A stretch of 64,000 nt of DNA from Pedobacter sp. MC2016-05 (GTDB lineage: Bacteria; Bacteroidota; Bacteroidia; Sphingobacteriales; Sphingobacteriaceae), in NCBI RefSeq assembly GCF_026239735.1, contig NZ_JAPIVT010000005.1:62001-126000 (forward strand), read 5' to 3'. The notes beneath the pieces are model-generated. The model worked only from the letters and a program-made list of their open reading frames with translations, ran no database searches and was not told where the DNA came from. Shown here in pieces: positions 1 through 64,000 of this stretch. Each line of letters begins with the position of its first letter. The stretch's first letter is position 1. The position numbers and the translations under genes are program-made.

Positions 1-51
1 AATATTACTGAAAGTCTTTCAGTAAACGTGAAATTGAAAAATCGAAAGCTT

Positions 52-885
52 ATGGAAAAAATATCTCAAAGTGAGGATAATCATTTTATCCCAATGACTT
101 CATCATCCAGCTATGATGATGGAGTAATTTCTGGTGATGTATACTATTACACCAATCAAATTGTGAATATTGCTATGGTGGGCAAACCTGGTGAATCGTG
201 GTTTCTAGTTGATGCTGGAATGCCAACTTCGGGAAAAGAGATTCTCAAAGTTGCAACAGAAAGATTTGGAGAACGAAAACCTGACTTTATTTTGCTCACT
301 CATGGTCATTTTGATCATGTCGGAGGTCTTGTTGAACTTCTTGAAAATTGGCAAGTTCCAGTCTATGCACATCAGGCAGAGTTTCCTTTTCTAAATGGCA
401 CACAAGATTATCCTGAACCAGATGACACTGTTGAAGGTGGGCTTCTGGCAAAAATTTCTTCACTATATCCGCATAAGGCTATAAATATCGCCCCTTATCT
501 AGAGGTTCTGCCTGAAAACCAGACCTTGCCAGGATTTGAAGATTGGAGCTGGATACATACGCCAGGACATTCGCCCGGGCATATTTCCATTTTCAGGCCA
601 ATAGATCGTGTACTGATTAGCGGTGACGCTATTGTAACCGTGAGGCCAGATTCACTCTATAAAGTTCTCTTCCAGATTAAAGAAGTTAACGGCCCGCCAC
701 GGTATTTGACTACTGATTGGGATGCTGCCCATCAATCGGTGAAAACGTTAGCCAGCCTTGATCCGGAGTTTCTACTTACCGGACATGGCCAGGTGATGGA
801 AGGTGAAGAAATGAGATCGCAATTAAAAGATTTAGCCGAAAACTTTCACGAAAAAGCGGTACCGAAACATGGGAGATTTAGCTAA
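52..885 (+). CDS. MBL-fold metallohydrolase
   Basis: Metallo-beta-lactamase-fold hydrolase, probably binuclear zinc and cytosolic since no signal peptide is seen. The signature THGHFDHVGG lies near residues 83-92 (H84, H86, D88, H89), followed by TPGHSPGH (H173), the metal-bridging GD at D192 and GHG (H245), so the full ligand set is present. The protein has 277 residues counted from the ATG at 52; an in-frame GTG at 28 is possible but adds only a short basic tail. Families with this arrangement include glyoxalase II-like and lactonase-like enzymes, and the substrate cannot be read from sequence. It stands alone near the left edge. Confidence 0.85.
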   Translation: MEKISQSEDNHFIPMTSSSSYDDGVISGDVYYYTNQIVNIAMVGKPGESWFLVDAGMPTSGKEILKVATERFGERKPDFILLTHGHFDHVGGLVELLENWQVPVYAHQAEFPFLNGTQDYPEPDDTVEGGLLAKISSLYPHKAINIAPYLEVLPENQTLPGFEDWSWIHTPGHSPGHISIFRPIDRVLISGDAIVTVRPDSLYKVLFQIKEVNGPPRYLTTDWDAAHQSVKTLASLDPEFLLTGHGQVMEGEEMRSQLKDLAENFHEKAVPKHGRFS

Positions 886-959
886 GATAGCGTCTGCCAT
901 TTAATTATGATGGATACTAATCAAAAATCAATGTGAAATATTAAAAGGACATCAAAGAC

Positions 960-1214
960 ATGAAACTTACAGATACGTTAATTAAGGTAATTAATAAGGC
1001 CTATCCGGAAAATGAATTTATTGAAACAAACTTCGGTAGTTATGATCTTTCGCTGAAAACAGACGATGACGGCAGAGCAATTATGATTTTCATTGGTAAG
1101 AAGGATGCAAATGGAAAAATCAGAGGCGAGCGCTACGCCAGAAGGCTTAAATTCGGATCGAATGGTGAGGTTATTAAAGACCATTGGGAGCATAAAGGCC
1201 CTGCCACTCCTTAA
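960..1214 (+). CDS. Small hypothetical protein
   Basis: An 84-residue soluble, charged protein that I do not recognise. It starts at ATG 960, 75 nt after the MBL hydrolase and in the same direction, and is followed by a GC-rich hairpin. The sequence alternates hydrophobic and polar residues (IMIFIGKK, RRLKFGSNGEV), suggesting a small alpha/beta fold with no transmembrane segment and no cysteines. Regular codon use and a following hairpin argue it is real. Function unknown. Confidence 0.6.
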   Translation: MKLTDTLIKVINKAYPENEFIETNFGSYDLSLKTDDDGRAIMIFIGKKDANGKIRGERYARRLKFGSNGEVIKDHWEHKGPATP

Positions 1215-1221
1215 TAGAAAC

Positions 1222-1255
1222 GGACGCGGCGCAATTGAATGGTTGCGCAGCGTCC
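1222..1255. terminator. Hairpin, possible terminator
   Basis: GGACGC at 1222-1227 pairs with GCGTCC at 1250-1255, and most of GGCGCAA/TTGCGCA continues the stem inward, with a short loop. No clean U-tract follows, so it is only a probable transcription end for the small gene at 960. Confidence 0.45.
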
Positions 1256-1331
1256 ATTAGAATACAATAAAAAAAGTTATAAAAGGGCATTAGCTGATAA
1301 GCATTAGGATCACTGTATAAAATAAGCTAAC

Positions 1332-1934
1332 TCACTTAATATTTCTTCCCAGCTCATCTAGCAGTTCTTTCTCCTTTTTTAATCTCGGTAACTCGTCTTT
1401 TACAAAAGCTTTTACCCTTTGTTGTCTTGCGTTATAGGCATCCTCATAAGCTTCAATGTTTTTATTCAACTCAACTGATAATTGTTTATAAAATGGTCTG
1501 TCGAATGCTATACCTACCTGCCGAGATAACCAACGAAGTGAATCAACTTGTTCGATCCGCAATGCCTCATTTAAAAGCACTTTATTTTTATTGCAAAAAC
1601 CCTCCAAGTTTTTTTTATAAAATCTGGTGCGTTCACGTGCTTTTTTTGCATATGTTTTAATTTCTTCACTGCTTCCGGAAGACAAAGCCGCAGTAAGTAA
1701 ACTATCCTGAACAACTAGAGATTGGCTCGCTGCTTTCAAATATCCTGCTGCATCTTCCTCCATATTTGTTTCGAATGTTTCAACCCCTCCAACGTGATCT
1801 TTAACAGCAGTATCATTTCCAACGCTGTCTTTTTCCATTGATGAACGTTTGTCGGCTATATTGCAGCCCAAGCCAAGGTTGGCTAGTGCTATAATGGTAA
1901 TTGTATTTCTCCACTTAAATGTTCTTTTAATCAT
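1332..1934 (-). CDS. Hypothetical lipoprotein with coiled-coil
   Basis: A 200-residue predicted lipoprotein. The ATG at 1934 was chosen over an upstream in-frame codon at 2018 because it places a basic n-region, a hydrophobic stretch and a lipobox (GLGC, Cys about residue 24) at the N-terminus. The mature part is highly charged and helical, rich in Lys, Arg, Glu and Asp, consistent with a coiled coil in the periplasm or on the outer membrane. No enzymatic motif seen and no family recognised. Confidence 0.6.
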   Translation of the reverse strand: MIKRTFKWRNTITIIALANLGLGCNIADKRSSMEKDSVGNDTAVKDHVGGVETFETNMEEDAAGYLKAASQSLVVQDSLLTAALSSGSSEEIKTYAKKARERTRFYKKNLEGFCNKNKVLLNEALRIEQVDSLRWLSRQVGIAFDRPFYKQLSVELNKNIEAYEDAYNARQQRVKAFVKDELPRLKKEKELLDELGRNIK

Positions 1935-2215
1935 AATATTATATTTTATCTTCTTGAAAACATCGCTCTTTAATTGTTTGTTGATTCTACCTGTGATAGG
2001 AGAGAAAAACACGTACATTTTGAAGCTAAGCAGGTAGTTAACTTCTGTTTAGAAAAGATTGAGACTAATGAGATCTAATTCCGTTCAAATGAAGTAGCTC
2101 GACAAATGATGGTCCTAAAAATTCAAATCGCGATTGATTTGGTTTGGAAGTAATTAACCTGAGGTGATCAAAACCAATTCATGCCAAATATGTTGTCTTT
2201 CATATTAGCTATGTT

Positions 2216-2428
2216 ATGCAATCGTATAGTTTCAACATCAATACCTACAAAGTTGAGGTAAATCAGTTTAATAATGAATACCATGTCAGTCTTGATGGGG
2301 TTCATGCAGGTGTGATATTTCCCGAAAAACTTGAAGAACCGCCATTTACAATCTGGAAAACCAGTGATCTTATTCCTGAAGATTTGGTCCAAAAAATAGG
2401 TGCAGCGATTGAGCAAGAACAGCGCTAA
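2216..2428 (+). CDS. Small hypothetical protein
   Basis: A 70-residue soluble protein that I do not recognise. The N-terminal half looks like two or three beta strands (KVEVNQFNNEYHVSLDG), the C-terminal half helical (SDLIPEDLVQKIGAAIEQ). The antisense frame at 2168-2434 is also open, but this strand has the more protein-like composition. No signal peptide or transmembrane segment. Confidence 0.55.
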   Translation: MQSYSFNINTYKVEVNQFNNEYHVSLDGVHAGVIFPEKLEEPPFTIWKTSDLIPEDLVQKIGAAIEQEQR

Positions 2429-2616
2429 TTTCAATGGAAGTCTAGTTAGCCGTTAATTGGTTGGTTTTTGTAGGGAAACGTTCGGAATGTAAATGAAAAG
2501 ATTTAACCATCTTTTATCTTAATACGCTACTTTAGTTTAACTCCATTACGTACTGAAATCCAGTTTTTTATTTCCCTCATTATCAACGTTTAGATCTTAT
2601 ATTTTAATTTAAAAAA

Positions 2617-3237
2617 ATGGAAACGCTTATACCAGGTTTGTTCTTGTATCCAGATTTTATTGATCTAGCAAAAGAAACAAAATTATTTAATGAAATTGAT
2701 GGTCAGTCATGGATAGTTGATTATCAAAGAAGGCTTCAATATTATGGCTTTAGAAATGAACTGGAGGCACCCTACAATCTGGTGAACTATCCGATCGCTA
2801 TTCCTCAGGAAATAGATCAACTGGCGCAGGAAATTGTTGAAAAGCATATTTTAGATCATCAGCCTGATCAGGTAATAATCAACGAATACCTTCCTGGTCA
2901 AGGCATTAAATCACATAAAGACCGGGCTTATTATGAGAATCAAATTTGCGGGATCAACCTCGGAAGTGGATGTGTGATGAAATTTACTAATACCAGCACT
3001 TTTGAAGTTATCGACGTGGTGATTCCCAGGCGATCTTTATATGTGATGCAGGATGATGCCCGCAAAAAATGGAGTCATGCAATTCCGCCAAGAAAAAAAG
3101 ATATGATCGATGGAAATATAGTTCATAGAGATAGGAGAGTTTCGATCACTTATCGAAAAGTGAAACCATCCAAGGTGCAGCCACTCGATCCAAACGGAAA
3201 AGTTGCCCAAATGTTAGCCGAAAACTTAGGTGTTTAA
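2617..3237 (+). CDS. AlkB-type 2OG-Fe(II) dioxygenase
   Basis: A 206-residue member of the AlkB family of Fe(II)/2-oxoglutarate oxygenases, which remove alkyl damage from nucleic acid bases by oxidative demethylation. The iron ligands are visible as H100 and D102 (SHKD) and H154 (WSHAI), and the 2-oxoglutarate-binding arginines R174 and R180 lie in RVSITYR. NEYLPGQGI before the first ligand is the expected nucleotide-recognition strand. Length and order fit bacterial AlkB homologues. Isolated gene, with no adjacent ada or alkA, so whether it acts on DNA, RNA or another substrate is not shown. Confidence 0.85.
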   Translation: METLIPGLFLYPDFIDLAKETKLFNEIDGQSWIVDYQRRLQYYGFRNELEAPYNLVNYPIAIPQEIDQLAQEIVEKHILDHQPDQVIINEYLPGQGIKSHKDRAYYENQICGINLGSGCVMKFTNTSTFEVIDVVIPRRSLYVMQDDARKKWSHAIPPRKKDMIDGNIVHRDRRVSITYRKVKPSKVQPLDPNGKVAQMLAENLGV

Positions 3238-3409
3238 ATGATGTTGTGACACGAACTTAGCGTTCACTGTAAGCCTTTCGCCATGGTTTTTTTTTGGTTA
3301 TAGAGAATGTTGCTTAAGCTTTAGGATAACGGCAAAAAGCATTAATTGAGCTGCTACAGATTTACAATTTCCTTATGACACATAGTACGGACATTGGATA
3401 AAGGAAATT

Positions 3410-4126
3410 TTATTCTACTGTTTTTTCAAATAGTAGGAAATGCTGTAAGGGGAGAAATTTGCCGTTCTTAACCAGCTTAAATCCACTGGCTTCGAGCTCT
3501 TTTTTCACTTGCTTTACACTCATTTTGTGCTCTGGTTTGATTGCTACCTGTGGGTTTTCTGCTTTATACTCTAATAGCAGCAGCTGACCATTAGGTTTAA
3601 GCGCTTTGCTTATCGCTGCGAGGTATGCTGCAGGGTTTTCTAATTCATGATAAACATCTACCATAAATGCCAGGTCAATTGAATTGGCTGGTAAATTGGG
3701 TGAGGTATCTGAGCCTTTGATCACTTCCACGTTTTTAACACCATCGTCGAATGCTTTTTTCTTAAGGTGATTAATTGCATCATTTTGGATTTCGACTGCA
3801 TATACTTTAGCCTTCGGAATACGTGTAGCAATCCGGAAAGTATAAAATCCAGATCCTGCACCAATATCAGCAACAACGGTGTTGCTCTTTAGTGGCATCG
3901 ACGCCAAAGCCAGATTAGTGTTTTCTTCCGCTGTCCGGCTGTTTCTTTCCAACCATTCTACGCCTTCGAAGCTCATTACCTGGGCAATCTCGCGGCCCAT
4001 ATATACCTTGCCTGTACCATTTGCAGATGGTTTTTTGAAAGTGTAAGGCGATTGTTGTTGCTGTGCAACGGCCGTTTGAAGCAATAACACCAAGAAAACG
4101 GGAAAGACAAAATTTGATATTTTCAT
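3410..4126 (-). CDS. Exported class I SAM methyltransferase
   Basis: A 238-residue Rossmann-fold methyltransferase. Motif I is VVADIGAGSGFYTFRIA (about residues 84-100), the acidic ribose-binding E112 is in VYAVE, and DLAFMVDVYHE with LKPNGQLLLLE are the post-I motifs. It begins with a convincing signal peptide (a hydrophobic stretch ending in VAQ about residue 22), which is strange because SAM is made and used in the cytoplasm. Similar signal-bearing methyltransferases are annotated in Bacteroidota and Proteobacteria; the substrate is unknown. Monocistronic. Confidence 0.8.
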   Translation of the reverse strand: MKISNFVFPVFLVLLLQTAVAQQQQSPYTFKKPSANGTGKVYMGREIAQVMSFEGVEWLERNSRTAEENTNLALASMPLKSNTVVADIGAGSGFYTFRIATRIPKAKVYAVEIQNDAINHLKKKAFDDGVKNVEVIKGSDTSPNLPANSIDLAFMVDVYHELENPAAYLAAISKALKPNGQLLLLEYKAENPQVAIKPEHKMSVKQVKKELEASGFKLVKNGKFLPLQHFLLFEKTVE

Positions 4127-4235
4127 AGTAATGAAGTATAATTTATGTGAAATTATCTATTTCTAAAACGATGTCATGAGGTTATAAAATCGACTAAACA
4201 AATGTACATTTCTTTTTTGGTGATGTTTTTTATCT

Positions 4236-4949
4236 CTACGAACGGGAAAAGATCAAATTATGATTTTCAACGGCGGAAGTTTTGAGTTTTGACCTAAACT
4301 CCTCATCACTTTTAAACCTGAGCTGCGTTATTGTTCTGGTTTCATAGCTGACTGAAAATTGATCTGTTTCAAAAGGCCATGGCTCAACAATGAGTGATTC
4401 TTCTTTTTGAAAGAGGAAATAGGGAAGTCCGTTAGGTCCGGTACTGATTTCTACCTTGCGGCCTTCAGGCGGGATTTGCGACTGACAGATCAATAAGGAA
4501 AGGGCATCTGAAAATTCCAAAAGAGCGTAAGCCAGGTCAATTGATTTTTTTGTAACTTCTGTATCCTTAAGCCATCGGGGTTCGTGCTTTTTTAGATTTG
4601 TTATAAAACTTTTGGCTAATGGATCGCTCCCGTGGGTAAAAGAAATGTGTCTGGCGATTAATAGCGCAATAACCCGGCTTTTGGTCAATGCCATGTCCAT
4701 CAATCTCGTCGAACTGTCCAGGTCAAATCTGGTACTCTTAAAATTGATCGGTGCTCCATTCTCATCAATAAGCGGACTGCGTTCGAATTCATTGTAAACG
4801 TCATCATGTTCAGCTGTTGCGATTAAGGTCTCAACCCATTTTTCGGGCTGATCCGTAACTTTCCATCGAGCGCAAATCTGCCCGGCGAGCAATCCGTGTG
4901 AACGCTGGGTAACGATGTGCCAGCTTTTTTCATCATATTGTACAATCAT
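4236..4949 (-). CDS. DUF3891 family protein
   Basis: A 237-residue cytosolic protein resembling the DUF3891 family: an N-terminal strand with the conserved segment SHGLLAGQICARWK, then an AEHDD segment near residue 60 that might bind metal. ATG 4949 is preferred over the in-frame start at 4985 because family members begin at the MIVQYDE-like strand. No signal peptide or membrane segment. The family has no assigned reaction to my knowledge; the conserved His/Asp pairs suggest an HD-like all-helical fold, which is inference. Confidence 0.7.
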   Translation of the reverse strand: MIVQYDEKSWHIVTQRSHGLLAGQICARWKVTDQPEKWVETLIATAEHDDVYNEFERSPLIDENGAPINFKSTRFDLDSSTRLMDMALTKSRVIALLIARHISFTHGSDPLAKSFITNLKKHEPRWLKDTEVTKKSIDLAYALLEFSDALSLLICQSQIPPEGRKVEISTGPNGLPYFLFQKEESLIVEPWPFETDQFSVSYETRTITQLRFKSDEEFRSKLKTSAVENHNLIFSRS

Positions 4950-5264
4950 GATTATTGACCTTTTCTTTCGGGTCCAAAAGATCAACAGAATTTAATTCAA
5001 TAGGTTTTATCAATGTTTTGACCAGCAGTACGAGACTAAATTTATAAAAAGACAGACTTAATATCCCCATTCTAAAATCGATTGCTGTTTATCCTGATAG
5101 ATGATCCCCACCATAAAAGTTATCTGGTAGTTTCTAATTCCAAAGGCCGATGCGGCACCATTTTGTATCTAAAGCAAAATTCTGGTTACGCTTACTAATT
5201 TTGCGCTTCGGAAGATACTTTATGTCACCCTCCTTGCTACCTTTAAAGTCTAGAAGTTTTGCAA
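4950..5264. other. Divergent intergenic region
   Basis: About 315 bases between the divergent DUF3891 gene and the GH13 amylase. Apart from a TAnnTTTG element at 5196-5203 I see no gene, repeat or hairpin of note. Confidence 0.5.
5196..5203 (+). promoter_or_regulatory. Putative -7 promoter element for amylase gene
   Basis: TAATTTTG matches the Bacteroidota -7 consensus TAnnTTTG and lies about 60 nt before the amylase ATG. No convincing -33 TTG at 17-23 nt spacing was found, so it is tentative. Confidence 0.35.
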
Positions 5265-6620
5265 ATGAAAAACAACCTTTCAATATTATCTCTTTTAGCA
5301 GGCTGGTTTTTGATGCTACCTGTGATCGCTCATGCTCAAAATAAAGGCTATCCTGCTCAATACGGTCAGCCGTTTACGGGCGTTCCCGATACCAGGGATG
5401 TGATGCTTTATCAGGTAAACACTCGGGTCTTCAGTAAAACAGGTGATTTTGCAGGCGTAACTCAAAGATTGAACTCGATTAAAGAGCTTGGTATTAATGT
5501 GATCTACTTAATGCCCATTTATCCAGTAGGTAAACTCAAAGGCGCAAATTCTCCTTACGCAACAATGAATTATGATGAGGTAGGAAAAGAATTTGGTACG
5601 CTGAACGATTTACGAAAGCTGGTGGATGAGGCGCATAAAAGAAATATTGCCGTAATGCTTGATATTGTGGCTAATCATACTTCGTGGGACCATCCCTGGA
5701 TAAACAAACCGGGTTATTATCTGCGTGATAGTTTGGGTGAAATCAAATACCCAGAAACATGGCGGGATGTTGCCCAATTAGATTTTCGCAACCAAGAATT
5801 GAGGTTGTCACTGATTCATTCCATGAAGTCTTGGGTATATAAAGCAAATATCGACGGCTTTCGTTGTGATTATGCTGATGGTCCTCCACTTGATTTCTGG
5901 AAACAGGTAAATGATAGTTTGAAGACCATTAAAACCCATAATCTTTTGATGTTGGCCGAGGGCAGTAGTCCCAGATATTTTACTGCTGGTTTTGACTACT
6001 TTTTTGGTTTCAATTATTTCAAGAATCTGAAAAGTATCTTTAGCAATAATAAATCTGTAAAGTCGATTGATACGTTAAATAATAGTGACTATAAAGGTGC
6101 AAAGAGTGGCCAGGCAGTGGTTCGATACTTAACAAATCACGATGTAAACGGATCAGATGGCACGCCGCTTGAGCTTTTCGGTGGCAAAAAAGGTTCTGCT
6201 GCCGCCTTCGTTGTTACCGCCTACATGAAAGGCGTTCCAATGATTTATAACGGACAGGAGATAGGAACGCCATTCAGGCTTACCTTTCCTTTTACGGAAA
6301 AATCAATCGACTGGTCTCTCGAAGAAACTAACCGGGATGTGCTGGCGGAGTATAAGAAAATAGTTGGTTTCCGAAACAAAAGTAAGGCTGTACGGAGGGG
6401 TGTTATGGTTTCATACAGTAGCGATGATGTTTGCGTTTTTACCAAAACCCTCGAAAAGGAAACTGTACTTGTATTAGCTAATTTGAGAAATAAACCTGTT
6501 GCTTACAGTCTTCCAGATAAGCTTGCGGGCAATTGGAAAAACATCTGGGATGGTTCAAAAACCAACCTGACGAAAGTAATCAGGCTGGAACCTTTTCAAT
6601 ACTTAATTCTTCAAAAATAG
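5265..6620 (+). CDS. Secreted GH13 alpha-amylase family enzyme
   Basis: A 451-residue GH13 glycoside hydrolase acting on alpha-glucans. The start is ATG 5265 (a TTG six bases upstream is less likely), giving a signal peptide that ends near IAHAQ, residue 25. The conserved GH13 regions are present in order: DIVANH 133-138, GFRCDYAD with nucleophile D202, AEG with acid/base E232, and LTNHD with transition-state stabiliser D293. The single (beta/alpha)8 domain is followed by a short C-terminal beta domain, with no starch-binding module. Not in an operon with SusC/D. Exact specificity (maltogenic, oligo-1,6 or endo-amylase) is not decidable from sequence. Confidence 0.88.
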   Translation: MKNNLSILSLLAGWFLMLPVIAHAQNKGYPAQYGQPFTGVPDTRDVMLYQVNTRVFSKTGDFAGVTQRLNSIKELGINVIYLMPIYPVGKLKGANSPYATMNYDEVGKEFGTLNDLRKLVDEAHKRNIAVMLDIVANHTSWDHPWINKPGYYLRDSLGEIKYPETWRDVAQLDFRNQELRLSLIHSMKSWVYKANIDGFRCDYADGPPLDFWKQVNDSLKTIKTHNLLMLAEGSSPRYFTAGFDYFFGFNYFKNLKSIFSNNKSVKSIDTLNNSDYKGAKSGQAVVRYLTNHDVNGSDGTPLELFGGKKGSAAAFVVTAYMKGVPMIYNGQEIGTPFRLTFPFTEKSIDWSLEETNRDVLAEYKKIVGFRNKSKAVRRGVMVSYSSDDVCVFTKTLEKETVLVLANLRNKPVAYSLPDKLAGNWKNIWDGSKTNLTKVIRLEPFQYLILQK

Positions 6621-6724
6621 AAATCATCAAGTTTGATATTGCCTTACTCATAAATTTAAGCCACCTTTTTTATAATATCCTTCGTCTCACTAAACTTTTG
6701 CGTCAGCGTATTGTTTGTTGGCAT

Positions 6725-7807
6725 ATGGAAAAACTTAGCCTCTCTGTAAATACGCTGTTTCTTTTTGTGCTGGCCTTTGGCGGACTGTATTTTGCCGCTC
6801 CATTCTTGATTCCGGTAACACTGGCTGCAGTGTTGTCGATGGTTTTCATTAGGCTATCCAACTTCTTTGAACGCAAGGGGGCTTCGAGGGCCTTTGCTTC
6901 TTTTGCGTGTATATTGCTGTTCGTTCTTGCCATGGGGCTGATCATTGCGCTGTTGTCCATCCAACTTGGAAGTCTTGCTGATCATCTCGACGGGATGGAG
7001 AAGCGAATAGTTGGGATGTTGGAGTCGTTAAAGTCCTGGATCAATGAAACGATTGGGATCAAAAAAGCGGAGCAGCAAAAGGCCATTGAGCAAGGTACTA
7101 AGGGTAAATCAGGTGGGTTAATCTTATCTTTTGCTTCTGGTTTGATGGGCGTTCTGATCAACACCGTTCTTGTGCTGGTTTATATGTTTCTTTTTCTTTC
7201 CATGCGTGGCCACATCAAAAAGTTTTTGCTGAAGCTGGTTCCAAAAAAGGAAAACGAGGATACAACTGAAGTCATTCACCAGGCAGGGAAGGTGTCGCAG
7301 AAATATCTTAGTGGTCTGGCTGCCATGATCGGTGTATTATGGATCATGTATGGAATAGGTTTTAGCATTGTTGGGGTGGAAAGCGCCATTTTTTTTGCTG
7401 TCCTTTGCGGCCTTCTCGAAGTGATCCCATTTATTGGAAATCTAACCGGTACCGGTTTGACTGTGCTCGCCGTTGTAGCCCAGGGTGGAGATGGAAAGAT
7501 GATTATTGGTGTTTTAATTACCTATTTTCTTGTGCAATTTTTGCAAAGTTATATCCTGGAACCCGTTATTGTTGGTGAGCAAGTTAACATTAACCCACTT
7601 TTTACCATTATGGCGATTGTGCTAGGTGAGTTGGTGTGGGGCGTCGCGGGAATGATTTTGGCAGTGCCGTTATTGGGGATGGCTAAAATCATTTGCGATC
7701 ACTATCCGCATTTGCAGCCCTATGGTTTTCTTATTGGTCCCGAAAATCCCAGAAAACCAAAAACCTCCGTTTTGGATTATTTTAAAAAGGTGTTTGCTAA
7801 AAATTGA
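6725..7807 (+). CDS. AI-2E family transporter
   Basis: A 360-residue polytopic membrane protein of the AI-2E exporter/permease family (PF01594). Hydrophobic segments occur near the N-terminus and in the second half, separated by a soluble amphipathic region (about residues 75-140) rich in Lys/Glu. The C-terminal signature region (EVIPFIGNLTGTG, then LEPVIVGEQVNINPL) is typical of the family. ATG 6725 was chosen because an upstream open frame starting at 6533 runs inside the amylase gene. Some members export autoinducer-2, others act as Na+/H+ antiporters, so the substrate is uncertain. Confidence 0.88.
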   Translation: MEKLSLSVNTLFLFVLAFGGLYFAAPFLIPVTLAAVLSMVFIRLSNFFERKGASRAFASFACILLFVLAMGLIIALLSIQLGSLADHLDGMEKRIVGMLESLKSWINETIGIKKAEQQKAIEQGTKGKSGGLILSFASGLMGVLINTVLVLVYMFLFLSMRGHIKKFLLKLVPKKENEDTTEVIHQAGKVSQKYLSGLAAMIGVLWIMYGIGFSIVGVESAIFFAVLCGLLEVIPFIGNLTGTGLTVLAVVAQGGDGKMIIGVLITYFLVQFLQSYILEPVIVGEQVNINPLFTIMAIVLGELVWGVAGMILAVPLLGMAKIICDHYPHLQPYGFLIGPENPRKPKTSVLDYFKKVFAKN

Positions 7808-7989
7808 TTTTAAGGATTTAAGAAGCTCTCGTTGTACTAGCTTCCCTGTTGCGTTCCAGATTATTCATCCATCAGTTTTATAAATAATTTTTCCGCTTTG
7901 ATAATCTTCCTCTTGGTATTGCTTTAAGCTTCAAAAGCATTTTTCATTATATGATGAGCAGAGTTTACGCAAATGTTATCTTTGCGAAA

Positions 7990-8613
7990 ATGAAAAAATC
8001 AGGAAAGGAAAATCTTCAGGAAATTTACGGTAACATCGACATTTATCTTTTCGATCAACTCCTGAAAGGGACTTATGATCATTGTGAGAAAATACTGGAT
8101 GCGGGCTGCGGTGAGGGTCGCAATCTGGTGAATTTTCTTCGAAGTGGTTTCGAGGTTTTTGGGGTTGATCAGCAGCCCGAAGCGATTCAGCAAGTTGAGG
8201 AACTTGCCCACATTTATGCTGCGAAACCTTTATCCGGTCATTTTCAGGTGGCCAATATTACTTCGCTTCCCTTTCCAGATGCAGATTTTGACCTTGTTAT
8301 TAGCAGTGCGGTTCTTCATTTTGCGGAAAACATGGAACATTTTGAAGCCATGCTTAACGAGATGTGGCGGGTATTAAAACCAGGCGGATATTTATTCTGC
8401 CGGCTCGCCTCTGATATTGGAATTGAATCAAGTGTCCACTTTATTGGCAACGGACGTTATATTCTCCCGGATGAGTCTGAGCGATTTTTAGTTAATCAGG
8501 AAATGCTTATCCGTTTAACCAGAAAGATGGGAGGTGAGCTGCATGAGCCCATAAAAACCACAAATGTTCAAAACCTTCGCAGTATGACCACCTGGTGTGT
8601 ACAAAAACAATAG
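7990..8613 (+). CDS. Class I SAM-dependent methyltransferase
   Basis: A 207-residue cytosolic methyltransferase of the Methyltransf_11 type. Motif I reads ILDAGCGEGRN, followed by the acidic GVD at strand beta-2, then DLVISSAVLHF and VLKPGGYLFCRLA as motifs II/III. The start at 7990 is supported by the motif spacing; a longer version from ATG 7951 is possible but would run across a TATCTTTG element (7977-7984). Substrate not deducible; the size fits small-molecule methyltransferases such as tellurite- or quinone-type enzymes. Confidence 0.8.
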   Translation: MKKSGKENLQEIYGNIDIYLFDQLLKGTYDHCEKILDAGCGEGRNLVNFLRSGFEVFGVDQQPEAIQQVEELAHIYAAKPLSGHFQVANITSLPFPDADFDLVISSAVLHFAENMEHFEAMLNEMWRVLKPGGYLFCRLASDIGIESSVHFIGNGRYILPDESERFLVNQEMLIRLTRKMGGELHEPIKTTNVQNLRSMTTWCVQKQ

Positions 8614-8667
8614 AATCACTTTTCATCTCCGATATTTAAGAACAAGGCTCTAGTGCTGCAGCTAATC

Positions 8668-8675
8668 TAGTTTTG
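8668..8675 (+). promoter_or_regulatory. Possible -7 element before PUL regulator
   Basis: TAGTTTTG matches TAnnTTTG, about 185 nt upstream of the regulator ATG. No clear -33 partner was seen, hence low confidence. Confidence 0.25.
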
Positions 8676-8852
8676 CGAGTTATCAATCGCTAACTTAACG
8701 GTAGGATAACCTGTTGATGGAATGAACCGCCCGAGACCATGATTTTTTAGTTGTCGGATAGCGGTGAACTGCTATACGATATCATTTGCTGGAGCTATTT
8801 CCCAAAGTTGCAGGATGTGGAAATATATTTATATTATTGCATAAATCATTCC

Positions 8853-8862
8853 CTAACCAAAT
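8853..8862 (+). promoter_or_regulatory. Shared leader motif CTAACCAAAT, copy 1
   Basis: The decamer CTAACCAAAT overlaps the regulator start codon. The same decamer precedes the lipoprotein gene (12163) and susC (13414). It may be a translational or transcript-stability element of this locus. Confidence 0.4.
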
Positions 8863-11779
8863 GATAAAAACGCTGATATTCCTGCTTGCTCTTTTCGTCG
8901 CCGGTAATTCCATGGCGCAGGAATTGCTGGGCACACCCAAAATCGTCAATTATACAAATGAAGTGTATAAGGGAGGAATTCAGAATTGGGATGTGAAACA
9001 AGATCGGGGCGGCATTCTTTACTTTGGAAACAATGAAGGATTGCTGACCTTTGATGGCAGATACTGGAATCTGCATCGTTTGCCTAATTTTACCGCTGTA
9101 CGATCTCTAGGGATTGATTCCAGAAGGAGGATTTATGTAGGCGGCCAGGATGAATTTGGTTATTTTTTTCCTGATGCGCAAGGAATTCTCCGCTATCATT
9201 CGCTTTTATATTTACTGCCAGAGGACTTGAGGAAACTAGCGGACATCTGGGATATTTCAATCGTAAAGGATGAAGTTTTTTTTCGTTCAAACAATGCTGT
9301 GCTGCACTACAAGAATGATGTGATCAAATATTACAAAACCGCTACCACCTGGCTTCACCTTGGAGAAGTGAACGGAAAGGTTTTTGCTCAGGTGAGAGAA
9401 AAAGGGCTGCTCCTGTTTGACCAAGGTATCTGGACTCCCTATTGTGCAGACACTGTACTAAAGCAAGCCAGCATTACCTCTATCATGCCATTTGGAAAGG
9501 ATTCTATTCTCATATCTACATTGAAAAGAGGATTGTTTATCATTTCAAAAGGAAAGCTAACCTCATTTGAAACTGAGTTTGATCCTGTACTGTTCAATGA
9601 CAGGATTTTTTTTGCTAGCCAAATCAGTTCAGGTCAATACGCAATTGGTACCACTTCGGGAGGAATTTACATCATGAATAGGGAAGGTCAGGTGGTTCAA
9701 AAATACAATTATCGGGAAGGTTTACAGAATAACAATGTCCGGGGTATTTTGCTAGACAAGCATAAAAATGTGTGGCTCGCCCTTGATGATGGAATTTCAT
9801 ATATAGCCATTAACAGTGCGATCAAGAATATCTTTCCGGATAGAACTAAGCAGATCACCAGTTATGCTTTCCGGAAGCACAATCAATCTATTTACATCGG
9901 TACATCTAACGGACTTTACCGTTCCGCAATCACTGGCAATTCTGCTGATATAAGCTATTCTGTTTCTAACTTTCAGGAAGTGAAAAACACCAAAGGCCAG
10001 GTTTGGGGACTCAATGAATTCAACAACCAATTGCTTATGGCCCATGAAGAAGGGACATTTCTGATCAATAATAATGTAGCGGTGCCCATGTTTAGTTTGC
10101 CAGGCACGTGGATGTTCGAGTCTCTTGAAAACATCTTTCCCGTTACAGATGTGATTGCCGGAACTTATACCGGACTTCAAAAACTTGCCTATAGCAATGG
10201 AAGATTTGGCAATATGGGCAAGGTTGAAGGCATCAAAGAGACCCTTAGGTTCATCGTTGCAGATAACAATAATCCTGACTTAATTTGGGCTTCGCATCCA
10301 TACCATGGCGTTTATAGAATTTTGCTGAAGCCTGATCATAAAAGCATTTTAAATGTTAAAATGTTTACTGATGTAGATGGGCTACCTTTCAAACTCTACA
10401 ACTACGTTTATCGGATCAAGAATAGGGTAGTGGTCGCAACCACTAAAGGAGTTTATGAGTTCGATTCAAACAAAAATCGGTTTGTCCGTGTCAGCTTGTT
10501 TGGAAAGTTGTTGGATGATACACCGATTCAGTATCTGAAAGAAGATAACGACGGAAATGTTTGGTTTGTAAGTAATAAAAGGGTTGGGGTTATTGATTTT
10601 AGCAGACCTTCTGGTAAAAGTAATTTCAGCATTTTTTACATGCCTGAACTTGATGGGAAAGTGGTGGGAGGATTTGAATCAATCTATGCCCTGGATGATA
10701 AAAATATTTTTATTGGGGCAAATAAGGGAGCTTATCATATTAATTACAGCAAATATATACGGAATATAACCAGACCAAATATTGTGCTCGGAGCTGTAAA
10801 GCTACAAGGCAAAAGCGATAGCCTGGTTTTTGGGGGATACTTTGTAAAGAACAATGCGATTACCGAGCGGCAGGACGTCTCTCATATTCCAAGCTTTAAC
10901 AATGAGCTAAACTCAATTCATTTTGAGTTTTCATCTACACTTTTTGAACAGGATAAGAATTTAACTTTCAGCTATCAGTTGGTTGGTTTCGATGATCATT
11001 GGTCAGTCTGGAGCGATAAGAGCGAAAAAGACTACACCAACCTCCCGGCCGGGTGCTATACTTTCAATGTCAAGGCAAGGTCTCATATCAATAACGAATC
11101 GAAGGTTTTGAGTTATGTTTTTGAGGTTAAGCATGCCTGGTACGATACCTGGTGGATGAAAATAATATACATCTTGTTAACTGCGCTTGCGATTAAAGTG
11201 TTGATCAAATGGCAGAAAGCAAAACATCAGAAGGCCCAGCATCGCATGAGTTATCTGCATCAGCTTGAGCTTGATCGAAATGAGAAAGAAATTATCAGAC
11301 TGCAGAATGAGAAATTGGAAGCCGAAGTGAATTACAAGAACAAGGAGCTTTCTACCATGACCATGCACTTGCTGCAACGTGGAAAAGTTTTGGCCAAAAT
11401 CAAGGAAGTTATCTCGGCAGTTGTTAAAAACCATGATATTACCGATAGTAGCACCAGCTTTCGGCATCTCATCCGGCTGATCAAAGATGTAGAGCGAAAG
11501 GATCAGGAACTCGATCATTTAAGTGTGCATTTCAGCCATGTGAATACCGACTTTTTCAATAAGTTAAAATCCAGATATCCTGAACTCAGTCAAAATGACT
11601 TAAAATTCTGTGCTTATTTATCAATGAACCTTTCTACAAAAGAAATGGCCCAGCTGATGAATGTTACCATCAAAGCGGTGGAAGTGGGCCGGTACAGACT
11701 TAGAAAAAAGTTGCAGCTTAAGCCTGAAACTAATCTCTACGAATTTTTAAATGAAATTTCCAAAACAAAAATGATCTAA
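8861..11779 (+). CDS. PUL regulator: beta-propeller, Y_Y_Y, LuxR-type HTH
   Basis: A 972-residue one-component membrane regulator. It has a signal peptide (residues 1-20, ending NSMAQ), repeated propeller-blade motifs of the two-component-regulator type (for example NVRGILLDKHKNVWLALDDG), a Y_Y_Y domain about residues 677-757, one transmembrane helix about 763-783, a coiled-coil linker and a C-terminal LuxR-like helix-turn-helix about 905-965 (LSTKEMAQLMNVTIKAVEVG). Unlike hybrid two-component systems it has no kinase or receiver. The periplasmic part would bind a glycan and the cytosolic HTH switch the locus directly behind it. ATG 8861 is chosen over 8786 because it begins the signal peptide. 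Confidence 0.88.
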   Translation: MIKTLIFLLALFVAGNSMAQELLGTPKIVNYTNEVYKGGIQNWDVKQDRGGILYFGNNEGLLTFDGRYWNLHRLPNFTAVRSLGIDSRRRIYVGGQDEFGYFFPDAQGILRYHSLLYLLPEDLRKLADIWDISIVKDEVFFRSNNAVLHYKNDVIKYYKTATTWLHLGEVNGKVFAQVREKGLLLFDQGIWTPYCADTVLKQASITSIMPFGKDSILISTLKRGLFIISKGKLTSFETEFDPVLFNDRIFFASQISSGQYAIGTTSGGIYIMNREGQVVQKYNYREGLQNNNVRGILLDKHKNVWLALDDGISYIAINSAIKNIFPDRTKQITSYAFRKHNQSIYIGTSNGLYRSAITGNSADISYSVSNFQEVKNTKGQVWGLNEFNNQLLMAHEEGTFLINNNVAVPMFSLPGTWMFESLENIFPVTDVIAGTYTGLQKLAYSNGRFGNMGKVEGIKETLRFIVADNNNPDLIWASHPYHGVYRILLKPDHKSILNVKMFTDVDGLPFKLYNYVYRIKNRVVVATTKGVYEFDSNKNRFVRVSLFGKLLDDTPIQYLKEDNDGNVWFVSNKRVGVIDFSRPSGKSNFSIFYMPELDGKVVGGFESIYALDDKNIFIGANKGAYHINYSKYIRNITRPNIVLGAVKLQGKSDSLVFGGYFVKNNAITERQDVSHIPSFNNELNSIHFEFSSTLFEQDKNLTFSYQLVGFDDHWSVWSDKSEKDYTNLPAGCYTFNVKARSHINNESKVLSYVFEVKHAWYDTWWMKIIYILLTALAIKVLIKWQKAKHQKAQHRMSYLHQLELDRNEKEIIRLQNEKLEAEVNYKNKELSTMTMHLLQRGKVLAKIKEVISAVVKNHDITDSSTSFRHLIRLIKDVERKDQELDHLSVHFSHVNTDFFNKLKSRYPELSQNDLKFCAYLSMNLSTKEMAQLMNVTIKAVEVGRYRLRKKLQLKPETNLYEFLNEISKTKMI

Positions 11780-11946
11780 ATCGCCTCTTCAAAATCAACT
11801 TTAATTTGTATCAACCAAGTTAGAATTACGCTTGATTTGATGCTATCCCTTTCATTATGCGGTGCTGTCCGATTGGTTCGTCAGATTAATTTCTATACTG
11901 AAGGATAAGCTTATCATGAAATTGATTATTAATTAGAATTGGCATT

Positions 11947-11963
11947 ATTAACAGGTTGTTAAT
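11947..11963. promoter_or_regulatory. Inverted repeat, candidate operator
   Basis: ATTAACA-GGT-TGTTAAT is a perfect 7-bp inverted repeat in the intergenic region between the LuxR-HTH regulator and the genes it is expected to control. Its use as the regulator's operator is inference from position only. Confidence 0.28.
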
Positions 11964-12162
11964 GCTATTATTTCAAACGATTGAAACGTTAAGAAAAGTA
12001 TCTTTTTGTAGTATTTTAATTAGGCTATTGTATTCTTTATCTGTCTTGTTGGTAAATTTAAGAAAAGCAACTATCAATCATTTAGAAAACAGACAGTCCT
12101 ATCATTTCCCTCAGTACAGCCTCCAGGAGATTGTCTGAGCAGCTTAACAAATCAGTTCATTT

Positions 12163-12172
12163 CTAACCAAAT
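12163..12172 (+). promoter_or_regulatory. Shared leader motif CTAACCAAAT, copy 2
   Basis: Identical decamer ending 4 nt before the ATG at 12177, at a Shine-Dalgarno-like distance but not complementary to anti-SD. Confidence 0.4.
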
Positions 12173-12176
12173 TCTT

Positions 12177-13061
12177 ATGAGTTCAAAAATCAATTTATTA
12201 TTGGCGGGCATTGCCATGCCATTATTTTTAAGCATCTTCTCTGGCTGTTCTAAGGAGGAACAAAGTCAAAATCAGTTCTCTACCGCTACTGAAGAGAAAG
12301 TTAGTTTGGAGAAAACCATGGCAACAGCTGCCGCCCAGGCCTATCCCAGTAATATTAATACGCAGTTTAGTCGAGCCGATGGTCCGTATAGTTCCAGTGC
12401 CGCAAGTGCGGATTTTGGTGGGGCAACACTTTCTGGCTGGAATCAGGATCGTGCCTACATTTCAAGTGGCTGGGCCAGGGCTACGCTGGCCCCTAATGCA
12501 GTCTCCAATGGCTTGATTGCCGGTGCAGATATATCCGATGGATCAGCATATGAGGCTAATTTTAAAGTCCGTTTTCATTCTCAGTTCGACTGGAGCCGTG
12601 GAGGTAAAGTGGGCTTTGGGTTTCTGATTGGCGAGGGCAACACTGGTTGTGATATTGCTACCGATGGCGATGGAGGAAGTCTGCGATTGATGTGGTACAA
12701 TAACGGAAGCCGAGTTTACTTTCAACCATATGTGTACCATAGAGATATGGCCGGTCCTTGTGGAGATACCTTTGGAAAAAGTTATCCTTCGAGCGGAAGC
12801 CTGGTAAAAGGTCAGAGTTATAATGTTCATCTCTACGTGAAGGCTAACACCGGATCTAGTACAAACGGTTGGGTGCAGGTGCGAATCAACGGAACCGCTG
12901 TCCTCGATCAGGCCATTCGGTGGACCACCAATGATGCGCAAAGGCTGATCAAGCGCCTTTCCTTGCATAATTTCCGTGGTGGAAAGGATGTGGCCGTATG
13001 GGGAAGCAGTCAAACCAGTTACATCTATTTCGATGACCTGGTGGTAAATAAAATTCAGTAA
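12177..13061 (+). CDS. Surface lipoprotein, PL14-like jelly-roll
   Basis: A 294-residue lipoprotein (lipobox FSGC, Cys about residue 24). The rest resembles the polysaccharide lyase 14 beta-sandwich: GGKVGFGF, SLRLMWYNNG, a Tyr-rich strand (VYFQPYVYH), NT..TNGWVQVRINGTAV and a final YIYFDDLVV. The family includes alginate and glucuronan lyases, but this copy sits in a beta-glucan-type locus. It may therefore serve as a surface glycan-binding protein or cleave an acidic co-polymer. It is the first structural gene after the regulator, with the CTAACCAAAT leader. I could not confirm catalytic residues. Confidence 0.65.
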   Translation: MSSKINLLLAGIAMPLFLSIFSGCSKEEQSQNQFSTATEEKVSLEKTMATAAAQAYPSNINTQFSRADGPYSSSAASADFGGATLSGWNQDRAYISSGWARATLAPNAVSNGLIAGADISDGSAYEANFKVRFHSQFDWSRGGKVGFGFLIGEGNTGCDIATDGDGGSLRLMWYNNGSRVYFQPYVYHRDMAGPCGDTFGKSYPSSGSLVKGQSYNVHLYVKANTGSSTNGWVQVRINGTAVLDQAIRWTTNDAQRLIKRLSLHNFRGGKDVAVWGSSQTSYIYFDDLVVNKIQ

Positions 13062-13116
13062 ACTGGCGCTTCAAAGCGTGAAGCTTTAACCAGTCGTAAG
13101 CATAACTGCAACAGTC

Positions 13117-13140
13117 CCGGGCATGGATATTCCTGCCCGG
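13117..13140 (+). terminator. Terminator after PL14-like gene
   Basis: CCGGGCA (13117-13123) pairs perfectly with TGCCCGG (13134-13140), a 7-bp GC-rich stem with a 10-nt loop, followed by TCTTTATTCCTTTTT. The U-tract is interrupted. Confidence 0.6.
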
Positions 13141-13413
13141 TCTTTATTCCTTTTTACCTAATTAGACATCCGCTGAACTTCTTAAAGCATGACTTTACTT
13201 CTAATACATAAAACTCAGAGTATGTTTTTTCAAGTACCTGTTTATCAGTTTTTTGTATTGTATGTGTAGGGTCAATGTAGGGGCGGTTTCTAATTTTTTG
13301 TCATTTGAGGAAGCCTTTGTATGGTTGCTGTAGTAGTGCTGAATTGTGCGATTTTCATTTACCGCTTTAGATTTGATTCCATCATCCGGCAACCAAATCC
13401 GGATGTATATAAC

Positions 13414-13423
13414 TAACCAAATA
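13414..13423 (+). promoter_or_regulatory. Shared leader motif CTAACCAAAT, copy 3
   Basis: Third exact copy of the decamer, 21 nt before the susC ATG at 13445. A shorter related CAACCAAATC lies just upstream at 13391. Confidence 0.4.
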
Positions 13424-13444
13424 TTAATTTAAAATTGATTTTCT

Positions 13445-16400
13445 ATGAGAAGAAGATTTACATTCGTATTCTTCATTTACTGTCTCTTGGCATTTCCCTT
13501 TGTACTTTATGCTCAGGATATTGCCGTTACAGGAAAGATCACCGACCAAAAGGACGGTAGCCCATTACCGGGCGTAACAATTAAGCTTAATGGATCTTCC
13601 AGGGCAGCATCTACCGATCCTAATGGTGTGTTCACTATTCAGGCGCCTGTTGGTGGAACGCTTACGATCAGCCTAATCGGTATGAACACTCAAACGGTTA
13701 CTATACCTTCGGGAGGGAAGGTTAATGTATCATTAACAACCAATTCTCAGGATCTGACTGACGTTGTCGTGATCGGTTACGGCGTGCAAAAGAAAAGTGT
13801 GGTAACTGGTGCGATCTCAAGTGTTCGTGCTGCGGATTTGGAGAATCAACCAACAACCACCAGGATTGAGCAAGCGCTTCAGGGTCGTACTTCTGGTTTG
13901 ACTATTGCTGCACAATCTGGCCAGCCTGGCTCGGCATCAACTGTTCGGCTCCGTGGATTTACTTCCTTTGGAGGTAAAAATGATCCATTGTGGGTAATTG
14001 ACGGGGTTGTGGTAGACAATGGTGGTATTGGTTACCTCAACCAAGCTGATATCGAGTCGATTGAGGTGCTTAAAGATGCGGCTTCTGCAGCTATCTATGG
14101 CGCCAGAGCTGCTTCAGGTGTGATCATCGTGACTACCAAAAAAGGAAAACAGGGTAAAATTGAAATGAGCTACAATGGCTATTACGGACAGGCCAAGGCA
14201 GCAAAGAAACTCGACCTCCTAAACGCCACGGAATATGCAACTTTGAGAAATGAAGCATATACCAATGATTATGTTTCAGGAACATTTACTTTGCCTTTCG
14301 CCAATCCAGCGGCATTTGGCGAAGGTACCGATTGGCAATCCATGGTATTCAATGACAATGCAGGCAGACAAAACCACGAATTCTCCATCAGTGGGGGCGG
14401 TGAGAAATCTACCTTTTATCTTTCAGCAGGTTATTTCAAGATTGATGGGATTGTAGCAAAGGACGTCTCAAAATTCAACAGGGCAAATATCAGGATCAAT
14501 TCTACACATAAACCCTATAAATGGTTGACTATTGGAGAAAATCTTGGTTACAGTCATGCCATTACTAATTCTGTGGGGAATACCAATAGTGAGTTCGGTG
14601 GACCATTGAGTTCTGCAATCAATTTAGATCCCATCACTCCCGCCATCATCACTGATCCGGCTGTTGCCGGAGCTGCTCCCTACAGTACCCAACCGGTATT
14701 TCGCGATCAGTTTGGAAATCCTTATGGTATTTCCACAAGAGTGGCGCAGGAGATTACCAATCCACTTGGAGACATTCGAAGAAGAATCGGTAATTACTCG
14801 TGGGACCATAACATTGTGGGAAATGCTTTCCTGGAAGCGGAACCGATTAAAGGACTTCGTTTTCGTTCCACTTTGGGTTCAAAACTGGCTTTTTATGGCA
14901 GCGATGGATTCAATCCCATTTATTACTTAAACTCTTCTACAACTAATACCAGAACGCAGTTTTCACGTAACATCAATTACGTAATTACCTATAACCTGGA
15001 AAATACGTTGTCTTACACCCGCTCTTTTGGCAATCACAATCTAAGCTTACTAGTTGGTCAGGGTTCCTATAGCGACGGGTTCAGTAGAAGTGTAAGTACG
15101 ACCTTTTTCGATGTTCCTGCCCAGGATTTTTATTCTGCCTCGATGAGATTCAAACCTGTTGCTACAAACAGAACTTCCGACGGCAGTGAGGGCACTGATC
15201 ATAAAGTATTCTCGCTTTTCTCCCGGTTGACTTATGATTATAAGGAAAAGTATCTGTTTTCGGCATTAATCAGAAGAGATGGTTCATCACGCTTCGGTGC
15301 CAATAATAAATACGGTTATTTCCCTTCAGGACAGATTGGTTGGGTGCCAACCAAAGAAGACTTTTTTCCTCAAAACAAGGTGGTTAACTTTTTAAAACTT
15401 CGTGCCAGTTACGGAGTAACCGGTAATGATGGAATTGGAGATTTCGCTTATGTGCCTTTAGTGGGAAGTGGCAGAAACTACACTTTCGGTAATGAGAACA
15501 TCGTGAATATCGGTTACAGTCCTGCGGCTTCCGCGAATCCAGATTTAAAGTGGGAAGAAACCCGTCAAACCAATATAGGTATCGACGCCACATTGTTCGA
15601 AAATGTTAATCTGGTTTTGGATTGGTATAAAAAGAAAACAGTAGGTATCCTCCAGAATCCACCTGTACCGGGCTACATCGGAAGCGGAAGTCCGGCGGCC
15701 AACATTGCAGATATGTCCAATTCTGGATTTGAGTTCGAGCTTGGCTATCGCAAGAAGTTCGGAGAGATCAACTTCGGCATCAGTGGCAACGGATCATTCC
15801 TGAAAAACCGAATTGATAAATTGAGTCCTGGTATCAACTTCATTGATGATTCTCAGGCCACTTTCCAGACACTGGGAAACATTACCCGTACACAGATCGG
15901 TCATTCGTACAATGAGTTTTTTGGCTATGTAAATCAGGGAATTTTCCAGAGCCAGGCAGAAATTAATGCTTACCGTGGTCCAAATGGAACAGTGTTACAA
16001 CCTTTGGCAAAACCGGGTGATGTAAAGTTTGCAAATTTAAATAACGATGAAGCGATTGATGTGAACGATAGAGACTTTATCGGAAATGGTCTTCCAAAAT
16101 TCACCTATGGAATCACGCTGAATCTGGGATTCAGAAACTGGGACCTGATCGCTTTCGGTAGCGGCGTGGCTGGCAACATGATCTTTCAGGGACTTAGACG
16201 CCTGGATATACCAAACGCGAATTATCAGACTTCAAGGCTGGATCGTTGGACACCAACCAATTCGTCAGCAACCCAACCAAGGTTAACAGATGCAGATCCG
16301 AATAAAAACCTGACCAAATTTTCTTCCCTGTATCTCGAAAAAGGAGATTATTTCAGGCTGAGGACTTTTCAGATCGGATATACTTTGCCTAAATCCATAG

Positions 16401-16585
16401 TCAGTAAAGTAGGCCTGCAAAAATTCAGAGTCTATGTTTTATCTGAGAACCTGTTTACCGCCACAAAATACACGGGCTACGATCCGGAACTGGGCTCAAA
16501 TAACAGTGGTAATGCTTTCAGCATCGACAGAGGTCTATATCCTCAGGCCCGCTCTTTTGTATTTGGTATCAACGCTAATTTTTAA
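13445..16585 (+). CDS. susC: SusC/RagA-type TonB-dependent transporter (PUL 1)
   Basis: A 1046-residue outer-membrane receptor that imports oligosaccharides with energy from TonB-ExbBD. It has a signal peptide (1-23), a carboxypeptidase-regulatory-like N-terminal extension (about 25-105), the SusC-signature TonB box and start of plug (DVVVIGYG, 106-113), a plug with the conserved GGIGYLNQADIESIEVLKDA-type region, then a 22-strand barrel ending in an aromatic-rich C-terminus (FGINANF). Its stop precedes the susD start by 4 nt, so the two are translationally linked, as usual for SusCD. Confidence 0.95.
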   Translation: MRRRFTFVFFIYCLLAFPFVLYAQDIAVTGKITDQKDGSPLPGVTIKLNGSSRAASTDPNGVFTIQAPVGGTLTISLIGMNTQTVTIPSGGKVNVSLTTNSQDLTDVVVIGYGVQKKSVVTGAISSVRAADLENQPTTTRIEQALQGRTSGLTIAAQSGQPGSASTVRLRGFTSFGGKNDPLWVIDGVVVDNGGIGYLNQADIESIEVLKDAASAAIYGARAASGVIIVTTKKGKQGKIEMSYNGYYGQAKAAKKLDLLNATEYATLRNEAYTNDYVSGTFTLPFANPAAFGEGTDWQSMVFNDNAGRQNHEFSISGGGEKSTFYLSAGYFKIDGIVAKDVSKFNRANIRINSTHKPYKWLTIGENLGYSHAITNSVGNTNSEFGGPLSSAINLDPITPAIITDPAVAGAAPYSTQPVFRDQFGNPYGISTRVAQEITNPLGDIRRRIGNYSWDHNIVGNAFLEAEPIKGLRFRSTLGSKLAFYGSDGFNPIYYLNSSTTNTRTQFSRNINYVITYNLENTLSYTRSFGNHNLSLLVGQGSYSDGFSRSVSTTFFDVPAQDFYSASMRFKPVATNRTSDGSEGTDHKVFSLFSRLTYDYKEKYLFSALIRRDGSSRFGANNKYGYFPSGQIGWVPTKEDFFPQNKVVNFLKLRASYGVTGNDGIGDFAYVPLVGSGRNYTFGNENIVNIGYSPAASANPDLKWEETRQTNIGIDATLFENVNLVLDWYKKKTVGILQNPPVPGYIGSGSPAANIADMSNSGFEFELGYRKKFGEINFGISGNGSFLKNRIDKLSPGINFIDDSQATFQTLGNITRTQIGHSYNEFFGYVNQGIFQSQAEINAYRGPNGTVLQPLAKPGDVKFANLNNDEAIDVNDRDFIGNGLPKFTYGITLNLGFRNWDLIAFGSGVAGNMIFQGLRRLDIPNANYQTSRLDRWTPTNSSATQPRLTDADPNKNLTKFSSLYLEKGDYFRLRTFQIGYTLPKSIVSKVGLQKFRVYVLSENLFTATKYTGYDPELGSNNSGNAFSIDRGLYPQARSFVFGINANF

Positions 16586-16589
16586 GGAA

Positions 16590-18125
16590 ATGAAAATGAA
16601 AAATAAATTGACTTATGCCATCATCATTGCCGCCGGTTTAGCGACAGTGGCTGGCTGTAAAAAATATCTCGAAATCAATCCGCAGGAACGTATTCTGTTG
16701 GATAACTATTATAAAACCCCGCAAGAGGCAAAAGCCGCACTTATTGCCATTTATGACCGTTTTGGTTTTCAGGCAGGTGGTTTATATGATAAAATTGCGA
16801 TTATGGATGCTGCTTCTGATGATCAGATCGCCGGTGGTGGAGGTCCTTCAGACATCAATGATCTGCAAGTAGTAAATAATTTTACCCTTAGTGCCACCGT
16901 AGGCCCGCAGGGATATCTATGGAATAAAGGCTACGCTGGCATATTCCGGGCAAATGTTTTTCTATCAAAAGTGGGAGATATCAGCATGGATGCAACCACT
17001 AAGGCCAATTATATCTCCGAAGCTAAAACTTTAAGGGCCATCTTTTATTTTGATCTGGTTCGTTTTTTCAAGAACATTCCCTTACTCACCGCGGCGGTTG
17101 ATCCGAAGGAAATTTATAATGTAACACAGGCTGCCCCGGCTGATGTTTATGCACTTATTGAAAAAGATCTCACTGAGGCAATTCCGGGACTTCCTAACAC
17201 CGTGGTGGCTAGAACAGATGGAGGCCGCATTACAAAAGGTGCAGCACAAGCTATTTTGGGGAAAGTTTATTTATGGCAGGGAAAAAATGCGCAGGCGGCC
17301 GAGCAGCTTGCCCTTGTGAATGGAACTACACCTGGACAAGCCAATTCGGTTTATGGATATAGGTTGTTAAGCAATTATGGTGACCTGTTTAAGGTGGCCA
17401 ATAAATTCAATGCCGAATCCATCCTGGAAATTGTTCACTCTAATTCTTCTAATGGAGGTTGGAATGATGCGGGTGCTTCTGAAGGGAATCTACTCAACAT
17501 CATCACCGGACCACGTGGTTATAAACCAGGTCCTGGCGCTCCGGATTATTATTCGGGATATAGTTTTCTGCTTTTCACCAAAGAATTTTTTGATTTTATT
17601 CATTTTGATCCGCGAAATAAAGCTACTGTAGCCAATTTAGACAGCTTGCAGCGAAATGGAATCGCCACCTACGAAGCGGGCTATCAGAACACCGGTTATT
17701 TTCTCGAAAAAACAATCGGAAGAGTAGCCGATAAAGCGCCAACCGGACAAACTGAGCTTAATTTCCCACAGAATGCTTATGAAATTCGTCTTGCAGATAC
17801 CTATCTTCTTGAAGCCGAGGCATTGCTAGCCAGTAACGCAGCAGTAGGAACGGGGAGCAGGGCGTACCAACTGCTTAATGCGGTTCGTGCCCGGGTAGGA
17901 TTAAACCCTGTTGCCGTTACGCTTGATAACATCATCAGAGAAAGAAGGGCTGAACTGGCAGGCGAAGGCCATCGTTTTCTCGATCTGGTTCGTTGGGGTA
18001 AGGCGGCGAGTTTGTTGGCTTATAAAGGCTTCAAAGCCGGAAGAAATGAAATTTTTCCAATTCCGCAGGCAGAATTGGCCAATACCAAACTGGAGCAGAA
18101 TAAAGAGTACGGGGGTACAAAATAA
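16590..18125 (+). CDS. susD: SusD/RagB nutrient-binding lipoprotein (PUL 1)
   Basis: A 511-residue outer-membrane lipoprotein forming the lid of the SusC barrel. The lipobox VAGC places Cys near residue 23, followed by the typical KKYLEINPQ. The N-terminal SusD-like and C-terminal RagB/SusD domains are both recognisable (for example AKTLRAIFYFDLVRFF, and ERRAELAGEGHRFLDLVRWG near the C-terminus). ATG 16590 was selected (16596 is equally possible) over an upstream frame inside susC. The first 4-nt gap and an AAGGAA-like sequence support translational coupling. Confidence 0.93.
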   Translation: MKMKNKLTYAIIIAAGLATVAGCKKYLEINPQERILLDNYYKTPQEAKAALIAIYDRFGFQAGGLYDKIAIMDAASDDQIAGGGGPSDINDLQVVNNFTLSATVGPQGYLWNKGYAGIFRANVFLSKVGDISMDATTKANYISEAKTLRAIFYFDLVRFFKNIPLLTAAVDPKEIYNVTQAAPADVYALIEKDLTEAIPGLPNTVVARTDGGRITKGAAQAILGKVYLWQGKNAQAAEQLALVNGTTPGQANSVYGYRLLSNYGDLFKVANKFNAESILEIVHSNSSNGGWNDAGASEGNLLNIITGPRGYKPGPGAPDYYSGYSFLLFTKEFFDFIHFDPRNKATVANLDSLQRNGIATYEAGYQNTGYFLEKTIGRVADKAPTGQTELNFPQNAYEIRLADTYLLEAEALLASNAAVGTGSRAYQLLNAVRARVGLNPVAVTLDNIIRERRAELAGEGHRFLDLVRWGKAASLLAYKGFKAGRNEIFPIPQAELANTKLEQNKEYGGTK

Positions 18126-18156
18126 GTTGGTTAGTACTATTGTTTAATTGTTAGCA

Positions 18157-18188
18157 AGAGAGGGGGCGATCCTCTTTCCTGTTTTTTA
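18157..18188 (+). terminator. Weak hairpin between susD and GH30, possible attenuator
   Basis: AGAGAGG-loop-CCTCTTT forms a 7-bp stem (one G-U) with a 7-nt loop and is followed by CCTGTTTTTT. In the 77-nt gap between susD and the GH30 gene it could partially terminate, giving more SusCD than enzyme mRNA. Confidence 0.4.
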
Positions 18189-18202
18189 ATCTATGATCCG
18201 AT

Positions 18203-19600
18203 ATGACGAGACGAAAACCCTTAATTTTTTTAGTATTTTTTTTGCTTCTGAACGGCTTTGTTAAGGCCCAGGTTGTGCAACAATGGCTGACCATGGCTGA
18301 TCGATCAGTGCTGTTTACCCGGCAGGCTGATCTTTTGCCTTCTACTGCTTCAAAAAATAACGCACCAACGATCACCATTGACGATCGGCAGAAATTCCAG
18401 TCTGTAGATGGTTTTGGCTTCGCTTTAACTGGCGGAAGTGCACAGCACATCATCAAGATGTCGCCACCTGCGAGGGCAGCACTATTGCAGGAACTTTTTG
18501 CCACCGGGGGAAATTCCATCGGTATAAGTTACCTCCGGCTGAGTATTGGCGCTTCTGATCTGAACGAGAAAGTATTTTCATATAATGATTTGCCCGAGGG
18601 GCAGACCGATCTTTCGCTTCAGCACTTTGATCTTTCTGAAGATAAAAAGGACATTATTCCGGTGATGCGGGAGATTTTGGCCATCAATCCAAAAATAAAA
18701 ATTATGGCATCGCCCTGGTCGCCGCCGCTCTGGATGAAAACCAGTTACGATGCACGTGGAGGAATGCTGAAGCCGGAATATTATGATGTGTACGCCCGCT
18801 ACTTTGTTCGTTATATCCAGGAAATGAAAAAAGAGGGCATCGCTATTGACGCCATTACAGTACAGAATGAGCCACTGCATCCAGGAAATAATCCCAGTTT
18901 GTTGATGGCGGCTCCAGATCAGGCGATTTTCATTAAAAACAATTTGGGACCGGCATTTAAGGCCGCTAATTTAAAAACGAAAATCATCATCTATGATCAT
19001 AATGCAGATCGTCCGGATTATCCTATCAGTATTTTAGATGATCCGGGGGCCAGTCAATACATCGACGGCTCGGCATTTCATCTTTATGGTGGCAAGATAG
19101 AAGCATTGAGCGATGTTCACCAAGCCCACCCTGATAAAAACATCTATTTTTCCGAGCAGATGGTGGTTGAACCCCCTGATAGCAAAACAATCAATATTAT
19201 AAATCCTGTCAGGAGACTGATTATCGGTGCGATGAGAAACTGGAGTAAAAATGTAATTGAATGGAACCTTGCGGCCGATCCGGATAATAAACCTTTTACC
19301 GACCGCGGCGGCTGCTCCATGTGTCAGGGTGCAATTACCATCAATGGCGATCGCTTTACGAAAAACCTGGCCTACTATTCTATTGCCCATGCCTCAAAAT
19401 TTGTGCGGCCGGGGGCGGTAAGAATCGCCTCTAACGAAATAGTAGATTTACCAAACGTTGCCTTTAAGACTGCCGATGGTAAAACGGTTCTAATCGTGGC
19501 CAATACTGGCAAGGAACTTATTAAATTTAATATCACTCATCGCCAAAAACAACTTAGTGCCAGTTTGCAGAAGGGCGCAGTGGCAACTTATATTTGGTAA
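18203..19600 (+). CDS. GH30 glycoside hydrolase (beta-glucanase type)
   Basis: A 465-residue retaining glycosidase of family GH30. It has a signal peptide (1-22), then the (beta/alpha)8 barrel with GFGFALTGGSA (70-80), ASPWSPPLWMKT (169-180), acid/base E223 in VQNEP and nucleophile E318 in YFSEQ, and a C-terminal beta domain. The set matches the subfamily around glucosylceramidase and bacterial or fungal endo-beta-1,6-glucanase (GH30_3 style); beta-1,6-glucan is the likeliest substrate given the linked SusCD and GH5. Followed 17 nt later by the GH5 gene. Subfamily assignment is inference. Confidence 0.88.
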   Translation: MTRRKPLIFLVFFLLLNGFVKAQVVQQWLTMADRSVLFTRQADLLPSTASKNNAPTITIDDRQKFQSVDGFGFALTGGSAQHIIKMSPPARAALLQELFATGGNSIGISYLRLSIGASDLNEKVFSYNDLPEGQTDLSLQHFDLSEDKKDIIPVMREILAINPKIKIMASPWSPPLWMKTSYDARGGMLKPEYYDVYARYFVRYIQEMKKEGIAIDAITVQNEPLHPGNNPSLLMAAPDQAIFIKNNLGPAFKAANLKTKIIIYDHNADRPDYPISILDDPGASQYIDGSAFHLYGGKIEALSDVHQAHPDKNIYFSEQMVVEPPDSKTINIINPVRRLIIGAMRNWSKNVIEWNLAADPDNKPFTDRGGCSMCQGAITINGDRFTKNLAYYSIAHASKFVRPGAVRIASNEIVDLPNVAFKTADGKTVLIVANTGKELIKFNITHRQKQLSASLQKGAVATYIW

Positions 19601-19617
19601 CTCATTAATTAAAAAAT

Positions 19618-21369
19618 ATGTCTCGTTTATATTCAGCTCTCTTCGTTATTTTAATATCTGGCTTAAGTTTAAATGGCTTTAGTCAGGGTTTTTTGAGGGC
19701 AGACGGAAAAAAGATTGTCAATGCTAAGGGCGAAAACGTGCTGTTGCGTGGTATGGGACTTGGTGGCTGGATGTTGCAGGAAGGTTATATGCTCAAAATT
19801 GAAAAGGAAGGCCAGCAATACAGAATACGCGAACGCATAGAAGCGCTTATGAGTCCGGTACAAACACAGGAGTTTTATGATGCCTGGCTGGCCAATCACG
19901 TTCGCAAAATTGATGTAGATTCTATGAAACGCTGGGGCTTCAATTCTGTTCGCTTGCCTATGCATTATAACCTTTATACGTTGCCAGTGGACAAAGAACC
20001 TGTGGCCGGCGAGAATACCTGGCTGCAAAAAGGGTTTCAGTTGACTGATAGTCTGCTTTCGTGGTGCAAGGCTAATAATATGTATCTCATTTTAGATTTA
20101 CATGCCGCTCCTGGTGGTCAAGGTAATGATGTGAACATCGCAGACCGCAATCCTGCTAAACCTAACTTGTGGGATAGCGAGGCTAACCAATTGAAAACGA
20201 TTGCTTTGTGGAGGAAAATTGCTGAAAGATATAAGGATGAACCGTTTGTTGGTGCTTATGATATTTTAAACGAGCCAAACTATGGATTCCAAAATCCTTC
20301 GGCAGACCCTAACGGCACGCAGGAGAAGCTTAATGCGCCTTTAAGAAAATTAATGATGGAGATCACCACTGCTATTCGTGATGTGGATCAGCAACATATG
20401 ATTATTATTGAGGGCAATGGTTGGGGCAATAATTACAATGGAATTTTTCCCCTATGGGATAAAAACATGGCAATCAGTTTCCATAAGTATTGGAATTACA
20501 ATGATCAGGCTTCCATTGCACATATGATTAAAGCCAGGGATGATCAAAATGCGCCAATATGGCTAGGGGAAACCGGAGAAAATTCAAATGTTTGGTTCAG
20601 GGATGCCATCTCACTTCTGGAAAGCAATAATATTGGCTGGTCGTGCTGGCCTTTGAAAAAAATTGGCGTGAATAATCCTTTGGAGATCCGATCTAATCCA
20701 AATTATGATGCCCTGGTAAAATACCTCAATAAAGGGGGCAACAAGCCCAAAGAGAGTAACGTGTATAGCGGCCTGATGGAACTTGCAATTTATAGCCGAC
20801 TGGAACAAACCATTATCCATAGGGATGTTATTGATGCCATGCTTCGTCAACCATCCAGTAATGAAACTAAGCCTTTCAAAAATCACCTGATCAAAAATGG
20901 CTCGATGATATATGCCGTTGATTATGATTTGGGAAGGAACAATATTGCTTATTTTGATCGTGATACGGCCGATTATCATGTTTCGACTAAAAAGCGCTCT
21001 GCAGGAAACAGGGGTAGAATTTACCGGAATGATGGTGTAGATATTGCCAAAGATTCTACGGAATATGAACGTTATTATGTAAATAACATTGAAAAAGGGG
21101 AATGGTTGCAGTATACGGTCGATGTTCCGAAGAGTGATAATTTTAAGCTTAAAATGAATACTGCTGCCGCTCATGGGAATGGAAGGATGACCATTATCGT
21201 GGATGGGAAGGTGATTGTCAAAGCTGTGGCTATTCCAGAAACAGGCAGTGAGAAGAAATTTGTTCCGTTTGAGATTAAGGATGTACCGCTTAAAAAGGGA
21301 ACGCACAAAATCAGGATCGTAGCAGATGAAGGTGGCTATAATTTTAGCTATATTCAGTTCATCAAATAA
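19618..21369 (+). CDS. GH5 glycoside hydrolase with C-terminal CBM
   Basis: A 583-residue secreted enzyme. After a signal peptide (1-23) comes a GH5 barrel: LRGMGLGGWM (43-52), NSVRLPMHYN (109-118), LILDLHAAPGGQ, acid/base E219 in ILNEPN and nucleophile E318 in WLGETGE. From about residue 430 to the end is a beta-sandwich of the CBM6/carbohydrate-binding kind (YVNNIEKGEWLQYTVDVP, KKGTHKIRIVADEGGYNFSY). Start loop and active site resemble exo-beta-1,3/1,6-glucanases of GH5. Only 17 nt after GH30, so one transcript; the two enzymes likely degrade the same beta-glucan. Confidence 0.88.
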   Translation: MSRLYSALFVILISGLSLNGFSQGFLRADGKKIVNAKGENVLLRGMGLGGWMLQEGYMLKIEKEGQQYRIRERIEALMSPVQTQEFYDAWLANHVRKIDVDSMKRWGFNSVRLPMHYNLYTLPVDKEPVAGENTWLQKGFQLTDSLLSWCKANNMYLILDLHAAPGGQGNDVNIADRNPAKPNLWDSEANQLKTIALWRKIAERYKDEPFVGAYDILNEPNYGFQNPSADPNGTQEKLNAPLRKLMMEITTAIRDVDQQHMIIIEGNGWGNNYNGIFPLWDKNMAISFHKYWNYNDQASIAHMIKARDDQNAPIWLGETGENSNVWFRDAISLLESNNIGWSCWPLKKIGVNNPLEIRSNPNYDALVKYLNKGGNKPKESNVYSGLMELAIYSRLEQTIIHRDVIDAMLRQPSSNETKPFKNHLIKNGSMIYAVDYDLGRNNIAYFDRDTADYHVSTKKRSAGNRGRIYRNDGVDIAKDSTEYERYYVNNIEKGEWLQYTVDVPKSDNFKLKMNTAAAHGNGRMTIIVDGKVIVKAVAIPETGSEKKFVPFEIKDVPLKKGTHKIRIVADEGGYNFSYIQFIK

Positions 21370-21386
21370 CCAATTATAATATCCCT

Positions 21387-22571
21387 TTGAAAGCTTCTAT
21401 TCGCATCTCCTTAATTTTATCTGCCCTATTTTTTATCATAATAGGGCTTTCCAGGTGTATGAATACAGATGACGCTTTGCCAAAAGATCAAAGGGGCGAA
21501 GATTATGCGGGGGCTAAGGCTTGCATGAAATGCCATCAGGATCTTTCCACGAGCTATGCGCACAGTGCTCATGGCTCCACCTCAAGGCCTGTAGTAAATG
21601 CCGAGTTACTCGCGATATTTGATAAGGATTCCAATACTTTTCATTACGACGGGCAGCGAAAGGTAATGATTGAACAAAGGAAAAACGGCATTTTTCAAAC
21701 CGCTTATCTGGATGGAAAACAGGATCATTCAGAGCGGTTTGATATTGTGTTCGGCTCTGGGGAAAAGGCTTATACCTATGGTTATTGGAAGGGGAAAAAG
21801 TTGTATGAGCTGCCCTTGTCGTATTTTAGTGCAATCCAAAATTGGGCCATCAGTCCCGGCTTTCCAGGCAACAATTATTACTATGAACGCGGCATTACCA
21901 GCCGTTGTTTTGAATGTCATGGATCGTACGTTGAAAAAAAACTGACTCAAAATTCCGCATTTTCCCAGGAGGAAGAAATGGAGAAAGGATCAATTATCTA
22001 TGGTGTTGATTGTGAACGCTGCCATGGTCCGGCAAAAGCACATGTGGTTTTCCATACCGAAAATCCAGATGAAAAATCAGCGAAGTTTACTACCGTTTTT
22101 AAATCGTTAAGTAGAAAACAGAAAATGGATGCTTGTGGCGTATGTCATTCAGGAAATACTCTAATGAGCCAAAAATCCGTTTTTTCATTTAAACCTGGAG
22201 ATAATCTCGATGATTTCTATGTTCAGGATTTTAGAGGTTTTGGAGGGGCTGAATTGGATGTGCATGGAAACCAGAGTACCATGCTTCAAAGCAGTGCCTG
22301 TTATGTTAAATCATCAGCGATGACCTGCCAATCCTGCCATCAAACGCATGAAAATATTAAAGGAAACCTGAGCGCTTATTCGCAGAAATGCATGGGCTGT
22401 CATCAGTCAGTAGCACACAGCAAAAATACGCTATCGAAAGGGATGTTAACTGCTAATTGTATTGATTGCCATATGCCAAAAGTAGCCTCAAAACTGATTT
22501 CTTTTAAACAGGCCGGACGCGATCAGGTTAGTCCATATCCTTTACGTTCCCATCGTATAGCTATTTATTAA
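21387..22571 (+). CDS. Seven-haem c-type cytochrome, exported
   Basis: A 394-residue multihaem cytochrome with seven CxxCH motifs (CMKCH, CFECH, CERCH, CGVCH, CQSCH, CMGCH, CIDCH) and extra histidines for axial ligation, resembling the cytochrome c554/NrfB-like superfamily. The N-terminus is a membrane or signal segment followed by LSRC, an atypical lipobox (Arg at -1). The start is TTG 21387; no ATG gives a signal peptide. It starts 17 nt after the GH5 stop, the same spacing as GH30-GH5, so it looks like part of the PUL transcript, which is unusual. Redox partner unknown. Confidence 0.85.
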   Translation: MKASIRISLILSALFFIIIGLSRCMNTDDALPKDQRGEDYAGAKACMKCHQDLSTSYAHSAHGSTSRPVVNAELLAIFDKDSNTFHYDGQRKVMIEQRKNGIFQTAYLDGKQDHSERFDIVFGSGEKAYTYGYWKGKKLYELPLSYFSAIQNWAISPGFPGNNYYYERGITSRCFECHGSYVEKKLTQNSAFSQEEEMEKGSIIYGVDCERCHGPAKAHVVFHTENPDEKSAKFTTVFKSLSRKQKMDACGVCHSGNTLMSQKSVFSFKPGDNLDDFYVQDFRGFGGAELDVHGNQSTMLQSSACYVKSSAMTCQSCHQTHENIKGNLSAYSQKCMGCHQSVAHSKNTLSKGMLTANCIDCHMPKVASKLISFKQAGRDQVSPYPLRSHRIAIY

Positions 22572-22707
22572 TTCTGCGCTTCCTAGCGAGCATAGTATCC
22601 CATTAGGCACAAAAAATCGAAAAAATTTGAGTTAAACCCCGGGGAAATCACAAAGGCCCTAAACGGAATACCTACCTTAACGATATTTATGCCAAGCCTC
22701 TGTACCT

Positions 22708-23295
22708 TTATTTTCCTGCTGGTATTTTACGCTTTATCCGACTTAGGGTTTCAGGTGCTATTCCGAGATAGGACGCGATTAAGTGTTGCGGTATTCGGTT
22801 GCTTACCTCCGGATTGGTTTCAATAAATTCACTATACCTTTCACTGGCAGAGTAGGTTATGGAATTTCGAAGTCTACGTTCTTTGGTCACAATACTATTC
22901 TGGTATAAAATTCTGAAAAACCTGTCCATTTTGGGCACTTGAAGAGTGAGCGCTTCATAGTTTTCTTTGGAAATCAAAAGCAACTCAGCATCTTCCAGGG
23001 CGTCAATGAAGGATACTGATTTTATTCCTGTTAAAAAACTACTGAAATCAGATAGCCACCAGCCTTCCCATCCGAAAATACTTACACGTTCGATTCCTTT
23101 TTCATCAACATTGAAAGTTTTCAGCAAGCCGCTGCACACAAAGGCCATATTCCTGCACACTTCACCCTCACTTAACAGGTATTGCTTTTTCGCTAATTGT
23201 TTAGGTATAAAATGCTCGAAAACCATATGCTTTTCTTCAGGAGAAAGCGATATTTTTCGATCAATGTGACTGAAGAGGATTTCAAAACTGTTCAT
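22708..23295 (-). CDS. Crp/Fnr family regulator
   Basis: A 195-residue cyclic-nucleotide-binding-fold regulator: N-terminal jelly roll (LLSEGEVCRNMAFVCSGLLKTF, about 38-60) and a short C-terminal helix-turn-helix (HLIASYLGIAPETLSRIKR). No Fnr-type Cys cluster is evident, and the Arg/Ser residues for cAMP are not obvious, so the effector is unknown. Bacteroidota carry many such proteins beside reductase genes. Divergent from the PRISE-like reductase at 23419, with a palindromic site between them. Confidence 0.85.
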   Translation of the reverse strand: MNSFEILFSHIDRKISLSPEEKHMVFEHFIPKQLAKKQYLLSEGEVCRNMAFVCSGLLKTFNVDEKGIERVSIFGWEGWWLSDFSSFLTGIKSVSFIDALEDAELLLISKENYEALTLQVPKMDRFFRILYQNSIVTKERRLRNSITYSASERYSEFIETNPEVSNRIPQHLIASYLGIAPETLSRIKRKIPAGK

Positions 23296-23354
23296 GAACT
23301 TTTTTGGTTTGGAATATCGGTACTACCTGTTATTTGAAGATATGGATTTGCCCT

Positions 23355-23370
23355 CTTGACAAATATCAAG
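23355..23370. promoter_or_regulatory. Fnr/Crp-like operator
   Basis: CTTGA-N6-TCAAG is a perfect inverted repeat and reads as TTGAC-N4-ATCAA, one mismatch from the Fnr/Crp consensus TTGAT-N4-ATCAA. It lies between the divergent Crp-like gene and the reductase, about 22 nt upstream of the reductase -7 element. Confidence 0.5.
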
Positions 23371-23391
23371 TGTATTTCAATATCTCGACTA

Positions 23392-23399
23392 TAACTTTG
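23392..23399 (+). promoter_or_regulatory. -7 promoter element for reductase gene
   Basis: TAACTTTG matches TAnnTTTG and is followed by GC, as is common in this phylum; the ATG is 20 nt further. No -33 element at normal spacing, which fits an activator-dependent promoter using the adjacent operator. Confidence 0.5.
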
Positions 23400-23418
23400 C
23401 ACAAATAAAAAGAAAAAT

Positions 23419-24486
23419 ATGAAAAGGATAGCATTAGTGGTTGGAGCAAGTGGCATCACGGGAGGAAATCTGGCGGAAAAACTGATTGAACAGGGTTGGG
23501 AAACATACGGCCTTTCCCGAAATCCAAATTCGGAGAATGAAAAACTTATATCTGTTGCTGCAGACCTGCTTGATTTAAAAAGTTTAGAAACCGGACTTAC
23601 TAATATTTTGCCGACGCATGTCTTTATTACCACATGGATGCGCAATAATACGGAAGCGGAAAATGTTCGGGTAAACGGATTAATGGTGCGAAACCTGCTG
23701 AGCGTCCTTTCGCCAAAACAAACAGTGGAACATGTAGCACTGGTAACCGGGTTGAAACATTACCTCGGACCATTTGAGGCTTACGCAAAAGAAGGTTTTC
23801 TTCCTGAAACACCTCTCAGAGAGGAACATCCCCGCCTAGATTTGGAAAATTTTTATTATGCTCAGGAAGATGAAGTTTATGCCGGAGCTGCGAGAGATGG
23901 TTATACCTGGAGCATACATCGGCCGCATACAGTAATTGGCCATGCTGTTGGTAACGCCATGAATATGGGAACTACACTGGCAGCTTATGCCACGATCTGT
24001 AAGGAAACTGGAAATGCTTTTGTTTGGCCAGGTTCAAAAGCACAGTGGGAAGGAATATCTGATGTAACGGATGCAAGAATTTTAGCTGCTCATTTAATTT
24101 GGGCTTCGACCACAGATTCTGCAAAAAATCAGGCTTACAATGTGGTAAATGGAGATGTATTTCGCTGGAACCGGCTTTGGAAAAAAATTGCCGATTACTT
24201 TGAAATTGCTAGTGTTGGCTTCAACGGGGATATAAATCCATTGGAAGATCAGATGAGTAATGCTTCTTCAGTATGGGCAGATATCGCCAGTAAATATCAT
24301 TTAAAAGAAACGAACCTGGATCGATTAGCCTCAGCCTGGCATACTGATCTGGATCTGGGCAGGCCAATAGAGGTGATGACCAGCATGTCAAAAAGCAGGA
24401 ATTTCGGGTTTATGGAATATCAGGATACAGAGGAAACATTTTTCAATCTGTTCGAAAGTTTGCGTGATAAAAAATTGATTCCTTAA
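23419..24486 (+). CDS. SDR-type reductase, PRISE-like
   Basis: A 355-residue short-chain-type oxidoreductase. The N-terminal Rossmann motif GASGITGGN (G9, G12, G15) binds NAD(P)H, and the characteristic PRLDLENFYYAQED segment places the protein with the PRISE family (progesterone 5-beta-reductase/iridoid synthase-like enone reductases). In that family catalysis uses a Tyr within the NFYY region and a Lys in a GLKHY-type motif, both present. Likely reduces activated C=C bonds in small enones. Apparently controlled by the divergent Crp-like gene. Confidence 0.85.
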   Translation: MKRIALVVGASGITGGNLAEKLIEQGWETYGLSRNPNSENEKLISVAADLLDLKSLETGLTNILPTHVFITTWMRNNTEAENVRVNGLMVRNLLSVLSPKQTVEHVALVTGLKHYLGPFEAYAKEGFLPETPLREEHPRLDLENFYYAQEDEVYAGAARDGYTWSIHRPHTVIGHAVGNAMNMGTTLAAYATICKETGNAFVWPGSKAQWEGISDVTDARILAAHLIWASTTDSAKNQAYNVVNGDVFRWNRLWKKIADYFEIASVGFNGDINPLEDQMSNASSVWADIASKYHLKETNLDRLASAWHTDLDLGRPIEVMTSMSKSRNFGFMEYQDTEETFFNLFESLRDKKLIP

Positions 24487-24776
24487 ATAAAGTTTTTTAT
24501 CAAAAAAGAAACTTATCAGCTAGATTTTTTTCGGATGGAGCTTAAGCAATTCATCAGGCAATCGATTATAAAAAAGAATGTTTAAGCGGTAAAATCATAC
24601 ACAAGCATCCCGATTAAATCGAGCAAAAATGGTGGAGGTGCGCTGTCATAATAGAGACGTAAAATGAATTTTGGTATTTTAATAATTTCTGCTTAGTGTT
24701 TTTGATAGATAAAATTAATTTGAAATTCTAATTTAGCGCCGAGATTGACTTTAGTAACATTGTTTTATTCTGCTAT

Positions 24777-26102
24777 ATGAGGTATAACACCATTCGGTTT
24801 TGCGCTATAATTTTCTTTTTTGCCTCCGCTTTGCCTTGCTTTGGACAACTTACTACCAGTAATGATCTTGGGATTGTACGGGAAATTCCAATTAAATCTT
24901 TTATAGGAAAGCGCTTCAAGGCAGGAGTGGATATCAAGAATATACCATCCGACAGTATTGGCCTGGCGGGATTCTTTTTTCTTCAGGTTGGAAAAGGAGA
25001 TTATGATTTTGTTCCCGGAACAAGGCAATCGAAACCTGCTACTAATAAAGATTCTGCCTGGCATCACTATGAGATCGCCGGAACTGTAGCGTCAAGTGCA
25101 CAAAAGGTATGGTTATATGTGAATACCCGTGGAAATGGGGATTTTTATTACGATAATTTTAGCTTCGAGGTGGAAACGGCTGCTGGTTTGTGGAAAAAAG
25201 TGGTTATCCCTAATGCTGATTTCGAAGAATCGCCATTGCCACTTAAAGGCTTTAGGGGCACTGAAACTTTAAAGGAAAAACAAGGGGTAAAAATAGAACT
25301 GGCCTTGGATAGCGATCAAAATATTCTTCACCATCTGCATATACACTCCAGGAATGCAAAGGTCATTTATCCTTATGGACGTGATAAGCTCAAAGGTAAA
25401 TACATCGATGTTGCGGGCTCAAAAATTTACTATGAAACTTATGGATCAGGCGAGCCTTTGCTGTTGCTACATGGTAACGGTGGATCTATTAGTGATTTCA
25501 AATCGCAGATAGGGGAGTTTGCTAAGCACTTTCAGGTAATCGCAGTAGATACCAGGGCACAGGGAAAAAGTTCAGGAAATAGGTCTGAATCCCTTTCGTA
25601 TGATCTATTTGCGGAAGATATGAAAACGCTTTTAGATAGTCTACATCTCAAAAATGTGAGTATTTTAGGTTGGAGTGATGGCGGAAATACCGGTCTTACT
25701 CTTGCCATTAAAAATCCTGATTACGTTAAAAGATTGGTAGTGATGGGCGCTAACCTTAATCCTGAAGAATCCGCTGTTAGTCCGAAAATTTTGAAGCAAA
25801 CTAAAAGTGATCTGAATAAGCTAAAGGCGAAAAACAATCCTGATGATAAGAATACCGTGCTGCTCCTCGAGATGTTATTAAAGGAGCCTCAGATTGATCA
25901 AAAGTCGCTTAAAAAGATAACCGCCAAAACACTGGTACTTGCGGGTGAGAAAGATATTATTTTAGAGGAGCATACCCGATCTATTGCAGAGGGAATACCC
26001 GGAGCAGAAGTACAGCTGCTACAGGGTGCAACCCATTTCGCTCCCAAGGAAAATCCGTCAGCTTTCAACAAAATTGTGTTGGATTTTTTGATGAGGAAAT
26101 AA
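24777..26102 (+). CDS. Secreted alpha/beta hydrolase with N-terminal beta domain
   Basis: A 441-residue protein in two parts. After a signal peptide (cleavage near CFGQ, residue 24) comes a beta-rich domain about 25-135 (GDFYYDNFSFEVE) resembling carbohydrate-binding or galactose-binding-like sandwiches. The second half is an alpha/beta hydrolase: oxyanion HGNGG (232-236), nucleophile S300 in GWSDGGN, D393 in GEKD and H420 in GATHF. The triad is complete. Esterase, lipase or peptidase-like activity in the periplasm or outside; substrate unknown. Stands alone and ends convergently with the TonB receptor at 26225. Confidence 0.82.
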   Translation: MRYNTIRFCAIIFFFASALPCFGQLTTSNDLGIVREIPIKSFIGKRFKAGVDIKNIPSDSIGLAGFFFLQVGKGDYDFVPGTRQSKPATNKDSAWHHYEIAGTVASSAQKVWLYVNTRGNGDFYYDNFSFEVETAAGLWKKVVIPNADFEESPLPLKGFRGTETLKEKQGVKIELALDSDQNILHHLHIHSRNAKVIYPYGRDKLKGKYIDVAGSKIYYETYGSGEPLLLLHGNGGSISDFKSQIGEFAKHFQVIAVDTRAQGKSSGNRSESLSYDLFAEDMKTLLDSLHLKNVSILGWSDGGNTGLTLAIKNPDYVKRLVVMGANLNPEESAVSPKILKQTKSDLNKLKAKNNPDDKNTVLLLEMLLKEPQIDQKSLKKITAKTLVLAGEKDIILEEHTRSIAEGIPGAEVQLLQGATHFAPKENPSAFNKIVLDFLMRK

Positions 26103-26123
26103 TTGTTCTCATCTGCGTTCAGT

Positions 26124-26208
26124 CGGCTATTTTCTGTGAAGAGATCTAGGGTTTATTCAAGATGTTTGAGCAAGAGTGAGATCTAAATCCATCTGAGTAA
26201 ATAGCCGA
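26124..26208. repeat. Wide inverted repeat between convergent genes
   Basis: CGGCTATTT at about 26124-26132 is matched by AAATAGCCG at about 26200-26208, a 9-bp inverted repeat around a 67-nt spacer that also holds a pair of AGATCT-like sites. Placed between convergent stops, it may be a bidirectional terminator. Confidence 0.3.
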
Positions 26209-26224
26209 AAATACTTTCTAAATG

Positions 26225-28924
26225 TTATTTGATTCGGCCACTTTCATTCTCTAAAGCAGAAGTTCGGGTTCTTGGACCTTTTGAGTTTCCGGTAGAAAAC
26301 TTGTAACTGAAGCTCAGTTTTAGTTGTCTGGTTTCAAAATAGCTATAGTTTCGGATGGTAAAATCCCCTATGCTTTGAAAGGAGTTTGCCTTGCTTCCTT
26401 TGAAAATATCACTATAAACAACTCTTAAAGTTCCATTCTTTCGCCAAAAGCTTCGCTGTAATCCTATGTCTACCTGACTATTGGGTTCAAAGAACTGATT
26501 TGCTCCAACAAGGCGTTTAGAGTTGTAAAATCCCATCAGTTCGCCAACAAAACCCTTGGGCAATCGGAATGTCTGCTGGAGACTTAATCTCGCAGCTGTT
26601 TGTTTAAGATCAAGGGTTCGGCTATTCCCGAAATCAATGTTGTTATTAAGACGGAAAAGCGTTCCATTAAAGGTAATATCCCACCAAGCCACAGGCTTTA
26701 GCGATTGGGTTAGTGTTAATGCAACATGCTGTTGATTGCCCAGGTTTCGGGGAATCATAACAATTTTCGATGAACCGATGGTATCCGTTACCTCCATGCT
26801 AAAATCATTGTTATACGTATAACCTAAGCCGATGATGGTGCTTTTGTGTACATATTGTATTAGTCCTCGATGGCTGATCTGAGGTTTCAGGAATGGATTT
26901 CCTTGCCAGAAAGAAAGTTCATCCAATAAATAAATAAAGGGATTTAGATTTTGGTAAGCTGGCCGATCTATCCTTTTGGAATAACTAAAAGAAAAGCTAT
27001 GTGAAGGGGAGGCCGTTAAACTGGCGGAAAAGAAAGGGAAGAAGTTCGTGTAGTTTCGGTTGATAGTTTGCTGATTGCCTGAAATTTCGGAAACTTCTTC
27101 GAGCATACCTCTCGAACGTGAATTTTCAACCCTCAAACCGCCCTGGAGTTGCCATTTTCCAAATGGTTTCTTATAGTTAACATAACCACTGCTAATGTTC
27201 TCCTCGAAAGAGAATTTGTTCGATCTTGAGGGATCCAGCACTTCACCTGCCGGCTGGATTTCCAGAAACCGGGAGTTGTTTGAAGAGGATACGCTTGAAT
27301 ATTTCACCCCAGTCTCCAGTTTTCCTTTCCAAAGATTTGTCGTGTAATCGACTTTAACCGCACCTAAACTAATATCAATACCATTTAATGAGCGATAAAG
27401 GTTATCACTGAGTACAGTTTGATCATTCAGCGTATACTTGTTAGATTGAAGGTTTCCTGCTCGTTTGGTAAAATTCCCATAGTCCGCGTCAATATTCAGA
27501 ATTCTGCCTAACGTATCTTCAAATTTATAATTCGCGTTAAAATTATATCGTTGGGTACCTTGCGCATAATAGTCGTTCACTGCAGTAAGCGTTTGCTCCA
27601 CTATCTTCGTCGACTCCAGGCCAATTTCGGTTTTGGTATCTGTTATTCCTCCACCAAAAAGGAAATTACCATTTAGTAATATGCCTACAGTACTTTTTTT
27701 ATTAATCATAAAATCTGCACCAATTCTCGATCCGATTTTATTTCTTTTGTCAACGTCATCGGTGAAGCTATTATAGAATCTACCCTCTTGAATTCGGTCT
27801 CCTCCGTAGAGATAAGAATAATAGCCGAAAAAATGACTATAGGAACCATAAAAATTGAATCTGTTTTTTCTATAGTTGATGGAAAGATCCTGATTGTTTC
27901 TCAAATAAACGCCATAATTTAGCCCTGAGGTGATGCTCATGTTCAAGCCATTTACAGTCGATTTCAAAGTCTTTACATTGATAATCCCAGCCGTACCTGC
28001 AGCATCGTATTTGGCTCCGGGACTGTTGATGATTTCAATTGATCTGATATTGGAGGATGACATCGTCTTAAGTAGTTCTGCAACTTCTCCGTTAGATAAA
28101 TAACTCATCTTTCCATCAATTAAAATCGATGCCCCCGATTTACCATTCAACGAGATGGAATTATCACTGGCAACGCTGACACCTGGTGCCCGGGCTAACA
28201 GTTCAAGTGCATTTGTGCCCTGTGCGCTGATGCTTTTGGAGACGTTGAAGACAATATTTCCGTCATTCATTTCAATTACCCTTTGATTTCCATTAACCTG
28301 TACCGATTGTAGATTTTTAGATTGGGATTCGAGGGTGATCTTTCCAAAATCTTGTATCCCGATAGGATATTTATCCACTGGCAATTTTAGAATTAGGTTG
28401 TCGTATCCAAGGGAAGTTAGCTTCAAAGTGAAACCATTATTTTTTCTCAATGGATAGGAGAATTTAAAATTTCCATGCTCGTCTGCAATGGTTCCACCTA
28501 CCAACACTCCGCTTTCTAAAAGTGAAACTGTTACAAATGGAACTCCATGGTCATTGCTATTCATAACTTTTCCAGAAATGATCACTTGATTAGGGCTGGA
28601 TTTTTCAAGCTCCATCTCTTTGCTTCGAATCACAATCAATGATGCTGAAAGTGTTTGAGAAAATAGGTTTTTGAAGGCTAGGACGCTATCCAGTAATTTA
28701 TTTACGTTTATTTTATTTGCCTCAATTGATATCAACGTAGAATCGGAAACGATTTCGTTACTGTAAATAATGGAGTATCCTGTTTGACTCTGGATCTGCT
28801 TAAATAGCTCTATAATAGGTTTTTTATCAAGTTTTACTGTAACCTGTTGGGCATTCGCTGATAAACTCGCAACGATGAATAACGCAAGCGTGATAATGAA
28901 ATAACGATATTTTTTAGCAGTCAT
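26225..28924 (-). CDS. STN-type TonB-dependent outer-membrane receptor A
   Basis: An 899-residue outer-membrane receptor: signal peptide (about 1-25), an STN/secretin-like N-terminal domain (about 28-105, VKLDKKPIIELFKQIQSQTG), a carboxypeptidase-regulatory-like domain (VIISGKVMNSNDHGVPFV), a plug (SSNIRSIEIINSPGAKYDAA) and an outer_membrane_beta-barrel family 3 type barrel with C-terminal aromatic SFSYKF. ATG 28924 is preferred to the TTG at 28930. Directly downstream of a homologous receptor (20-nt gap) in the sigma/FecR cluster, so ligand-induced expression is likely. Ligand unknown. Confidence 0.88.
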   Translation of the reverse strand: MTAKKYRYFIITLALFIVASLSANAQQVTVKLDKKPIIELFKQIQSQTGYSIIYSNEIVSDSTLISIEANKINVNKLLDSVLAFKNLFSQTLSASLIVIRSKEMELEKSSPNQVIISGKVMNSNDHGVPFVTVSLLESGVLVGGTIADEHGNFKFSYPLRKNNGFTLKLTSLGYDNLILKLPVDKYPIGIQDFGKITLESQSKNLQSVQVNGNQRVIEMNDGNIVFNVSKSISAQGTNALELLARAPGVSVASDNSISLNGKSGASILIDGKMSYLSNGEVAELLKTMSSSNIRSIEIINSPGAKYDAAGTAGIINVKTLKSTVNGLNMSITSGLNYGVYLRNNQDLSINYRKNRFNFYGSYSHFFGYYSYLYGGDRIQEGRFYNSFTDDVDKRNKIGSRIGADFMINKKSTVGILLNGNFLFGGGITDTKTEIGLESTKIVEQTLTAVNDYYAQGTQRYNFNANYKFEDTLGRILNIDADYGNFTKRAGNLQSNKYTLNDQTVLSDNLYRSLNGIDISLGAVKVDYTTNLWKGKLETGVKYSSVSSSNNSRFLEIQPAGEVLDPSRSNKFSFEENISSGYVNYKKPFGKWQLQGGLRVENSRSRGMLEEVSEISGNQQTINRNYTNFFPFFSASLTASPSHSFSFSYSKRIDRPAYQNLNPFIYLLDELSFWQGNPFLKPQISHRGLIQYVHKSTIIGLGYTYNNDFSMEVTDTIGSSKIVMIPRNLGNQQHVALTLTQSLKPVAWWDITFNGTLFRLNNNIDFGNSRTLDLKQTAARLSLQQTFRLPKGFVGELMGFYNSKRLVGANQFFEPNSQVDIGLQRSFWRKNGTLRVVYSDIFKGSKANSFQSIGDFTIRNYSYFETRQLKLSFSYKFSTGNSKGPRTRTSALENESGRIK

Positions 28925-28944
28925 AGCCAATACTCTTAAAGTAG

Positions 28945-31584
28945 TTAATTACCCATCCTTCTATTTTCCTCTTTATTGCTTTGCTCAATGTTGTTTTGAT
29001 TAAACTTATTACCGAGGCTGAAATTATAGCTGAAGGATAAACTAATATTCCGGGTTTGTCGCTTTTGATAAAAATCGATTATGGTGCCGTTATTAAACGA
29101 AAATTCCTTTTCTCCCACGGTATTAAATACGTCGGAAAGATAAATTCGCAACACTCCTTTTTCTTTAATTATTTTTTGAGAAAGCATCAGATCAACGTAG
29201 AACAGATGCCCGAGCCTCGTGTTACCGGAAAGCGATGGGGATTTATATTCTAAAATGATATCCAAGCTCGGTAATTTTTTGAAACTTATGGTCTGCATAG
29301 ATTTTGCGGCCAGCGTAGTCTTTGTATTGCCCAGGTTATTTGTAGAAGCTGAAGCCCGGTAAAGGGAAAGGCTGTAGTTGCTCTTCCAGGCCTTCGAAAT
29401 TTGCGGTGAAGCATTTAAGTTCAAGCCGTATTCCGTACCTTTTCTAAAGTTAAATGATTTGTACTCGACAACATTATTAGCAATTGTATTAGCCAGCAAG
29501 GCAATCAGATTAGCGGTTGAAGAGAAATAAACATCGAAACTGTAATGGCTCAGGAAATTATAACCTGCCTGAAAATTATGCGAATATTGTGGCAGTAGGT
29601 CAGGATTTCCCGTTAAAATCATATAGTCGTGAACTTGCAACCGATAAGGATTAAGATCATTAAAAGATGGTCGTTGAAGCCTTTTGGAGTAGTTAAGGAA
29701 GAGCGATGAACCTTTATCTTCATTGAGCGTTCTCATTAAATAAACCGATGGAAATAGGCTAAAATATTTTCTTTTGAAAGCGTCGCCCGATGTAACTGAA
29801 AGTCCGTTGGAATGGGTTTGCTCGGCTCTTAATCCAATTTTAAGGCTGTTTGGGCCGATAGTTTTTTCAAGCGTTGTATAAGCCATGGCCAACTGTTCTT
29901 TATACAGAAACTGATTACTGATTAGCGGATTATTTATCCACAGGCCTTGAGCCAGATTTTCGCTTATGCTTTCATTATCTCTGTGGATAGCACTATACTT
30001 TATTCCACTCTTCAATTCAAGTTTATTTTTCCAGTTTTTGGTGTAATCAATTTGGCCGGCATAAATTTCTGTACTGCTCGGTGTCAAGGTTCTGGATTGC
30101 ATGTTGCTTAACGGGGAGCTATAAGTTGTTAAAAGCTGATTTTGCTCCTTTTTAGCGTTTTCAGAATAATCTCCAATCACCTTTAATGAGGAGCCAAGAC
30201 TGTCGATCTTCCATGTATAGTTAAGCGTGGTGCTATTAAATTTAATTTTTCTATCCCAATCTGCACGGGCATAACCTGTTCTGGTGGTGATATTTCGATA
30301 GTTGATATCTGTTAAAAATAGTTGCGATGGTTGATTCTTTGAACCTGTATTTTGTATTGCCAGTGATTGATTTGACGCAATGTCGTAAACCGCATTGAAA
30401 CGATATTGATATCTCGAAATTTTGTTGCTGCGAACCGTTGTATTGCTAAAGGTGCTCGCATCAGGGTAGTAAAAGGTTTCTTCACCATAAGAAGAATTTT
30501 TATCATTGGTGTATGAGCCATTACCGGCTAAATAAAGCCTTTTTAGCTTGTAAGCCAACGAGCTTCCACTAGTGATCAATCCCTGCTTTCCCTGTTTTTG
30601 ATACCTCGCATTCAGGGATCCGTTAAGACCATCTTTCCGGGATTTGTTGAGCACAATATGAACGATCCCACCTGTTCCTGCGGCCTCGAATTCTGCAGGC
30701 GGGTTATATATTACCTCAATTTTACTGATATCTTCGGACCTTAGTGATTTTAGGTATTCTGCTAAGTCATCTTGCGACATCCGCTGAACAACGTCGTTGA
30801 TCATCACCATCACAGATTGATTTCCCTTAATCCTGATGCTGCCATCCTGATTTACCCAAATTCCAGGAGATTTTTGTAATACCTCGAAAGCTGATAATCC
30901 TTGGGCTAGTGAACCGTTCTCCACATTAACGATGTAACGGTCGGTTTTTCTTTCGATGAGTGGTTTAGTGTTGACGACTGTTACGGTTTGCAAGGTTTGT
31001 GCGTCTTCAAACATCACCAGCTTTTGTAAATGAGAAATATCTACAAGGGTAAAGGAAATTTCGAGTGGTTTATAACCGACAAAGGTTGCCAGTAACCTAT
31101 AGCCATGTTCGGGTAAAAGAGGAGAGCTGAGCTGGTAAAAACCGTTATCATCACTTACTGTTTTTTCTATGATATCTGATGATCGTAGTAGGGTTAAGGA
31201 TACAAAGGGGATGCCTACGCCATTTTTATCTGTTATTGTTCCGGAGAATGCCGACCTGGAAACATCGCGGTTTTTCAGCGGGTAATTTTGATAACCAACT
31301 GCAATCAGTTTTTCGGAGATTAAATTAAAAACCAATCGATGGGCTTTAAGAGCCGTTCCAAGCACGTTGGAAACAGCCATGTCTTTTACCTTTATCGATA
31401 CCAGCATCGTATCCTGAACAACTTCATCACTGTATATAAAACCATAATCGCAATGTTTTTCGATTTGTTTAAACAATTCTTTAAGCGGTTGTTGCCGCAA
31501 CGTCAAGGTTAATTTTCTTTCCTGAGCCGAAATATCGGAACCCACTATCCACAGTAGCACAAGAAGCATCATCGCCTTTCTCAT
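28945..31584 (-). CDS. STN-type TonB-dependent outer-membrane receptor B
   Basis: An 879-residue receptor with the same architecture as its downstream neighbour: signal peptide (1-20), STN domain (LTLRQQPLKELFKQIEKHC), carboxypeptidase-regulatory-like domain (GTITDKNGVGIPFVSLTLL), plug (SEDISKIEVIYNPPAEFEA) and beta-barrel. The STN domain classically touches the periplasmic part of FecR to signal substrate binding. Its ATG overlaps the fecR stop by 4 nt (ATGA), so it is translationally coupled. The tandem pair probably arose by duplication, though they are clearly divergent. Confidence 0.88.
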   Translation of the reverse strand: MRKAMMLLVLLWIVGSDISAQERKLTLTLRQQPLKELFKQIEKHCDYGFIYSDEVVQDTMLVSIKVKDMAVSNVLGTALKAHRLVFNLISEKLIAVGYQNYPLKNRDVSRSAFSGTITDKNGVGIPFVSLTLLRSSDIIEKTVSDDNGFYQLSSPLLPEHGYRLLATFVGYKPLEISFTLVDISHLQKLVMFEDAQTLQTVTVVNTKPLIERKTDRYIVNVENGSLAQGLSAFEVLQKSPGIWVNQDGSIRIKGNQSVMVMINDVVQRMSQDDLAEYLKSLRSEDISKIEVIYNPPAEFEAAGTGGIVHIVLNKSRKDGLNGSLNARYQKQGKQGLITSGSSLAYKLKRLYLAGNGSYTNDKNSSYGEETFYYPDASTFSNTTVRSNKISRYQYRFNAVYDIASNQSLAIQNTGSKNQPSQLFLTDINYRNITTRTGYARADWDRKIKFNSTTLNYTWKIDSLGSSLKVIGDYSENAKKEQNQLLTTYSSPLSNMQSRTLTPSSTEIYAGQIDYTKNWKNKLELKSGIKYSAIHRDNESISENLAQGLWINNPLISNQFLYKEQLAMAYTTLEKTIGPNSLKIGLRAEQTHSNGLSVTSGDAFKRKYFSLFPSVYLMRTLNEDKGSSLFLNYSKRLQRPSFNDLNPYRLQVHDYMILTGNPDLLPQYSHNFQAGYNFLSHYSFDVYFSSTANLIALLANTIANNVVEYKSFNFRKGTEYGLNLNASPQISKAWKSNYSLSLYRASASTNNLGNTKTTLAAKSMQTISFKKLPSLDIILEYKSPSLSGNTRLGHLFYVDLMLSQKIIKEKGVLRIYLSDVFNTVGEKEFSFNNGTIIDFYQKRQTRNISLSFSYNFSLGNKFNQNNIEQSNKEENRRMGN

Positions 31585-32615
31585 TCCCGTTCCTTAATTA
31601 CAACCAACCTTTTGTTGATTGTATAGTTCAGTGGGTATGATAATTTAAGGGAAGCTATTGCCTGTTCGATCGTTTCGTTTATAAATATTCCGCTAAACCT
31701 TTTTTCCTTTAGCGCTTCGCTTTGGATATCTATTTTAACATCGTACTTTTTCTCAATTTTAAGGACCAAATCCTTAAGCTTTTCTTTTCTGAAAACAAGC
31801 GTGTCAGCAATCCATCTGGTTTCAGCCAAAAGCACAGCTGGATTTACCAATTTCATTTGTAGCTTATTCTCTTTATCCTTTAGTTGTGTGTTGTAAATAA
31901 TTTTTTGATTGGGGCGTAATAATAAACTGTTGTTATTTAGTCTGTCACTAATTTCAATGAGTCCTCTTAGTAGTGCTACCTCAATATCTTTGCTATTCTT
32001 TTCAGCTTTGACATTAAAAGCGGTGCCTTTTACCTCGATATCAATATTTCCAGCGTGAACATACAGCGGAACCTGGTTGTTTTTGACTACATCAAAATAG
32101 GCTTCGCCTTCTATTATTATTTCTCTTGCACTTGCGCCAAAGCCCTTATTGTAACGTAAGGTTGAATGTTTGTTTAACCAAACTTTGGTGCCATCGTCCA
32201 GCATTTTAAAAGTCTTCACTTCTTGAGTGGTTAGCTGCTCAAATTCAGTAGGTTGTTGCCTGTTTAGACGTTGGTAAAGCAATAAACCTGCAAAGAATAT
32301 GATAATTATGGCTGCAGCTGATCTAATCCATATTGCCGAGCGGACAATTTTATTTGGTTTGGAATAGCTGTATTTACCCTTGAACTGTTCATTTTCATTT
32401 GCCCCAACAGTGGCCCAGATTTGGTTTAACTGCTGCTGACCATCCGGGCTGACGGTTGTAGGTTGCTTACGCAGATAGTTCTCCAAATCATCTGCCAATG
32501 CTTTATAATGTTCATTTTCGCTGATCGCGACGTTTAAAAGATCTTGGTTCTCGGCATTAATTTTACCCGAAATTTTTTGGGAAAATAATTTAATGAATTT
32601 TTGTCTGTTCATCAC
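31581..32615 (-). CDS. fecR: FecR-type anti-sigma factor
   Basis: A 344-residue inner-membrane regulator. An N-terminal cytosolic helical part (about 1-90) binds the sigma factor, one transmembrane helix lies about 92-117 (SAAAIIIIFFAGLLLYQ), and the periplasmic FecR domain follows (GTKVWLNKHSTLRYNKGF, GEAYFDV) with a C-terminal DUF4974-like STN-interacting segment (LSYPLNYTINKRLVVI). It transmits the receptor signal to the ECF sigma encoded just upstream. Overlaps the receptor B start. Confidence 0.92.
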   Translation of the reverse strand: MMNRQKFIKLFSQKISGKINAENQDLLNVAISENEHYKALADDLENYLRKQPTTVSPDGQQQLNQIWATVGANENEQFKGKYSYSKPNKIVRSAIWIRSAAAIIIIFFAGLLLYQRLNRQQPTEFEQLTTQEVKTFKMLDDGTKVWLNKHSTLRYNKGFGASAREIIIEGEAYFDVVKNNQVPLYVHAGNIDIEVKGTAFNVKAEKNSKDIEVALLRGLIEISDRLNNNSLLLRPNQKIIYNTQLKDKENKLQMKLVNPAVLLAETRWIADTLVFRKEKLKDLVLKIEKKYDVKIDIQSEALKEKRFSGIFINETIEQAIASLKLSYPLNYTINKRLVVIKERE

Positions 32616-32666
32616 TCCATGCTTTTACATTAAAGACAGTTTCAATTTAAAAACTACTCACTACGG

Positions 32667-33281
32667 TTAGAAAAAAAAGGAAAGAAGCAATTGAGAAGCC
32701 ACCCTACGCTTTTTCCTATTTTGAGGGTGATAACCTAAATATAGACTCAGCGTATCCGCCAAAGATTTGACAGCTTTGTATAGCTGGTTTTCAACCGTCC
32801 TCACCGAAATTCCCATAATTTCTGCTACAGCCTTGGTCTTTAATCCATCTTCTTTGATAAGAATAAAAATAATTCTTCGCTGTTCTGGGAGTCCAGCCAC
32901 TGCTTCATCAAGGAAATTGTATAACTCCTGGTCAGCCATACCCGAATTTTCTTGATTCATGGGTTCTTCTATGGGAGAAGAGAGGCTGAAGATTGAATTT
33001 CTCTTTTTTTCGGATCTAATCAGATTGAGACAGGCATTCTTTATTGAAATGAACAAATATACTTCTGGATTGATCACCTGAGAGAGATTGTGCCGTTTGA
33101 GCCATAGTTTCACAAAGAGTTCAGATGTGATTTCTTCAGCGCCTTCCTTACTTTTAATATATTGTTTTGCCAAACACAGTAGCTTATGGTGATATAGCAT
33201 GAAAAGCTCATCGAAAGCAGCTTTGCTACCCTGCTCAATGTTTTCAAATAGCGATAAAATCTTAAGTTCTTTCTCTGACAT
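32667..33281 (-). CDS. ECF sigma-70 factor
   Basis: A 204-residue extracytoplasmic-function sigma factor. Region 2 is visible as KLLCLAKQYIKSKEGAEEITSE-type helices with VFISIKNACLNLIRS-like DNA melting segments, and region 4 as LPEQRRIIFILIKEDGLKTKAVAEIMGISVRTVENQLYKA in the C-terminal third. First gene of the sigma-FecR-receptor-receptor cassette, 51 nt upstream of fecR. It should direct transcription of the receptors when FecR releases it. Confidence 0.92.
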   Translation of the reverse strand: MSEKELKILSLFENIEQGSKAAFDELFMLYHHKLLCLAKQYIKSKEGAEEITSELFVKLWLKRHNLSQVINPEVYLFISIKNACLNLIRSEKKRNSIFSLSSPIEEPMNQENSGMADQELYNFLDEAVAGLPEQRRIIFILIKEDGLKTKAVAEIMGISVRTVENQLYKAVKSLADTLSLYLGYHPQNRKKRRVASQLLLSFFF

Positions 33282-33531
33282 TAACAGGCAATCTCTTGTT
33301 GTCGTATGTTTTACTAGGCACTTTGTATTAAAGACACCGATGTTTCAAGATATACTTATTCCAACAGAAAATAAATTATTTTAGAAGAAAACGATGAGGA
33401 GTCATTATATGCTGATAATAGAAACGAATAAATTATCCTTAAATGATTTATCAGCTTTAACTATTGTTTCAACAACTTCTTTCGAGAAGAGTTTTATAGT
33501 TAGATTTCTTAAGCCAGGCGAAAGCCGACCA

Positions 33532-33927
33532 TCATCTGTTGATTGAATCAGAAACATTCTTTACGATCTGCTGATTTACCGTGTTAAGGAATCTTTTAAA
33601 GCCAATAGGTTTCACTAAAAAAGCATCTGCATTTACTTCAAATGCGGAGAGGGCATTTTCAACATGACCGCTGGTAATAATAATCGATTTTACCTGATTA
33701 CGAACCATTTTTGCAATATCCAATCCTGATATCTCCATATTGATATCAAGGAATAAGATATCGGCTTTGAGTCCGCCTTGTAGGGCTTTCAAACCCGAAA
33801 CTGGGTCAAGATAAAATTTAAGTAGCTCAAGTTTTGGTATCTTGGAGATATATTCTTTTAATATCTCTATCGAACTAAATTCATCATCAATAATTACACA
33901 GCTGTATCTTTTTCCGGCATCTTTCAT
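33532..33927 (-). CDS. Single-domain response regulator
   Basis: A 131-residue CheY-like receiver. Acidic pocket D14-D15 (IIDDE), phosphoacceptor D61 (ILFLDINM), a T/S in IIITSG and K106 (FLVKP) are all present, so it should be phosphorylatable. No output domain follows, although close relatives in this phylum usually carry LytTR here. The ATG at 33927 was chosen because the upstream in-frame extension to 34062 has non-receiver, hydrophobic composition. No histidine kinase is adjacent. It may act by protein contact or be a truncated LytTR regulator. Confidence 0.72.
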   Translation of the reverse strand: MKDAGKRYSCVIIDDEFSSIEILKEYISKIPKLELLKFYLDPVSGLKALQGGLKADILFLDINMEISGLDIAKMVRNQVKSIIITSGHVENALSAFEVNADAFLVKPIGFKRFLNTVNQQIVKNVSDSINR

Positions 33928-34219
33928 CGTAAGAAAAAACGGGGCAAAGTATAGAATGTTTTCTGCTAACAACCAGGTGAAGTAGGGTATTAACAAATGC
34001 GTATAAAGCAGCGTATTTCTCCCGTAACTGAGATTATAAATGTCTGATGTTATGTCTTCCATCCTGATTTTTGTTTTCCTGGATTTAAGTTTGTATGCTG
34101 TTCAGGTTTATTGAGGATATCTGAGTGATCGCAAAAATAAGACGGGAGCGTGCGATAGCTTTTGCTAGGCTGCTATTATATTTTTATTTTAGCCATTGCT
34201 CATTACCACTATTATTTAT

Positions 34220-34816
34220 ATGAGAACATCAATTGATACCTTACAGGAATTATTGTTTGATTTAGCCGGGATTATGCCTGCGGATACCGGGCCTTTATTT
34301 GCCATGACCACTGTGGTATCGCTGGAAACAAATGAAGCCTATATCCGCGAAGGCGAAAATAGCCGCAGACTGGCTTTTATAGAACAAGGTATCATTCGGG
34401 TATACATCATTAAGGAGAATGGTGATGAAGCTACTCTTCTTCTGCGTGGCGAAGGCAAGTTTATTGCCTCACACGATACTATTATTAACCGCCAACCTTC
34501 AAGATTTATCTACCGTGCTCTTGAACCTGTAAAGTTATTACAGATTGACTATGATGTTTTGGAGGAAATTTTGAAGACACACCCGGAGTACGAACCGCTC
34601 CGAAATTTTTTTCTGATGAAAATGCTGGCGGAATCCTTAAAAATGTTGGAATCGTTTGTTACGCAATCGCCTGAGGAGCGCTACCGGGAACTTCTTACTG
34701 AGCGTTTTGACCTGGTAAACAGAGTGCCAGATAAATACATTGCCTCCATGCTCGGTATTACTCCGGTTTCTCTAAGCCGTATTCGAAAAAGAATGTATAC
34801 AAAAGGCAAGCAATGA
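34220..34816 (+). CDS. Crp/Fnr family regulator
   Basis: A 198-residue regulator with N-terminal cyclic-nucleotide-binding-fold (RRLAFIEQGIIRVYI, GEGKFIASHD) and a short C-terminal helix-turn-helix (YIASMLGITPVSLSRIRKRM). The start at ATG 34220 is chosen over a TTG at 34196. The sterol-desaturase-family gene lies 95 nt downstream in the same direction, separated by an 18-bp direct repeat, and is a plausible target. Ligand unknown; the cAMP-contact residues are not convincingly conserved. Confidence 0.85.
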   Translation: MRTSIDTLQELLFDLAGIMPADTGPLFAMTTVVSLETNEAYIREGENSRRLAFIEQGIIRVYIIKENGDEATLLLRGEGKFIASHDTIINRQPSRFIYRALEPVKLLQIDYDVLEEILKTHPEYEPLRNFFLMKMLAESLKMLESFVTQSPEERYRELLTERFDLVNRVPDKYIASMLGITPVSLSRIRKRMYTKGKQ

Positions 34817-34818
34817 CA

Positions 34819-34859
34819 TAAATTATCTTTTGTTAAGCTGCTAAATTATCTTTTGTTAA
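34819..34859 (+). repeat. 18-bp tandem direct repeat (34819-34836, 34842-34859)
   Basis: TAAATTATCTTTTGTTAA occurs twice, exactly, with a 23-nt period (5-nt spacer), between the Crp-like gene stop and the hydroxylase start. Each copy contains TATCTTTTG, close to the -7 promoter consensus, so this may be a promoter with duplicated operator. Confidence 0.7.
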
Positions 34860-34911
34860 CGGCGCAAAATCTATCTGTTCTATACTTTTGAGAGACAAAA
34901 ATAATATAGAT

Positions 34912-35739
34912 ATGGAAAAGATAATAGAATCCGCCGTTGGTATTTTTAGTATTTCAGCCATCCGGTATTTTGTACTTGCCGGAGTTCCTTTCATGCTGTT
35001 TTATCTCTTGATGCCTGCTAAACTGAATAAGTTTAAAATTCAGCAAAAGTCGGCAACAAAAAAAGACTTCATCCGTGAGGTATGGCATTCCATGCAGAGT
35101 ACGTTTGTATTTTCAATCATCGCAGTGGTGTTAATTTTCACCCCAATTAAGCAGTACACCAGAATTTATAGTCAGATCGATGATTTCCCGGGATGGTATA
35201 TCGGTGTTGCTTTGGTTTTGAGCCTCGTAATCCATGATACTTATTTTTATTGGATGCACCGACTGCTACATCATAAAAAACTTTTCAAACTTGCCCATCT
35301 GGTTCATCATAAAAGCACTAATCCGTCACCATGGACTTCTTATAGTTTCCATATACTGGAAGCCTTTACCGAAGGCTTTGTTTTGGTGCTAATTGTGATG
35401 CTGTTGCCGATGCATCCCTTAACAATATTGCTGTTTACTGTGACAGGTTTCATCATAAATGTGTACGGCCATCTTGGCTATGAAATCATGCCTAAATGGT
35501 TTCGCTTCACCCTGGCGTTTGAAGTTTTGAATACTTCAGTTCACCATAACCTGCACCACAGTAAATTTAAGGGAAACTATGGACTGTATTTCAGGTTCTG
35601 GGATAGGGTAATGGGCACCGAACATCCGGATTATGTGAAGGAATACGACCGCTTGCAGGATCAGCGCTTTGCTCGGGATCCTTTTGATAAACGAGAGTTG
35701 AAGATACAGCAAAAGGAGAAATATGAGCAGGCGCTCTAA
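34912..35739 (+). CDS. Sterol desaturase/fatty acid hydroxylase family protein
   Basis: A 275-residue di-iron membrane oxygenase of the fatty-acid-hydroxylase superfamily (PF04116). The eight-or-more histidine pattern is intact: HDTYFYWMHRLLHH (108-121), HLVHH (129-133), an intervening H187 and HHNLHH (211-216). Four hydrophobic segments surround the motifs. Members hydroxylate or desaturate sterols, carotenoids, sphingolipids or fatty acids; here a lipid hydroxylation (for example sphingoid or carotenoid) is most plausible. The start is ATG 34912. Follows a Crp-like regulator and ends convergently with susD 2. Confidence 0.88.
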   Translation: MEKIIESAVGIFSISAIRYFVLAGVPFMLFYLLMPAKLNKFKIQQKSATKKDFIREVWHSMQSTFVFSIIAVVLIFTPIKQYTRIYSQIDDFPGWYIGVALVLSLVIHDTYFYWMHRLLHHKKLFKLAHLVHHKSTNPSPWTSYSFHILEAFTEGFVLVLIVMLLPMHPLTILLFTVTGFIINVYGHLGYEIMPKWFRFTLAFEVLNTSVHHNLHHSKFKGNYGLYFRFWDRVMGTEHPDYVKEYDRLQDQRFARDPFDKRELKIQQKEKYEQAL

Positions 35740-35773
35740 CATCAGGCTCGGACAAATATTTTGTTACAAAAAT

Positions 35774-35801
35774 GCCCTGGAAACATTTGGGTTTCCAGGG
35801 C
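35774..35801. terminator. Bidirectional-style terminator hairpin
   Basis: GCCCTGGAAAC (35774-35784) pairs perfectly with GTTTCCAGGGC (35791-35801), an 11-bp stem with a 6-nt loop. On the minus strand it is followed by a T-rich run, ending the susC2-susD2 transcript; it also stands beyond the hydroxylase on the plus strand. Confidence 0.85.
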
Positions 35802-35834
35802 AAAATTACTTTTTCAGTCTGAGATAAAGCTAGA

Positions 35835-37268
35835 CTAATTGATATCAAACCATAATTTGGTGGTCAGCAGGTCAGCACCCTGGCTGGCCACCGCATTTTT
35901 ATAGCTTTGTCCATTTAGGGATTGCTCTGTACCCGGATAAATAAAACGTACCGGAATCTGGCCATTTAGTACGGTATTCACCGAAGCGGTAAGTTGCGGG
36001 TAATCCAATCGGCGACGCTCTGCCCATGCTTCCAAACCCTGACCAAAAAGCGCAAGCCATTTTTGCTCACCGATTGATTTTTTATAATTAGCAGCATCAT
36101 ATTGAACTGATGCCTGCGCCAGATAAGCATTGGCTGCAGCATCTGATACACCAAATTGTTTCAGCGAAGCTATGATGCCTTGCTTGTAAAGATCTGCAGC
36201 ATTTTCTGTAGTTAAGCCTCTTGCAGCAGCCTCGGCTCTATCGAAAAGTAATTCTGCATAGCTGAAAATTACGGCAGGGGATTGTGGCGCAAGAAAATAA
36301 GTTCCTGGCTTGGATGTTTTGGCAAAACCCAGGTTACTGGCTTCTGAATTGGTTAATCCATTGGGCAAACCAACATATTCTTCAGGGGTTGCGGTTTGTG
36401 TTCTGCTTGCATAAACTGGCAGGCGTGGGTCATTTAGCGAAAACAGCTTATCAACTATTGTTTTGCTAATCCGGTAATCATCACGGGTATCAAATTGTGC
36501 ACTTACAGGGTTCTGTTGTGGGGAGATCTGGTAAATCAATTGGGCAATATCGGTATTATCACTGATATATTGATCGCCATCAGCCTTAATTTCATCCAAT
36601 ACCTGCTTTGCCTTTGCAGGTTCTCTGTCTGCAATTCTCAAAGCGATTCTTAACCGTAAAGAGTTAGTGAACTTTTTCCATTTACCAATATTTCCACCAT
36701 AGATAATGTCACCTGTAATGGCTTTCCCTGCTGGATCAAGAGCGTTTTTAGCATTTTTCAGATCTTCCAAGAGGCCAAAATATACGTCTTTTTGTTTATC
36801 ATAAGCTGGTGTAATGAATTCGTCTAATTTTCCTGCCTGACTGTAGGGAATATCACCATAGGCATCTGTAAGCAACAGGAATGACCAGGATCTTAAAGTC
36901 AAAGCCACACCCCGGTAATTTGGATTGGCGGTGGTATTTCCAATCTCAATGATCTTGTTAAAACCGGTGATACTTTGGGAGTACAAAGTAGACCATAAAG
37001 AGATAAAACTACTGTTCGAATAAATAAAGCGATCTTCTTCGGTATACTGGACCTTTGCCCAGTGTTGCGCAAAAAGAAGACTCGAATTCATGTTGTTTGT
37101 TGTTCCCCAATAGGCATCGGCTGTGTTTTTTATCGCAGCAGTAAGCAGATAATCAGGCTGTGCATTTTCAGTAGCGTTCGGATTGATGTTTACTTCGTCG
37201 AGTTCCTTGCCGCAGGAGGCCGCTAAAATTGAAACGAAAGCAGTGATATATAGGAATTTATTTTTCAT
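35835..37268 (-). CDS. susD: SusD-like lipoprotein (riboswitch-linked pair)
   Basis: A 477-residue SusD/RagB-type lipoprotein of the SusD-like-2 kind (PF12771 style). The lipobox AASC puts Cys about residue 19, followed by GKELDEVNINPNATE, the typical N-terminus. A helical TPR-like core follows (SWSFLLLTDAYGDIPYSQAG, GDIIYGGNIGKWKKFTNSLRLR). Partner of SusC2, 10 nt downstream of its stop. No glycosidase follows; the operon ends at the hairpin at 35774. This subclass is often associated with peptide or other non-glycan uptake, which fits the upstream SAM riboswitch. Confidence 0.9.
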   Translation of the reverse strand: MKNKFLYITAFVSILAASCGKELDEVNINPNATENAQPDYLLTAAIKNTADAYWGTTNNMNSSLLFAQHWAKVQYTEEDRFIYSNSSFISLWSTLYSQSITGFNKIIEIGNTTANPNYRGVALTLRSWSFLLLTDAYGDIPYSQAGKLDEFITPAYDKQKDVYFGLLEDLKNAKNALDPAGKAITGDIIYGGNIGKWKKFTNSLRLRIALRIADREPAKAKQVLDEIKADGDQYISDNTDIAQLIYQISPQQNPVSAQFDTRDDYRISKTIVDKLFSLNDPRLPVYASRTQTATPEEYVGLPNGLTNSEASNLGFAKTSKPGTYFLAPQSPAVIFSYAELLFDRAEAAARGLTTENAADLYKQGIIASLKQFGVSDAAANAYLAQASVQYDAANYKKSIGEQKWLALFGQGLEAWAERRRLDYPQLTASVNTVLNGQIPVRFIYPGTEQSLNGQSYKNAVASQGADLLTTKLWFDIN

Positions 37269-37278
37269 GTGGATAGGA

Positions 37279-40200
37279 TTAAAATTTAATATTCAAGTTA
37301 ATGCCATAGCTGCGGGTTGTTGGGTTGGAAAGGCTCTCAAGCCCCTGGCCATTACCAGTGTTAAAGGCTACCTCCGGATCGATATCGGCTACATTGCGGT
37401 GCAGTATCGCCAGGTTTCTACCTACTAGTGATACCGATACGCCTTGCAGACTTAACGGACGTATCCATTTCGAGGGTAGGTTATAACTTAGTTTAATTTC
37501 GCGGAGTTTGACGTAAGAGGCATCAAATATATTGGCCTCATCAATGGTGCGAAACGACTTGTAATAGGTTTGTGCAGAAAGTATTTTCTCATTGCGTTTC
37601 CCATCAGCCGTTACCCCATCGAAAATCATTCCGTCATCGTAAACCGTTACACCGGCAGGCGCCGTAGCACCATCAGCCAGTCTTACCGTTCCATTTGCTT
37701 TCACATTTCCCGGATAATAATAGGAAATTCCGCCAAATTCTGCTGCTCTGCCTGGCAGGGTAGAGGCCAGCACACCTGTATAGGTTCCTGTTGCATAGGT
37801 GCCGTTGTAAATTGAGCCGCCAAAGCTGGCATCAATCAACACGCCCAAACTAATACCCTTATAGGTGAAGGTATTGGATATGCCGCCTATCCAATCTGGT
37901 GTATATTTACCCAGAACCCTTTTGGTAGGATCAGTCTGTGGAGCTCCTGTTGCATTGACAATGATATTTCCACTGCCATCTCTTAAAAAAGCGTTACCGA
38001 AAAGCGTTCCATAAGGTTGGCCGACAGCTGCGATGACTTGAGCAGAGTTTGTTGCCACGACATAGTTTTGCAACAGCCCAGCTTGATCTAGCTCGATAAC
38101 CTTACTTCTGTTCGCTGCATAATTCACATCAATATCCCAGGTCAGCTGCTTTCTGATAGGAGTAACCCCCAATTGTACTTCCACGCCTTTATTGTTGATT
38201 TTTCCTGCATTTAATAATTTGGACCTAAATCCGGTACTTTGACTAACATCCACACTTAAAATCTGGTCGTAGCTATTGGTATTGTATAAACTTACATCAA
38301 AACGAAGGCGCTTGTTGAACAACACAGCTTCTGCTCCTAATTCAGATGAGGTAGTGGTTTCAGGTTTCAGATCAGGATTCAAATCTGTGGCCGAAGGGCT
38401 GAGTTGAGGATTGCTCCCAAAAGGGGCACTGAAAGAATAAGTGTTAATCAGGCGATATGGATCGGCATCCTTACCTACTTTTGACCAACCTCCACGGATT
38501 TTAGCATAATCGAGCACCTCGCTCTTGATATCAAAAGCCTCTGTCAGCACAAGGCTTCCATTAAAGGAAGGGTAAAAATAAGATCTGTTCTGGGCCGGCA
38601 ATGTTGATGACCAGTCGTTACGGGCCGTTACATTTGCAAAAAGGTAATTCCTAAATCCAATTTGCGCCGATGCATAACCACTGTAGGATTTCAATTTACT
38701 ATAATTATTAGAAGAGGTAAGCGGATCTCTGGAATTGTTCAAAGTGTATAAGCCAGCGACAGCAAGCCTCGGTGCACTCTGATCATTTTGTTCGATATAT
38801 CTCGAACGTATATTCGTTCCCAACAAAGCTTCCACGCTGAAATCATCATTAAGCTGTTTAGTGTAGTTCAAGGTTGCATCGGTATTGCTTTCGTTCACGG
38901 TAAAAGCACTTTCGGTATAGGAGCCAAAGGGAGTTCCATTGGTACCATATGCAATCTTGATCTTACGACGATCATTATAATAGTCTGTTCCCGAACGGAA
39001 GTTAAAGTTAAGACCGTCAGTAATTTTATAATTCAGGCCAATGTTTCCGATAATCCTGTTCCGGTTTTGGGATACTGTATTTTCATAGGCCACCCAGTAC
39101 GGATTACTGTAGTAACTGTTGTTCCAGTTGAAAGTGTTTCCGTTTTCATCCCGGTAGTTTTTCAATTGATTAATGTCTACCTGTCTGCCAAACCAGGTAA
39201 ACTGAAGCATGGTACTGGTCGACCTGGAACCGCCTGTTCCTGGTAAGTTGTCAGAACCAAGTTTACTGTAATTTGCATTTGCTGTTAGAGTTAGCTTTGG
39301 CGTAATCCGTAGGGTGGTGTTCAGAGCAAACGAATTTTTATCCTGCCCGGAGTTAGGCACCACACCAACCTGTTTTAGATTGTTGTAGGATAATCGGTAA
39401 TCAAATTTCTCTCCTGCATCTTCAACGGCAATGCCATTGGAAAGAGAATAACCAGTTTCAAAAAAATCACGAACATTATCTGGATTGGCTACGAATGGGA
39501 CAGCAACTCCTTTTGAAAAAAACTGGGGAATCAGCCTGCCATCCATTCTCGGGCCCCAGCTTTCATCCACACCGTCATTCGTTCCGGCACCCTTGCCATC
39601 TACATAGCTAAACTTGCCTTCTGATCCCTGACCAAAAACATCCTGGTACTTTGGCAGTGTAAGTAAACTTTCAATAACCCCATTGGAGTTAAAACTGACC
39701 CCCAAACCCTTTTTCGATTTTCCGGATTTTGTTTTGATAATAACTACTCCGGCCGCTGCCCTTGAGCCGTACAACGCTGCTGCGTTCGGGCCTTTAAGCA
39801 CACTGATCGATTCTATATCATTTGGATTGATATCGGAAATTGTATTTGCGTAATCTCTTGCGCCAGCGGAATTGAGTTGCGAATTATCCACAGGTATACC
39901 ATCCACAACAAAAAGCGGCTGGTTATTGCCAGAAATAGAAGTTTCTCCTCTAATCACTATGCGGGAAGAACCCATATCGCCCTGGCTATTGGTCACCCTC
40001 ACGCCAGCAACCTTACCCGCCAGCGCATTTACCAGGTTGCTTTCCCTCGCTTCAGTCAAGCTCTCACCTTTGAGCTCCTGTACGGCATAACCCAGCGATT
40101 TTTTTTGTCTCGAGATACCCAGAGCCGTAACCACAACTTCATCTAAAGCGTTATCCGCATCATTTAAAACCACGTTGAGCACCTGTGTATCGCCAGATAC

Positions 40201-40452
40201 TTCCACTTCTTTAGTGGCGAAGCCGATATAAGAAAATACCAATGTGCTCTTGCCAGTTACCGTAATGGTAAAACTGCCGGCACCATTACTCGTTACTGCC
40301 TGTTTGGTACCTTTTACAAAAATGGAAACACCGGGCAGAGTTTCTCCTGATGAACTTTTAACCGTGCCTGATATGGAGATGTTTTGTGCACGTACGAATG
40401 GGGAAAACAATAGCAGAAATAATATTGCCGGAAGCTTAATCTTGTTGAACAT
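37279..40452 (-). CDS. susC: SusC/RagA-type TonB-dependent transporter (riboswitch-linked)
   Basis: A 1057-residue outer-membrane transporter. It has a signal peptide (1-22, ending VRAQ), a carboxypeptidase-regulatory-like domain (about 25-100), SusC-signature DEVVVTALGISRQKKSLGYA (TonB box and start of plug), a plug with NDIESISVLKGPNAAALYGS, and the large barrel ending RSYGINLNIKF. It is first in a two-gene operon with the SusD partner. Its leader of about 280 nt is preceded by a SAM-I riboswitch and terminator, implying control by SAM and so perhaps uptake of methionine or a sulfur compound. Confidence 0.93.
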   Translation of the reverse strand: MFNKIKLPAILFLLLFSPFVRAQNISISGTVKSSSGETLPGVSIFVKGTKQAVTSNGAGSFTITVTGKSTLVFSYIGFATKEVEVSGDTQVLNVVLNDADNALDEVVVTALGISRQKKSLGYAVQELKGESLTEARESNLVNALAGKVAGVRVTNSQGDMGSSRIVIRGETSISGNNQPLFVVDGIPVDNSQLNSAGARDYANTISDINPNDIESISVLKGPNAAALYGSRAAAGVVIIKTKSGKSKKGLGVSFNSNGVIESLLTLPKYQDVFGQGSEGKFSYVDGKGAGTNDGVDESWGPRMDGRLIPQFFSKGVAVPFVANPDNVRDFFETGYSLSNGIAVEDAGEKFDYRLSYNNLKQVGVVPNSGQDKNSFALNTTLRITPKLTLTANANYSKLGSDNLPGTGGSRSTSTMLQFTWFGRQVDINQLKNYRDENGNTFNWNNSYYSNPYWVAYENTVSQNRNRIIGNIGLNYKITDGLNFNFRSGTDYYNDRRKIKIAYGTNGTPFGSYTESAFTVNESNTDATLNYTKQLNDDFSVEALLGTNIRSRYIEQNDQSAPRLAVAGLYTLNNSRDPLTSSNNYSKLKSYSGYASAQIGFRNYLFANVTARNDWSSTLPAQNRSYFYPSFNGSLVLTEAFDIKSEVLDYAKIRGGWSKVGKDADPYRLINTYSFSAPFGSNPQLSPSATDLNPDLKPETTTSSELGAEAVLFNKRLRFDVSLYNTNSYDQILSVDVSQSTGFRSKLLNAGKINNKGVEVQLGVTPIRKQLTWDIDVNYAANRSKVIELDQAGLLQNYVVATNSAQVIAAVGQPYGTLFGNAFLRDGSGNIIVNATGAPQTDPTKRVLGKYTPDWIGGISNTFTYKGISLGVLIDASFGGSIYNGTYATGTYTGVLASTLPGRAAEFGGISYYYPGNVKANGTVRLADGATAPAGVTVYDDGMIFDGVTADGKRNEKILSAQTYYKSFRTIDEANIFDASYVKLREIKLSYNLPSKWIRPLSLQGVSVSLVGRNLAILHRNVADIDPEVAFNTGNGQGLESLSNPTTRSYGINLNIKF

Positions 40453-40728
40453 AATAGATATTGTTGATGATTAATTAAGGGATGATGTCGCGAAATTTAG
40501 GCAAAGCTCTTCCACTCCGCTTTTGACGAATTTTTAACACACTGATAATGAAAATTTTAAGTTTTTGTGGTATCCGCTGATTTTAGTCTAGACAAATACC
40601 CGTTCGCATTCGGTCTCTTTTACTTCGGTTTGAAATGCATGCGTAAATTGATTTTTGCTCGTTAGTTTTTTCCATTTAATTTATTTTTCTGATAGATCAA
40701 CACTTATCAATTGTAGCAATCCGCTTAT

Positions 40729-40760
40729 AAAAAAAAGCACTCCTATAAATCAGGAGTGCT
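40729..40760 (-). terminator. Intrinsic terminator of the SAM riboswitch
   Basis: On the minus strand AGCACTCCT pairs perfectly with AGGAGTGCT (stem 40736-40760, 7-nt loop) followed by a run of eight T. The textbook terminator placed 35 nt after the aptamer is the expected expression platform. The aptamer's GGTGCT could pair with AGCACT of the stem (six pairs, one G-U) as a possible antiterminator. Confidence 0.9.
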
Positions 40761-40795
40761 CTCATATTCATTAACAATGATTTGGCCTTCAACTG

Positions 40796-40894
40796 ACTTA
40801 ACTATCCCGGACTTTCCGGGATGGAATTAGCACCATACCTAAGGCTGGTTGCTAAGGTTTCACAGGGCCATTCCCTCCACCTTTCTTGATAAGT
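40796..40894 (-). ncRNA. SAM-I (S-box) riboswitch aptamer
   Basis: The minus strand carries the S-box core in order: CTTATCAAGA at the 5' P1 side, GGTGGAGGGAATGGCCC with TGAAACCTTAGCAACC (P2/P3 and kink-turn core), GGTGCTAATTCC (J3/4-P3), a P4 hairpin with CCCGGA/TCCGGG, and TTAAGT closing P1 (with one mismatch). The conserved positions of RF00162 are met. SAM binding should stabilise P1 and favour the terminator at 40729, switching off the downstream susC2-susD2 genes when SAM is plentiful. Confidence 0.93.
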
Positions 40895-40912
40895 ATTTTA
40901 AAATAACTGGCG

Positions 40913-40920
40913 CAAAGATA
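40913..40920 (-). promoter_or_regulatory. -7 element of the riboswitch transcript
   Basis: On the minus strand TATCTTTG followed by CG matches the Bacteroidota -7 consensus and lies 19 nt before the aptamer, a natural start point for this leader RNA. Confidence 0.6.
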
Positions 40921-40992
40921 ATAGAAAAATCATATTGTCTAGTAATTCTATAGATTTTGTTTAAATATTTTTTTCTTAAGGCTAATCATGCC

Positions 40993-41000
40993 TACATTTG
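40993..41000 (+). promoter_or_regulatory. -7 element for thioredoxin gene
   Basis: TACATTTG followed by CG matches TAnnTTTG, 23 nt upstream of the ATG at 41024. No -33 partner at standard spacing was found. Confidence 0.45.
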
Positions 41001-41023
41001 CGCTGTTAATTGATCAACATCCC

Positions 41024-42319
41024 ATGAAAATAAAATATATTTTAATAGTTGTAGCAGGACTTTTCCTACAGAATGCAGCAGCGCAGTCAAAAAATGAAAT
41101 CAAAAGCAATAGTGTCGAATCTCCGAAATCTTTTCGGGCAGATGGAATCTGGAGAGGTGTCTTTAATCTCAAACCCGGTGTTGAAGTACCATTTAATTTT
41201 GAAATTAAAAATAGAAACGGTGATCAACCCTTTCTCAGCTTTTTAAATGCCGATGAGCGCTTCGACGGGGGAGTTGTAAAAAGGAAAGGAGATTCATTGT
41301 TGATTAACCTGGATCAGTTCGACAATGTTCTTGCTTTTAAAATCCAGAAAGATTCACTTGTCGGCGTATTGAAGAGACAGGATGGATCTGGAAAACCACT
41401 GCCTGTGCATGCCAGTAAAGCAAAGCAATATCGGTTTGCAACCAGCGGTCAGTCACCAGATGCAGATTTTTCTGGAAAATACGATATTGTTTTTCAGTTA
41501 CAGAATGGCAAAAGTGAAAATGCGGTAGGACTTTTTAAGCAGGCCGGAAATAAAATTACAGGTACATTTCTCCGCATTACCGGCGATTCCCGCTATCTTG
41601 AAGGCAGTGTTGATGGAAACCATTTTTATCTTTCCGGTTTCATCGGTTCGAGCCCTGCTTACTACAAAGGCACATTTTCAAAAGAAGGTAAAATTGTGGG
41701 AGAAGTAGTGAGTGCCAGGGGGAATACGCCCTTCACCGGAACTCAAAATCAAAATGCTGCCCTCCCGGATGCGACCAAATTAACTTTTTTAAAAGATGGG
41801 TATAAAACGCTTGACTTTTCTCTTCCGGATGTTAATGGAAAGAAGATTTCGTTAAAGGATGAAAAATTTAAAAATAAAGTGGTGATCCTGACGATTACCG
41901 GAACCTGGTGCCCTAATTGTGTAGATGAGGCAGCATTCATCGCTCCATGGTACAAGGAAAATCGCAGTCGTGGCGTTGAAGTTATTGGCATTCATTATGA
42001 GCGGCAACTGGATTCGGCTTATGTAAAAAAAGCATTAGGAAGATTTCGCGATAAGTTTGGCATTGAATATGATCAGGTGATTGCTGGCAAACCCGATAAA
42101 AAACAGGTTGCAGAATCACTTCCTGGACTAAGTAATTTCCTTTCTTTTCCAACGATGATCATCATCGATAAAAATGGAAATGTTGCTCAGATCCATACAG
42201 GTTATAGTGGACCAGCAACGGGAAAATACTACACTGATTTCGTCAAAGCATTTAATGATGAAATTGATGGATTGTTGTCAAAAAAGACTGCTGTAGAAGA
42301 GCCTCTAACAAGAAATTAA
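41024..42319 (+). CDS. TlpA-like thioredoxin-fold protein
   Basis: A 431-residue periplasmic protein. Signal peptide (1-21, ending NAAAQ); an N-terminal beta-rich region of about 240 residues made of repeated sheet motifs (for example GSVDGNHFYLSGF); then an AhpC/TSA-type thioredoxin domain with redox motif WCPNC (C296, C299), cis-Pro region (LSFPTMIIIDKNG) and the typical ISLKDEKFKNKVVILTITG start. Members are disulfide reductases or oxidoreductases of cytochrome c maturation or general thiol homeostasis. The start is ATG 41024, not the upstream in-frame ATG. Transcribed away from the riboswitch operon. Confidence 0.85.
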   Translation: MKIKYILIVVAGLFLQNAAAQSKNEIKSNSVESPKSFRADGIWRGVFNLKPGVEVPFNFEIKNRNGDQPFLSFLNADERFDGGVVKRKGDSLLINLDQFDNVLAFKIQKDSLVGVLKRQDGSGKPLPVHASKAKQYRFATSGQSPDADFSGKYDIVFQLQNGKSENAVGLFKQAGNKITGTFLRITGDSRYLEGSVDGNHFYLSGFIGSSPAYYKGTFSKEGKIVGEVVSARGNTPFTGTQNQNAALPDATKLTFLKDGYKTLDFSLPDVNGKKISLKDEKFKNKVVILTITGTWCPNCVDEAAFIAPWYKENRSRGVEVIGIHYERQLDSAYVKKALGRFRDKFGIEYDQVIAGKPDKKQVAESLPGLSNFLSFPTMIIIDKNGNVAQIHTGYSGPATGKYYTDFVKAFNDEIDGLLSKKTAVEEPLTRN

Positions 42320-42383
42320 TTTGTTTAGTAGTCCTTTTCCTAACATTCGACTTTATAAATATCTCGAGTACTTTGAGAAACAA

Positions 42384-42416
42384 AAAAGCCCGCTATCTTA
42401 TGATTTGCGGGCTTTT
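42384..42416. terminator. Bidirectional terminator
   Basis: AAAAGCCCGC (42384-42393) pairs with GCGGGCTTTT (42407-42416). Flanking A and T runs make it work in both directions, ending the thioredoxin gene and the tRNA-Ser transcript. Confidence 0.88.
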
Positions 42417-42437
42417 GAAATTTTGATATTAAATCTG

Positions 42438-42522
42438 CGGAAAGCGAGGGATTCGAACCCCCGGACCTGTTACAGTCAACAGTTTTCAAGACTGCCGCAT
42501 TCGACCACTCTGCCAGCTTTCC
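42438..42522 (-). tRNA. tRNA-Ser(UGA)
   Basis: An 85-nt class II tRNA on the minus strand: acceptor GGAAAGC/GCTTTCC with discriminator G, D-loop with GGTCGAATGCGGC, anticodon loop CTTGAAA giving anticodon TGA (serine, UCA codons), a long variable arm (TTGACTGTAACAGG) as tRNA-Ser requires, and T-loop GGTTCGAATCC. No CCA is encoded. Confidence 0.95.
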
Positions 42523-42617
42523 GGAGGCAAAAATACAAACTCCGGTTAAATCTGCCAATTAAGAATGCATTTTTTTTATATTAAATTGATAATTGCTTAA
42601 CGCAGAGGTAGAAAAAT

Positions 42618-43607
42618 TTATTTTTTTTGGATATTTCCTTCGATTGGATCAGATTTTTTGAACAAATTGAAAGTAGGTCTTATTATTTTAACACTGCGTT
42701 TACTTACATCAACGCTGGCATTTAACTCAAAACCGATTAATAAAATGAGAGAGTTTAGATATAACCAGATCATCACCACGATGAGGGTTCCGATAGATCC
42801 GTAAACTTTGTTGTACGATGCAAAATGATTAATGTAGTAGGAGAATCCCCAAATGGTTAAAAAAGCTAAAATAGTTGCCAGCCACGAGCCGGCACTAAAT
42901 AACTTCCACTTTTTCGTGTGCGAAGGTCCATATCTATACAAAATTGAAATGGTGATGAAATATAAAATGGCCAATAATGCCCATCGTGTAAATTGAATGG
43001 CAAAAACTGCCAGACTTTCTTTGATGTGTAATTCTCCTTTAATGTATTTTAATGCCAATTCGCCTATTGCCATTGCACTGATACAAATAATAATAGACAA
43101 ACATATTACTGTGGTTAAAACAAACGCTATTAATCTTTGCTTCAACCAGCCTCGGGTTTCTATAATGAGCGAGGATTTATTAAAGGCCTTCATTAAGTTT
43201 TTAACACCATTGGTAGCAAAAAATATAGCCGATAGAAATCCGAGAGACAACAAACCTGTATTTTGATTTTTGACAATATCTTTTAGTGTTGACTCAAAAG
43301 CATCGTAAGCATTGTGAGGTAAAACCAGCTCAATTAAACTTAGCAATTGGTCTTGGAAACCATTAATTGGAATGAAAGGGATTAACGTAAAAAGGAAAAT
43401 TATTCCAGGGAATATGGCTAGCATGAAACTGTAAGCCAAAGATGAAGCTTTGTTCACCAACGTATCTTTACTAATTTCCCTAAAAAAAAATGTTGCAACG
43501 GTGTAGAGTGGCAGTGGGCTAAACCCAGGCAATACACATCCTTTGGTCCATTCGATAAAATTAGAATAGATTTTAAGATGTAGCAATTGCCGATGTAACC
43601 ATTCCAT
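42618..43607 (-). CDS. YihY/BrkB family membrane protein
   Basis: A 329-residue inner-membrane protein of the YihY family (PF03631), with an N-terminal LVNKASSLAYSFMLAIFPG segment and about six transmembrane helices, including ALLAILYFITISILYRYGP and the C-terminal SIGTLIVVMIWLYLNSLILLIGFELNA. The family was once annotated as RNase BN, incorrectly; the current role is unknown and probably membrane-related. It ends the minus-strand block PASTA-MltG-thioesterase-YihY, 9 nt from the thioesterase stop. Confidence 0.88.
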   Translation of the reverse strand: MEWLHRQLLHLKIYSNFIEWTKGCVLPGFSPLPLYTVATFFFREISKDTLVNKASSLAYSFMLAIFPGIIFLFTLIPFIPINGFQDQLLSLIELVLPHNAYDAFESTLKDIVKNQNTGLLSLGFLSAIFFATNGVKNLMKAFNKSSLIIETRGWLKQRLIAFVLTTVICLSIIICISAMAIGELALKYIKGELHIKESLAVFAIQFTRWALLAILYFITISILYRYGPSHTKKWKLFSAGSWLATILAFLTIWGFSYYINHFASYNKVYGSIGTLIVVMIWLYLNSLILLIGFELNASVDVSKRSVKIIRPTFNLFKKSDPIEGNIQKK

Positions 43608-43616
43608 TTGTTTTTT

Positions 43617-44024
43617 CTAAAAATACTGTTTCACACCGTCCATAAAATTTTTGGGGGGGTGGCAAGGTCTTCTGGTTTGTTTGTCAACAAAAACAAGTAC
43701 AGTTTTTCCAATGTTGATTAACTCTTCCTTTTCATTATAGATTTCGTACTCTACATTTAAACGTACTGTTGGCAAATCTTTTACAATACATTTAACGGTA
43801 AGCAACTGATTGTATAAAGCAGGTTTCAAAAACTTAGATTGGAGCTCTAACAAAGGAAGCATTACACCTTCCGCCTCCATCGATTCGTAGGTGATGCCAG
43901 AACACGCTTCAAAACACTCTGTTCTAGCTAATTCATAATACAAAGCATAGTTTGCATGATGAACAACTCCCATTTGATCCGTTTCGGCATAACGTACTTT
44001 TACTTTTGTTTCATGTACAAACAT
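43617..44024 (-). CDS. Acyl-CoA thioesterase (YbgC/FadM type, hotdog fold)
   Basis: A 135-residue 4HBT-superfamily thioesterase. The signature RYAETDQMGVVHHANYALYYE (residues 11-31) contains D16, the usual catalytic acid, and the HANY motif. Length is normal for YbgC-like enzymes, which hydrolyse short or medium acyl-CoA and sometimes associate with the cell envelope. Start ATG overlaps the mltG stop by one base (TAATG), so coupled translation. A run of seven C followed by five A occurs in the codons near the C-terminus (about 43648-43659). Confidence 0.85.
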   Translation of the reverse strand: MFVHETKVKVRYAETDQMGVVHHANYALYYELARTECFEACSGITYESMEAEGVMLPLLELQSKFLKPALYNQLLTVKCIVKDLPTVRLNVEYEIYNEKEELINIGKTVLVFVDKQTRRPCHPPKNFMDGVKQYF

Positions 44025-45079
44025 TACCTGAAGATATTTCTTTTATTTAAGGCGTCACGATATTTTTTTGCATTAATTTCATGCTCTGCTTTAGTTTCTG
44101 CAAAGTTATGATAGCCAGAAAAATCTTCCTTTGCACACATATAAATGTAATTGTTCTCGTTACGATTTAAAACGGCATCAATAGCATTAATACTAGGCAT
44201 CATAATAGGCCCCGGAGGTAAACCTGCATATTTATAAGTGTTATATAATGATTGCACCTGTAATAATTTTCCCGTAACGCGTTTCACCGTGAAATCATCA
44301 TTTGCAAAAATAACAGTAGGGTCGGCCTGCAATAAAATACCTTTATTTAAACGGTTGAGATATAAACCAGCAATGATGGGCATTTCTTTATCGTAAAGTG
44401 CTTCTGCATCTACAATAGAAGCCAAAGTATAAACTTGCGCAGGACTTAGGTTCAAACTTGCAGCTTTTTGTTTACGCTCTGCGGTCCAGAATTTATCGTA
44501 TTCATTATGCATGCGTTCCAAAAAATCGGTAGGCTTAATATTCCAGTACATCTCATAAGTATTCGGAATGAACATGGTATAGATATTGTCCTTATTGAAA
44601 CCATATTTGCTGATCAATGCGGCAGAATCCAAAACGTTTATAAAACTGAGGGAGTCGGCTTCTAAATTACTGGCTAAATAGGCGGCAAAATTCTCTTTCT
44701 TACGAATATTTTGAAATTTCAGTTTAACAGGTTCTTGATTTCCAGCTTTAATTAAATTAATTAACGTTCTGTTAGTCATCCCTTTTTTCAATCGGTAACG
44801 ACCAGGTTTTAAGTTGGCAGGTAAATTCATTTTCCCAGCAGCAGTAGCAAATGAGGAGGCGCTATTCAAGATATCTCTTTTCTTGATTTCGAATAGAAGC
44901 TCGTCATAACTTTCACCGGTTTTAATGTATAGATATTTTTGGTTCTCGGTTACATTGGGGGCAAAGTAAAGCCTATAAAAATTTAAGGCAAAATAACCTG
45001 CAATCAAAATAATGACTACAGTTATGGCAATAACAGCTTTTTTACGTGTGCTCGTTTTCTTTTTTTCTACTTCGATCAT
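44024..45079 (-). CDS. mltG: Endolytic murein transglycosylase MltG
   Basis: A 351-residue inner-membrane lytic transglycosylase that cuts nascent glycan strands to set chain length. One N-terminal transmembrane helix (about 14-32, AVIAITVVIILIAGYFALNF), then the YceG/LysM-like region and the catalytic region LASIVDAEALYDKE with the conserved Glu of the A-E pair, and LQADPTVIFANDDF followed by YNTYKYAGLPPGPI. Bacteroidota often carry a variant here instead of the proteobacterial EKE. Between a PASTA protein and a thioesterase. Confidence 0.92.
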   Translation of the reverse strand: MIEVEKKKTSTRKKAVIAITVVIILIAGYFALNFYRLYFAPNVTENQKYLYIKTGESYDELLFEIKKRDILNSASSFATAAGKMNLPANLKPGRYRLKKGMTNRTLINLIKAGNQEPVKLKFQNIRKKENFAAYLASNLEADSLSFINVLDSAALISKYGFNKDNIYTMFIPNTYEMYWNIKPTDFLERMHNEYDKFWTAERKQKAASLNLSPAQVYTLASIVDAEALYDKEMPIIAGLYLNRLNKGILLQADPTVIFANDDFTVKRVTGKLLQVQSLYNTYKYAGLPPGPIMMPSINAIDAVLNRNENNYIYMCAKEDFSGYHNFAETKAEHEINAKKYRDALNKRNIFR

Positions 45080-45085
45080 TGTATC

Positions 45086-45856
45086 TTATTGTTCTTTATT
45101 CGAAAGCGTAATGTTAATTCTTGTTCCGATAGCTACTTTTGTTACCGAATCGGCTGGCATGGGGTCTTGTTTGGTGATTACTGCATTTGCACTGTCGATA
45201 ATGTTGCCCTCATAAATAATATCTCCCAAACTTAGGTTCGATCCTTTTAAGCTGAACTTAGCCTCATCAACGGTTAAGCCAACCAATTGCGGCACATCAA
45301 CTTCCTGACTTCCTCTACCATCTCCCAATACCAAATTGATTCTCGATCCTACGGGGATGATGTCGCCGGCGGCAATGGCAGAGCCACCAAACGAAGCTTC
45401 TAAAACTACATCCTTGCTTACGTCGGGTTTATAAGTAGTATCACCAAGTTTTAATCTGGAACTTTCAATAATAGCCTGTGCTTCTCTGAGTGTTTTAAAA
45501 GCAATATCAGGAAATTTTGTGTTAGGCGTTTTACCTGCGTTTATAGTCAAATAAATAGTTCTGTTGTCCTTAACAAAGGTGTTGGGGTCAGGGTCTTGAT
45601 CGATTACAATCCCGGCAGGCTGATCAAGAATAAAGACAGAATCTACCTCGTATTTTAAACCTACATCTTCCAGTTTTTTTACTGCTTGATCAAATGATAA
45701 TCCCTTAACCATTGGTACATTTAATCCCTGACCGTGTTTGGTATAATACCTTAAACTGAAAAAAGCGATAAGTAGTAGTACAACCACTGTGATTACGGCA
45801 GCTAAAATATTGTTTCTAAAGCTTTTGGTTTTTAAATAATCTATAAATTTAGACAT
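45086..45856 (-). CDS. PASTA-domain membrane protein
   Basis: A 256-residue protein with a cytosolic N-terminus, one transmembrane helix (about 15-36, NILAAVITVVVLLLIAFFSL) and three extracytoplasmic PASTA repeats (VPMVKGLSFDQAVKKLEDVGL, then KFPDIAFKTLREAQAIIESS, then VPQLVGLTVDEAKFSLKGS). PASTA domains bind unlinked peptidoglycan or beta-lactams. It lacks a kinase domain or penicillin-binding module. First gene of the minus-strand block with MltG (6-nt gap), suggesting peptidoglycan sensing or scaffolding. Confidence 0.88.
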   Translation of the reverse strand: MSKFIDYLKTKSFRNNILAAVITVVVLLLIAFFSLRYYTKHGQGLNVPMVKGLSFDQAVKKLEDVGLKYEVDSVFILDQPAGIVIDQDPDPNTFVKDNRTIYLTINAGKTPNTKFPDIAFKTLREAQAIIESSRLKLGDTTYKPDVSKDVVLEASFGGSAIAAGDIIPVGSRINLVLGDGRGSQEVDVPQLVGLTVDEAKFSLKGSNLSLGDIIYEGNIIDSANAVITKQDPMPADSVTKVAIGTRINITLSNKEQ

Positions 45857-46002
45857 GAATCTTTAATTCTGGTGTTAAGCGTATAAACTCAAATGTAGTT
45901 AATTTAATTTTTGAAAGCATTTTGCAAACAATCGGGTTCATTGCTTTGAGCAAATATAATACCATCAATTATCAATTCTCTGGATCAAAATTAAACAATG
46001 CG

Positions 46003-46010
46003 CAAAGATA
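46003..46010 (-). promoter_or_regulatory. Possible -7 element for the PASTA-mltG block
   Basis: On the minus strand TATCTTTG followed by CG matches the -7 consensus, about 147 nt upstream of the PASTA gene ATG. It faces away from ddl. Confidence 0.4.
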
Positions 46011-46014
46011 TTTA

Positions 46015-46022
46015 TATTTTTG
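46015..46022 (+). promoter_or_regulatory. Possible -7 element for ddl
   Basis: TATTTTTG fits TAnnTTTG and lies 48 nt before the ddl ATG; no -33 match at regular spacing. The T-rich surroundings raise the chance of coincidence. Confidence 0.35.
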
Positions 46023-46069
46023 ATGATATAATTACGATCAAATTCTATTTACAAATAAGGATTTTAAAG

Positions 46070-47056
46070 ATGAAGAAAACTATTGCGTTGTTAACAGGCG
46101 GTACCACAGGCGAATGGGTTGTTTCTGTAAAAAGTGCAGCAACTATTGCTCAAAATATCGATACCGATTTGTATGATGTTTATAAAATAATGTTAAACGA
46201 TAAGGGATGGTTTTACGAACCTGCAGATTCTGTTAAAATAGATATTGATAAAAATGATTTCTCTCTAATGTTAGAGGGTCGTAAAATTAAATTTGACGGC
46301 GTATTCATTGCCATACACGGATCGCCGGGCGAAGACGGGAAACTGCAAGGATATTTCGATATGTTGGGAATACCTTACACCACTTGCGATGCCTTAACTT
46401 CATCAATAACGATGAATAAAGGTTATACAAAAGCAATTGTGGAGGGCATCGATCATTTATATACTGCAAAATCGATTCAGATTTTTAAGAATGGCAATTA
46501 TAACATCAACCAAATCAAGGAAAACTTAAGGTTACCCTATTTTGTAAAACCAAATAGTGGTGGAAGTAGTATCGGAATGAGCAAGGTGAAACATGCTGAT
46601 GATCTGGAAATGGCGCTTGAAAAAGCATTTGCCGAAGATACACAAGTGCTAATAGAAGAATTTGTGAGTGGCAGGGAATTTTCTATCGGCGTGTATAGCG
46701 CTAAAGGTGAAATCACGGTTTTGCCTACTACAGAAGTGATTCCAGCAAACGAATTTTTTGATTTTGAAGCCAAATACACGCCAGGCGCAACTCAGGAAAT
46801 CACACCAGGAAATATGAACGAAGAAGAATATGATCGAGTTCATCAAATCGTAAAAAGCGTTTATTCAAAATTAAATTGTAGGGGAGTAGTGCGGATCGAT
46901 TATTTTTTGGAAAACGAAACAGGAAATTTTTATTTTATTGAAATAAACACTATTCCAGGTCAAACTGCTACCAGTTTTATTCCGCAACAGGTTGCTGCCA
47001 TGGGCATATCGTTAAAGCAGTTTTACACTAATTTAATGAAAGAAACATTGGGTTAG
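46070..47056 (+). CDS. ddl: D-alanine--D-alanine ligase
   Basis: A 328-residue ATP-grasp enzyme that joins two D-alanines for the peptidoglycan stem peptide. It begins with KTIALLTGGTTGEWVVSVKSA (P-loop-like start), with IAIHGSPGEDGKLQGYFDMLGIPYT, the Mg/ATP site FVKPNSGGSSIGMSKV, and the C-terminal GVVRIDYFLENETGNFYFIEINTIPG containing the metal-binding Asp, Glu and Asn. ATG 46070 is preferred to the in-frame ATG at 45998 because the conserved core starts at it. Encoded beside peptidoglycan genes, with a Crp-like gene 6 nt downstream. Confidence 0.94.
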   Translation: MKKTIALLTGGTTGEWVVSVKSAATIAQNIDTDLYDVYKIMLNDKGWFYEPADSVKIDIDKNDFSLMLEGRKIKFDGVFIAIHGSPGEDGKLQGYFDMLGIPYTTCDALTSSITMNKGYTKAIVEGIDHLYTAKSIQIFKNGNYNINQIKENLRLPYFVKPNSGGSSIGMSKVKHADDLEMALEKAFAEDTQVLIEEFVSGREFSIGVYSAKGEITVLPTTEVIPANEFFDFEAKYTPGATQEITPGNMNEEEYDRVHQIVKSVYSKLNCRGVVRIDYFLENETGNFYFIEINTIPGQTATSFIPQQVAAMGISLKQFYTNLMKETLG

Positions 47057-47062
47057 TGCTTC

Positions 47063-47665
47063 ATGGATATTCAACAACTTATTGAGCACGGTTTTGCAAT
47101 AAAGGTCTATCTGAAAGATGCGCTTATTTATGAACCAGGAATGTTACCACGCTATGTCTATTTTATCAAATCTGGCGAAGTTAGGATGGTCACGGTAAGC
47201 GAAGATGGGAAGGAATTTATTCAGGGAATTTTTAAAACGGGACAATACTTTGGTGAACCTGCTCTAATCATAAATAGGAAGTATTTAGCTTACACCATTG
47301 CAAATAAAGAATCTGAGATTATTCCAGTTGGAAGGAAGCAATTTTTCGACTTAATTGAAACGACACCAGGTTTCAGCATCAATCTTATTCAAACGCTAAG
47401 CAACAGGTTGTTTTACAAATCAATGATGTTGGAAGAACTGGCCAATGAAAAGGCCGAACATCGATTACTAACCATTATAAACTATCTCTTGAACGATATT
47501 GAAGTTGGTGATAGTTTGAAAGTAACAAGACAAGATCTAGCCGACATGACCGGCTTGAGGGTAGAAACGGTTATTAGAGAAATCAAAATTTTGTCTGGTA
47601 AAGGATTAATTGAAGTTAAGCGGGGAAAGATTATTCGCCCTGATAAGAGTAGACTTGCAATCTAA
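47063..47665 (+). CDS. Crp/Fnr family regulator
   Basis: A 200-residue regulator with an N-terminal jelly roll (VYFIKSGEVRMVTVSEDGKEFIQGIFKTGQYFGE) and a typical Crp-type winged helix-turn-helix (TRQDLADMTGLRVETVIREIKILSGKGLIEV). This HTH is closer to the classical Crp/Fnr signature than the other two regulators in the window. No N-terminal Cys cluster, so not an oxygen-sensing Fnr of the standard type. Only 6 nt after ddl, so possibly co-transcribed. An Fnr-like half-palindromic box lies just after it. Confidence 0.9.
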   Translation: MDIQQLIEHGFAIKVYLKDALIYEPGMLPRYVYFIKSGEVRMVTVSEDGKEFIQGIFKTGQYFGEPALIINRKYLAYTIANKESEIIPVGRKQFFDLIETTPGFSINLIQTLSNRLFYKSMMLEELANEKAEHRLLTIINYLLNDIEVGDSLKVTRQDLADMTGLRVETVIREIKILSGKGLIEVKRGKIIRPDKSRLAI

Positions 47666-47674
47666 TTTCGAAAC

Positions 47675-47688
47675 ATGATTTAGATCAT
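47675..47688. promoter_or_regulatory. Fnr/Crp-like site upstream of DUF983 gene
   Basis: ATGAT-TTAG-ATCAT is a perfect palindrome containing TGAT-N4-ATCA, the core of the Fnr/Crp operator. It lies 10 nt after the Crp-like gene and 16 nt before the TTTG of the next promoter, an activator-like position. Confidence 0.4.
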
Positions 47689-47690
47689 AA

Positions 47691-47718
47691 TTTGCATATT
47701 TATTAAAATGTAAATTTG
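47691..47718 (+). promoter_or_regulatory. Promoter of DUF983 gene
   Basis: TTTG at 47691-47694 and TAAATTTG at 47711-47718, 16 nt apart, resemble the -33 and -7 elements of Bacteroidota vegetative promoters. The start codon is 19 nt further. Confidence 0.5.
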
Positions 47719-47737
47719 TACATCAATAATATTAAAT

Positions 47738-48133
47738 ATGGCAGAGTTATCTAAATTTCAAGCATTTATAAATTGTAAATGCCCTCGTTGCCGAAAAGGT
47801 GATATATTTACCGGAAGTGCTTACTCGTTTAAGTTGCAGAAAACAAATATCAACTGCCCGGTTTGTAACTTAAAATTTGAGCGTGAGCCTGGGTTTTTTT
47901 ATGTAGCAATGTTTGTGAGCTACGCAATGAATGTAGCTGAGATTATTACTATTGGAGTAGCCGCCTATGTTTTAGGTCTAGAACTTATTTACGAAAACCT
48001 TTGGTATTATGTTGGCGTAATTTTATTTGGCGTGTTTTTATGCTCTCCTATAAACTATAGATATTCAAGAGTAATTTTACTCCATTATTTAACACCGGGT
48101 TTGCATTATGTTCCCGGAAGTGGAAATAAATAG
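47738..48133 (+). CDS. DUF983 membrane protein with zinc-ribbon-like cysteines
   Basis: A 131-residue membrane protein of the DUF983 family. Four cysteines in two pairs (CKCPRCRKG near 13-20 and CPVC about 41-44) form a rubredoxin-like zinc site. Two transmembrane helices follow (about 58-82 and 87-106). The C-terminal YRYSRVILLHYLTPGLHY is typical for the family. Function unknown; often next to cytochrome oxidase genes in alphaproteobacteria. Preceded by an Fnr-like box and a good promoter. Confidence 0.82.
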   Translation: MAELSKFQAFINCKCPRCRKGDIFTGSAYSFKLQKTNINCPVCNLKFEREPGFFYVAMFVSYAMNVAEIITIGVAAYVLGLELIYENLWYYVGVILFGVFLCSPINYRYSRVILLHYLTPGLHYVPGSGNK

Positions 48134-48138
48134 TCATA

Positions 48139-48168
48139 AAAAAAGCTCCAATTTTTTGGAGCTTTTTT
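48139..48168. terminator. Bidirectional terminator
   Basis: AAAAAAGCTCCAA pairs with TTGGAGCTTTTTT to give a 13-bp stem with a 4-nt loop and T runs on both strands. It lies between the convergent DUF983 gene and the lipoprotein at 48170. Confidence 0.92.
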
Positions 48169-48169
48169 G

Positions 48170-48694
48170 TTACATTTTCATCGGGTGCTGCACATATTCG
48201 GATAAACCTTGTACCTTTCCATCTTTGATTTTGAAATCGTTATACAATTGAATGGTATCGATTTTTCCATCTTTTGTGGCAGTTACTTGCTTATACCATA
48301 AGCTCACCCATTCTTCTGTCTTATCTTTATTGATTACAGATGCCATATCCTCCATCTCGATTTTAAAGCTGCTCATCTTGGCAAATTCTCCTTGGATTTG
48401 ATTTAGAAATTGTGCCTTTGTTCCTTTAAATTTGTAGCCATCCAAATTAAACCAAACACTATCTGCAAGCAGTTTCCCCATCGCAATAGTATCCATATTT
48501 TCAAAAGATTTAATCGTACTAAGGGCAATGACACCATTTTTACTGTCTTTATTCATTTCCCAGCCTTGTTGTTTTTTAAAGGTATAAGGATATTTCGTAG
48601 TATCTGTTGAGTCAGCTTCAGTAGTTTTTGCGTCTTTATTTTGGCACGCTGCAAAAAATAACGCCATTAACAATAGAGATGAGATTTTTTTCAT
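48170..48694 (-). CDS. Lipoprotein, NTF2/SnoaL-like
   Basis: A 174-residue lipoprotein: N-terminal signal with lipobox FAAC (Cys about residue 17), a Thr/Asp-rich linker, then a region of about 130 residues with the helix-sheet pattern of the NTF2/SnoaL-like superfamily (NMDTIAMGKLLADSVWFNLDGYKFKGTKAQF, WVSLWYKQVTATKDGK, LYNDFKIKDGKVQGLSEYV). Ligand or activity unknown. Monocistronic between a terminator and the membrane gene at 48777. Confidence 0.75.
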   Translation of the reverse strand: MKKISSLLLMALFFAACQNKDAKTTEADSTDTTKYPYTFKKQQGWEMNKDSKNGVIALSTIKSFENMDTIAMGKLLADSVWFNLDGYKFKGTKAQFLNQIQGEFAKMSSFKIEMEDMASVINKDKTEEWVSLWYKQVTATKDGKIDTIQLYNDFKIKDGKVQGLSEYVQHPMKM

Positions 48695-48776
48695 AACAAA
48701 TTAATTTAGTTTAGGTATTTAAATATACTAAATATCTGAAAACTACATGATTGAAACTAAATTTTGTAAAACAGCT

Positions 48777-49232
48777 TTACACTTTTGCAGTAGAATATTT
48801 CATGCTGATTAAACTAACCAACACATTGAAAAGAGGAAGGGTTTGAATGACAATGAAAGTCAGTATAATTTGGTTCAGCTTCTTCTGATGATTCAATATA
48901 TAGTCCATCGATTCAATATCAGTCAGTTCTATTAATGCCAATGATTTGTGAAATGAATGGCTAATCCAGATGGCAAAAACCGGTAATACAATTGATAGCA
49001 TGATATGTAGCCATGTTAAGAGTTTAATGGAAAAATATTTGTTTAGGTACTTATAAAGTACGGCGAATATGAGCAAAAGCCCACAAACGAATGCCACAAT
49101 CAATGTGTAATCAATAAAAAAATAAGTGTCGGCTAAATTGATTTCTATCTTTTGATCTACAAAAACAATCGAAATTAAATATAGCAATGCTGCAAACAAT
49201 AAAACTTTGTGTGGTTTAAAACTTGCTACCAT
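48777..49232 (-). CDS. Four-helix integral membrane protein
   Basis: A 151-residue hydrophobic protein with four predicted transmembrane helices (about 8-25, 38-60, 71-90 and 121-142) and a short charged loop between helices 3 and 4 (ELTDIESMDYILNHQKK). The start codon directly abuts the cutC stop (TAA-ATG), so the two are co-transcribed. The TIEINLADTYFFID-type loop with an adjacent aromatic helix recalls cytochrome-oxidase-subunit-I-related fragments, but I cannot assign it. Confidence 0.65.
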   Translation of the reverse strand: MVASFKPHKVLLFAALLYLISIVFVDQKIEINLADTYFFIDYTLIVAFVCGLLLIFAVLYKYLNKYFSIKLLTWLHIMLSIVLPVFAIWISHSFHKSLALIELTDIESMDYILNHQKKLNQIILTFIVIQTLPLFNVLVSLISMKYSTAKV

Positions 49233-50045
49233 TTAATTTCTGTTGATTTCGTCAACCAGCTCTTTCACTTTCTTCACTGAAGTTAATTCGTATTGATATT
49301 CGTCTACAATGCTTCCCATTTTTGTTTCTGTATTGCGAAACTGCATTTTGCTAGGAACATAACTTTTGCAGGAAGCGTGGAACTGTTTCGCCCGCGTACT
49401 TTGAATTAACTCCTGAATATTAGTGATGTTAATTCCCGCTCCGGGCATAATCGAAATTCTGCCTTTTGCTTGTTTTACTAAATTTGCCAAAGTTTCTGCA
49501 CCTGCTCTCGCTGATGTAGCGCCACCCGAAGAAAGCACACGGACAATTCGCAGATCGATTAAATCCTCCAATGCTTGGTGCATATCGTTACACATATCAA
49601 AAGCCCTGTGGAAAGCTACGGGAAGTGGATTAGCCAGGGCGATTAGTTCACTGCATCTTTCCTTATCAATGCTTCCATCAGCCTGAAGTATCCCAATAAC
49701 AACACCATCGCAACCTAATGATTTACAATTTTTTATCTCTTCTTTCATTAATTCAAACTCGAAGTCAGAATAGAAAAAATCGCCCCCGCGAGGTCGGATG
49801 ATTGGCCAGATTTCAATTTGTAGATTTCTCTTGGCCAAAGCAATTTGAGCATAACTGGGTGTTGTGCCACCTTCGGCAAGGTTATCACACAATTCTACTC
49901 TTATTGCACCACCAAGTTGTGCGTTAAATGCCGATTCGTATCCGTTAGCACAAACTTCAAGACCCCAAATGTCTACAGGGTGATTTGAAAATTCATTTTT
50001 AAATTCATCAACTCCTGAATTGGAACTTGAATTTATATCTTTCAT
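49233..50045 (-). CDS. cutC: CutC-like copper homeostasis protein
   Basis: A 270-residue TIM-barrel protein of the CutC family. The characteristic N-terminal [34 protein letters not shown] and [15 protein letters not shown] are present, then [14 protein letters not shown] and FHRAFDM, and the C-terminal [14 protein letters not shown]. ATG 50045 is selected because 50078 gives only a hydrophobic non-family extension. Copper tolerance was reported for E. coli but not firmly established. The family may instead be an isomerase-like enzyme. Confidence 0.9.
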   Translation of the reverse strand: [270 protein letters not shown]

Positions 50046-50087
50046 AACAAGTATCGATTTGTTTATATAGATAAGCAAAAAGCTTTA

Positions 50088-50990
50088 CTAGTCTTCTTGT
50101 TGTTCCCCATCAGCAGGTTTGGTGCTTACTGGTCCTAATACTTTCCATCCATTGGATGATTTATAAGTACTCAGCTGTTGAAAAGATTTTCCGTTATCCG
50201 GATACCAGCATATTTCTGTGATGATCCAATGCGTTTCACTTACTTTCTGTCTTTCTGGAAAAGCGTTTTTAATTTGCGAAAAATCGGGAAAACCGTGTTC
50301 CTTGATGCTTTTGATAAAGGACAACTTTAAAACTTCAGCCGTTTTTTCGATGATTTCTTCGTCAAGTTCAATATTTATCCCACCAAGCATAGTTCTTGCT
50401 TCTTCATAAAAATCTTTACAATCAATGGCAGCGTCTATATCTTTATTACTGTACGCTTTTTCAAGCGATAAGATTGCGCCTTCGGGTGTGTCTCTATTAA
50501 TTTTGAAGTAATCAACGCCTTCATCGATATATAAACCAATACTCTGATCAAATGCAGGCTGTTCATTTGTTGGAATACCTTCTCGAATTGCCCGAATGGT
50601 GTAGCCGCCGATTAGCTTTCCACCTTCAATAATCATCCAATCTGAAATCAAATCACGCTCAATTCCGATTTTCTGATCTAGCTTTACCGTGTTCACATCA
50701 ACAGGTTCATTTCCAACCGTACCATACAAATTTCCTTCGCCATCAAAATGTGGGTCAATTAACCAGATGTGTTCACCCTTATCACCATCAACAATCTTCA
50801 CTTTAATGGAGAAATAAGCTTGTTCAGGTTTTGGATTTTCTAAGCTGTCTTCGAAGTACCAAAGTGTTAAATTGGCCTTTTCAATTGCCCAGTTCATGCG
50901 CTCATCTTCGTTAGCCACATAAACCAAATCAGGTTCGCCTTTACGTTCTTCGACATTCTTTTTGCCGAAAATTTTAGAGAGTAATCCCAT
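50088..50990 (-). CDS. DUF2314 domain protein
   Basis: A 300-residue soluble protein. The region about 20-125 (ANEDERMNWAIEKANLTLWYF, YFSIKVKIVDGDKGEHIWLIDPHFDGEGNLYGTVGNEP, WMIIEGGKLIGGYTIRAIREG) is the DUF2314/YegJ-like domain. The remainder is helical and ends in a WKVLGP-like beta hairpin. No signal peptide. Function unknown; some members are linked to ankyrin or toxin-immunity contexts, but no such partner is here. Stands 48 nt from the glycosylasparaginase gene. Confidence 0.8.
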   Translation of the reverse strand: MGLLSKIFGKKNVEERKGEPDLVYVANEDERMNWAIEKANLTLWYFEDSLENPKPEQAYFSIKVKIVDGDKGEHIWLIDPHFDGEGNLYGTVGNEPVDVNTVKLDQKIGIERDLISDWMIIEGGKLIGGYTIRAIREGIPTNEQPAFDQSIGLYIDEGVDYFKINRDTPEGAILSLEKAYSNKDIDAAIDCKDFYEEARTMLGGINIELDEEIIEKTAEVLKLSFIKSIKEHGFPDFSQIKNAFPERQKVSETHWIITEICWYPDNGKSFQQLSTYKSSNGWKVLGPVSTKPADGEQQED

Positions 50991-51038
50991 AATATATCTT
51001 TAGATTTATAATATTTGTTTTGGGATGATTTTAATTTA

Positions 51039-52073
51039 TTAGTAATAGCTTTTTCCTTTGATTAACAAATCTTGCTTTTCGGCGTTGCAAACCGCGTAAC
51101 TAAATCCTTGCTGAATAGCGTAAGCGCCGTACTCACCTTTTTTATTTATGGCCAGGAACCCAACCTGAATATTTTTTGCAGTTTCGGGTTTCTTTTTGAT
51201 AATACGCATCACGGCCTCTTTACAAGCGGCTTCGGGTGTATAACCCTGTCGCATTAACTCAACCACCAAAAACGAACCAACATTTCTTACTACTTCTTCT
51301 CCAACACCTGTTGAAGTGGCACCACCAACCTCATTATCTACATAGAGTCCAGCTCCAATAATTGGGCTATCGCCAATTCTACCATGTAATTTATACGCCA
51401 TGCCGCTTGTTGTACAGGCACCAGAAATATTGCCTTTGCTGTCAATGGCCAACATTCCAATGGTGTCGTGATTGTACTGGTTGCCTGGTAATTTCTGTGG
51501 TGCTGCCTTTTCGTACAGCATATTCTCGATATTCATCACCGGCTCGTACTTCGCAGTCTTTAACCAATCTTTCCAGGCCTTTTCGCTCGATGGGGTAAGT
51601 AAATTTTCTTTTTTAAAACCTTGCTCCAAAGCAAACTGTAAAGCACCATCACCGGCAAGCATTACATGAGGCGTTTTTTCCATAACTTTTCTAGCAACAG
51701 AAATTGGATGTTTGATATGCTCCAGCGCTAAAACCGCTCCACAGTTGCCATTTTCATCCATAATACAAGCGTCGAGCGTTACTTTGCCATCTCTATCTGG
51801 CAAGCCACCATAACCTACAGATTGATTTTTTTCATCAGCCTCTGGTACCCAAACGCCTTGTTCTACTGCGTCTAATGCTTTGCCTCCTTTAGATAAGACC
51901 TTCCAGGCATCAGCATTTGCTGCAATTCCAAAATTCCAGGTCGAAATCACAATAGGGAGATTAGTAGCTTTTTCTTTATGAGACGGGATGGCATCAGCCA
52001 TGCTGGTTTTATCGAGAACGAGTAAACCTGCAGAAAGGGTAGATGCTTTTATAAATTTGCGACGGTTGAACAT
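51039..52073 (-). CDS. Glycosylasparaginase-like N-terminal nucleophile hydrolase
   Basis: A 344-residue member of the asparaginase-2/glycosylasparaginase family (AGA). A Tat-type signal (NRRKFIKAS, then a hydrophobic h-region) targets it to the periplasm. The autocatalytic cleavage site is visible as NHDTIGMLA with Thr as new N-terminal nucleophile, followed by GACTTSGMAYKLHGRIGDSPIIGAGLYVDN, which carries substrate-binding Arg and Asp. It hydrolyses the GlcNAc-Asn bond of glycoasparagines. Length and order are normal. Confidence 0.9.
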   Translation of the reverse strand: MFNRRKFIKASTLSAGLLVLDKTSMADAIPSHKEKATNLPIVISTWNFGIAANADAWKVLSKGGKALDAVEQGVWVPEADEKNQSVGYGGLPDRDGKVTLDACIMDENGNCGAVLALEHIKHPISVARKVMEKTPHVMLAGDGALQFALEQGFKKENLLTPSSEKAWKDWLKTAKYEPVMNIENMLYEKAAPQKLPGNQYNHDTIGMLAIDSKGNISGACTTSGMAYKLHGRIGDSPIIGAGLYVDNEVGGATSTGVGEEVVRNVGSFLVVELMRQGYTPEAACKEAVMRIIKKKPETAKNIQVGFLAINKKGEYGAYAIQQGFSYAVCNAEKQDLLIKGKSYY

Positions 52074-52131
52074 GTTGAGGTTAATTACTAATGTTTGACT
52101 TTTTTTGACGAGTTATTTTTTTGTAAAATAG

Positions 52132-52935
52132 TTAAGTGATAGAAAATTGATCAGCATCCTTTAGGAAAGGAAATTGCCTTCTAATTTTTACCAATTCCTC
52201 ATAATTAATGGTTACCGTATACATGTCTTCATCTTCTGGTTTGTAATATACGGTGCTGCCATAAGGATCGATTACCATGGAATGCCCGCCATGATAAATC
52301 TGATTTCCATCGTGACCAACACGATTAACACCTATAACGTAACTTTGATTTTCAATGGCTCGAGCCGGAATTAATGCCCTCCAGTGCGCCGAACGTTTAT
52401 CTGGCCAGCTGGCCACAATAAGTAATATATCATATTCCTCATTAACGTTGCGTAACCAAACAGGGAACCGCAAATCGTAGCAAACCGCTAATCTAATTTT
52501 CCAGCCCTTAAGTTCGACAATAAGTTTATCCTTGCCAGCAGTGAAATTTTTATCCTCTTCGCCTAAACCAAATAAATGCCGCTTATCATAATATTTATAA
52601 TCGCCATTCTGTTCCATCCAAATTAACCGATTATAGTAATTTCCATTCTCTTTAATGATAAGACTTCCCGTGATCACACAATTATATTGATAGGCTGTTT
52701 TTTGCATCCATTGCATGGTAAAACCGCCCATTTCCTCTGCCAGGGCCTCCGAGTTCATGCTAAAACCACTATTAAACATTTCAGGTAAAATGATTAAATC
52801 TGTCTTTTCCCGAACTCCCATTGATAATCTCAGGGCAAGGTTTTGAAGATTTTTTTCGATGTTTTCCCAAAATAGATAAGCCTGGAAAATAGTGACTTTC
52901 AGGTTTTCTATTTGAGTGTAAACAGGTGTATCCAT
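52132..52935 (-). CDS. Omega-amidase-like nitrilase-fold amidohydrolase
   Basis: A 267-residue carbon-nitrogen hydrolase. The Glu-Lys-Cys triad appears as E51 (LIILPEMFNSGF), a Lys in YDKRHLFGLGEE and Cys in AVCYDLRFPVWLRN. This resembles YafV/Nit2, which hydrolyses 2-oxoglutaramate or alpha-keto-gamma-methylthiobutyramide. The gene is 22 nt downstream of an aminotransferase of the YbdL/glutamine-transaminase-K type, which would make the substrate, and the two form the glutamine transaminase-omega-amidase pathway that salvages methionine from keto-methylthiobutyrate. Confidence 0.86.
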   Translation of the reverse strand: MDTPVYTQIENLKVTIFQAYLFWENIEKNLQNLALRLSMGVREKTDLIILPEMFNSGFSMNSEALAEEMGGFTMQWMQKTAYQYNCVITGSLIIKENGNYYNRLIWMEQNGDYKYYDKRHLFGLGEEDKNFTAGKDKLIVELKGWKIRLAVCYDLRFPVWLRNVNEEYDILLIVASWPDKRSAHWRALIPARAIENQSYVIGVNRVGHDGNQIYHGGHSMVIDPYGSTVYYKPEDEDMYTVTINYEELVKIRRQFPFLKDADQFSIT

Positions 52936-52957
52936 ATATGTTTATTTTACGGGATGA

Positions 52958-54103
52958 TTAAACATTTTTTAACTTTTCTGCAGCCGAAGCAAGCGTAGCA
53001 TTTTTTTTTGCAAAACAAAATCTAATAATCTTGTGATCGGTTGATTTTTGATAGAACGCTGAAACAGGGATGGTGGCAACGCCAAACTCCTTAATTAGCC
53101 TCATGCTGAAATCTACGTCCTTCTCATCACTGATATTACTATAACTTACACATTGAAAATAGGAACCGTTGCAAGGAAGTAACTGCAATCGGCTAGAAGC
53201 CAGTAGCTTTCTAAAGTAATCTCTCTTTTCCTGAAAAAATTTGCCAATACCTAAATAATGTTGGGGTTTTTGAAGGTAGTTAGCGATAGCTTGTTGCATA
53301 GGGCTATTAACGCTGAAAACATTAAATTGGTGTACTTTCCTGAATTCTTTTGTAAGTACCTCGGGCGCTAAGCAGTAACCTAATTTCCAGCCGGTAGCAT
53401 GTAAAAGTTTACCGAAAGACGCGATAACGAAGCTCCGCTCACGCAATTCCGGAAAAAGCATTACGCTTTGATGTTTCTGCCCATCATAAATTAAATGTTC
53501 ATAAACCTCGTCGCTCAAAATCAGAATATCCGTTCCGTTAATTAATTTGATCAACGATTTCATATCATCCGCTGATAAAATGCTGCCAGTTGGATTATGA
53601 GGCGAATTTAAAATAATCATTCTGGTACTCGAAGTGAACAGCTTCTTCACCATTTCCCAATCAATAGTATAATTAGGTGGATCCAGTTCGTAAGTTTTTA
53701 CTAATCCTCCCAAGAGTTTAATAGTAGGAGCATAGCTGTCATAAGCGGGCTCAAAAATAATTACCTCATCACCAGTATTGATTATTGCTGCAAGCGCAGT
53801 AAATATAGCTTGCGTACCGCCAGCGGTAACGGTTATTTCTGTATCAGGGTTATATTTAATATTGTATAGGGTCTCGACTTTTTCAGCAATAGTTTCTTTA
53901 AGTAAATTATTGCCAGGCATTGGGGCATATTGGTTGAAACCATCTTGCATAGCTTTGTTAACCAAGTCTGTCAGTACTGGGTCGCAAGTATAATCAGGAA
54001 AACCTTGTGATAAATTAATGGCATTATGTTCCGCTGCAAGTTTAGACATTACCGAGAAAATGGTAGTGCTTACACCAGGAAGTTTCGATTGTATATTCAA
54101 CAT
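52958..54103 (-). CDS. Class I/II aminotransferase, methionine/glutamine type
   Basis: A 381-residue PLP enzyme. Conserved elements: NLSQGFPDYTCDP, TVTAGGTQAIFTALAAI, NSPHNPTG, LSDEVYEHL and the Schiff-base Lys in SFGKLLHATGWKLGY. The region around it is of the YbdL/KAT-like family that transaminates methionine or glutamine with keto acids. Paired with the omega-amidase gene 22 nt downstream on the same strand. Regenerates methionine from 2-oxo-4-methylthiobutanoate. Start ATG 54103; a 326-nt gap separates it from divergent serC. Confidence 0.88.
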   Translation of the reverse strand: MLNIQSKLPGVSTTIFSVMSKLAAEHNAINLSQGFPDYTCDPVLTDLVNKAMQDGFNQYAPMPGNNLLKETIAEKVETLYNIKYNPDTEITVTAGGTQAIFTALAAIINTGDEVIIFEPAYDSYAPTIKLLGGLVKTYELDPPNYTIDWEMVKKLFTSSTRMIILNSPHNPTGSILSADDMKSLIKLINGTDILILSDEVYEHLIYDGQKHQSVMLFPELRERSFVIASFGKLLHATGWKLGYCLAPEVLTKEFRKVHQFNVFSVNSPMQQAIANYLQKPQHYLGIGKFFQEKRDYFRKLLASSRLQLLPCNGSYFQCVSYSNISDEKDVDFSMRLIKEFGVATIPVSAFYQKSTDHKIIRFCFAKKNATLASAAEKLKNV

Positions 54104-54429
54104 GTTATAAGCGAAAATAGTAAAAAAAACATTAACTGTGTTAAATGGTATAGGGTAGGTAAAACTTAAAACCTTTGATTGGTGTCATCAAACGTTTCCG
54201 ATAATAACAATCCTTTAAACAACAGGAGGATGTTTTATCGCAATGTCTAAGAAAATTCTATTCGTTTTAGATTAAGGGTAAACATCGTCTTTGCAAATTG
54301 CCAAAACAGCAATAAATCAGCTTATTTGGCTCAATTTTTTAACAAAATGTGATTTTTTTGGATAAGATTTTTTAGGCATAACTGCTTTAAAAATTTTACA
54401 TTTACCGCCATAATCATTTATATAATAAG
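54104..54429. other. Divergent intergenic region before serC
   Basis: About 326 AT-rich bases between the divergent aminotransferase and serC. I see a GGAGG run followed by a ten-codon open frame (near 54223-54274) but nothing convincing; no TAnnTTTG match or repeat. Confidence 0.5.
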
Positions 54430-55503
54430 ATGAAGCATAATTTCGGCGCAGGCCCTTGTATTTTACCTCAAGAAGTGTTTAAACAAGCTGCACAGGCAGT
54501 TTTAGATTTTAACGATGGATTATCAATTTTAGAAATTTCGCACAGAACAACTGAATTTGAGGCAGTTGTTGCTGAAGCTGATAAGTTGGTTAAAGAGTTA
54601 TTAAATGTGCCATCGGGTTATTCCGTTTTATTTTTGCAAGGCGGTGCAAGTTTGCAATTTGCAATGGTACCCATGAATTTATTGGGCGATGGACAAACAG
54701 CAAGTTATTTAGATTCGGGTGTTTGGGCTACCAAGGCGCTAAAAGAAGCTAAATTTGTTGGTAATGTGAATGTTGTTGCATCATCCAAAGATTCGAATTA
54801 TACTTTTATTCCAAAAGATTTCGAAATCCCTGCTGATAGTGCTTACTTTCACTATACTTCTAATAATACCATTTACGGAACTGAGCTATTTAATGTTCCT
54901 GAAACGAGTGTTCCAATCGTTTGTGATATGTCATCGGATATTATGAGCCGCGTAATTGATGTATCGAAGTTCGATTTAATTTATGCGGGTGCACAAAAAA
55001 ATGTCGGTCCTGCAGGTTTAACCATTGTGATTGTTAAAGATGAGATTTTAGGCAAAATCGATCGTAAAATTCCGTCGATGTTAAACTATCAATCGCATAT
55101 TGATAATGGTTCGATGTACAATACGCCTCCAGTTTTTTCAGTGTACGTTTCATTATTAAACCTTCGTTGGTTAAAATCGAAGGGTGGCGTTGCAGAGATC
55201 GAAAAAGAGAACAAGCAAAAAGCCGAAGCACTCTACAGAGAAATTGACAGAAACCCATTGTTTAAAGGTACCTGTGCTGTAGAAGATCGTTCTAAAATGA
55301 ATATTTGTTTCGTAATGGAAAACCCTGAACTGGAAAAACCATTCCTAAAGTTTGCAGAAGAACAAGGGATTATTGGTATTAAAGGACACAGAAGTGTTGG
55401 TGGTTTCCGAGCATCGATGTATAACGCACTTCCTATTACCAGCGTTCACGCTTTAATTGATGCAATGCAATCATTTGAAGAAAAACAAGCAAAATCAAAT
55501 TAA
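54430..55503 (+). CDS. serC: Phosphoserine aminotransferase
   Basis: A 357-residue PLP enzyme making 3-phosphoserine from 3-phosphohydroxypyruvate. The N-terminus [18 protein letters not shown] and [13 protein letters not shown] are diagnostic, as are [26 protein letters not shown] and the Schiff-base lysine in [12 protein letters not shown]. The C-terminal [22 protein letters not shown] is also conserved. Followed 93 nt later by serA in the same direction, forming a serine-biosynthesis pair, as in many Bacteroidota. Confidence 0.96.
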
Positions 55504-55555
55504 GATTTAAATTATACCGCAGATAAGCTAGGGTAAGTACATTTCTGTTATTAAG

Positions 55556-55584
55556 ATCTGTGTAATCTAAAAATCTGTGTAATC
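55556..55584 (+). repeat. Short direct repeat ATCTGTGTAATC between serC and serA
   Basis: ATCTGTGTAATC occurs at 55556-55567 and 55573-55584 (17-nt period). It is similar in form to a CTGTGTAATC-type intergenic repeat that I recall from many Bacteroidota genomes. A 'ccgcagata' at 55517 may be its opposite arm. Confidence 0.4.
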
Positions 55585-55596
55585 ATAGAAGTAACA

Positions 55597-56547
55597 ATGA
55601 TTAAAATATTAGCAAACGATGGGATAGACCCAATCGGAAAAGAACTACTGGAGAAAGCAGGTTTTCAGGTTGATACCGAAACCATTCCTCAAGATCAATT
55701 GGCTGAAGCTTTAAAAAACTATGATGCCATTACGGTTCGTAGTGCAACGAAAGTTAGAAAAGAGTTAATTGATGCTGTTCCAAATATCAAATTGATTGGT
55801 AGAGGTGGCGTTGGTATGGATAATATTGATGTTGACTATGCCCGTAGTCAAGGTGTCGCGGTGGTAAATACGCCAGCCGCATCTTCATTATCAGTTGCCG
55901 AACTGGTTTTTTCTCACTTATTCACAGGCATAAGATTTTTACAGGATGCCAACCGTAAAATGCCTGTTGAAGGATCTACTCAGTTTAACAACCTTAAAAA
56001 AGCATATGCTAAAGGAACTGAGTTAAGCGGAAAAACAATCGGAATTATAGGTTTTGGCCGCATTGGTCGTGCTACGGCAAAAGTGGCTTTAGGTTTAGGG
56101 ATGAATGTTTTAGCTTACGATTTGTTTCCATCAGAATCTGAAATTACTTTGGAGTTTCAGGGCGGAAAATCGGTAAGTATTCCAATAAAAACAGTTTCAC
56201 TAGATGAAGTAATTGCTGGTAGTGATTTCTTAAGCTTGCACACCCCATTTGCTGACAAACCAATTTTAGGTACAGAAGAGTTCGCTAAGATGAAAAATGG
56301 TGTTGGAATCGTAAACTGCTCTCGTGGCGGAACTATCGATGAGCCAGCTTTAATCGAAGCCTTAAATTCAGGTAAAGTTTCTTTCGCTGGTTTAGATGTT
56401 TTTAATAACGAACCGACACCTTTAGCAGAAATTTTAACTCATCCAAAAATCTCATTAACACCGCATATCGGTGCATCAACTAACGAAGCTCAAGAACGTA
56501 TTGGTACGGAATTGGCGACTTTGATTATTGAGCATTTTAAGAAGTAA
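55597..56547 (+). CDS. serA: D-3-phosphoglycerate dehydrogenase, short form
   Basis: A 316-residue 2-hydroxyacid dehydrogenase that oxidises 3-phosphoglycerate, the first step of serine synthesis. The NAD-binding GxGxxG is GFGRIGRATAK, with the catalytic Arg-Glu-His set in NCSRGGTIDEPALIEAL, NNEPTP and LTPHIGAS. It lacks the C-terminal ACT domain used for serine feedback, so it is the short type. Downstream of serC, and followed by a 36-nt perfect palindrome. Confidence 0.93.
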   Translation: MIKILANDGIDPIGKELLEKAGFQVDTETIPQDQLAEALKNYDAITVRSATKVRKELIDAVPNIKLIGRGGVGMDNIDVDYARSQGVAVVNTPAASSLSVAELVFSHLFTGIRFLQDANRKMPVEGSTQFNNLKKAYAKGTELSGKTIGIIGFGRIGRATAKVALGLGMNVLAYDLFPSESEITLEFQGGKSVSIPIKTVSLDEVIAGSDFLSLHTPFADKPILGTEEFAKMKNGVGIVNCSRGGTIDEPALIEALNSGKVSFAGLDVFNNEPTPLAEILTHPKISLTPHIGASTNEAQERIGTELATLIIEHFKK

Positions 56548-56555
56548 TACAGTTT

Positions 56556-56591
56556 GCAGAGTTACTAACTTTTAAAAGTTAGTAACTCTGC
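56556..56591. terminator. 36-nt perfect palindrome after serA
   Basis: The halves centred at 56573/56574 are fully complementary (GCAGAGTTACTAACTTTT with its reverse complement), 18 bp per arm with no spacer. A good hairpin in RNA, but the TCTATTTCTC after it is only a poor U-tract, so it may instead be a mobile intergenic repeat. Confidence 0.6.
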
Positions 56592-56726
56592 TCTATTTCT
56601 CAATCCAAAGCTTTGGTTAACACCCAATAGCGGTAACTCAGTATCGCTTTTTGAAAAGTGGTCAACTTATTCGGATCCTTTTTTATTAAACTTGGCAAGA
56701 TTGCATTATTTATCTTTACCAAAACT

Positions 56727-57254
56727 TTAAATACTGCCTTTCTCATACTTTTTATATCGCTGTAGTTTCTTATTGAAGAAGTAAAATCCGCCAGCCATTA
56801 TCAGAATTAAGAATATGATAAAATAGGTTGATAAGCCTCCACCATTTTTTTTGGACAGATCGCTGTTTAGTTTTTCGTTTTGATCTTGAAGTTTCTTAAT
56901 GGTTAACATATAGTTTTCAATTCTTTCTTGCGAATTGTCGGCTACAGCAACCTTCTTTTGATTCTCCAGATCCTTGTAATCCATTAAAACCTTCAGCTCT
57001 TTGAAAATATTATTATCCGTTAGTACAACCTGGCGTAGAATTTCATTCGAGTTTTTTATATCCTTTTTAGTTTGCCAGCCGAAGATTCCTGTGCGTTGAT
57101 TTAAGCTTTCATCATATTGACCAAATTTTGCACTTCTTTCTGCAAGTAGTGAATTAACCTTAACGCGTTGAGCTGCATAAGATGCTGTATCTTGTTGAGC
57201 AAAAGTTTGAAAACTTATGAATAGGATGGAGAGTAAATAAAAATATTTCTTCAT
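56727..57254 (-). CDS. Hypothetical exported coiled-coil membrane protein
   Basis: A 175-residue protein: signal peptide (1-19, ending FAQQ), a long helical coiled coil (about 55-125; KKLQDQNEKLNSDLSKKNG), then a glycine-rich link and one transmembrane helix (about 141-160, YFIIFLILIMAGGFYFF) with a basic tail. The architecture fits an inner-membrane anchored periplasmic coil. I know no function. Monocistronic. Confidence 0.65.
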   Translation of the reverse strand: MKKYFYLLSILFISFQTFAQQDTASYAAQRVKVNSLLAERSAKFGQYDESLNQRTGIFGWQTKKDIKNSNEILRQVVLTDNNIFKELKVLMDYKDLENQKKVAVADNSQERIENYMLTIKKLQDQNEKLNSDLSKKNGGGLSTYFIIFLILIMAGGFYFFNKKLQRYKKYEKGSI

Positions 57255-57477
57255 GTGGTAATAAACGTGAAAAGAGTAGAAGTTGTTTGAACGCTTTGTT
57301 TATTGGTTCATTTGTCATTAGTTCATTGGTTGCAAAGTTTCGTAATTGAAAGTAGTAATGCAATCTTGCAACGATAGGCTACAGCAGTTTATGTTGCTTC
57401 TTGCCTCGCAAGGATGATCGAGATTGTTTGGCTTGAGAAGTGAATCTTTTGGCTTTGTTCTTTAATCTTTCATCTCT

Positions 57478-58257
57478 TTAGGGATGGAATTCAACCCTAA
57501 CGATATCGCCTAGGTGCAAACCGAGCAAACCGCTGGCTTTGCCTTTATTTATTGCAATTTCTAAGTGGTTGCTAATTCCAAATAAGCATAGCTTTTCTCC
57601 TTCCTGAACTTCGTTGTAATGCCAGCTTAACTGGGTGATGGTTTCGCTCTTTCTAAAATACAATGTAAAATCGCGATTCTTCTGAATTCTGGTAAAAAGG
57701 TCTTTGGTGATGTTAGTAATTACGTTACAAAAAGTATCGATGTAAACTACACTCCCACGAATGATATCACGCTCAATAACAGGATGTAAAAGCATCTTTT
57801 GCTCAATTTCTGCTACAGGTAAACCGATGTCCTTCAGTTTCCCGCCTTTTGCCAAATGGGTTGCAGCTTTCACAAAGATATCAACCAATGGGAAGTGAAG
57901 ATATTTCAAATCCTGCATAATATTTAATTCTACAACATCTTCCGGAACATCATCAAAAAGCAATGAAAAAATACCATTATCAGCGCCAACGAAATAATGA
58001 TCACGGTGTTTAACGGCAATATACTTGGTGTTTTCACTGTACACTGAATCTATTCCAATCAAGTGTACCGTATTCTTCGGGAAATATGGATAAGCATTCT
58101 TTAAAACGAATGCAGCATAAGAAATATTAAAAGATGGAACTTCATGGGTAATATCAACTAAGTTAACGTTAGGCATAAGACTTAACAGACTACCTTTAAG
58201 GGCGCTCTGGTAAAAATCTTTTGAACCTAAATCTGTTGTTAAAGTAATTATACCCAT
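57478..58257 (-). CDS. SAM hydroxide adenosyltransferase/hydrolase (DUF62)
   Basis: A 259-residue member of the SAM-hydroxide adenosyltransferase family (chlorinase/fluorinase superfamily), which hydrolyses SAM to adenosine and methionine. The N-terminal TLTTDLGSKDFYQSALKG carries the Asp of the Asp-Arg-His set, DITHEVPSFNISYAAFVL follows, HLIGIDSVYSE and DNGIFSLLFDD lie in the middle, and VVYIDTFCNVITNI is in the C-terminal domain. No chlorination-type loop is identified. ATG 58257 chosen because earlier residues match no family. Divergent from phoH. Confidence 0.9.
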   Translation of the reverse strand: MGIITLTTDLGSKDFYQSALKGSLLSLMPNVNLVDITHEVPSFNISYAAFVLKNAYPYFPKNTVHLIGIDSVYSENTKYIAVKHRDHYFVGADNGIFSLLFDDVPEDVVELNIMQDLKYLHFPLVDIFVKAATHLAKGGKLKDIGLPVAEIEQKMLLHPVIERDIIRGSVVYIDTFCNVITNITKDLFTRIQKNRDFTLYFRKSETITQLSWHYNEVQEGEKLCLFGISNHLEIAINKGKASGLLGLHLGDIVRVEFHP

Positions 58258-58360
58258 TAAAAATTCGTTATTATTGCTTATTCTTGTGTAGAGGCGTAAG
58301 CGTCTGCAAATATTCAAATTTTAATTAATATACCCCGATAACTTTTTAAAATACTACAGT

Positions 58361-59320
58361 TTGAACGAATTAAAATTAACTCTGGATACCGTAAATCCTG
58401 CTCACTTTTGGGGGGCAAATAACGAGAATTACGAAATGATTAAAGGTGCTTTCGCGAAATTAAAACTGGTAGCGAGAGGGAGCGATGTTAAGGTTCTCGG
58501 TGATGAACAGGAACTTAAGGCATTCGAAGAGAAGTTTAACCAGCTGGTGGCTCACCTTGAAAAATATAGCTCATTAACCAATAATGATGTTGAGTCTATT
58601 CTAGGCGCAAAGGCTGCCGGCGTTGCAAAAAAAGATGTAGAGCAACCAACTGGTGGCGGTGGAGAAGTAATAGTTTTCGGCACTAACGGCTTGTTGGTGA
58701 AAGCAAGAACAGCCAATCAGCGTAGAATGGTAAGCAGTATTGCTAAAAACGATATTCTTTTTGCAATCGGTCCGGCGGGAACTGGTAAAACCTACACTGC
58801 GGTTGCGCTAGCTGTAAGAGCGCTAAAAAACAAAGAAATTAAGCGGATCATTTTAACTCGACCGGCGGTTGAGGCAGGAGAGAATCTCGGTTTCTTACCT
58901 GGAGATTTAAAAGAGAAAATCGATCCTTATTTACGTCCACTTTACGATGCCTTGGATGATATGATTCCGGCAGAAAAGCTAAAGTTTTATATTGAAAATA
59001 GAACCATCGAGATTGCGCCATTAGCTTTTATGCGTGGTCGTACATTAGATAATTGCTTTGTGATTCTGGATGAAGCGCAAAATGCGACAGACATGCAGTT
59101 GAAGATGTTTTTAACGCGTATGGGGCCGACGGCTAAATTTATTGTTACAGGTGATGTTACACAAGTCGATTTGCCAAAAAAACAAATGTCTGGCTTGTTT
59201 AATGGATTAAGGATTCTTGAAGATATTAAAGGCATCGACATCATTTACCTAAGCGGTGAGGATGTTGTCCGTCATAAATTGGTTAAAGATATATTGAAAG
59301 CTTACGGCGATATTCAGTAA
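58361..59320 (+). CDS. phoH: PhoH family P-loop ATPase
   Basis: A 319-residue PhoH-type ATPase. The Walker A motif is IGPAGTGKTYTA (about residues 142-153) and Walker B is FVILDEAQNA. TRMGPTAKFIVTGDVTQVDLP is the third conserved block. The N-terminal region about 1-90 is the KH/PhoH-like part. The start is TTG 58361, since the family-typical NELKLTLDTVNPAHFWGANNENYE begins there and no ATG is near. Likely RNA-associated; distant from any Pho operon here. Confidence 0.9.
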   Translation: MNELKLTLDTVNPAHFWGANNENYEMIKGAFAKLKLVARGSDVKVLGDEQELKAFEEKFNQLVAHLEKYSSLTNNDVESILGAKAAGVAKKDVEQPTGGGGEVIVFGTNGLLVKARTANQRRMVSSIAKNDILFAIGPAGTGKTYTAVALAVRALKNKEIKRIILTRPAVEAGENLGFLPGDLKEKIDPYLRPLYDALDDMIPAEKLKFYIENRTIEIAPLAFMRGRTLDNCFVILDEAQNATDMQLKMFLTRMGPTAKFIVTGDVTQVDLPKKQMSGLFNGLRILEDIKGIDIIYLSGEDVVRHKLVKDILKAYGDIQ

Positions 59321-59338
59321 GATAGCGGTTGCGAAGGT

Positions 59339-59413
59339 GGTTGTCCCTTTGGATTTGTTTCAGGGAGTTGATAGCATGAAAGGTGCTGAAATAAATTCAG
59401 CATGACGATGAGG
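59339..59413. repeat. Intergenic 'gctgaa...ttcagcatgacg' hairpin repeat
   Basis: TGCTGAA (59384-59390) and TTCAGCA (59396-59402) form a hairpin followed by TGACGATGAGG. The surrounding text recalls a dispersed intergenic element that I remember from many Bacteroidota genomes, but I cannot search for copies. Also contains a TTTCAGGGAGTTGATAGCATG segment. Confidence 0.45.
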
Positions 59414-59467
59414 AAAAGCTAGATATTATTTATTGTTCTTCAATAAAACTTCAGTTAGATTAATTTT

Positions 59468-59746
59468 ATGGAAACTATTAGCCTTCAAAATGATTTAAAA
59501 TTTTCGCTTGAGAAATTGCCTCACACCATAAGACTAATCATTTCAAAAGATGACGAAGAATGGGTATGTCGAAAGGAAAAGCTTAAAAAGCTATTTGAAT
59601 TTACAGAAACTCAGGATGAGTATCTTTTCAAAGGAAGACTGCAACTATTCAAATCAGAAGATAAAGTTAATATTAAAGTTAAAAACGAATTTGTCGCAAC
59701 GGTTTTAAAAGACGACTTTATCAGAATATTAAACAGATTGAAATAA
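59468..59746 (+). CDS. Small hypothetical protein
   Basis: A 92-residue soluble protein that I do not recognise, with alternating basic and acidic segments (KFSLEKLPHTIRLIISKDDEEW) and a C-terminal beta hairpin (KVKNEFVATVLKDDF). No signal peptide, cysteine cluster or membrane segment. Its stop is followed by a strong hairpin terminator, which supports that it is a real gene. Confidence 0.6.
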   Translation: METISLQNDLKFSLEKLPHTIRLIISKDDEEWVCRKEKLKKLFEFTETQDEYLFKGRLQLFKSEDKVNIKVKNEFVATVLKDDFIRILNRLK

Positions 59747-59750
59747 TTTT

Positions 59751-59783
59751 AACCTGATAGCCAACCGAGCTATCAGGTTTTTT
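59751..59783 (+). terminator. Intrinsic terminator
   Basis: AACCTGATAG (59751-59760) pairs exactly with CTATCAGGTT (59770-59779), a 10-bp stem, 9-nt loop, followed by TTTT. Strong terminator for the small gene at 59468. Confidence 0.9.
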
Positions 59784-59805
59784 AGTGACTATATTTTTAA
59801 CTCTT

Positions 59806-59841
59806 GACTCCAGACTTTCCGACTTCGGACTCCAGACTTTC
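59806..59841. repeat. Direct repeat GACTCCAGACTTTC
   Basis: GACTCCAGACTTTC occurs at 59806-59819 and 59828-59841 with an 8-nt spacer CGACTTCG. The set GACTCCAGACTT/CGACTTCGGAC resembles an intergenic element I remember from other Pedobacter-like genomes. It precedes purC. Confidence 0.6.
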
Positions 59842-59869
59842 AAGACTTTTTTACTATTTTTATCGCCTC

Positions 59870-60814
59870 ATGAAAGCACAAAAAGAAACAAACTTCAAAT
59901 TTCCAAATCAGAGCAATTTTTATAAGGGTAAAGTACGCGATGTGTACACCATAGCTGATAAATTAATGGTGATGGTCGTTTCAGACCGGATCTCTGCATT
60001 TGATGTAGTTTTACCCGAAGCCATTCCATTCAAAGGCCAGGTTCTAAACCAAATTGCAGCCAAATTCTTATCTGCAACACAGGATATCGTTCCAAACTGG
60101 GTTTTAGCTGTTCCAGATCCAATGGTAACAATCGGTCGTATTTGCGAACCCTTCAAAGTAGAAATGGTAATAAGAGGGTATCTGGCTGGCCATGCGTGGC
60201 GTGAATACAGTGCAGGAAAACGTTCTGTTTGTGGCGTTTCTTTGCCCGACGGCCTAAAGGAAAATGATAAACTACCTCAGCCAATTATCACCCCAACAAC
60301 CAAAGCATCTGTTGGTCACGATGAAGATATTTCAAGAGAAGATATCCTTGCAAAGGGAATTGTATCATTGGCTGACTATGAAAAGTTGGAAGAATATACT
60401 TACGCTCTATATCAGCGTGGAACAGAAATCGCTGCGAAAAGCGGATTAATTTTAGTTGATACTAAATATGAATTCGGTAAAGCTGATGGCGTAATCTACT
60501 TAATTGATGAAATTCATACTCCAGATTCGTCACGTTATTTCTATGCCGATGGTTACGAAGATCGTCAAAAAGCCGACGAACCTCAAAAACAACTTTCAAA
60601 AGAGTTTGTGCGGAAATGGTTGATCGAAAATGGCTTTCAAGGTAAAGATGGTCAGGTTATTCCAGAAATGACTCCCGAGATAGTTAATTCAATCTCAGAA
60701 CGATACATAGAACTTTATGAGCATATTGTTGGAGAAAAGTTTGTGAAAGCTGATGCTGATTCTATTTCAAGTCGTATAGAAAGCAATGTTACAAAGGCTT
60801 TGGAAACGCTTTAA
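59870..60814 (+). CDS. purC: SAICAR synthetase
   Basis: A 314-residue purine-biosynthesis enzyme joining CAIR and aspartate. Conserved parts: [90 protein letters not shown] and [32 protein letters not shown]. The start is ATG 59870; an in-frame ATG at 59804 is within the repeat region. Length fits the longer eukaryote-like PurC of Bacteroidota. Isolated in its own transcript. Confidence 0.97.
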
Positions 60815-60849
60815 ATTTTTATACATTAGTAAAATAAAGATTAGAAGAG

Positions 60850-61227
60850 ATGAAATTTTCAGTTGACAAACACGATAAATACGTAACCTTAAAGTTAAAA
60901 GAACCTAAGTTTACAAATGATAATTCACCAGGTTTAAAATCTGAATTATATTTACTTAATGCCGAGGGTTTTAAGAATATCATTGTTGATTTGAGCCATG
61001 TAAAAGAATGCACTGATGCGCAGGATTTAAGTTGCTTATTAGTAGGTGACAGACTTTGCAAATCTGCTGGTGGATTATTTATCGTAACTGGTATTAATGA
61101 TGAAATTGCACCAATTATAGAATTATCAAACATATTTCAATCTGTAACGTTTGTTAATACATTAGAGGAAGCTACTGATTTCATCTTTATGGATGAATTG
61201 GAAAAAGAGTTCAGAGGCGCAAAATAA
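60850..61227 (+). CDS. STAS-domain protein (anti-anti-sigma type)
   Basis: A 125-residue STAS-fold protein: strand-helix pattern with FKNIIVDLSHVKECTDAQDLSCLLVGDRLCKSAG. At the site usually occupied by a phosphorylatable Ser in SpoIIAA homologues the sequence reads CTDAQDLS; a Ser is close by but not in the standard D-S-x-G-L order. So the phosphorylation site may be changed. No anti-sigma kinase adjacent. 35 nt after purC. Confidence 0.8.
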   Translation: MKFSVDKHDKYVTLKLKEPKFTNDNSPGLKSELYLLNAEGFKNIIVDLSHVKECTDAQDLSCLLVGDRLCKSAGGLFIVTGINDEIAPIIELSNIFQSVTFVNTLEEATDFIFMDELEKEFRGAK

Positions 61228-61249
61228 CATACTTATAAATACAACACTG

Positions 61250-61283
61250 GCCTCGTAGTTTTCAAAAACCTACGAGGCTTTTT
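61250..61283 (+). terminator. Intrinsic terminator
   Basis: GCCTCGTAG (61250-61258) pairs with CTACGAGGC (61270-61278), followed by TTTTT. Ends the purC/STAS transcript. Confidence 0.9.
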
Positions 61284-61296
61284 ATATCAATAGAAT

Positions 61297-62202
61297 ATGA
61301 AATTTGAGGTTACAATTCTTGGAAGCAGTTCGGCAACTCCTGTTTTTAATAGGAATCCATCAGCGCAGCTTTTAAATTGTAATGAAAAATTTTATTTAAT
61401 TGATTGTGGTGAAGGTACACAACAGCAGCTCACTAAGTACAATTTAAAAGCGGCAAGAATCGACCATATTTTCATTAGCCATTTGCATGGTGATCATTAT
61501 TTTGGTTTGATCGGTTTACTTTCTAGTTTGCATTTAAACGGCAGAACAAAGTCAATGCAAATTTTCGGACCGAAACCACTTTTAGAAATTTTAGAGATTC
61601 AGTTTAAGTACTCAGATACGATTTTAAGATATCCGTTAGAATTTTTTCCCATCGAAGCAGACGTATCAAAGCAAATATTTGAAAATCAGGATTTGATTGT
61701 GGAGACGATTGTACTCAATCATCGCATTCCGACAACAGGTTTTATTTTTAAGCAAAAGCCAAGACAACGTAAGCTGATTAAAGAGAAAACAGATGAAATT
61801 CCGATGGCTTATTACACTGCCTTGAAAAAAGGAGTCGATGTTGAATTGCCTGATGGACAGATTCTAAAAAGTGAAGACTATACTACGCCTGCAGATCCGC
61901 CGAGATCTTATGCTTACTGTTCTGATACGAGGTATGATGAACGCTACTTTTCAAGTATTAAAGGCTGTGATACTTTATATCATGAAGCTACCTTTATGCA
62001 TGAGCTTTTAGATAGGGCAAATGAAACTCACCATACTACTGCGTTGCAAGCAGGAGAGGTGGCTAAAATCAATGGAGTGGAGAAATTGCTGATCGGTCAT
62101 TTTTCATCGCGATATAAAACGCTTCAAATGTTATTGGAAGAGACCCAATCTGTTTTCGAAAATACTGAGCTAGCCGTTGAGGGAAGAACATTCCAGCTGT
62201 AA
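61297..62202 (+). CDS. rnz: Ribonuclease Z
   Basis: A 301-residue metallo-beta-lactamase-fold tRNA 3'-endonuclease. Metal motif SHLHGDHYFGLIGLL (H-x-H-x-D-H), N-terminal LGSSSATPVFNRNPSAQLL, SDTRYDE with bridging Asp and HEATFMHE, plus HHTTALQAGEVAK and LIGHFSSRY at the end. Length is normal. The short exosite arm is the bacterial RNase Z type. Starts 19 nt after the preceding terminator hairpin. Confidence 0.95.
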   Translation: MKFEVTILGSSSATPVFNRNPSAQLLNCNEKFYLIDCGEGTQQQLTKYNLKAARIDHIFISHLHGDHYFGLIGLLSSLHLNGRTKSMQIFGPKPLLEILEIQFKYSDTILRYPLEFFPIEADVSKQIFENQDLIVETIVLNHRIPTTGFIFKQKPRQRKLIKEKTDEIPMAYYTALKKGVDVELPDGQILKSEDYTTPADPPRSYAYCSDTRYDERYFSSIKGCDTLYHEATFMHELLDRANETHHTTALQAGEVAKINGVEKLLIGHFSSRYKTLQMLLEETQSVFENTELAVEGRTFQL

Positions 62203-62333
62203 ACCAAAAGAATTTTTTAAACCTTATTGCAGCGGTATCCTTTTAACTTTTTCTGTTAAAAGATTTAGCGGAAAGAAGGAACGAGCTTAAATAGTTGTGA
62301 GGTGCTACTTCAATTGCTTTTCCAAATATTTCA

Positions 62334-62368
62334 ACGAAAAAAGCCTTGCAACTTAAAATTGCAAGGCT
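62334..62368 (-). terminator. Terminator of the MlaD-like gene
   Basis: AAGCCTTGCAA pairs with TTGCAAGGCTT (11-bp stem, 7-nt loop), followed on the minus strand by a TTTTT run. It ends the transcript carrying the MCE gene. Confidence 0.85.
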
Positions 62369-62388
62369 TCACACTTTTATAGAATAGA

Positions 62389-63342
62389 CTATTTGTCCTT
62401 TTTGTTTCCACCACCAAATACTGAGAAATGAACGTAGCGCTTAGGATTTGCTTTCAAATCTATCATCAACTCGTCCAGATTTTTAGATGCATTATTTAAA
62501 TTCTGATACATTTTATCATCATTTAATAATAGTCCCAAACTCCCTTTTCCGTCTTTAATACCAGAAATTACACTTTGTAAATCGGCAATAGCATTATTGG
62601 CATTATCTAACGTTTGTTTAAAATTAGCAGCAGCAAACTTATCTGTAACGGTATTTATATTGGTTAGTATATCGCTAATTTTTTGATTGTTATTGTTTAA
62701 GTTGGCAGTAATCCCTTCAACATTCTTAAAAATAGCTTCTATTCGGGCACTTTCTGATCCTACTAAACCATCAACTTTTTTCGAAGTTGTTTCTAATGAA
62801 GCTAAAGTTCCTGCAATACTATTAAAGCTTTTATCAACATTTTTCTGGAAATTCGGATTTAAGATAGAATTCACACTACTTAAAATAGAGTCCATCTTGC
62901 CAATAATTAATTCTGCTTTCTTTTGTACAGGTTGAACTTGTTCCATCAAGCCTTTTTCTACGTTGGCGTTTAATGTGTAGCCATCTTCAGCCATTTTTTT
63001 TGAGTTACCTAACGACATTACAATCGCCTTGCTACCTAAAAGGTCTGTTCCCTCTAATCGAGCAATACTATTTTCTGGAATATCATATTTGCTATTAATA
63101 CTCAAAGTAGCCAAAATTGTTCCGCCAGGTTCTAGCTGCAGTTTAGCAACCCGGCCGATCTGGTATCCATTGATTAAAACGGGTTTAGAAACGGTTAATC
63201 CGTCTACTCTCGTATACCTTGCAAACAAGGTAGTTTCGCTAGAAAAAATGGAATTACCTTTTAAAAAATTGTATCCTATTATGAGTAAAGCGATGGCAAA
63301 TGCTGCTAAAATACCTACTTTGGTTTCGTTTTTAATCTTCAT
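62389..63342 (-). CDS. MCE/MlaD-family lipid-transport protein
   Basis: A 317-residue protein with one N-terminal transmembrane helix (about 10-27, GILAAFAIALLIIGYNF), an MCE domain (RYTRVDGLTVSKPVLINGYQIGRVAKLQLEPGG, about 40-115) and a long C-terminal amphipathic/coiled-coil region (NLNNNNQKISDILTNINTVTDKF). MCE proteins form hexameric rings that carry phospholipid across the envelope. No ABC-transport subunits in view here. Upstream on the same strand is an amidase, a common arrangement in Bacteroidota. Confidence 0.9.
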   Translation of the reverse strand: MKIKNETKVGILAAFAIALLIIGYNFLKGNSIFSSETTLFARYTRVDGLTVSKPVLINGYQIGRVAKLQLEPGGTILATLSINSKYDIPENSIARLEGTDLLGSKAIVMSLGNSKKMAEDGYTLNANVEKGLMEQVQPVQKKAELIIGKMDSILSSVNSILNPNFQKNVDKSFNSIAGTLASLETTSKKVDGLVGSESARIEAIFKNVEGITANLNNNNQKISDILTNINTVTDKFAAANFKQTLDNANNAIADLQSVISGIKDGKGSLGLLLNDDKMYQNLNNASKNLDELMIDLKANPKRYVHFSVFGGGNKKDK

Positions 63343-63512
63343 GAGTGTTTATCTTTGACGGATACAAGCGGTAAAATTAGTAATTATTACTTGTCCGAGG
63401 CGTAATTCTTTAATTTATCGTGCAAATATATGTTGTTATTACATAATGCTTACACAGTTATTTTTGTTTGGTGAATAAGTGGTTTTATACAATTTAAAAA
63501 CTAATTCTACGA

Positions 63513-64000
63513 TTATTTTACCTCAACAGATTTTTTGTAGCTTTTAATTGCAGCCAATATCGAATCTGCAATTTCATTCTGACCTTTTTCAGAGTTGATG
63601 TATTTCTCTTCTTCTTTATTCGATATAAACCCAACTTCAGTTAACACGGCTGGCATTCCACATCTTTGAAGCACCAAAACTCCCTGTTCTTTAACCCCCC
63701 GGCTTGCTCTTTTATCTCTGCTGATGTAACTTGTTTGAATGAGTTTCGCAAATTTAATGCTTTTATCTCGAAACGTATTTTTGAGTAATGATAAAAGAAT
63801 GAACGTCCCCGGATTGTTTGGATCGTAGCCATCGTATTTGCTTTTATAGTTTTTCTCCAGTTTAATATCGGCATTTTCTCTAATCGCAGCATCTTGTTCC
63901 TTTAATCTATGGGATCCTGCAACAAGTGTTTCGGCACCTTTTATGTGTTTATTTCCGGGAGGCATCGAATTGCAATGAATGGAGATAAAAAGATCAGCAT
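63513..64000 (-). CDS. N-acetylmuramoyl-L-alanine amidase (partial, 5' end outside window)
   Basis: C-terminal 162 residues of an Amidase_3-family zinc amidase, cut by the right edge. The reading frame continues to the edge with ADLFISIHCNSMPPG, which holds the family His and Asn, followed by IRENADIKLEKNYKS and the C-terminal catalytic segment ALVLQRCGMPAVLTEVGFISNKEEE with the conserved Glu. It cleaves the amide between N-acetylmuramic acid and L-Ala. The MCE gene is 170 nt downstream. Confidence 0.9.
   Translation of the reverse strand, partial: ADLFISIHCNSMPPGNKHIKGAETLVAGSHRLKEQDAAIRENADIKLEKNYKSKYDGYDPNNPGTFILLSLLKNTFRDKSIKFAKLIQTSYISRDKRASRGVKEQGVLVLQRCGMPAVLTEVGFISNKEEEKYINSEKGQNEIADSILAAIKSYKKSVEVK

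Follow-up and report, generated by a model that had tools for sequence, protein, structure and literature searches.

A SAM-I riboswitch and a cysteine-codon leader upstream of a conserved SusC/SusD operon suggest control by sulfur amino acids in Pedobacter and its relatives

The SusC/SusD operon and its riboswitch

The window, by which we mean the whole stretch of 64,000 nucleotides analysed here, carries on its minus strand a two-gene operon for a SusC/SusD (RagA/RagB) pair (Table 1). Profile searches found the plug, barrel and CarbopepD_reg_2 domains of the transporter, whose gene adjoins that of the SusD lipoprotein. A first-pass annotation of this DNA had described the operon as lacking carbohydrate enzymes, which is correct for susC and susD and applies to that operon only. 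No co-directional gene behind susD was present in more than 10 of 80 homologous loci (described below). Apart from SusC and SusD themselves, the divergent TlpA-type neighbour formed the largest protein cluster, found in 33 of the 80 loci, and a second cluster of shorter redoxins occurred in 14 of them. Two other features were observed elsewhere in the window: a structured RNA, Flavo-1 (RF01705, 56.6 bits), at 62215-62286(+), and, at 26225-33281(-), two large TonB-receptor-like ORFs after FecR-type anti-sigma-like and ECF-sigma-like ORFs, as judged by their translations.

Table 1. Features of the susCD locus, in positions of the window
Feature	Position	Strand	Basis or remark
SAM-I (S-box) riboswitch aptamer	40795..40895	-	RF00162; own model R1 also matches
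-7 promoter element TATCTTTG, Bacteroidota TAnnTTTG	40913..40920	-	Read from sequence
Intrinsic terminator of riboswitch	40729..40763	-	Hairpin and T tract, by folding
Predicted antiterminator	40746..40802	-	P1 3' strand GTTAAGTCAG with CTGATTTA
uORF, 30 codons and stop, MEKTNEQKSIYACISNRSKRDRMRTGICLD	40583..40675	-	Diverged relative of Cys-codon leader peptides
Block AAAAGCGGAGTGGAAGAGCTTTGCC before susC	40500..40524	-	Similar block in 14-sequence group-A alignment, 7-bp RNAalifold stem
susC, SusC/RagA TonB-dependent transporter, 1057 aa	37279..40452	-	TIGR04056, 643.7 bits
susD, SusD-like_2 lipoprotein, 477 aa	35835..37268	-	PF12771, 385 bits
Divergent TlpA/ResA-type thiol-disulfide oxidoreductase, 443 aa	40988..42319	+	PF08534, PF00578; CPNC motif in translation
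Fatty-acid-hydroxylase-type ORF	34888-35739	Opposite to susCD	Next gene past susD

A complete S-box aptamer had been proposed on the minus strand at 40796-40894, with a covariance search as the way to check it. A cmscan run over the whole window matched RF00162 at full length (model positions 1-108) with 85.9 bits (E 6.4e-19), above the gathering score of 44.4 bits, which establishes the aptamer. Our own SAM-I model R1 was built from 19 aptamers of the family, the window copy among them. The -7 element noted upstream by the first-pass annotation was also found, and a TAnnTTTG motif lies at most 45 nt upstream of the aptamer in all 38 related loci that have SAM-I less than 420 nt before susC. 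The terminator, previously read as a 9-bp stem with a poly-T tail at 40729-40760, is real and is longer than that: the hairpin GAGAGCACTCCTGATTTATAGGAGTGCTTTT (40763-40733) folded with 13 pairs at -17.5 kcal/mol, and behind it a T tract extends to 40729.

The 3' strand of P1 (40802-40793) can pair with a segment of the 5' arm and loop of the terminator (40753-40746). This antiterminator duplex, at -7.0 kcal/mol, appeared when a partial transcript was folded, and the fold of the complete leader gave a P1-type helix and the terminator; the mutual exclusion of P1 and antiterminator is thus a prediction from folding. In a comparison made without a shuffled control, the best duplex fell on the matching stretch of the terminator in 24 of the 38 related loci, and was elsewhere or weak in the other 14 (including L095, L096, L123 and loci outside L095-L123). 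By its anatomy the leader is a standard S-box off-switch, for which control by SAM is predicted. It shares the full-length aptamer, the terminator and the predicted antiterminator with SAM-I riboswitches that act through intrinsic termination, and unlike them it precedes a SusC/SusD pair, with a leader uORF after it.

Conservation of the riboswitch upstream of susC

Relatives of the operon were collected by a SusD-alignment scan of GTDB species genomes, in which 212 relatives were confirmed and the best 80 named loci were kept. They span Pedobacter, Mucilaginibacter, Hufsiella, Sediminibacterium, Flavihumibacter, Ferruginibacter, Flavobacterium, Mariniphaga and others. With our own model, SAM-I was detected ahead of the orthologous susC in 54 of the 80 loci, in addition to the window; a second match in L148, downstream of susD, was left out of the count. 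The first-pass annotation had pointed to other Pedobacter as the place to look for the same leader, and SAM-I indeed precedes susC in 33 of the 35 Pedobacter loci, as well as in 17 of the 20 from Mucilaginibacter. It was not found in the locus sequence of the remaining 26, which include all six Flavobacterium loci (0/6). In all 27 SAM-I-bearing loci of L095-L123 the aptamer is 315-361 nt from susC, the value for the window being 343 nt. Some loci of the whole set have a redoxin or cysteine-desulfurase-like gene inserted between SAM-I and susC.

A set of loci chosen by aptamer score, which overlaps the 80 loci in part, had SAM-I directly before susC in 24 of 57 classified loci (16 of the 73 were dropped, where the core pattern missed the aptamer). 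SAM-I as such is widespread, with at least one copy in 198 of 201 genomes of the family. The genome of the window has three copies; the other two stand before a metH-like ORF, with a metF-like ORF behind it, and before a metY/metX-like operon (names from translations).

Other genes were also seen behind SAM-I. A class-V aminotransferase similar to cysteine desulfurase comes immediately after SAM-I and a short leader in L008, L009, L011, L016, L017, L021, L024, L027, L035, L056, L058 and others, Pfam having been run on L009 only. In L093 the riboswitch is followed by a DUF4833 protein (4003-4644; PF16117, assigned in L093 only), and similar ORFs were observed in L091 and L094, which suggests a link of that domain to sulfur or SAM.

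Cysteine codons in the leader reading frames

The distance from the terminator at 40729 to the ATG of susC at 40452 is 276 nt, as had been stated before, and this spacer contains a uORF that was absent from the first-pass list. It has two Cys codons in all, one of them in the last 12 codons, retains an RMR...C end, and stops 130 nt before susC. Because of that single Cys in the last 12 codons, the window's susC leader having no run of Cys codons near the stop, the uORF is a diverged relative and not a member of the poly-Cys leader-peptide attenuators, and the cysteine arm of the window copy is probably weakened. Fewer than two Cys in the last 12 codons were also found in 10 of 34 Pedobacter leaders. 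Of 27 leaders examined (the window and L095-L123), 26 yielded an open uORF of the window kind, with RM[RC] in 24 of the 26 and the stop 123-160 nt before susC.

The relatives are much richer in cysteine. At least two Cys in the last 12 uORF codons were found in 57 of 77 susC leaders (three of the 80 loci have the susC start beyond the locus sequence), compared with a mean of 9.7 of 77 (maximum 13) in 20 rounds of dinucleotide shuffling and with 6 of 77 when the reverse strand was read. Of 440 regions preceding other ORFs of at least 250 aa in the same loci, 39 reached this level. CCC occurred in 20 of the 77, against 0.1 in the shuffles, none on the reverse strand and 2 of the 440; in all these counts the leaders are related and are not independent events. 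SAM-I is also present in 43 of the 57 leaders, and the other 14 are among the 23 leaders in whose locus sequence it was not found. The uORF ends include ...LRMCKGICCCMRL (L103), ...FSPCCCCCSAY (L108, Sediminibacterium), ...NHSCCCCCC (L126, Hufsiella), ...SLMCCCCCSR (L139) and ...MSSMQNMCCCC (L134), and, where SAM-I was not found, ...ISCCCCCCNCC (L124), ...EGCCCCTSPSRMRMCIR (L161, Mariniphaga) and MKKRMCCR in three of the six Flavobacterium. The part of the peptide before the Cys run varies between genera; the run and its spacing are kept. The uORF stop lies at a median of 131 nt from susC (quartiles 120.5 and 149), and the uORF stays near susC even when a redoxin gene separates SAM-I from susC (L126, L131), and also in the 14 leaders where SAM-I was not found. 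A nucleotide pattern for FRM(R/C)xxC-stop matched 18 places in 60 genomes of the same genus; in 14 cases the site lay between S-box and susC, in four cases elsewhere.

At the criterion used, a hairpin with a T tract overlaps the uORF end in only 10 of the 77 relatives (L101, L109, L112, L113, L116, L118, L120-L123). In these the 5' arm contains the Cys codon, and the stop falls within the arm or the loop. The hairpins next to the uORF end in L102 and L141 are weaker. A second terminator, sought as a hairpin with a T tract, was not found after the window uORF. Pairwise differences among 26 uORFs had no third-codon-position excess (0.413, 0.383 and 0.392), which is expected if only the control codons matter, yet provides no independent coding signal. 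A protein search of the window's own genome with the 30-aa peptide returned the self-match only. The RMR of the peptide resembles an Arg-Leu-Arg leader motif described in an excerpt of PMC8632094; an arrest peptide of the macrolide type was rejected, since the third residue of RMR is R in some leaders and C in others, and since susC, not a resistance gene, comes next. A conserved fold between the uORF and susC was also rejected: RNAalifold gave one 7-bp stem in the window group and no conserved fold in 15 Mucilaginibacter-type leaders. In Pedobacter-type leaders the sequence around GTGGAATTGCTTTGCC forms a conserved block that includes a short stem; it lies about 50 nt before susC and may be a hairpin, a weak promoter or the target of a regulator.

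The same arrangement was found at metY. The clearest tandem of SAM-I and poly-Cys uORF in the window genome is its metY leader (L005, G000:C7), where SAM-I at 85922-86032 is followed by the uORF MKILNLQSQSELRLNLKKVENSSILLICCDMQAITCMCCCIQ (then stop), ending CMCCCIQ; the poly-Cys run near the stop, present in many of the orthologous susC leaders, is present in this metY leader too. Among the pattern matches examined in that genome (30 of 95, and 11 of 11), the combination of an S-box with a poly-Cys uORF behind it was seen at metY alone. Eleven other metY leaders of the family all have an S-box core upstream. The uORF ends in at least CC in five of them (L074, L076, L087, L089 and L184, L184 itself having been picked up by its Cys run), and six have no CC-ending uORF (L036, L060, L077, L078, L085, L090). 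In L075, SAM-I is followed by a uORF ending CCKRMCCC and then by an M28-type peptidase. Poly-Cys uORFs were also observed at most 80 nt before other SusC-like genes, in L183 and L194. The poly-Cys pattern matches inside other reading frames too, so that its matches serve as leads and not as counts; of 30 loci examined from a longer list, most are not leaders.

Three other explanations of the leader have to be considered. The 276-nt spacer had led the first-pass annotation to suggest that the riboswitch once served a gene since lost and is unlinked to susC expression, and in L095, the nearest relative of the window, a promoter-like TAnnTTTG lies 57 nt before susC, where the window has GAGCTTTG. 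A weak second start in the spacer may therefore exist. However, the window and 37 of the 38 related leaders have no TAnnTTTG in the spacer (from 75 nt past the aptamer to susC it occurs in L095 alone), so that a second spacer promoter was rejected. Together with the 54 of 80 loci that have SAM-I ahead of susC and the narrow spacing in L095-L123, this makes a lost gene extremely improbable; because of the conserved synteny, spacing and promoter placement, the riboswitch is a conserved part of the susCD operon and not a remnant. It is also very improbable that the Cys enrichment arose from composition, CTG-type repeats or common descent and does not represent a run of control codons. The leaders are related, and TGYTGYTGYTGY runs do occur inside other reading frames, but neither shuffles, the reverse strand nor the 440 control regions reproduced the enrichment, the run and spacing are kept while the preceding peptide differs between genera, and the Cys run recurs at metY. 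More serious, if still doubtful, is the possibility that only SAM-I matters in the window's species and that the uORF is a decayed relic with no regulatory effect. The single Cys in its last 12 codons, the missing second terminator and the missing third-position signal would all fit a relic, which would in turn have to account for the open uORF with RM[RC] in 24 of 26 Pedobacter-type leaders, 123-160 nt before susC, and for CC or CCC at the aligned place in the sister loci L098, L099, L103 and L106.

Proposed regulation, cargo and relation to known systems

We consider it likely that the operon encodes a SusCD importer repressed by sulfur amino acids, with SAM and, in the family, Cys-tRNA as the inputs. 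From the aptamer, terminator, promoter motif, conserved association with susCD and Cys enrichment of the uORFs found in the sequences, we infer the regulation in the cell, the ribosome stalling and the cargo as follows. Transcription would start about a dozen nucleotides before the aptamer, judging from the -7 element. At high SAM, P1 would be stabilised and the antiterminator blocked, the terminator at 40763-40729 would form, and susCD would be off. At low SAM the antiterminator would form and RNA polymerase would run on into the spacer, where a short leader peptide would be translated whose control codons, in the family, would be those for cysteine. Slow decoding by Cys-tRNA would then hold the transcript open in the direction of susC, in one Pedobacter clade by masking the second intrinsic terminator and elsewhere through another step, perhaps Rho-dependent. 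Since Cys codons are reduced in the window's species, SAM control would probably dominate there. Several observations count against this reading: the window uORF has one Cys in its last 12 codons, and 10 of 34 Pedobacter leaders likewise stay below two; SAM-I was not found in 26 of 80 loci; L095 has its promoter-like motif; SusD is not especially close to BT_2263; no second terminator was found in the window, and one overlaps the uORF end in only 10 of 77 relatives; no third-position excess was found; and six of 11 other metY leaders have no uORF ending in CC.

The first-pass annotation had proposed that the SusCD pair takes up a methionine or sulfur source (a peptide, a sulfonate or a thioether). 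A sulfur or methionine role is supported by SAM-I in 54 of 80 loci, Cys uORFs in 57 of 77 leaders and the met-like neighbours of the other SAM-I copies; the cargo itself is a matter of interpretation. Sulfur amino acids are the class of cargo indicated by regulation through SAM and, across the family, through Cys codons. Given the SAM sensor and the Cys-rich leader gene in relatives, we suggest that these amino acids, probably in peptide form, and not sugars are what the importer takes in. The solved structure nearest to SusC is BT_2264 (E 7e-137, the next chain being at 1e-50), and the BT2261-64 complex contains an oligopeptide according to an excerpt of PMC7782687. The nearest solved relative of SusD is 5j5u (8e-50), BT_2263 reaching only 3e-28, and SusD seems less telling than SusC on cargo. 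Since the SAM/Cys regulation, the closeness of SusC to BT_2264 and the TlpA-type neighbour agree, the cargo would be reduced organic sulfur, most likely Cys/Met-containing peptides, possibly disulfide-linked; this is the favoured reading, and other organic sulfur is possible. The TlpA-type neighbour would perhaps reduce the disulfides.

A non-peptide sulfur cargo (a sulfonate, a sulfated or thioether compound, or glutathione) or a cofactor of the SAM cycle is unlikely in our view. SAM-I and Cys leaders report sulfur status and not cargo, and in L075 and L081 the SAM-I operons have an M28 peptidase with PA and TFR-dimer domains, both of which leave room for such a cargo. Peptides are nevertheless preferred: the solved SusC nearest to ours is BT_2264, with an oligopeptide in its complex, and the TlpA-type neighbours would fit disulfide-containing peptides. 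The L075 (1955-4195) and L081 (1734-6599) operons are a candidate for another sulfur-regulated uptake set; in L081 a redoxin and a TonB-plug protein are present as well, and in L075 a similar-looking ORF. Their M28 peptidases with PA and TFR-dimer domains are presumably glutamate-carboxypeptidase-II-like.

For many SusCD pairs the cargo is unassigned, and they are usually labelled as glycan importers. The leader of mgtA in Salmonella combines a metal sensor with a leader peptide; it is similar in having two RNA-based sensors in one leader, one a translated short ORF, and it differs in signals, mechanism and cargo. Canestrari (2020) is said to concern the poly-cysteine leader peptides of actinobacterial cys operons. 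In an excerpt of PMC1262725 such peptides are described mostly without an obvious terminator, and Rho-dependent control is proposed for the terminator-less ones, which may be one possibility for the effect of a stalled ribosome in the window's species. Like those leaders, as far as the excerpt goes, ours are short ORFs with Cys codons near the stop and mostly no obvious terminator; unlike them, they belong to another phylum, stand before susC and metY and often occur with SAM-I, and the window copy has few Cys codons. The uORFC-8-2 motif, in the part of PMC8632094 that describes it, has Cys codons in a stem with an intrinsic terminator behind, before a CysS gene. The Pedobacter clade with the CCTGTTAAA...TTTAACAGG hairpin resembles it, except that here susCD is downstream and the motif follows a SAM-I riboswitch. 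The likeness to the oligopeptide SusCDs BT2261-64 and RagAB (PMC7782687, in excerpt) is one of sequence closeness only, SusC being nearest to BT_2264, whereas the best solved relative of the window SusD is another protein, 5j5u.

In Bacteroidota, attenuation by leader peptides has been proposed for operons of amino-acid biosynthesis (excerpt of PMC9723704) and from sORFs in B. thetaiotaomicron (excerpt of PMC7366714), and a 2013 survey, in its excerpted text, gives two RNA regulogs for Bacteroidaceae (PMC3766115). Among the matches listed from the open-licence literature, none described SAM-I on a SusCD operon or a tandem of SAM-I and Cys leader, which argues only weakly that no such description exists. 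Taken singly, none of the elements is new: SAM-I riboswitches, poly-Cys leader peptides and peptide-binding SusCDs have all been described before. The novelty suggested by the first-pass annotation, an extension of SusCD beyond glycans, does not hold, since SusCDs handling non-glycans were known; the proposed tandem control of a SusCD by SAM-I and a Cys leader would be a new variation on these known elements.

A wider proposal, on which we are evenly divided, is that in Sphingobacteriaceae and relatives SAM-I in series with a Cys leader couples the SusCD to the metY operon, both opening only when SAM and charged Cys-tRNA are low, that this SusCD founds a class of importers for Cys/Met peptides, and that the Cys leader is older and wider, with SAM-I added later. 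The conserved riboswitch and Cys-codon leader would assign a nutrient class to one orthologous SusCD group, in a form directly testable by growth, and two RNA sensors for two sulfur amino acids would act in series within one leader, both at an importer and at a biosynthetic operon.
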